Shown piece after piece: positions 1-20,969 of a DNA stretch of 20,969 bases. The DNA comes from a virus. Below the pieces are notes generated by a model that saw only the letters and a program-made list of their open reading frames with translations, ran no database searches and was not told where the DNA came from. Within the stretch, counting starts at the first letter, position 1. Each line of letters opens with the position of its first letter. A program made the translations under genes and the position numbers. Location: the IMG/VR virus record IMGVR_UViG_3300031787_009157, positions 1 to 20,969 of that record. One strand, 5' to 3'.

Positions 1-510
1 TTGGAAATTGGGCTCTGAGGATGAGGACCGATACGTCCACACCAAATGCAGATTGAATGAAGGATGAATGAACCAATCGTCTCCACGCCGCACCGCAAGT
101 CTCTGGGTACCACGAAGGAACGTATTGCGGACCTTCTTCAGCTTCTCCAGCATCGACCACTTGCGAACGAACGGGAGATCGATGCCTTCAAGCGCCTCCG
201 CATCCGTCTTCGGCTTGCCGGTGGCCGTTCGCTCTTTGCACTCGACACCGAGATTGCCAAATATCACCCGAGCCAACTGCTCACCACTGCCAAGCGATGC
301 CTTCTCCCCGTAAACACGCCGCCATATTTTGTAGACCTCGTCTCGCCGTAGACTAGCTTCGATCTGCTTGATTTTTTCGCCAGCACCTCTCATGGTGCGA
401 TCAACGTGTCGCATGTCGACACGGATACCGGCCTCTTCGATATCTGCGAAGGCAGCCGAGCCCTCCATGAGCAACCGATACGCGGCGGGTGAAGAAGGCT
501 TGAAGATCAT
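1..510 (-). CDS. Family-A DNA polymerase, polymerase domain (partial, 3' end beyond window)
   Basis: The frame opens with ATG at 510 and stays open for 170 codons to the left edge, so the C-terminal two thirds are missing. Near the start it reads EGSAAFADIEEAGIRVD, then SLGSGEQLARVIF, and close to the edge HPSFNLHLVWTYRSSSSEPN. The last matches the family-A pattern HpsfNlhgTvTGRLSSsdPNlQ at the start of the palm/fingers region. No 3'-5' exonuclease domain is present here; that domain is encoded by the gene just upstream. The ATG overlaps the upstream TGA as ATGA, which suggests translational coupling. The protein is inferred to be the replicative phage polymerase. The TGR-type arginine motif is altered (WTYRSSSS instead of TGRLSSS), although the arginine remains. 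The family assignment is strong; catalytic aspartates cannot be checked because they lie outside the window. Confidence 0.88.
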   Translation of the reverse strand, partial: MIFKPSSPAAYRLLMEGSAAFADIEEAGIRVDMRHVDRTMRGAGEKIKQIEASLRRDEVYKIWRRVYGEKASLGSGEQLARVIFGNLGVECKERTATGKPKTDAEALEGIDLPFVRKWSMLEKLKKVRNTFLRGTQRLAVRRGDDWFIHPSFNLHLVWTYRSSSSEPNFQ

Positions 511-1706
511 CGGCACAGCATCTCTTTCTTCTGCTGCCCGGCGATGTGAAATTCCACCAACGAGTCCACGCCACAGTACACAAGCAGCGTTCGCGTATCG
601 ACTTCGCGAATCCTATTGAGCCCGTTCTCATCAGTGGACTTCAGATACGGAGCCACCGCCCATCCCCACTCCTCTTGCCCCAATCGGACGAACGCCTGGA
701 ACTTCACCGAGGTGATGTTGGGCCGACAGTCCAAATGATGAGCTGAGACCATCGTGTCCCATACCCAATTTCGAACACCGTGGCCAAGGATTCGCCGCGT
801 CCATCGCTCTTCGAACTTGTTGTTGGCACCCACCTTCGGCACTTTCGATCGAAGAAAGCGACCCATGGCCTCAACAGCTTCCCCCACCCAGGGAAAAGCA
901 ATCGTGTCCCGTCCTCGCCAACAGACCGACGCACACACGATCTCGGCATCCGCCGGATCTGGCTGTAGCCGATTGGTCTCGTAGTCGAATGCCATCGCCC
1001 CGCCATCTCGCACCCAGTCCTTCAACTGCGACGCCACCTCGCGGGGGTCCATCACAATGCGGATTTGCTTTTGGTAGTCGGGAACCTCCTCCCACGGGCG
1101 CCCTATCAACTGAAAAGCAGCCTTCAGATGCCGATCAAACCAAAGCTGCACGACAGCCCCTTCACGATCATCCTTGGCGTCTACGACATACGCGGGGTGA
1201 TATGTAGGACACACCCACGCATTCATCCGCTGGAGCGGAATCTTCCACCCGGCCCACTGCTCGATTGATCCCGTGTTCTCCTTCCACAAAGGCGACAACA
1301 AAGAAAGCACTGCCAGCGAGCCGAAGGGGATGATCAGCCGCGGCTTTAGATCGGCAAGGATCTTCGTGAGATTTGGTCGGCAGTACGAGACATGCTTAGG
1401 CGTGATGTCATCAGACGCGTTGCAAATGAGTGCGCTTGTCCGCCAGCAATCTCGATCGAGGTTGATGCCAATGAGAGCCAAAGACCGCCGCAGCAAGCGA
1501 CCGGCGTCACCAGTCAGGTGATCCCCGCGGGCGTCGTCCTCAGAAGTGATCTCATCCGAGATGATGAGCACACCCCGTCGCCCTTCCCCCATCACACCGA
1601 TCTTCGGAGACTCGCAGCGCGTATAGAACCCACACGCCCCGCACTTTGGCAGCAGCGATTGCGGTGCGCCCTTCGATGCCGTTCGAGTTGCTTCGAAAAA
1701 CCCCAT
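507..1706 (-). CDS. Uracil-DNA glycosylase (family 4-like) fused to Pol I-type 3'-5' exonuclease
   Basis: This is a two-domain protein of 399 residues. Residues ~20-200 resemble a family-4 UDG: four cysteines fit an iron-sulfur cluster (C22, C25, C95, C109, the last in CRPNL), GDAGRLL lies near residue 66, and TYHP at 168-171 matches the late UDG motif. Residues ~215-390 resemble the DnaQ/Pol I exonuclease: FDYE (D241, E243) is Exo I, NNKFEE near 295 lies where Exo II is expected, WDT at D317 is conserved, and YCGVD (Y377, D381) is Exo III. The protein ends there, without a polymerase domain, and the polymerase follows as a separate overlapping gene. I chose ATG 1706 because AAGGTG sits seven bases upstream; an ATG at 1730 would overlap the clamp gene more. 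Likely role: proofreading with uracil recognition or removal. Whether the glycosylase is active is unknown. Confidence 0.85.
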   Translation of the reverse strand: MGFFEATRTASKGAPQSLLPKCGACGFYTRCESPKIGVMGEGRRGVLIISDEITSEDDARGDHLTGDAGRLLRRSLALIGINLDRDCWRTSALICNASDDITPKHVSYCRPNLTKILADLKPRLIIPFGSLAVLSLLSPLWKENTGSIEQWAGWKIPLQRMNAWVCPTYHPAYVVDAKDDREGAVVQLWFDRHLKAAFQLIGRPWEEVPDYQKQIRIVMDPREVASQLKDWVRDGGAMAFDYETNRLQPDPADAEIVCASVCWRGRDTIAFPWVGEAVEAMGRFLRSKVPKVGANNKFEERWTRRILGHGVRNWVWDTMVSAHHLDCRPNITSVKFQAFVRLGQEEWGWAVAPYLKSTDENGLNRIREVDTRTLLVYCGVDSLVEFHIAGQQKKEMLCR

Positions 1707-1707
1707 G

Positions 1708-2739
1708 CTACTGCACCTTTTCGTCGTCATCCATCACAGTGCTTGTCGCATAGACGAACGAGCCCCCATCAACAAACAACTTCTCATTTGAGATACCGCA
1801 TCGTTCAGACTTGCGGGTGATCTCCAGCAGCAGCTTCGGCGAGATGAGAAAGCTGATCGGCTCGCCATCAAAGCTCACCCGCTTCATCTCCTTGAACCAC
1901 CCACTGGCACCCTCACCTGTAACGACGATTCGATCCGAACGGAGATCCACGCGCACCAAGTTGCCCGCCGCGTTCTCACCCGAGAATATCTCCGCTTTTG
2001 CCACCACCTCCGCAAGCCCACCCGGCAGCTCTACCGGCGTCGTGCCCTCGGCGGTGATGAAGGTGTCTAGCCTCAGGTAGTCGTCAAGGTATCGTCGGCA
2101 AGAAATGGTCAGCCCCGCCGGGTTCCGAAAATGAATCCACGATGGGGTCTCGCTCACCTCGGTCATGTCGAAGCCGCAAATGCGCTTGATTGACGTAGCC
2201 CGCACGAGAATCTCTTCCGCCACACCGGTCTTCAGGGGATATCGTGCGATCTGAAACCGGTCGCACGCTTCGATGTACCGCGGGTGGATGTGGACACACG
2301 TGAGCGTGAACTGATCGGCATCCGTACTGGCGCACGAATGGACAAGGGCAATTGCCTCTGAAAACTCCTGAGGCACCCGACGCCACTTTTCTGGAGTCTC
2401 CAGGACCTCAATGTCCAGCCGCACCTTTTCTTCCATGCGGATACCGGCCTTACGGCGGCCCTTGCCCCGCACGAGCAACTCGCCGTCAGTTTGCTCAATC
2501 AGGACATCGTCTTCTTTGAGCTGGGACAGTAGCTCAACCAGCGGCTTGGCCTTGACGGCGCCCTCGATCAGCAGAGGCGACTTGCGACAGCACGCGACTT
2601 CGTCATTGAACGTGAAGACCTGGCCATCGGTGAACACGTAACACGAGGACTGATCGATCATCTCGCGAGAAGACAAGCCCGGGCTCACCGACTCAAGGAC
2701 TCTCAGCAGTGCTTCACGCCCAACACGAACGGGTGCCAT
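1708..2739 (-). CDS. DNA polymerase sliding clamp-like protein (DnaN/beta fold), copy 1
   Basis: This 343-residue protein has the beta-rich pattern and approximate length of bacterial DnaN (about 370). FTFNDEVACCRKSPL near residue 45 resembles the clamp's first domain. The last third (VVAKAEIFSGENAAGNLVRV, followed by DRIVVTGEGASGWFKEM and FLISPKLLLEI) matches the third domain of beta clamps, where residues coordinate successive strands. It would encircle DNA and tether the phage polymerase. The start at 2739 has AAAGGACG just upstream. It lies 40 bases after the acidic protein gene and directly before the UDG-exonuclease gene, in the heart of the replisome operon. The canonical C-terminal MPMRL ending is not present; the tail is MDDDEKVQ instead. 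A second clamp-like protein is encoded at 12401-13516, and the two are clearly divergent. Confidence 0.78.
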   Translation of the reverse strand: MAPVRVGREALLRVLESVSPGLSSREMIDQSSCYVFTDGQVFTFNDEVACCRKSPLLIEGAVKAKPLVELLSQLKEDDVLIEQTDGELLVRGKGRRKAGIRMEEKVRLDIEVLETPEKWRRVPQEFSEAIALVHSCASTDADQFTLTCVHIHPRYIEACDRFQIARYPLKTGVAEEILVRATSIKRICGFDMTEVSETPSWIHFRNPAGLTISCRRYLDDYLRLDTFITAEGTTPVELPGGLAEVVAKAEIFSGENAAGNLVRVDLRSDRIVVTGEGASGWFKEMKRVSFDGEPISFLISPKLLLEITRKSERCGISNEKLFVDGGSFVYATSTVMDDDEKVQ

Positions 2740-2778
2740 CTACGTCCTTTCTGATGAATGCCTCTGAATGCTCGCGAC

Positions 2779-4059
2779 CTATGCAGTCCGATAGGCCTCG
2801 ATCACCCAGAGAGCGTTCTTCAGGTAGTGGCTCGCCGTCTCGCATGGCTTGCCAAGCAGCTTGACGAAAAGGACGTGGCCCTTCTCATCATTTGCGTTCG
2901 GCCCATACTTCTTCACCACGGCGCCAGCCACCGAGTAGGACAAGCTCGCGTCAACCTCGCCACCCAGATACGACTTGATCGCGGCCTGGGCACCAACGAG
3001 ACAGACACGGGATTCTCGCGGATTGGCACGACCGTAGGCAGAGTCCACCTTATTGACGAGCTTGTCGGTGATCTCCACATCGATACCGGCCGCCTTGAGG
3101 GTGCGTGCAGCTTGATGCCATCGCGTGCTCTTCGCGGCGGTCTTCTTCGCTGGAGCGCCTGTCAGTGTCTTGCCTTCGTCATCAACAGGCACTGTCCGTA
3201 CCTTTTTGGCCACCGCAGTCGTCGCGGGCGACGACTCTGGCACCTCGATCGGTGCCGAGGTTGGCTCTGCGTTGCAGGTACGAACTCGGATCACGATCTC
3301 AATGACACCCGGCTCCGGGTTGGTCTGCTCAACTGAAAGCGGCAGGGCCGCCGCCGCAGCGATCCCTCCATGGCTACTTGGCGTTGCTACGTGGCAGTCG
3401 TCATCGCCGGGCCGCCCCGCTTTGACCGCCTTGCCCTTGCCAGGCTTCTCGGCCTTGGGGGGCTCGGCAGGCTCAACATCTGCACCATCAGAAGAAGCAT
3501 CGACTTCGCTGTCATCGTCATCCTCGTCTTCATTCTCGTCGCTATCCTCATCCTCATCTTCGTCTTCCGAATCGGAGTCATCCTCGTCCTCATCCTCTTC
3601 ATCGGAATCAGCGTCAGAATCGTCCTCATCGTCGTCCTCTTCGCCTTCGTCGTCATCTCCGTCTTCGTCCTCTTCCTCCGGCTCGTCATCACCGTCTTCG
3701 TCACTTTCGTCATCTTCCTCGTCGTCGGCCTCATCTGCGATCGGCTTGGCTTTGGTTTTCGCCGCAGGCTTGTCGGTCGCGTCGGGTGCTGGCTTGACTT
3801 TGGTCTTCGTCTTCGGTGCCGCTTCGGGCTCTTCATCGACGACCTCGATTGCCCCGCCCGCCTCGACTTGCTTCAGCAGCGCAGCGATATCCTTCGCCAC
3901 TTGTGGGTCTTTTGGAGTCGCCTTTGCATCGTCCAGGACCTCCGGGAGCTGGCTGATTTTTGAGAGCAGCCGATCGTTGTCCCACTTGTCCCCACTTTTC
4001 CACCCAGCGTGGCTGATCACTGCGAGCACACGCGATCGACTGATCGTCAACTTGGCCAT
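2779..4059 (-). CDS. Hypothetical protein with ~85-residue Asp/Glu-rich linker between two small domains
   Basis: I do not recognise this 426-residue protein as a named family. It has three parts. The N-terminal ~75 residues (start MAKLTISRSRVLAVISHAGW) are compact and mixed-charge. After a Lys/Pro/Ala-rich stretch comes a very acidic segment at roughly residues 108-195, almost entirely D, E and S. The C-terminal ~110 residues (from HQAARTLKAAGIDVEITDKLV) look folded and helical. ATG 4059 is preferred over 4113 because GGGG lies upstream at a normal distance and 4113 has no good site. The gene sits between the replicative helicase and the sliding clamp, so a replication-linked role is likely by context. 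Acidic tracts of this kind can mimic DNA or bind basic proteins, but here that is only inference. Confidence 0.8.
   Translation of the reverse strand: MAKLTISRSRVLAVISHAGWKSGDKWDNDRLLSKISQLPEVLDDAKATPKDPQVAKDIAALLKQVEAGGAIEVVDEEPEAAPKTKTKVKPAPDATDKPAAKTKAKPIADEADDEEDDESDEDGDDEPEEEDEDGDDDEGEEDDDEDDSDADSDEEDEDEDDSDSEDEDEDEDSDENEDEDDDDSEVDASSDGADVEPAEPPKAEKPGKGKAVKAGRPGDDDCHVATPSSHGGIAAAAALPLSVEQTNPEPGVIEIVIRVRTCNAEPTSAPIEVPESSPATTAVAKKVRTVPVDDEGKTLTGAPAKKTAAKSTRWHQAARTLKAAGIDVEITDKLVNKVDSAYGRANPRESRVCLVGAQAAIKSYLGGEVDASLSYSVAGAVVKKYGPNANDEKGHVLFVKLLGKPCETASHYLKNALWVIEAYRTA
3490..3735. repeat. Low-complexity GAT/GAG/GAC tract encoding the acidic linker
   Basis: On the plus strand this stretch is a string of tcatcctcgtc-like units, and on the coding strand it reads as GAT, GAC, GAG and GAA codons with occasional serine. 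Such trinucleotide tracts can expand and contract by slippage. The antisense frame is also open and would give a poly-serine protein, a by-product of the composition. Confidence 0.75.
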
Positions 4060-4137
4060 CGAATATCCCCTTTTCCAGGAAGTAGTGAGAAAACCACCGT
4101 CGTGAGACCACATACTACGAATCAGCTCTGAAAATCA

Positions 4138-6444
4138 TTACTGGCTGAAAATTATCGGCGACTCCAGATCCCGTGACCCCGCGAACCGGACGAAATCCTT
4201 GTCGTTGTATTTGGCGCCTCGACGAACAACCCAATTCAGACGGCCCATCCCAAGCCGCTTCTCGTCTGACGACACGTTGATGCCGATCATCCCGTTGACG
4301 TGCGCGAACTTGGTCCGTCGCCCCTGAAAATGTTTCTGACTGAGCAGGCCATCCATGCCGTAGGCAGTCGCCGACACCTGTGTAGCCGTGACGAGAAGCA
4401 CGCGAAGCTTCTGGGACAGCCGCCGGAGCTGGAGCCACGTCTCGTCAATCTGCTCCAGCTTGTCTCGAATACCTTTCGGCGGTGCGAGGATATCAGCGTA
4501 GTCCACACAGTTGTGAACTAATGCCCCCTGCACTGTGAAGCGATGAAGGGGTCCGGCGTTGACAATGTCCCACACGGGCGATTCTTTTGTCGCGGCAACC
4601 TCTTCTCCCACCGAGTCACAATCTGTGTCGCCGTCATGCCCCGCTGAAAAAAACGAAGCAGTGTCTGATCCGCATAACACACACCCGGATGCTGAATACG
4701 GAAACGATGCAACTGTGGCGTGAGAGGAGCCCGGCTTGTGTGCGCACAATTCTGACGCCTCGTCGAATATCGTATGTTCCCAGGCTCGTAATGGCCGTCG
4801 TTGTCGATGCGGTCGATCTCCTGTCCTTCGTTCGGCTCTCCCCCCAAATTCCCGATCATCCACAAGCAAGCCTCGGCAGGGGACGCAAACCGAAATTGTA
4901 TCCCCCTTCCCCCGTACCGATGCCAAGAGAGATCGTTCGGATTCTGGCAACGGGATCGCGCCTGCTGGACCCTCGCAAAAAACGCCCGAGAAAATCGAAT
5001 GGGCTGCAAACACTGGCGACAACCTTTCGCCAACCCGCGACGAATGTTTGCCAGCATCACCCATTTCGTATTGCGACACTGCACACACCGAACAAACACG
5101 TATTCCCTCTTGACGCTTTTCCCGCCCACTGATCGATACCGCCGAACACGAACCACCGATGAAATTATTTTCGACAAGCCGAATTGGCATCCGACCAGTT
5201 CCGGTTTTTGCGATTCGTAATCCCATTCGCTGGCTTTCGATAAGGGTTCTCCAACCTTTCTCCGAATAGACAAGGTGATCAGGGGTGGCTGTGATCCCGG
5301 CGTATGTGATGACACGACGAACTCCCTTGTAGACCAATCCACCGTGCGAAACCCATCGCACGCCATCCCATAATCTATCGCTACCTCGAATTTGTTCGAT
5401 GGGCACTTCACCCCGTTCAGTCAGAACCATCGACCCAGACGCCAAACAAACAACGTCAGAGCGCCAACCGTCGCGCGCCCACGCCGTCAACTGCCCTTCA
5501 ATGTCAGCGACAGACAGCGTGCCACTTGCGTGGCACGACAGCCGCACCGAATTGCGACCGCGGCATACTCGCCTGAACGTGCGGTAGGCGTCGATCGCCG
5601 CAACGCGCTTCAACTCGACATCGTGGAAAATCGGCAACTCGTCACCCTCCACCCACTCCGTCGGGATCGTGTACATCCCCGATCGCTTCGGCAGACCGGA
5701 AGCCCGCAAGGCTAACCGCTCCACGATCTCCTCTTCGATGGAATCACCAGCGTCAAAGAAAGCGACGTTGTTGCCAGCCCTCGCAGCTCGGTACAGCAGG
5801 TCGATGAGATACGCCGTCTTGCCAACCTTCTCGCCAGCCATGAACGCATGGAACGTGCCCCGCATGAAGGCATCGCCAATGAATCGACCGAGCACACCCC
5901 GGTATCGCACCAGCGCCCTCTGACGCGATGCGCTGAAGGCCTGCTCCCATACCGACACGTCATCGACAAGATCGGCGTACGCACCCGTGCCAAGGTTCAC
6001 AGGTGGCAGAGCGATACGCGCCGCAGCGTCTGCTATGCGACCCCGATCCAGGTCGATCTTGGCTTGCTCTATCTCCCGCTCAACACGTGCTTTGTTGAAC
6101 ACGTCAGCGGCGAGGTCGAACAGATACTGGGGGTTGTCGTGATCGATCTCATCCGACGCGTCCGACAAGTCGAACAGGAACTTCTCGATCGCCGCAACCG
6201 TCTTGTCGTCGGATTGCGTTGTGTCGGCCCACCGCTCATACAGGCGAACCATCCGATTGCCGGGCGCCTTCTGATACTTGCGGTAGTGCTTGATGATCAG
6301 GGCGCCGACCAGGTCCGCCCACGCCGCACCAAACAGCCCCTCGTCTACCCATTGCCCGGCAATGCGAGCACACACGATGTCGTTCGTGGCCATCGCAGCC
6401 AGCACTCGACGGGTGTCGGCGCCCTCGTACTTCTTCGTCTTCAT
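4138..6444 (-). CDS. dnaB: Replicative DNA helicase, DnaB-like, interrupted by an intein
   Basis: The open frame is 768 residues. Without the intein (residues 333-645) it leaves about 455 residues, the usual DnaB size. Residues 1-~165 form an N-terminal domain. Walker A is GEKVGKT, followed by VAFFDAGDSIEEEI at the H1a position. The intein splits the helicase just before Walker B, so that SDVV joins CVDYADIL after splicing. LLVTATQVS downstream corresponds to the H3 sensor motif (Q). The gene should unwind DNA ahead of the phage polymerase as a hexamer. Its ATG overlaps the stop of the preceding loader-like gene (ATGA), and the order initiator, small protein, helicase matches SPP1 genes 38-39-40. 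The intein, with its second-frame endonuclease, is listed separately. If splicing failed, the Walker B region would be broken. Confidence 0.88.
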   Translation of the reverse strand: MKTKKYEGADTRRVLAAMATNDIVCARIAGQWVDEGLFGAAWADLVGALIIKHYRKYQKAPGNRMVRLYERWADTTQSDDKTVAAIEKFLFDLSDASDEIDHDNPQYLFDLAADVFNKARVEREIEQAKIDLDRGRIADAAARIALPPVNLGTGAYADLVDDVSVWEQAFSASRQRALVRYRGVLGRFIGDAFMRGTFHAFMAGEKVGKTAYLIDLLYRAARAGNNVAFFDAGDSIEEEIVERLALRASGLPKRSGMYTIPTEWVEGDELPIFHDVELKRVAAIDAYRTFRRVCRGRNSVRLSCHASGTLSVADIEGQLTAWARDGWRSDVVCLASGSMVLTERGEVPIEQIRGSDRLWDGVRWVSHGGLVYKGVRRVITYAGITATPDHLVYSEKGWRTLIESQRMGLRIAKTGTGRMPIRLVENNFIGGSCSAVSISGREKRQEGIRVCSVCAVSQYEMGDAGKHSSRVGERLSPVFAAHSIFSGVFCEGPAGAIPLPESERSLLASVRGKGDTISVCVPCRGLLVDDREFGGRAERRTGDRPHRQRRPLRAWEHTIFDEASELCAHKPGSSHATVASFPYSASGCVLCGSDTASFFSAGHDGDTDCDSVGEEVAATKESPVWDIVNAGPLHRFTVQGALVHNCVDYADILAPPKGIRDKLEQIDETWLQLRRLSQKLRVLLVTATQVSATAYGMDGLLSQKHFQGRRTKFAHVNGMIGINVSSDEKRLGMGRLNWVVRRGAKYNDKDFVRFAGSRDLESPIIFSQ
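4510..5448 (-). other. Intein in the DnaB-like helicase (313 residues, Cys1...His-Asn/Cys+1)
   Basis: In the helicase frame the insertion begins with Cys at 5448 (CLASGSMVLTERGEVPIEQI, block A) and includes ITATPDHLVYS (block B, with the T-x-x-H pattern). It ends with the pre-terminal strand VWDIVNAGPLHRFTVQGALV (block F/G) and VHN, followed by Cys+1 at 4509-4507. These are the standard splicing residues: Cys1, block B His, penultimate His and terminal Asn, with a Cys nucleophile in the C-extein. The insertion point is the conserved Walker B site, a typical intein location. About 190 residues between the two splicing halves (roughly 5185-4595) show no recognisable domain in this frame and look like low-quality protein. 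The same DNA encodes an HNH endonuclease one frame over. Confidence 0.9.
4518..5099 (-). CDS. HNH homing endonuclease nested in the +1 frame of the helicase intein
   Basis: The frame one base downstream of the helicase frame encodes a typical phage homing endonuclease. It has a zinc finger of two CxxC pairs (VRCVQC ... GCRQC), then SRCQNPNDLSWHRYGGRGI at about 4899-4940 and EIDRIDNDGHYEPGNIRYST at 4762-4820. The tail ADQTLLRFFQRGMTATQIV resembles the C-terminal helical DNA-binding segment of such enzymes. Its stop TAG (4520-4518) lies three codons before the intein's last residue. The frame is open back to GTG 5411, but upstream it overlaps the intein's N-terminal splicing domain and is probably not coding there. 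GTG 5099 has AGAGGG five bases upstream and is my preferred start; a TTG or GTG near 5120-5170 would keep a few more homologous-looking residues. It would cut intein-less helicase genes. Frame-shifted remnant versus genuine overlapping gene cannot be decided here. Confidence 0.72.
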   Translation of the reverse strand: MFVRCVQCRNTKWVMLANIRRGLAKGCRQCLQPIRFSRAFFARVQQARSRCQNPNDLSWHRYGGRGIQFRFASPAEACLWMIGNLGGEPNEGQEIDRIDNDGHYEPGNIRYSTRRQNCAHTSRAPLTPQLHRFRIQHPGVCYADQTLLRFFQRGMTATQIVTRWEKRLPRQKNRPCGTLSTPDPFIASQCRGH

Positions 6445-6773
6445 CCCGCCGCACCTTCCGCTTCGTCTTGCTCTTCAGGGATGTCCAACTCGCGGCGTAT
6501 CCGATCCAGGGCGGCGGCTGTGTCCGGGCAGGGTGATGACGGTACCTCCCGATCCCCGCACACTTCATCGACCAACTGCAAAAAGTTTCGGAGGATGAAC
6601 CGATCGTGCTCTTTGAGATACCGGCGCCCGGCGTCTTTCAGAACAGCCAGGGGGACATCCGGCACCGACTCGGCCATCAGTTCAGCGGCGGCCGTACCCA
6701 GCCTGCGACCAAAACTGTCGGCGAGCGAGATCAGAAGCGAGACGACGTACGATCTCTGATCCCCTCTACCCAT
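6441..6773 (-). CDS. Putative helicase loader / replisome accessory protein
   Basis: This small protein of 110 residues (start MGRGDQRSYVVSLLISLADS) is mostly helical, with a charged tail (IPEEQDEAEGAAG). The segment LADSFGRRLGTAAAELMAES, then VPDVPLAVLKDAGRRYLKEH, has the look of the small loader-type proteins (the SPP1 G39P kind). That is a weak resemblance seen by eye, not an alignment. The context supports it: the gene sits between the initiator and the DnaB-type helicase, with an 8-base overlap on one side and ATGA on the other. ATG 6773 is chosen because GAGGG precedes it and because starts further upstream would run deep into the initiator gene. It could equally be an unrelated small protein. 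There is no ATPase motif, so it is not a DnaC-type loader. Confidence 0.68.
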   Translation of the reverse strand: MGRGDQRSYVVSLLISLADSFGRRLGTAAAELMAESVPDVPLAVLKDAGRRYLKEHDRFILRNFLQLVDEVCGDREVPSSPCPDTAAALDRIRRELDIPEEQDEAEGAAG

Positions 6774-7767
6774 TGCCCTCACCCGCGGTTCTGGCCAATC
6801 GATCTTTCCAGGATGCCCTCTGAAAAACCTCAACGGGCTCTGAACGCACTCGTTTGTGCACAAGCTCGATTTGCTGATCCACCGTCATCGAGCGTTCATC
6901 AATGGGGCGGGACATTCTACTCATGGCCTCCTCAATTCGAATGAACTTCTGAACGAAGGCCGCGGCGCCGAAGGCCTGGGGCACGAACGGCTCGCCGATG
7001 TTCATCAGGTACCACTTCAGAACCTCGTGGAACCGTGGCCTCTGAACTTGGCCGGAGGCGAGGAACGCTCTGAACTCGGCGGCCCACTTCGCCAGGTTCG
7101 GCGGCCGCATGATTTTCCGTTTGGCGGCCAATCGCCCGTAGAGCTTCTTTGCGGCCTGTACTGGGTAGTCCTTTTTTTGCGGCCGATCTTCTCCGATGAA
7201 ACCCCCAGACGAAGGAAACTCCCGCACGGCGTCCCCGCCAGGGGACAGTGTGTTCTTTTTCTTTGGGGTATTGTTCTCTGTGTTCTTTATTGTATGGCAA
7301 TTTGACGTAGTGCACTGTGTCAAATTGACATCGCGCACTGTGTCAATTTGACACAGTGGTTTGGGCACTACGTCAATTTGACGTAGTGCCGGTGGGGGGG
7401 TTGGTGCCTTGGTTTTCAATGGTGATTCTTGCTGTTCGTTGTGCCGCCAAATGTTGACCACAGTGATTCTGAGGCAAAAGCCGCCTGATTTTTTTTCGAT
7501 CCGTCTGGACCGAATGAGACCTAAAGCCAACAACTTCTTTCGAGATCGGACGATCGTGCTGACCGACAACGACTCCGCAATCTGCGACAAGGTGGCATCG
7601 CTGGCCCAGCAGGCGCCAGACTCCCCGCAGATCATTTTGTAGAGGCCGTAGAGCAAATACGCGGATGGCGTCATCCCTTTCATCGAGCAGACGCAATACG
7701 GCACCATTGAAAACTTCGTTCGGACATCATCTTCTACGATCTCGTTGTCGATATCGGCCGGGTTCAT
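6766..7767 (-). CDS. Phage replication initiator (lambda O-like replisome organizer)
   Basis: The 333-residue protein has three parts. Residues ~30-110 form a winged-helix DNA-binding domain (AYLLYGLYKMICGESGACWA, then LSQIAESLSVSTIVRSRKKL and LGLIRSRR). Residues ~110-215 are a linker rich in Pro, Thr, Asn and Lys, whose DNA carries the iterons. Residues ~215-315 have the conserved C-terminal pattern of phage replisome organizers (AKKLYGRLAAKRK, then WAAEFRAFL, VLKWYLMN and AAAFVQKFIRIEEAMSRM). It would bind the iterons, melt the adjacent A-rich DNA, and recruit the loader and helicase encoded next. ATG 7767 follows GGAGGATCGCG, a good ribosome site. The architecture, with an origin inside the initiator gene, is that of lambda O. 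Confidence 0.85.
   Translation of the reverse strand: MNPADIDNEIVEDDVRTKFSMVPYCVCSMKGMTPSAYLLYGLYKMICGESGACWASDATLSQIAESLSVSTIVRSRKKLLALGLIRSRRIEKKSGGFCLRITVVNIWRHNEQQESPLKTKAPTPPPALRQIDVVPKPLCQIDTVRDVNLTQCTTSNCHTIKNTENNTPKKKNTLSPGGDAVREFPSSGGFIGEDRPQKKDYPVQAAKKLYGRLAAKRKIMRPPNLAKWAAEFRAFLASGQVQRPRFHEVLKWYLMNIGEPFVPQAFGAAAFVQKFIRIEEAMSRMSRPIDERSMTVDQQIELVHKRVRSEPVEVFQRASWKDRLARTAGEGNG
7242..7389. other. Putative replication origin inside the initiator gene (iterons plus A-rich tract)
   Basis: Four related palindromic iterons are centred at 7301, 7324, 7347 and 7377 (spacings 23, 23 and 30 bases). Each has the core GTCAA-W-TTGAC or a one-sided version. The one at 7365-7389 is a perfect 25-bp palindrome (arms GCACTACGTCAA and TTGACGTAGTGC around one base), and that at 7336-7358 is a perfect 23-bp palindrome with arms CACTGTGTCAA. 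The other two have one good arm and one degraded arm. In coding direction the iterons are followed by about 45 bases of A-rich, purine-rich sequence (7290-7242), a possible unwinding element. The order is that of lambda ori: iterons, then AT-rich DNA, in the linker part of O. Palindromic units fit a dimeric binding protein. Inferred, not tested. Confidence 0.72.
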
Positions 7768-7789
7768 CGCGATCCTCCGTGATGGGGTG

Positions 7790-7819
7790 TTGAGTTCAGT
7801 TCAGTCCAGTTCAGTTCAG
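7790..7819. repeat. Tandem pentamer repeat (six TTCAG-type units)
   Basis: The plus strand reads TTGAG TTCAG TTCAG TCCAG TTCAG TTCAG. It spans the gap between the initiator start and the end of the small winged-helix gene and contains that gene's TGA stop (7811-7813). The unit is five bases, so it is not a coding repeat. It could tune spacing upstream of the initiator or bind a protein, but the sequence gives no clear sign of either. Confidence 0.8.
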
Positions 7820-8155
7820 AGGCAAGGGGCATCTCGACTGCGATACCAAGGCCGCAACCGTTGGCTTCATTGGCATCTGGAGCTGGGTGATGGTGATTAC
7901 GGGTAACGATTCCGCGGTCTCCTGGGCGACCGCGATCAACCCCAGATCGACCAGGCTCTGCCGCGTTTTCACGACATCGACGCCCTGCATCCTGAGGTGC
8001 GATTGGATGAAGTCGTCGGTCAGCAAGGTCTGATCTTCATCTGCGATGCAATACAGCATGTACAGACCGAAGGCCTCGTTAGACAGACCATCCATGAACA
8101 CAACGGCTGTTTGCATGCGCGCGGACTTGGTCCAGTCGATCTGATTGATTTTCAT
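7811..8155 (-). CDS. Small winged-helix protein, possible replication or regulatory factor
   Basis: The product is 114 residues. AFGLYMLYCIADEDQTLLTD, then FIQSHLRMQGVDVVKTRQSL and LGLIAV, gives the same helix-helix-wing pattern as the N-terminal domain of the initiator encoded next. This suggests a paralogous DNA-binding domain without the C-terminal helicase-recruiting part. It could compete with or modulate the initiator at the iterons; that is inference from similarity of shape and position. The start ATG 8155 is preceded by AAAGGAACTCTCG, a normal ribosome site. A strongly structured leader (8156-8318) lies directly upstream, so its translation or transcription may be regulated by RNA structure. 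The last codons run into the TTCAG pentamer repeat. Confidence 0.75.
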   Translation of the reverse strand: MKINQIDWTKSARMQTAVVFMDGLSNEAFGLYMLYCIADEDQTLLTDDFIQSHLRMQGVDVVKTRQSLVDLGLIAVAQETAESLPVITITQLQMPMKPTVAALVSQSRCPLPLN

Positions 8156-8180
8156 CGAGAGTTCCTTTCAGAAAGAAAAG

Positions 8181-8296
8181 CGGCCGGTGGGGGTTAACTG
8201 AGTGTCACGGCAGCAACGACCGCCCACCGGCCGAGATCCACGGGGTGGAGAGCACCCCGGATCATGTTCGGTTTGATTGGTCATTACTGCCGTGAC
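8181..8296 (-). promoter_or_regulatory. Structured leader RNA (H-type pseudoknot or attenuator-like) before the winged-helix gene
   Basis: This 163-base gap (8156-8318) has no gene but three stems on the minus-strand RNA. In transcript order: arm A (8296-8287), hairpin B (8259-8253 with 8247-8241, 7 bp, 5-base loop), arm C (8233-8223), A' (8213-8204, 10 bp with A) and C' (8191-8181, 11 perfect bp with C, arms CGGCCGGTGGG and complement). A pairs across C and C pairs across A', so the pairs interleave as an H-type pseudoknot, or the two long stems exclude each other. C-C' is followed by CTTTTCTTTCT and then the ribosome site, so it could act as a terminator with A-A' as antiterminator. All stems are exact in the sequence; the function is inferred. 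Confidence 0.6.
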
Positions 8297-8318
8297 GGCG
8301 GGCATGCTACCCACAACC

Positions 8319-9215
8319 TCACGATTCGCCAATACCGACCAACCCAAGATATTTCGATCGCAGCTCCTCGATCTCATCGCGGTCTGCGTCCGCCGCATCA
8401 TCGCCCGTTTCCAACAGGACATTCTCGGTCTGACCAGCGAACATCGAGAGCTTCGAGCACAACCGCCCAGCGCGCTCCTGTGCCTCGTCAGTCGAATCGA
8501 AACATACGATCCGGACCGGGTATTCAAGCATGGCCGCGACTTGCGCGGGCGTGACGCTCGTGCCGCACGTCGCCACGGCGCCGGGACCGATCGCCCACGC
8601 GTCGATCGGGCCTTCGACAATGACCACGGACTGTCTGGCGAGGTGCCCGCCGTAGAGCAGGTCTTTGTGGGGTACCGCCTCTTGCTGCTCACCCGCGGAG
8701 TGATACCGGCGGCCACTGGGCCCGATCGTTCGGGAAGTCCAGGAAACCTCCCGGCCGCGTGAATCGAAGATCGGGATGAAAATCCGCCACTTCAGTTTCC
8801 CCTCCGGTCCGATGCCCCCGATCTTCCATATCCTGACAAGTTCGTCAGGATCAAAGCCACGGCCCTCCAGATACCGCCGGTGTGCGGGCAGCAGGGGCCC
8901 GACCCCTTTGGGCCTCTGTAGGACGCCCTGGTGAGCCTTACGCGGCTCGGCAGGCCCTACCCTGTGTCCTAGAGCCTTCTGGGCCTCTCGGTCCGTTACT
9001 CCGCAAAGGAGAGCCAATCCGGCGGACGCGCTCCGGCCGCCGCATTTCCAGCAGTTGGCTTTGCCCGAGCCGGGACGGATGCCGAAGTAGAACCCGCCGC
9101 CCCCGCACCAGGGGCAGGGCATCCCGATCCACCCCTGCTTGCTGACGTGCTTGTCCTGCCCGGCCAGCCGGTAAGGGACGTTGTGCTGCTCAAGGAGCTG
9201 AATCAGGGCGTCCAT
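8319..9215 (-). CDS. DNA primase, CHC2-type zinc finger plus TOPRIM domain
   Basis: The 298-residue protein has a CHC2-like zinc-binding site near the N-terminus (C34 and C37 in CPWC, C55 and C58 in CWKC) and a TOPRIM domain: VVIVEGPIDAWAIG with E201, then IVCFDSTDEA with D240 and D243 for metal binding. Between them lies the region that carries basic primase residues in this family (KWRIFIPIFDSRGREVSWTS). It should make RNA primers on the lagging strand with the DnaB-type helicase encoded downstream. The length fits a compact phage primase with no C-terminal helicase-interaction domain and no fused helicase, unlike T7 gp4. It begins two bases after the stop of the ribbon-helix-helix gene. 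A structured gap follows it. Confidence 0.87.
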   Translation of the reverse strand: MDALIQLLEQHNVPYRLAGQDKHVSKQGWIGMPCPWCGGGGFYFGIRPGSGKANCWKCGGRSASAGLALLCGVTDREAQKALGHRVGPAEPRKAHQGVLQRPKGVGPLLPAHRRYLEGRGFDPDELVRIWKIGGIGPEGKLKWRIFIPIFDSRGREVSWTSRTIGPSGRRYHSAGEQQEAVPHKDLLYGGHLARQSVVIVEGPIDAWAIGPGAVATCGTSVTPAQVAAMLEYPVRIVCFDSTDEAQERAGRLCSKLSMFAGQTENVLLETGDDAADADRDEIEELRSKYLGLVGIGES

Positions 9216-9217
9216 GC

Positions 9218-9403
9218 TCAGCCGCGCTTGGGCTTTTTGATGAACGGCACTCTGATCTGATCGGCCACGGCGCCAGAGATCAGAGACACGACCGCCTCGA
9301 TCATCGTGACCCCCTTGCGGGCGCAGAGCGCTTTGAATTGCTGACGAAGATCTTTGGGGATACCTCTGATGTTCAGATCAGCGGTCGGCGTAGGTCGGGG
9401 CAT
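9218..9403 (-). CDS. Ribbon-helix-helix (Arc-like) small protein
   Basis: The product is 61 residues. A beta-strand-forming start (TADLNIRGIPKDLRQQFKAL) is followed by CARKGVTMIEAVVSLISGAV. This is the ribbon-helix-helix pattern of Arc/ParG-type DNA-binding proteins, where the strand residues of a dimer read the major groove. AGGAGACACCCC before the ATG is a strong ribosome site. It is co-transcribed with the primase (2-base gap) and could be an autoregulator of this operon; the target is not visible. There is no partner toxin nearby, so an antitoxin role is unlikely. Confidence 0.75.
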   Translation of the reverse strand: MPRPTPTADLNIRGIPKDLRQQFKALCARKGVTMIEAVVSLISGAVADQIRVPFIKKPKRG

Positions 9404-9452
9404 GGGGTGTCTCCTGGTAGGTCTACTGATCAGAGCGGCATTCCGCAGGGTC

Positions 9453-10817
9453 CTAGTTTCTCAACAATGCCATCAGCTCTTCGTAGATGTCGAAGGTGTC
9501 ATCAAGCGTACCGCCGTCCAGCACCTTGCCGATGTTCTCCTGTTTTTCCATGATCCGCCTACACCATGGCACTTCGATTGTGTCTCCGGCGGCGAAGTAG
9601 TTGATGAAGACGGGCTTGTCCTGGCTGATGCGATGGACGCGGTCGGTCGCCTGGTGGATGTCGCCCGGGCGATGAGCCCATTCGACGAGCCCCATTTCAG
9701 ACGCCGCGGTGAGTGTCAGCCCAACACCCGCCGCTTCAATGTTGCCAATGAACAGGCGGGTATGGGGGTCCGTTTGGAACGCATGGACTCGGCGATGCCT
9801 TTGGGCCAGCGGTGTCGAGCCGTCGATCACTACTGACTTGAACGGGATTCGGCGCCGAAGGCATTCGATTGCTTTCTTGTGTGTGGCCATGAGTACGAGC
9901 TTTTCATCGGTGTCCGTCAGAAACTGCGTGGCCCAGTCGACGACGGCTTTCATCTTTCCCCGACCCACTAGCCGCTGAAGATGGCCAAAGCGAGTGACGG
10001 CCAAGGCGCGTTTGGCTTTTCGGACCTTGTGGGCTTTGTTTTTGCGGAGCCATCCGATGAAGTCCTCGGTGGCGTGCTCGTATTCCTTCCGGTTGGTCAG
10101 CTCACAGAGCACGATGCGGTGCACTTTCGGAGGCAGGTCCTTCAGGACATCGGACTTCAGTCGACGGATCATCCCGTGCTGCCGCAGCTCTTTGTTGAGC
10201 TGATCGAGGTTCTCCGCTCCCGGGTAGGTCCATCCCCATCGCTGCAATTTGGGTTTGCAGTAGGTCTGAGCGAATGACCAGAAGGACTGGTACGACTCAG
10301 GCCAGAGCATGTTGAGCACCGGCCACAGTTCCGACGGCCGGTTGCGAAGGGGCGTGCCGCTGATTGCGATGAGCCGGTCTACATCGAGCGATAGTGAGCG
10401 GCAGGCCTTTGTGCGAGCCGCGACAGGATTCGTGAGGTAGTGACACTCTTCGAGAACGAGCGTATTGAAGCCCAGCATCTTGAGGTACGGCAGCCATCGT
10501 TTGAGGATGTCGTAGTTGATGATCGTGAGCGGGGGCATCTTCACAAGCTCGCGGCCGGTGTAGACTGGGGGTGTGCGAGACTCGTACACAACCGAGTCAA
10601 GTCCGACGTGATCCCTAGCCTCGGCCTGCCAGTTGAGTTTCAGACCAGCGGGGCAAACGATCAGCGCCGGGAGCCAATCTGGGTTGCGACGAAGGGCCCA
10701 AAGCGTCTGTAGTGTCTTGCCAAGGCCCATGGAGTCGGCCAATAGAACGCGTCCGCCAAACCTTTCGATTAGGCGGACGCCTTCTTTTTGGTACTTGTAG
10801 AGTTTGAAGCGAGCCAT
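9453..10817 (-). CDS. SNF2-family helicase/translocase (SMARCAL1-like)
   Basis: The product is 454 residues. Motif I is DSMGLGKT, the Ia region is LIVCPAGLKLNWQ, motif II is LEECHYL (first acidic residue Glu instead of the usual Asp of DEAH/DECH), and motif III is SGTPLRNRP. In the C-terminal lobe NIEAAGVGLTLTAAS is motif V and HQATDRVHRISQ is motif VI. Together they are diagnostic for SNF2-type ATP-dependent DNA translocases, and small phage versions are common. Possible roles are fork reversal, recombination or displacement of proteins from phage DNA. ATG 10817 is preferred (CGGGG upstream); the frame is open to 10892 but that start would overlap the sigma-like gene. The Glu in motif II may lower ATPase activity or be tolerated. 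Confidence 0.87.
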   Translation of the reverse strand: MARFKLYKYQKEGVRLIERFGGRVLLADSMGLGKTLQTLWALRRNPDWLPALIVCPAGLKLNWQAEARDHVGLDSVVYESRTPPVYTGRELVKMPPLTIINYDILKRWLPYLKMLGFNTLVLEECHYLTNPVAARTKACRSLSLDVDRLIAISGTPLRNRPSELWPVLNMLWPESYQSFWSFAQTYCKPKLQRWGWTYPGAENLDQLNKELRQHGMIRRLKSDVLKDLPPKVHRIVLCELTNRKEYEHATEDFIGWLRKNKAHKVRKAKRALAVTRFGHLQRLVGRGKMKAVVDWATQFLTDTDEKLVLMATHKKAIECLRRRIPFKSVVIDGSTPLAQRHRRVHAFQTDPHTRLFIGNIEAAGVGLTLTAASEMGLVEWAHRPGDIHQATDRVHRISQDKPVFINYFAAGDTIEVPWCRRIMEKQENIGKVLDGGTLDDTFDIYEELMALLRN

Positions 10818-10834
10818 ATCGAATCCCCGAGCGA

Positions 10835-11344
10835 TCAGCTCAACGCCGCGGTGATTTCCGAAAAGCATTCGAGGATTCGATTCGTGCCCCATCCCTTTTG
10901 AATCAAGTAGTCGCGAATCGACGATCTCCAGTTGCGACCTTGATTTCCCTTTCCTTCGGCGATTGCCGTCAGTTCCGCTGGGCTGGAGAACACGAGGTCG
11001 AGGACCGTTGCCGCATCTTCGGTGAGGCCTTCAGCAAATTCCCACAGCAGAAATGGCGAGGGCCGGGCATCCACAACACTATCGGCACATGCCACCGGTA
11101 GCTTGGACTTCGTTGAAAACGACAGCAGGTGGTTCCAGATCACCCAGTGCATGAACGTCGAGAACTTGGCACCCCGTTCGTGGTCGAAATGCTGATAGGC
11201 CTTCATGAATCCGATATTGGCTTCCGCGAGCAATTCCTCGGAATCGCCGCCGTGCTTGGCTCGGAAATCGTTGACGATGTGGTAGATGAGTTTCTTCACA
11301 TCGGCGTAGGTCTCTTCGACTGGTGTGGTGGTATTGGCTAGCAT
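10835..11344 (-). CDS. Sigma-70 region 2-like transcription factor
   Basis: The product is 169 residues. The first 80 (DVKKLIYHIVNDFRAKHGGD, then SEELLAEANIGFMKAYQHFD and ERGAKFSTFMHWVIWN) closely match sigma-70 region 2.1-2.3 (DLiQEGniGLmkAvdkFDpeRGykFSTYAtWWIrq), which binds core RNA polymerase. The rest (SSIRDYLIQKGWGTNRILEC and onward) does not look like a standard region 4 helix-turn-helix. It may be a phage sigma factor with a diverged promoter-binding end, or a core-binding regulator without its own promoters. ATG 11344 is chosen: AAGGGAG lies eight bases upstream. A GTG at 11353 would be too close to that site. Its gene lies between the HD hydrolase and the SNF2 gene. Confidence 0.78.
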   Translation of the reverse strand: MLANTTTPVEETYADVKKLIYHIVNDFRAKHGGDSEELLAEANIGFMKAYQHFDHERGAKFSTFMHWVIWNHLLSFSTKSKLPVACADSVVDARPSPFLLWEFAEGLTEDAATVLDLVFSSPAELTAIAEGKGNQGRNWRSSIRDYLIQKGWGTNRILECFSEITAALS

Positions 11345-11377
11345 CGACTGCACTCCCTTCTGATGGTTGTTACGTCC

Positions 11378-11391
11378 GTGACGGGCGTCAC
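11378..11391. promoter_or_regulatory. 14-bp palindrome GTGACG-GG-CGTCAC upstream of the sigma-like gene
   Basis: A perfect inverted repeat of six bases per arm lies 34 bases upstream of the sigma-like start, in the 94-base gap that follows the HD gene. A symmetric site of this size fits a dimeric operator. The gap also contains weak -10 and -35 look-alikes but no convincing promoter. Confidence 0.4.
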
Positions 11392-11438
11392 ATTACTTGA
11401 TCGTCTTCTACTCAACAAGGTCAGTTGGCAAGAGCGGC

Positions 11439-11936
11439 TCACGAATAAGCCATGTGCTCCAAGACGGCCTCCAGGTCCCGATTTGCACCCCGAAGAACTT
11501 CGAGGAGCTGTCGCGATTCCTGCTGGTACGTTTTCCAAAATCGGGCCGTCTTGGGCAGTTCTGAGAGGTTGTCGATACGATCGGCGAGCTTGATCGTTTT
11601 GGCTTCTTTCGACACTGTGGCAAGTTTGGCGAATCGGTAGGCCTCCCGAGCCTTTCGGTTGTGGTATGGCTGGTCGGGGGCGTTCGTCAATTCGTCGACG
11701 AGCCGCTGAACCACGAGCCCGAACTCCTTGCCGATTTCATCGATCGCAACACCGCAGTCCTCGACAACGTCGTGAAGGAAGGCCGCGGCCACCATCTCCT
11801 CCGTGGAATCAGGCAGCGCCGCAATTCGGACAGCGACTCGTATGGGGTGATTGACGAACGGGGCGCCGGTGTAGTCGCGGACTTGGCCCGCGTGGACCTG
11901 CTCCGCAAATCTCAGGGCTTTCAGTGGCAAACTCAT
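11439..11936 (-). CDS. MESH1/RelA-SpoT-type HD hydrolase
   Basis: The product is 165 residues. The N-terminal HD fold reads KALRFAEQVHAGQVRDYTGA, then FVNHPIRVA, AAFLHDVVEDCG, EFGLVVQRLVDELTN and KTIKLADRIDNL. These are the metal-binding H, HD and D positions of the RelA/SpoT (p)ppGpp hydrolase domain. No synthetase or regulatory domain follows, so it resembles a small alarmone hydrolase (MESH1 type). It probably removes (p)ppGpp or a related nucleotide and could blunt the host stringent response; substrate not proven. The start at 11936 has only GAGA as a weak ribosome site, but a strong promoter (11981-12009) ends 38 bases upstream of it, which supports this as the first gene of its transcript. 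Confidence 0.82.
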   Translation of the reverse strand: MSLPLKALRFAEQVHAGQVRDYTGAPFVNHPIRVAVRIAALPDSTEEMVAAAFLHDVVEDCGVAIDEIGKEFGLVVQRLVDELTNAPDQPYHNRKAREAYRFAKLATVSKEAKTIKLADRIDNLSELPKTARFWKTYQQESRQLLEVLRGANRDLEAVLEHMAYS

Positions 11937-11980
11937 CTTGCGATCTCATTTCTTTCCGGGGTCATCTCAGTCACGCCTAC

Positions 11981-12009
11981 ATTCTACTCATCGTCAGTTA
12001 GGCAGTCAA
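11981..12009 (-). promoter_or_regulatory. Sigma70-type promoter P1 (repeated cassette) before the HD hydrolase gene
   Basis: On the minus strand TTGACT (12009-12004), a 17-base spacer and TAGAAT (11986-11981) form a near-consensus promoter. The surrounding bases (CCCC before, GTAGGCGT after) are nearly the same in the copies at 14644-14672 and 15535-15563. Expected start near 11974, leaving a 38-base leader. It probably drives the HD, sigma-like, SNF2, primase and downstream replication genes. Confidence 0.8.
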
Positions 12010-12047
12010 GGGGTAGAGTTTCCAATTTGTGGTTCGTTCCGGGTCAA

Positions 12048-12320
12048 CTAGCCACGGCTGCTTGTTTTTGGCTGGTTACGTACGTACCTTCGCTCAGCAG
12101 CGGGGCGGACTGCCAGATGCCTACGGGCTTTCGATCGAGAGGTCAGCGACTTCGCCGCCGACTTCGCCGATGCCCGGGTCACCAAAAGCATCCGCTTGCC
12201 CATTCTGATGCTCTTCAGCACCTTGTCCGAGATCAACCTCCGCACCCAGCCGACCGAGCAGCCCATGAATTCGGATGCCTCTTCGATCGTGTAGTATTCG
12301 ACCCCATCAATCTTTCTCAT
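12048..12320 (-). CDS. Excisionase/MerR-type helix-turn-helix protein
   Basis: The product is 90 residues. The N-terminal part (GVEYYTIEEASEFMGCSVGW, then VRRLISDKVLKSIRMGKRML) is a typical excisionase/MerR-like helix-turn-helix with wing (DNA-binding HTH_17 type). The C-terminal ~40 residues are basic (KSAAKSLTSRSKARRHL) and probably disordered. Such proteins act as excisionases or as phage transcription regulators. No integrase is seen in this window, so regulation is as likely as excision. ATG 12320 has GGAG upstream; the frame extends to 12413 but that would overlap the clamp 2 gene. The -10-like TATAGT at 12371-12366 upstream is not paired with a good -35. Confidence 0.78.
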   Translation of the reverse strand: MRKIDGVEYYTIEEASEFMGCSVGWVRRLISDKVLKSIRMGKRMLLVTRASAKSAAKSLTSRSKARRHLAVRPAAERRYVRNQPKTSSRG

Positions 12321-12400
12321 CGGATCATCTCCAGTTCGGGTTAGTTGTGAAATTGCCCATGTGCTACTATACACAGATCGGCAGAATCCATTGATGGGAG

Positions 12401-13516
12401 CTACAGATCGCACGGCATGAGGATTGCCGAAAACCTCTCGCTACGGAAGAGCACCGCCGATCGCTTGTCCGTATATTCCACAGTCGCCCCGTTCTCACAA
12501 CCCGCAAGAATGTCGAGAAGGAATTGAGGATCAAGGCAAGTCACCATATCGCCGAAGTTTGCGGCGCATGGGGCGGAGTATTCTCCGTTGCCGTGTGCCA
12601 TGACCGATCCGTTCTTGAAATAGACACCCCTCGTCATCAGCGATGTGCACTTCGCAGCAGCCTTGACTTGATTGGTCAGCGATGCAACAGCATCGATCGT
12701 GAAACGCTGAGCATCGGGGCGATTGGGAAACACGTCTCGCCAGCGCGGGAACCGGCCTCGGTTCTGCGAGGTTGATACCGTCAGCGTGTAGTAGTCGCCT
12801 GGGATCGACCACAGCACCTTGTCTTCTGACCATTCACAATGCACAAGAGATCGTCCAGCAATTTTCTTGGGGGCAAACAGCTTGCTAGCAGATGCCACGA
12901 AGCGTTCAAGGGCCGGGGCAGGAATCAGACATTGCATACCCCTCGCGGAGCTGTCGACCGCAGGCCCGTCAAACTTGTGGATTCGTCGACCGTCAGAGCC
13001 AATCGCAAAGAATTCATCAGCGTTGCGGGGCTCGATCAAAACTGCGCCTAGGGCGTATCGGCTGGACTCCTGATCGGTGGCCGTGGCGACGGAATCTTTG
13101 ACGGTTTGCCACACGGCCAGCGTCGTGTCCACACCACCGGTTTCCACCAGCGACGGAACCGGAAGGGCGAATGAGGCCACGCGAGGTATCTTCGCGTGAT
13201 TGATGATGATGAAATCATCGTCAACCAGGATTTCGGCAGGCGCCTTGGAATGCGCAATATCGGCTACCACTTGACGTGGTAGCAGGATCACCGGGCAGCC
13301 AGATGCCCCGTCACCAGTCGTTACGGTTGCGGTCTCGTGGTTGTATTTCCACCGGGACGTGTCTCCGATGCGATCCACACCAATCGCGGATAGGGTGTAC
13401 CCGTCATCGCAGAATTGGAATCGAGCAACCGAGTATCCATCCCGGCCACAGCCGGGCTTGGGGATCGTCCCGAGAATGGCCGCAGCGGCACGGGGGTGGA
13501 TGACAGCAGTTTCCAT
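12401..13516 (-). CDS. DNA polymerase sliding clamp-like protein, copy 2
   Basis: The 371-residue protein has the length of DnaN and ends with SERFSAILMPCDL. This mirrors the conserved clamp C-terminus (yvVMPMRL), a sign of the third-domain terminal strand. Other clamp-like features are the alternating beta pattern, a domain junction near LPVPSLVETGG and NRPDAQRFTIDAVASLTNQV near residue 280, where clamps read (f.v.r.eLl.al..a). It is very different from copy 1 at 1708-2739, which lacks this C-terminus. It stands outside the replication operon. It could be an alternative clamp, a clamp used by late transcription or repair factors, or a decoy. ATG 13516 has only a weak ribosome site (GAGAAAGTGAG further upstream). 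Confidence 0.68.
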   Translation of the reverse strand: METAVIHPRAAAAILGTIPKPGCGRDGYSVARFQFCDDGYTLSAIGVDRIGDTSRWKYNHETATVTTGDGASGCPVILLPRQVVADIAHSKAPAEILVDDDFIIINHAKIPRVASFALPVPSLVETGGVDTTLAVWQTVKDSVATATDQESSRYALGAVLIEPRNADEFFAIGSDGRRIHKFDGPAVDSSARGMQCLIPAPALERFVASASKLFAPKKIAGRSLVHCEWSEDKVLWSIPGDYYTLTVSTSQNRGRFPRWRDVFPNRPDAQRFTIDAVASLTNQVKAAAKCTSLMTRGVYFKNGSVMAHGNGEYSAPCAANFGDMVTCLDPQFLLDILAGCENGATVEYTDKRSAVLFRSERFSAILMPCDL

Positions 13517-13556
13517 TTATGGTTTCTCACTTTCTCTAGGGTTTGCATGAACTGGG

Positions 13557-13587
13557 GGTCTTGTGGGCACGTCTTGCCCACAAGACC
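13557..13587. terminator. 13-bp perfect hairpin with 5-base loop between hypothetical gene and clamp 2
   Basis: Arms GGTCTTGTGGGCA (13557-13569) and its exact complement (13575-13587) flank the loop CGTCT. It lies 15 bases after the stop of the gene ending at 13603. There is no T-run after it on either strand, so it may be a terminator that does not use a U tract, an mRNA-stabilising hairpin, or a regulator of clamp 2. Position suggests termination; I am unsure. Confidence 0.5.
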
Positions 13588-13602
13588 GTGATGACTAGGG
13601 GT

Positions 13603-14607
13603 CTATCGCTTTGGCTTCCCGCCGAATGCGGCGGTCGACCAGACTTCGATCGGGCAAGACGGCAGCCAGGTTGAGCTGGAAACCTTCCAGCCGGAGTAGC
13701 GGCCGTATCCGAGGTAGTTTCCGCCTCCCATGGAGTAGTTCTCACGATGCTCGATGGAGTCGTCAGTCACTGACCACACAAACGTGGCTAAAGTGTCGTA
13801 GACGTTTATCGGTTCCACGGGGCCCCGTTCGGCCACATAGGCCTCAGCTTCAGCTCGGGTCGTGAACTGTCGGCTGTCGTCTCGATGCCATGGCGAGCCG
13901 CAGCCCTTCCAGTAGCAGCCGCGATCGCTTCGGATGTCGGTCTCCAGGTGGACGGAGACATTCCACCGCCCCTTGCCGGGACCCAGGTGTTCAGTCGGCT
14001 TGAACGCCGCCGCAGCCTTGCGGAGCTGGGCAAACGACTCTCGCTTGCCTCGCCCGAAGCCCAGCACAACAGTTCGCGCCGTGCGACCACCCCAGTAATC
14101 GGATTGGGGTTCGGATTCGCTGACATGGAAGGTTGCCACGATGACGCGATCAGCGCCCGCGGCTTCCATGGCGGCTCGCAGCTCGGCCTCCGTTACGAGT
14201 TGGCATCGTGGCACTTCGTCAAAAGCCACGGCGTTTTCTTCGGCTCGCTTCATGCTCCGTCGCTCACCATCCACTACCTTAGCAGCGGCCTTCTCGATGG
14301 CATCGAGTCGCTCTCGGATGGCAGGGTCGAGGAAGCATCGCCCATCGTTCGCGATGCAGTTGTAGACCAGTCCGCCTGGATCTCGGGGTTCGCCACGACC
14401 CGCGATCAGCTCGCCAGCCGCCGCTGCGATCTCGTTTCGCGACGGGGCCTCAGTCGCTTCGCTGTACTGGTAGTTGTATGCGGCGGTGTTGGCAATCGCC
14501 GCGGCTTCGGCAATGTCGAGAATCTCATCAAGCCGAGCCAGATTGAGCCGCACGGCGTGGGCCACAATCGAAGCAAACTCGTGGGTGTCGTATCCGATAA
14601 CTGACAT
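13603..14607 (-). CDS. Hypothetical phage protein (334 residues)
   Basis: I do not recognise a family. The N-terminal ~110 residues are helical (AVRLNLARLDEILDIAEAAA, then RERLDAIEKAAAKVVDGERR). The middle has a beta-type region (DRVIVATFHVSESE, then ARTVVLGFGRGKRESFAQLR) and GKGRWNVSVHLETD. The C-terminal part is rich in Gly, Tyr and Trp (ENYSMGGGNYLGYGRYSGWK). There is no signal peptide or membrane segment. Its ATG at 14607 follows AGGAGAACGACCC, and a repeated sigma70-type promoter (14644-14672) lies just upstream, so it starts its own transcript, followed by the hairpin at 13557. It is probably an early or accessory phage protein. Confidence 0.75.
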   Translation of the reverse strand: MSVIGYDTHEFASIVAHAVRLNLARLDEILDIAEAAAIANTAAYNYQYSEATEAPSRNEIAAAAGELIAGRGEPRDPGGLVYNCIANDGRCFLDPAIRERLDAIEKAAAKVVDGERRSMKRAEENAVAFDEVPRCQLVTEAELRAAMEAAGADRVIVATFHVSESEPQSDYWGGRTARTVVLGFGRGKRESFAQLRKAAAAFKPTEHLGPGKGRWNVSVHLETDIRSDRGCYWKGCGSPWHRDDSRQFTTRAEAEAYVAERGPVEPINVYDTLATFVWSVTDDSIEHRENYSMGGGNYLGYGRYSGWKVSSSTWLPSCPIEVWSTAAFGGKPKR

Positions 14608-14643
14608 GGGTCGTTCTCCTGGGGGTTTCTTCGTTACGCCTAC

Positions 14644-14672
14644 ATTCTACTCATCGTCACTTGGGTAGTCAA
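14644..14672 (-). promoter_or_regulatory. Sigma70-type promoter P2 (repeated cassette)
   Basis: TTGACT (14672-14667), 17-base spacer, TAGAAT (14649-14644), followed by GTAGGCGT. Upstream is AGAAAATTCAGATTCACC, an A/T-rich stretch that resembles an UP element and recurs before the promoter at 16090-16118. It drives the gene at 13603-14607, with a leader of about 30 bases. Confidence 0.8.
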
Positions 14673-14690
14673 GAGGTGAATCTGAATTTT

Positions 14691-14891
14691 CTAGTTTCCG
14701 GGGGCTACGGTGGCTGCCACGGCTTCCGCAGCAGCTTTTCGGGTCTTGAAAGTGCGACCCATGTCGATGCCGACGATGAAGGCTCGGTACGTCCCGTTGG
14801 CGCCGAATACCTCGCCGATTCGCCCCCGGCCGCACGGGGTGCGCACTTCGTAGCGGCCCTCGGCATACTTCCGCAGCTTGTAGGTTGCCAT
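14691..14891 (-). CDS. Small hypothetical phage protein (66 residues)
   Basis: The start ATG 14891 has AAAGGAAC upstream. The sequence (MATYKLRKYAEGRYEVRTPC, then GRGRIGEVFGANGTYRAFIV) is beta-rich, and the end (TFKTRKAAAEAVAATVA) is a short helix of the sort seen in small phage proteins (TRKxAxEAL). I cannot assign a function. It lies between the end of a gene at 14941 and promoter P2, so it is likely the last gene of the transcript starting at P3. Confidence 0.72.
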   Translation of the reverse strand: MATYKLRKYAEGRYEVRTPCGRGRIGEVFGANGTYRAFIVGIDMGRTFKTRKAAAEAVAATVAPGN

Positions 14892-14940
14892 GGTTCGGGT
14901 TCCTTTCATTTTGGGAGTTGGTCAGTCCAGTACGACAGCA

Positions 14941-15285
14941 CTACACACCGTTCCCCAGGGCCTTGGCTATGGCAGCTCGGGCAGGGGCGATGTCGTCCTT
15001 CCAGCCGTCAAAGGCTGCCTTCAGTGCCGAGGCCTTGCCACTGACATAGAAGGCATTGGCGCAAGCCGTGAGCCGCTTTTCGACCGCCTGGATCGCCGCC
15101 AGGAGGTCAGGAGCCGCCGCGATCAGTTTGGCATTGGCCACCGCCTCCTCCTGTCCGATCCAAGACGACTCCCCTTTCTGGGTGCCGACAACGTGGGCCA
15201 GCGTGACGTGAGCCGCCTCGCCTTCCATAGGGCAGACTTCGGCCCCGTCGGTCGTGTACCACGGCCCTGCTGTGTGTGTCTTCAT
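14941..15285 (-). CDS. Small phage protein of the HTxGPW...NAxLIAAAPDLL type
   Basis: The product is 114 residues. It starts MKTHTAGPWYTTDGAEVC and carries EEAVANAKLIAAAPDLLAA. This pairing (HT-GPW near the start, NAxLIAAAPDLL in the middle) is common in small phage proteins of unknown function. The C-terminal half is helical. ATG 15285 follows AAAGGAAACGACG, a good site; the ORF extends to 15312 but without one. It belongs to the run of small genes with the next gene (stop at 15313) upstream. Confidence 0.82.
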   Translation of the reverse strand: MKTHTAGPWYTTDGAEVCPMEGEAAHVTLAHVVGTQKGESSWIGQEEAVANAKLIAAAPDLLAAIQAVEKRLTACANAFYVSGKASALKAAFDGWKDDIAPARAAIAKALGNGV

Positions 15286-15312
15286 CGTCGTTTCCTTTCT
15301 TCCAGGTTTCAA

Positions 15313-15492
15313 TCAGGACTCCATCTTCTTGGCCACACCGCCGTAGCGGGCCGCATATTCCTTGGCTCGTTCTTCGCTGATGCAGATCATCCGCTGGCTC
15401 ATGTGAACGCCGATCCATTCCCAGTCTTGGGGCGCGGGTCCCGCCATTTGAGCAGCGGTGTTTCGGAAGTGCTGGAGGACAAGATCATTCAT
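15313..15492 (-). CDS. Small hypothetical phage protein (59 residues)
   Basis: The product starts MNDLVLQHFRNTAAQMAGPA and has WEWIGVHMSQRMICISEERA, then KEYAARYGG. It is helical with a short central strand. No family is recognised. ATG 15492 has AAAGGAAC eight bases upstream; the ATG-containing extension to 15522 is rejected because it lies close to the transcription start. The repeated sigma70-type promoter P3 (15535-15563) precedes it. Confidence 0.7.
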   Translation of the reverse strand: MNDLVLQHFRNTAAQMAGPAPQDWEWIGVHMSQRMICISEERAKEYAARYGGVAKKMES

Positions 15493-15534
15493 CGGTTGGG
15501 GTTCCTTTTGGTTTGGGGTCATCAGTACGCCTAC

Positions 15535-15563
15535 ATTCTACTCATCGCCAGTTAGGCAGTCAA
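15535..15563 (-). promoter_or_regulatory. Sigma70-type promoter P3 (repeated cassette)
   Basis: TTGACT (15563-15558), 17-base spacer, TAGAAT (15540-15535), followed by GTAGGCGT. Apart from one base in the spacer it matches P1 from CCCC through GTAGGCGT. Leader of about 36 bases to ATG 15492. Confidence 0.8.
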
Positions 15564-15567
15564 GGGG

Positions 15568-16044
15568 TCATTTTACCGGCTCACTCAGTTGCTCCACGAA
15601 CCCCCGTGATCGGAACAACTCGACATCCACGGGGTCTTTTCCATCGACTCGCACGACCTGCCCGGCCGCGTTCGCGAGGAAGTAGCTGCCGATCAGGCTT
15701 CGTCCAGTCCGTCGGTACCGAAGGTTGGCCTTGCCCTCTTCGGTGCATCCGTACTCTCCGACAACCCCTGGCACCTCTCCGGACACCCGGAAGGCGTACT
15801 GCCGCTCCCGGTCAGCCGCGGCCAACTTCGCTTGGTAGTCGGCGTTGCTGGCCGCGTTGACAATCCGAGCCGAGGTGCTTCGATTGGCCTTTGCGGCACA
15901 GATCACTCCGAAGAACTGGACCTCGCCCTCATTGCCGTCGGCGTCGATGGGGGCGACCGCGACTCGTCGTTTGGGGCAATTCGCTCCGCAGCATTCGCAG
16001 CGACCCTCTTCCGCCATTCCGAGGATCTTGAATTTCGCAGCCAT
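15568..16044 (-). CDS. Hypothetical protein with N-terminal Cys cluster (158 residues)
   Basis: The start MAAKFKILGMAEEGRCECC is followed by GANCPKRRVAV and FFGVICAA, which looks like a zinc-binding site (C-x-C-C-x3-C and a later C). The remainder is Ala- and Arg-rich helix followed by beta-rich sequence (GRSLIGSYFLANAAGQVVRV). Function unknown. ATG 16044 is preferred because GGTGGAG sits upstream; the frame is open to 16089, but that start would lie on the -10 box of the promoter P4. The zinc-like site suggests nucleic-acid or protein binding. Confidence 0.75.
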   Translation of the reverse strand: MAAKFKILGMAEEGRCECCGANCPKRRVAVAPIDADGNEGEVQFFGVICAAKANRSTSARIVNAASNADYQAKLAAADRERQYAFRVSGEVPGVVGEYGCTEEGKANLRYRRTGRSLIGSYFLANAAGQVVRVDGKDPVDVELFRSRGFVEQLSEPVK

Positions 16045-16089
16045 CACTCTCCACCTTTCGTTTCCAGTGCCACCATCAACCACACCCAT

Positions 16090-16118
16090 ATACTAGCTAT
16101 CGACATTTGGGCTGTCAA
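16090..16118 (-). promoter_or_regulatory. Sigma70-type promoter P4, consensus TTGACA-17-TAGTAT (diverged cassette copy)
   Basis: TTGACA (16118-16113), a 17-base spacer and TAGTAT (16095-16090). CCCC lies before the -35 as in P1 and P3. The spacer and downstream part differ (GCTAGTATATGGG), so this is a diverged member. An A/T-rich stretch AGAAAATTTGAACTCACC precedes it, close to that at P2. Leader of about 39 bases to ATG 16044. It separates the small-gene block from the decoration operon ending at 16150. Confidence 0.82.
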
Positions 16119-16149
16119 GGGGTGAGTTCAAATTTTCTGGTGGGTCCCA

Positions 16150-16887
16150 TCAGGACCGTATTCCGGACAGCTCGTCCAGGGCCAAGGAAGCCCAGTCCTT
16201 GGACCAGTGAGGCAGGATTTTGTCGATCCTGGCGGCTACGGGGTTCATGCCCGCCAGCCGCTCATAGCCACCCTCGCCCATCGCGGACAGGTGTTTGTTT
16301 CCAGTCGTGCCCCATCGGTAGACGAAACTCGGCCGCGAATCGTGTTTGATTGGGTCGAATCGAGCGATCTGCCGCTGAACCCACCGGCGCCGCAACCCCT
16401 GATCTTGCCCAGACTGCATTGCTGGGTACCCGTCCACGGTCGTGAAGGCATTTCGAGTGAAGGCCCACGCTGGATGAAACAGATGGCCGGTCATCTTGCG
16501 CTCTAAGTGATTCCGCTTGTCGATGTAGATGATGGACGGGATGGTGTAACCATCGTTGACCCCTGAGCGAGTCTCGATCGTCTTCGCGGCGGCTTCCATG
16601 TGCCACGGGAGATAGATGTCGTCGTCATCCCATACGCAGAACACACTCGCTTCCGGCGATGCGAGAGCCACCGAGGCGTTGCGCTTCTCCCCAAGGGTGC
16701 GGAAGCGGTGCTTCGTGGTGATGAGCTTCACCCCCGGGAGATGATCGGCTGCCTCAGGGGCATACTGCCCGGCGTCATCAAGAATGACCATCTCTTTGTC
16801 GGGATGGGTTTGCCGGAGAAACGACTCAACAGCTTCGTTCAGGAGACTGGGTCGTTTGTAGGTTGAGCAGACGGCACAGATGCGCAT
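16150..16887 (-). CDS. Glycosyltransferase family 2-like protein
   Basis: The product is 245 residues. MRICAVCSTYKRPSLLNEAV, then ESFLRQTHPDKEMVILDDAG, is the typical N-terminal GT-A nucleotide-sugar-binding start, and ASVFCVWDDDDIYLPWHMEA carries the DxD-like metal site. GKRNASVALAS between them is also family-typical. It should transfer a sugar from a nucleotide donor to a phage or host product, and is the last gene of the decoration operon. ATG 16887 is chosen from GGAGACCTC before it; the frame continues to 17250 but that part is a shadow of the upstream gene. The gene overlaps the previous one by 49 bases. No membrane segment. Confidence 0.82.
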   Translation of the reverse strand: MRICAVCSTYKRPSLLNEAVESFLRQTHPDKEMVILDDAGQYAPEAADHLPGVKLITTKHRFRTLGEKRNASVALASPEASVFCVWDDDDIYLPWHMEAAAKTIETRSGVNDGYTIPSIIYIDKRNHLERKMTGHLFHPAWAFTRNAFTTVDGYPAMQSGQDQGLRRRWVQRQIARFDPIKHDSRPSFVYRWGTTGNKHLSAMGEGGYERLAGMNPVAARIDKILPHWSKDWASLALDELSGIRS

Positions 16888-17708
16888 GAGGTCTCCGATC
16901 CTTTCAGTTGGAATCCGTGGTCGATGCGATCGACCAGAACCCCGTTGTCTTCCACCATTTGAAATCTGTGGCTCAATATACTCGGCATCCGCACCCTTTC
17001 TGGCTTGCGGCGGATCGGATTGTGCTTGTCGGTCAGCAATATTCGCATGGCTTCGCGATGGGCCTCTTCCGGTGTCGGTACCGCCCCGTACACCAAACGA
17101 CGACCGCTCTTCATCTGGGATCGGATCGTGTGGCGTTCGATCAGCCTCACGTCGCTCTTCACCCCTTTGGCGTGAAGGAACAGCACTTGACCGGAGGCTG
17201 CTCGTTTTCCGGACGCGAATGGGTATGTGTACGTGTCTTTCATCCGCCATTCAAGGTCGGTACATACCGCTCGATTCACGTAGGCATGGCACTTGTCGTA
17301 ATGGGGATGAACCCAACCGCGCCCTGTGCCGTGGTGGAAGTCACCTACAGCCTCCATCAGCCCGAGCATTACAAATCCGCTTCGAGACCTGTTCGCGATG
17401 CCCGGCAGTTTTCGCAGTTGATCGACTTGCCATTCGCAAAAAATGTCATCGGCGTCGATGAATAGCAGATGCTGGGCCGCCGTTTCTCGCATCAATCGAT
17501 TGCGCGCCTCACACCAACCCACCCCATCGTTTCCAACTATGGCGGTCACATTCGGATGCTGGCATAGCAAGTGATCCAGCACCGGCATCGTGCGATCTTC
17601 TGCGGCGTCAACGTAGACGACCACCTCGTCAACGAACGGGGCTATGGCCGGGATGGAGAGCGAAAGGCTGTAGTCGTCATTCGCCGACGGCATGAGAACC
17701 GTGAACAC
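16839..17708 (-). CDS. Glycosyltransferase family 2-like protein (GTG start)
   Basis: The product is 289 residues. From the start: MFTVLMPSANDDYSLSLSIP (reading the GTG as Met), EVVVYVDAAEDRTMPVLDHL, WCEARNRLMRETAAQHLLFI and DADDIF. The last is the DxD-like motif of the GT-A fold. GTG 17708 lies one base after the TGA of the methyltransferase gene (17712-17710) and has AGAGGCG upstream, which fits coupled translation; an ATG at 17693 is the alternative. The ORF to 17774 would overlap the methyltransferase. Role: sugar transfer in the same operon. Acceptor unknown. Confidence 0.78.
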   Translation of the reverse strand: MFTVLMPSANDDYSLSLSIPAIAPFVDEVVVYVDAAEDRTMPVLDHLLCQHPNVTAIVGNDGVGWCEARNRLMRETAAQHLLFIDADDIFCEWQVDQLRKLPGIANRSRSGFVMLGLMEAVGDFHHGTGRGWVHPHYDKCHAYVNRAVCTDLEWRMKDTYTYPFASGKRAASGQVLFLHAKGVKSDVRLIERHTIRSQMKSGRRLVYGAVPTPEEAHREAMRILLTDKHNPIRRKPERVRMPSILSHRFQMVEDNGVLVDRIDHGFQLKGSETSCASVPSAQPTNDPVS

Positions 17709-17709
17709 G

Positions 17710-18297
17710 TCAGGCGCGCCTCTTGAGCATGAAAGAAGGGGCGATCTGATATTCGGGACTCGATGCAATCTCAACCAATTGCCAATCCAGACCCGCGCAG
17801 AAATGCTGGACGGCGTCGATCACGCCGAATTCGCTGATGCGGGCGAACTTGCTTGTTTTTGGCGACAGGTAGTCGTGGCCCATGATGATCCCGCCGGGCT
17901 TCACAATTCGATTGCATTCGGTGAGATCGTACAGGCAGGCGTCCTTCCGATGATCGCCGTCGATGTACGCCCAGTCGCAGCAATGATCCGGAAGCAGGGG
18001 TAGTTGATCCTTGGAGAAGCCACGACACAGAACCACCCGCCCAGACTCGATATCCGGCCCAAGCCGCTCTTTGGTCTGTGCGAGGCCCTTGGAGTGCTCC
18101 TCCGGCGTGTCGTGAGCCGACCAGTTAGGCAATCCGGATGGTTCCCAGGGATCTACCAGATAGAGCTTTGTGGCTCCGGTGACCCGCAACAGGGTTTCGG
18201 CGTTCTCACCAAACTGCACGCCGATCTCCAGACCGACCCCATTCTTGGGCAGGGCTTCGTAGAACTGGGCACGGGTCTTTCGGGTCAGCTGTATCAT
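17710..18297 (-). CDS. SAM-dependent methyltransferase (class I, Methyltransf_24-like)
   Basis: The product is 195 residues. GVGLEIGVQFGENAETLL is the SAM-binding glycine motif, KLYLVDPWEP is motif II-like, WAYIDGDHRKDACLYDLTEC is motif III-IV, and VKPGGIIMGHDY follows as in small-molecule or sugar methyltransferases of this type. It likely methylates a sugar or peptide made by the neighbouring glycosyltransferases; the substrate is not known. ATG 18297 overlaps the upstream stop as ATGA. GAGGTAG lies ahead of it. Confidence 0.85.
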   Translation of the reverse strand: MIQLTRKTRAQFYEALPKNGVGLEIGVQFGENAETLLRVTGATKLYLVDPWEPSGLPNWSAHDTPEEHSKGLAQTKERLGPDIESGRVVLCRGFSKDQLPLLPDHCCDWAYIDGDHRKDACLYDLTECNRIVKPGGIIMGHDYLSPKTSKFARISEFGVIDAVQHFCAGLDWQLVEIASSPEYQIAPSFMLKRRA

Positions 18298-18977
18298 GTG
18301 ATCACTACCTCATCTGGTTGAACGTAGGCTAGGGTTTGAAACAGAACGGCGTCGACATCGATCGGGTGGTTGAGCGCGAAGGCTGCTTGGCGGATGGCGT
18401 TCTGATCTTCGTTTTTCGTCGTCGGTACGTCGACGGCCCTACTATACAGTTCAAGCATCTCTTTCCGACGGCCAATGACGCCACCCGAGTTGCCGAATCG
18501 ATACAGCCCGCGGTCGGGCTCCTGGATCGGGCAGAACGGAGGCCATGAGTTCTTCTCGCCGGAAATCAGCACGTCGGCGTCGATCGAATGGAACCGCTCA
18601 AGGATCGCATCGGGGTGCGCGTCGAAGATCACGTCCGTTGCATCCGAGAACAGGTACCACTCGTGATTGGTGGCCTGCATGTATGCCAGGGCTAGGCTCG
18701 TCTTCGCGCGGTTTTGCCATGGGTGCCGATCCTTGCCGAGTATCTCGTAGTCGGCGCCAAGGATCTCCAGTGATCTCGCGGCGAGGGTCCGAGTCTTGAG
18801 GTTTGAGAAGATGCCTATGTGGAGCGCTGACCGCTTGTGACGCTGCGGCGTCAGTCGCAGCTCAACCTCGCCCAACAGTCGGGCCGCTGTCGCACAGTTC
18901 TCTTTGCTCAGCACCTTGGGCCCACCGTTGGCGTGTAGGTGGAGCGGATTCGTCCCGGTCAGTGTGTTCCTGATCAT
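18294..18977 (-). CDS. PLOD1-like glycosyltransferase (GT-A type)
   Basis: The product is 227 residues. In order it contains HIGIFSNLKTRTLAARSLEI, DYEILGKDRHPWQNRAKTSL, ALAYMQATNHEWYLFSDATD (DxD-like), LISGEKNSWPPFCPIQEPDR, LYRFGNSGGVIGRRKEM and NEDQNAIRQAAF. This series (sugar-donor binding, FsDAtDvif, GEkNsWP, fgNSGgviG, tkNEDQ) is the pattern of the collagen-type galactosyl/glucosyltransferase (PLOD) glycosyltransferase domain, also found in giant viruses and phages. No lysyl hydroxylase domain is present. It should add a sugar to a virion or host acceptor. The ATG overlaps the upstream stop as ATGA. Confidence 0.82.
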   Translation of the reverse strand: MIRNTLTGTNPLHLHANGGPKVLSKENCATAARLLGEVELRLTPQRHKRSALHIGIFSNLKTRTLAARSLEILGADYEILGKDRHPWQNRAKTSLALAYMQATNHEWYLFSDATDVIFDAHPDAILERFHSIDADVLISGEKNSWPPFCPIQEPDRGLYRFGNSGGVIGRRKEMLELYSRAVDVPTTKNEDQNAIRQAAFALNHPIDVDAVLFQTLAYVQPDEVVIT

Positions 18978-19624
18978 TCGAACCTCACTGTTTTACGGCC
19001 CCACCAGTTGGCTGCCTTTTTGTTCTCTGGCATCTCCAGGTGAAAGGCGCGATACGTGGGAATGATGCGACGCTTGGATCGGTGCCACGACCTCGACAAC
19101 AGCATGTCGTCCTTGGCGGCGGTGGCGCTGGCTTCGGGGTAAGCCTGGGGCTTCGTAGGGTAGTGCCACAGTTGGCAGTACCCAGATGGGATCACCGTCT
19201 TGTTGTGATAGACCATCGGGATCGTGTGGCTCGACACGTCCTCGCCCTGGAGGACCTGCTCATAGGCCGCGCGACCAATCACTGCCCGGCGCTCGACCGT
19301 ATGAAGGCACTCGCGGTCTAGGGTGTTCACGTCGATCGGCTTCGTAAACAGCATGTCGGCATCAGTGATGAGCAACCATCCCCGGAGTTCTAGATAGACT
19401 AGGCCCTGGTTGATGGCCCTGCCTTTGGCGAACGGGGCGCCGTTGGCGAAGAAGGCGTCGGTCTGCACCTTGATGGCCTTGGGCACCGAGTCGATGACCC
19501 TGACCGTCTCCCAATCAGACAGGGAGGTCACGACTACCACCCGATCCACCCATGCCGCAAGATGCGGGAGGGTGCAAGCAAGGTAGTCGGCGTAGTTCAC
19601 GCAAGTGACAACCGCCTCGATCAT
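18974..19624 (-). CDS. Predicted glycosyltransferase (GT-A-like)
   Basis: The product is 216 residues. It begins MIEAVVTCVNYADYLACTLP and HLAAWVDRVVVVTSLSDWET, then GRAINQGLVYLELRGWLLIT and DADMLF. The last is a DxD-like motif in the expected GT-A place. SGYCQLWHYPTKPQAYPEAS is later. Proteins of this shape are small single-domain transferases in phage decoration clusters. ATG 19624 overlaps the stop of the upstream GT4-like gene as ATGA, and the ORF to 19657 is not favoured. No transmembrane segment. Confidence 0.8.
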   Translation of the reverse strand: MIEAVVTCVNYADYLACTLPHLAAWVDRVVVVTSLSDWETVRVIDSVPKAIKVQTDAFFANGAPFAKGRAINQGLVYLELRGWLLITDADMLFTKPIDVNTLDRECLHTVERRAVIGRAAYEQVLQGEDVSSHTIPMVYHNKTVIPSGYCQLWHYPTKPQAYPEASATAAKDDMLLSRSWHRSKRRIIPTYRAFHLEMPENKKAANWWGRKTVRFE

Positions 19625-20655
19625 CCTTGATTCAGCTCCGTGAGAATCCTTTCCCACCCAGCCCAGATCGTGTTTGGATTGGCTAGTTCCTCAACCCATG
19701 CCCGGCCAGCCACCGCCATCCTGTATCGAAGATCTTCGTCATTGGCGAGCATTGTAGCGTAGCTCGACAGCTCTCCATTGTCGTTCGCCAGGAAGCCGGT
19801 TTCGCCATGCCTCACCATCTCTTTCCAGCCCCACTGATTTGGCACGACAAGTGGCACACCGGAAGCCATGGCCTCAAGGCCGACGCGGGGCCAGTTCTCG
19901 CGCGCCGATCCGTTCGTGGTGACCATGCAATGGATTCGTCGGAGATACTCCGGCACTGAAAGCATCTGGGGTTCCAATGCCCTGCCCCACGTCGGCGAGG
20001 GCCCGATCTTGGAGCGGGTCTGATCGTTCACCCCCATCACCAGCGCTTGTCGATTTGGGTGGTCGATCGCCGCGTAGATATCCCACAGATCCTTTGGCCA
20101 CTTGTCGAGTGAGGGGCGGGATAGGCGGCCGACTACAAAGGGATCGGCGGCTGTCCGTGCCTGGTAGTCAAACGGGAATTCGGTCAGATCGAACGCCCCG
20201 CGTATGAGGTGCCCGATCTCTGGGCGATAAGACGACCCGATCATCGATCGTTCGAGTTCGGCCCGCTGAAATTCCGACTGGTAGATGAATGCCGCTGGCA
20301 TCCCGTGCGCGAAGAAGTTTGCCTTCTCAGCAGGGAATAGGAAACTCATGCAGTTCAGCCACACCAGCTTGACGCCCATGCGCTTGAGTTTTGGCCAGAT
20401 GCGGTAGACATTGCTGTTGCACATGCCGATGACGATCGAGCCCCGTAGGGGTCCAAAGTCTTCGATGCCCTCTCGTGTGATGTGGTGAGTCTCGCATCCG
20501 ATAGCAGCGAGCTTGGCTTTCCAGTTGTCGTCTTTGCCCCACGTCGGGATCAAATGAACCTCGACGCCATTCGCGCGTAGCATCTTCACCGTATGCCAGC
20601 ACTCAGTACCGGCTCCACCGAGGCCCGCTGGATACCCGAGCAGAAACACTCTCAT
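19621..20655 (-). CDS. Glycosyltransferase family 4-like protein
   Basis: The product is 344 residues. The start MRVFLLGYPAGLGGAGTECW is a GT-B type N-terminal glycine-rich turn. FVVGRLSRPSLDKWPKDLWD is the middle GT4 motif (grl...kg...li), and GSARENWPRVGLEAMASGVP, then LVVPNQWGWKEMVRHGETGF, is the E-x7-E donor-binding block (here the E residues of RENWPRVGLEAM). It should transfer sugar from UDP- or GDP-linked donors with retention of configuration. ATG 20655 follows AAAGGCAAACG; the frame to 20748 is a shadow of the upstream protease. The ATG overlaps the protease stop as ATGA. Confidence 0.87.
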   Translation of the reverse strand: MRVFLLGYPAGLGGAGTECWHTVKMLRANGVEVHLIPTWGKDDNWKAKLAAIGCETHHITREGIEDFGPLRGSIVIGMCNSNVYRIWPKLKRMGVKLVWLNCMSFLFPAEKANFFAHGMPAAFIYQSEFQRAELERSMIGSSYRPEIGHLIRGAFDLTEFPFDYQARTAADPFVVGRLSRPSLDKWPKDLWDIYAAIDHPNRQALVMGVNDQTRSKIGPSPTWGRALEPQMLSVPEYLRRIHCMVTTNGSARENWPRVGLEAMASGVPLVVPNQWGWKEMVRHGETGFLANDNGELSSYATMLANDEDLRYRMAVAGRAWVEELANPNTIWAGWERILTELNQG

Positions 20656-20969
20656 CGTTTGCCTTTCAATCTGACGGCGTCGCGGGACAGAAATTCCCGT
20701 AGGCGAACGGCCGAGCACCCACAGGATCGCCCATCGGCATAGCCGCACACAATACCGGCTACCTCGCCGCGATCGTTGAAGAACGGCCCGCCCGAATCAC
20801 CATCTCGCGCGTGAGCGTAGGACTCCAAGAACTCGTCGATGCCCAGATCATCCGGCGAGACGTAGCCGGATAGGGCGCCCGGTGATTCCCGGTAGATGTA
20901 GGGCGGAGGGCCATAACCGGCGATGATTAGGCGGTCTCGGGGGCGGGGGTTGGTTTCCGCGAGCCGGGC
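20652..20969 (-). CDS. Trypsin-like serine protease, C-terminal part (5' end beyond window)
   Basis: The frame is open from the right edge to a TGA at 20654-20652 (105 residues). ARDGDSGGPFFNDRGEVAGI, then VCGYADGRSCGC, contains GDSGGP (20784-20801), the active-site serine block of chymotrypsin-like proteases, followed by the substrate-binding strand. The catalytic His and Asp should lie upstream, outside the window. The stop overlaps the start of the GT4-like gene, so it is co-transcribed with the decoration genes. Known phage head-maturation proteases usually belong to other folds, so a trypsin-like one here is uncommon. It could process a virion protein or act on a host protein; this is inference. 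The ending GKR carries no obvious sorting signal. Confidence 0.78.
   Translation of the reverse strand, partial: ARLAETNPRPRDRLIIAGYGPPPYIYRESPGALSGYVSPDDLGIDEFLESYAHARDGDSGGPFFNDRGEVAGIVCGYADGRSCGCSAVRLREFLSRDAVRLKGKR

Follow-up and report, generated by a model that had tools for sequence, protein, structure and literature searches.

A putative homing endonuclease gene overprinted out of frame within a phage helicase intein

In a phage contig, a virus record of 20,969 bases that was analysed over its whole length (hereafter the window), the gene for a DnaB-like helicase carries an insert that is, judged by its motifs, a class 1 intein with the appearance of splicing competence, and the same DNA encodes an HNH endonuclease in another frame. 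We consider it very likely that this is a mobile class 1 intein and that the HNH gene is a separate one, overprinted in the +1 frame between the splicing blocks and in part running across them. This reading draws on the computed architecture, its conservation, the hand-off between frames, stop avoidance, the modelled folds, an empty site and a co-conversion tract, and it takes splicing, internal translation and cleavage to be probable. The helicase gene and its intein comprise the following features.

6444-4138, minus strand: DnaB-like helicase including the intein (phrog_19 match, E 2.7e-11)
5449..6444, minus strand: N-extein, DnaB-like replicative helicase up to Walker B (...WRSDVV; phrog_19, E 2.7e-11), the site being placed from the sequence and its relatives
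4510..5448, minus strand: intein, 313 codons, with class 1 blocks, namely Cys1, block B TPDH (T55, H58), block F WDIVNAGPLHRF, block G VHN and Cys+1
5194..5448, minus strand: residues 1-85 of the intein, forming the N-terminal half of its Hint splicing domain (pLDDT about 95-97 to residue 80; substitutions at intein codon position 3)
4603..5193, minus strand: dual-coding middle, with the intein frame open, disordered and unconstrained and the HNH frame constrained (substitutions at the HNH wobble position)
4510..4602, minus strand: C-terminal portion of the Hint domain with blocks F and G, covering intein residues 283-313 (modelled with a pLDDT of about 95-97 from residue 291 onwards)
4138..4509, minus strand: C-extein of the helicase, first residue Cys+1 (CVDYADIL...)

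The splicing domain and the nested frame

The intein begins with Cys1 at nt 5448 and closes with Asn313, which ends at 4510, before Cys+1 at 4509; its frame runs through 313 codons with 0 stops, and it is inserted in the Walker B motif, between DVV and CVDYAD. The residues C1, T55, H58 and N313 are invariant across 53 relatives, and D294, N297, G299 and N313 of the intein are invariant as well. The marks of a class 1 intein are thus present in Cys1, a block B TxxH, a C-terminal His-Asn and Cys+1, together with a predicted Hint fold and the absence of the insert from a close homologue (L289) at this conserved motif.

In the AlphaFold2 model of the intein-frame protein, pLDDT reaches about 97 in the two terminal parts and falls to 40-54 over the greater part of residues 90-280, and the ends match solved mini-inteins with a Foldseek probability of 1.00 (Mtu RecA, Ssp DnaB and Npu DnaE). 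The HNH-frame protein, modelled from an alignment of 56 sequences with one GenBank-derived row left out, has a mean pLDDT of 86.6, with a low-confidence N-terminal tail where it overlaps block B. The models accordingly predict a confident Hint domain, a disordered middle in the intein frame and a well-folded protein in the HNH frame, whose features are as follows.

4518..5315, minus strand: HNH endonuclease gene, +1 frame, 265 aa, with a predicted GTG start at 5315 (the exact start is a prediction) and the stop TAG 4520-4518 within block G codons
5322..5328, minus strand: predicted Shine-Dalgarno sequence AAGGGAG for the HNH gene, in intein codons between blocks A and B (duplex -7.9 kcal/mol)
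5010..5087, minus strand: zinc-ribbon cysteines C77, C80, C99 and C102 of the HNH protein (C99 invariant, the other three at least 90% in 58 sequences)
4776..4814, minus strand: HNH signature DRIDNDGHYEPGN, residues 168-180 (D168, R169, Y176 and N180 invariant)

Between the preceding stop (5423-5421) and the next one (4520-4518), the +1 frame runs through 300 codons within the intein without a stop. The doubly open stretch, which a preliminary description of this DNA had put at about 190 codons, is therefore about 300 codons long and reaches from near the intein start into block G. The +1 frame matches two PHROG HNH families, phrog_374 (E 6e-19) and phrog_3377 (E 6e-17). In the viral structure library BFVD, its model finds matches among predicted HNH proteins of phages; the protein thus has both the profile (phrog_374) and the fold of an HNH homing endonuclease. 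A Pfam HNH_3 match was obtained for only 4 of 58 relatives, and sequence and fold searches of the PDB gave nothing significant for the HNH protein. The first position of the signature is an invariant Asp168-Arg169 (DR), and the canonical catalytic His is absent. Catalysis by this protein is thus putative, as the signature starts with Arg rather than His and no PDB match was obtained.

Several other genes of the window can be recorded here. Two different genes, at 1708-2739 and 12401-13516 (minus), both match phrog_947, the family of DNA polymerase processivity factors. A DNA polymerase-like protein (phrog_17) at 507-1730 (minus) ends at 507, and a second open frame at 1-516 (minus) overlaps it by about 10 nt and runs to the contig end; the two may represent a split or frameshifted polymerase. 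A run of genes at 16150-20748 (minus) resembles glycosyltransferases and a methyltransferase, an impression from the sequence except for the phrog_2675 match at 17710-18297.

Related inteins and the translation of the HNH frame

A census of the relatives of the window intein, as distinct from inteins at large, found 224 inteins, 148 of them non-redundant. The HNH frame is offset by +1 in 123 of these and by +2 in 6; of the other 19, 18 are mini-inteins of 120-187 aa that lack an HNH, and 1 is a copy cut by a contig end. The proposal in the preliminary description, that an HNH endonuclease gene lies out of frame in an intein that looks capable of splicing, thus holds and extends to these relatives. 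Homologues with an in-frame endonuclease, the observation that would have spoken against it, were also searched for, and none of the 148 related inteins has the in-frame HNH of a canonical fused endonuclease intein. Because the first family set had been found with the HNH or the full intein and was open to search bias, a second set was fetched with the N-terminal 66 residues only; the result of the census was unchanged.

In tblastn searches with both frames, the +1 offset reappeared in two Streptococcus phages (Javan113 and Javan255), in Gardnerella phage AB1 and in many phages known from metagenomes; the offset is constant across inteins that are about 30-40% identical. Two divergent +2 inteins whose C-terminus was missed by the profile have intact C-termini. 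Judged by the flanking residues, the insertion sites vary, several of them lying in DNA polymerase A and others in several motifs of helicases; the Walker B site is occupied by an HNH-bearing intein in four other helicases (L006, L007, L088 and L089) and, at the identical position, by a 171-residue mini-intein without HNH (L149). As the out-of-frame HNH is common to more than 100 related phage inteins, it represents a conserved two-layer arrangement and not a sequencing error. It is likely, in our estimation, that a phage intein lineage occupying many DNA polymerase and helicase sites carries its homing endonuclease overprinted and, within this sample, never fused.

Some individual members deserve mention. 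The linker of the L149 mini-intein (L149:2139-2651) resembles the start of the L089 HNH region, as if the HNH had been deleted and the intein frame kept. The +2 members are L182 (Sodalis phage SO-1), L184, L185, L189, L191 and L031, and include Salmonella Jerseyvirus DNA polymerase inteins; they form one group on the HNH tree, with a support of only 50. Two inteins per locus, each with an out-of-frame HNH, occur in L018, L019, L126 and L131; those of L019 bear two different HNH types, and for the upstream intein of L018 the open frame covers the N-terminal part alone.

Sequence features near block B suggest that the HNH protein most likely has a translation start of its own, located within the splicing domain. 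Among the candidate starts of the window, GTG 5315 has the strongest Shine-Dalgarno pairing (-7.9 kcal/mol, against -6.3 for 5099 and 5129); its Shine-Dalgarno sequence is imperfect and its start codon is GTG. An internal start had already been suggested, probably correctly as to its kind, with GTG 5099 as the candidate; this codon is an unlikely choice, for it would remove the conserved strands of residues 48-72 and the nearly invariant Gly46, and GTG 5315 pairs better.

Across the family, a Shine-Dalgarno match of at least 5 nt with an ATG or GTG in the +1 frame near block B was found in 76 of 122 elements, compared with 26 +/- 3.6 when the intein codons were synonymously resampled. The commonest form, AAGGAGGT, consists of Lys-Glu-Val codons and is followed by an out-of-phase ATG in the next Tyr codon, and in most members the HNH stop lies in or near the codons of block F or block G. 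With start signals, and often stop signals, within splicing-motif codons, one stretch of DNA would yield both a self-removing protein and an independent homing enzyme. The start signal is also present in 10 of the 18 HNH-free mini-inteins and is thus partly due to conserved intein sequence or recent ancestry; this weakens it as proof of internal initiation, which it supports without proving.

Alternatively, ribosomes translating the helicase/intein frame might enter the HNH frame by a programmed +1 frameshift, which would give an N-intein-HNH fusion without internal initiation. Both frames lie on one mRNA and the offset is +1 in most members, as this mechanism would require, but we regard it as improbable: the signal of Shine-Dalgarno sequence plus start in +1 is enriched about threefold over a null that preserves the intein protein, the offset is +2 in 6 members, and in about 20 of the 122 members the HNH frame opens only at least 2 codons after the block B His, which for those members excludes a common upstream shift site.

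Selection, mobility and origin

Stop avoidance was assessed by holding the HNH protein fixed and shuffling its synonymous codons, with 20,000 shuffles for the window. Over 205 HNH codons, the intein frame of the window has 0 stops against a mean of 8.6 expected and was stop-free in 0 of the 20,000 shuffles; the third frame contains 5, where 6.5 are expected. The stop-free intein frame is not due to chance. The same holds across the family, with 0 stops in the intein frame of 121 +1 elements (1,032 expected) and of four +2 elements (9.9 expected), that is, 0 in total against about 1,042; the third frame of the +1 elements has 1,336 stops against 1,272 expected. Free-standing HNH relatives contain stops in both alternative frames in 50 of 50 cases.

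Codon-position statistics across homologues, which the preliminary description had called for, bear out the two-frame reading. For 18 pairs of related elements (70-98.5% identical), substitution rates were computed by intein codon position (1/2/3), of which position 1 is HNH codon position 3. They amount to 0.14/0.09/0.38 for the N-terminal block, 0.38/0.18/0.13 for the middle and 0.11/0.05/0.23 for the C-terminal block (chi-square p 1e-114). The ends therefore evolve as intein and the middle as HNH. Because pairs and elements have ancestry in common, the p-values given here measure strength rather than independent trials. Both frames are under selection, in different places.

Evidence of mobility comes from a closely related phage without the intein (L289), which reads DVT-L-VDYADIL where the window reads DVV-[intein]-C-VDYADIL. 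The flanks of the site are 98.5% identical upstream (2,484 nt compared) and 96.9% identical downstream (2,838 nt). Of the 5' differences, 21 lie in the 100 nt closest to the insertion, as against 23 in the following 2,300 nt (Fisher p 1e-18); the first 400 bases of the 3' flank differ in the Cys+1 codon alone. The tract concerned is as follows.

5449..5575, minus strand: co-conversion tract 5' of the insertion (helicase sense), with differences from L289 out to 127 nt

A one-sided tract of foreign flank is the expected trace of homing by gene conversion, and we read this as a probable recent gain of the intein in the lineage of the window; the empty site and the 5' tract appear to fit HNH-driven homing. 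Elsewhere, a 444-aa protein at 2779-4113 (minus) has a long Asp/Glu-rich low-complexity stretch, which coincides with a hot spot of divergence from L289.

Taken together, the helicase mRNA would be read in two ways. Frame 0 would give the helicase with its intein, which should splice out, and an internal start within the splicing domain (here GTG 5315 with AAGGGAG) would give a free HNH endonuclease. This enzyme would cut or nick the Walker B site of related phages that lack the intein, whereupon the intein and a short 5' flank would be copied in during repair. Selection on the intein frame would preserve the splicing fold at the two ends and require the middle only to be stop-free, thereby constraining the HNH frame.

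It is very improbable that the HNH frame represents a relic, decaying or without function and open by chance. Substitutions at the HNH wobble position dominate the middle in 18 of 18 pairs, the signature and zinc residues include invariant positions, and the co-conversion tract adjoins the insertion; moreover, the +1 frame of the HNH-free mini-inteins contains 1-10 stops.

The preliminary description had also raised two compensating indels as an origin, and an in-frame fused HNH intein broken in this way, or by sequencing error, would account for the meaningless look of the middle of the intein frame. This origin is refuted and has next to no probability left: the offset is kept across the divergent inteins described above and is identical in 123 non-redundant ones from many environments and from isolate phages (Javan113/255, Gardnerella AB1 and APSE-1), with no in-frame member among the 148. 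The landing of a free HNH gene in a mini-intein fits better and may be the origin; a tree of nested and free HNH proteins has 5 label changes, on too few alignment columns for a count of origins. A group I intron with an HNH gene, removed at the RNA level, has a similarly negligible chance: the Sodalis phage SO-1 record does annotate a homologue as a 'type I self-splicing intron', but the splicing blocks of the window intein are complete, the extein frame is free of stops and the modelled fold is that of a Hint domain, and a search for a catalytic RNA core gave no Rfam match in 4000-6600 even at E 1.

Known systems and implications

In canonical endonuclease inteins, carrying a LAGLIDADG enzyme (e.g. 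PI-SceI) or an in-frame HNH, the endonuclease is fused in frame with the splicing domain. The window intein shares with them the Hint domain, the position of the endonuclease between blocks B and F and, probably, homing into an empty allele, but its endonuclease is a separate overlapping gene. Free-standing phage HNH proteins (PHROG 374 and similar) have the same signature and a similar predicted fold; unlike the window gene, they are not nested, and stops abound in their other frames.

The closest parallel in print is the ShiLan domain, an out-of-frame HNH hidden in a phage DNA methylase insertion (Arsenault, Gosselin and Gogarten 2025, PMC11855218), in which the authors found no intein splicing motifs and predicted the insertion to be retained. 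ShiLan resembles the window in its out-of-frame HNH, an insertion that leaves the host frame open, a homing-like distribution and a translation that is unexplained (PMC11855218). In the window, by contrast, the host of the HNH is a full class 1 intein with a Hint fold, the predicted start lies inside the splicing domain and there are more than 100 members. The presence of splicing blocks sets the window apart from a ShiLan-type insertion, which lacks self-splicing domains.

Members of the architecture already stand in GenBank with an HNH CDS annotated as overlapping a DNA polymerase: P46 within P45 of APSE-1 (L183:2931-3353), and gp39 within gp38 of Sodalis phage SO-1 (L182:2578-3336), the latter labelled a group I intron. 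These records show the overlap and do not describe an intein with an out-of-frame endonuclease; a literature search confined to journal articles, with few subscription titles among them, found no paper on such inteins as a class.

Textbook inteins are bifunctional, with the endonuclease fused, and here two genes share the DNA instead. This separates the dosage of the enzyme from that of the host protein, turns the middle of the intein frame into a stop-free passenger, and explains why annotators caught one gene and missed the other. It also offers a simple route for mini-inteins to become mobile. With about 125 non-redundant cases and a clean frame hand-off, the family constitutes a large natural data set for the evolution of overlapping genes and a system in which the internal initiation of translation inside a coding sequence can be tested.
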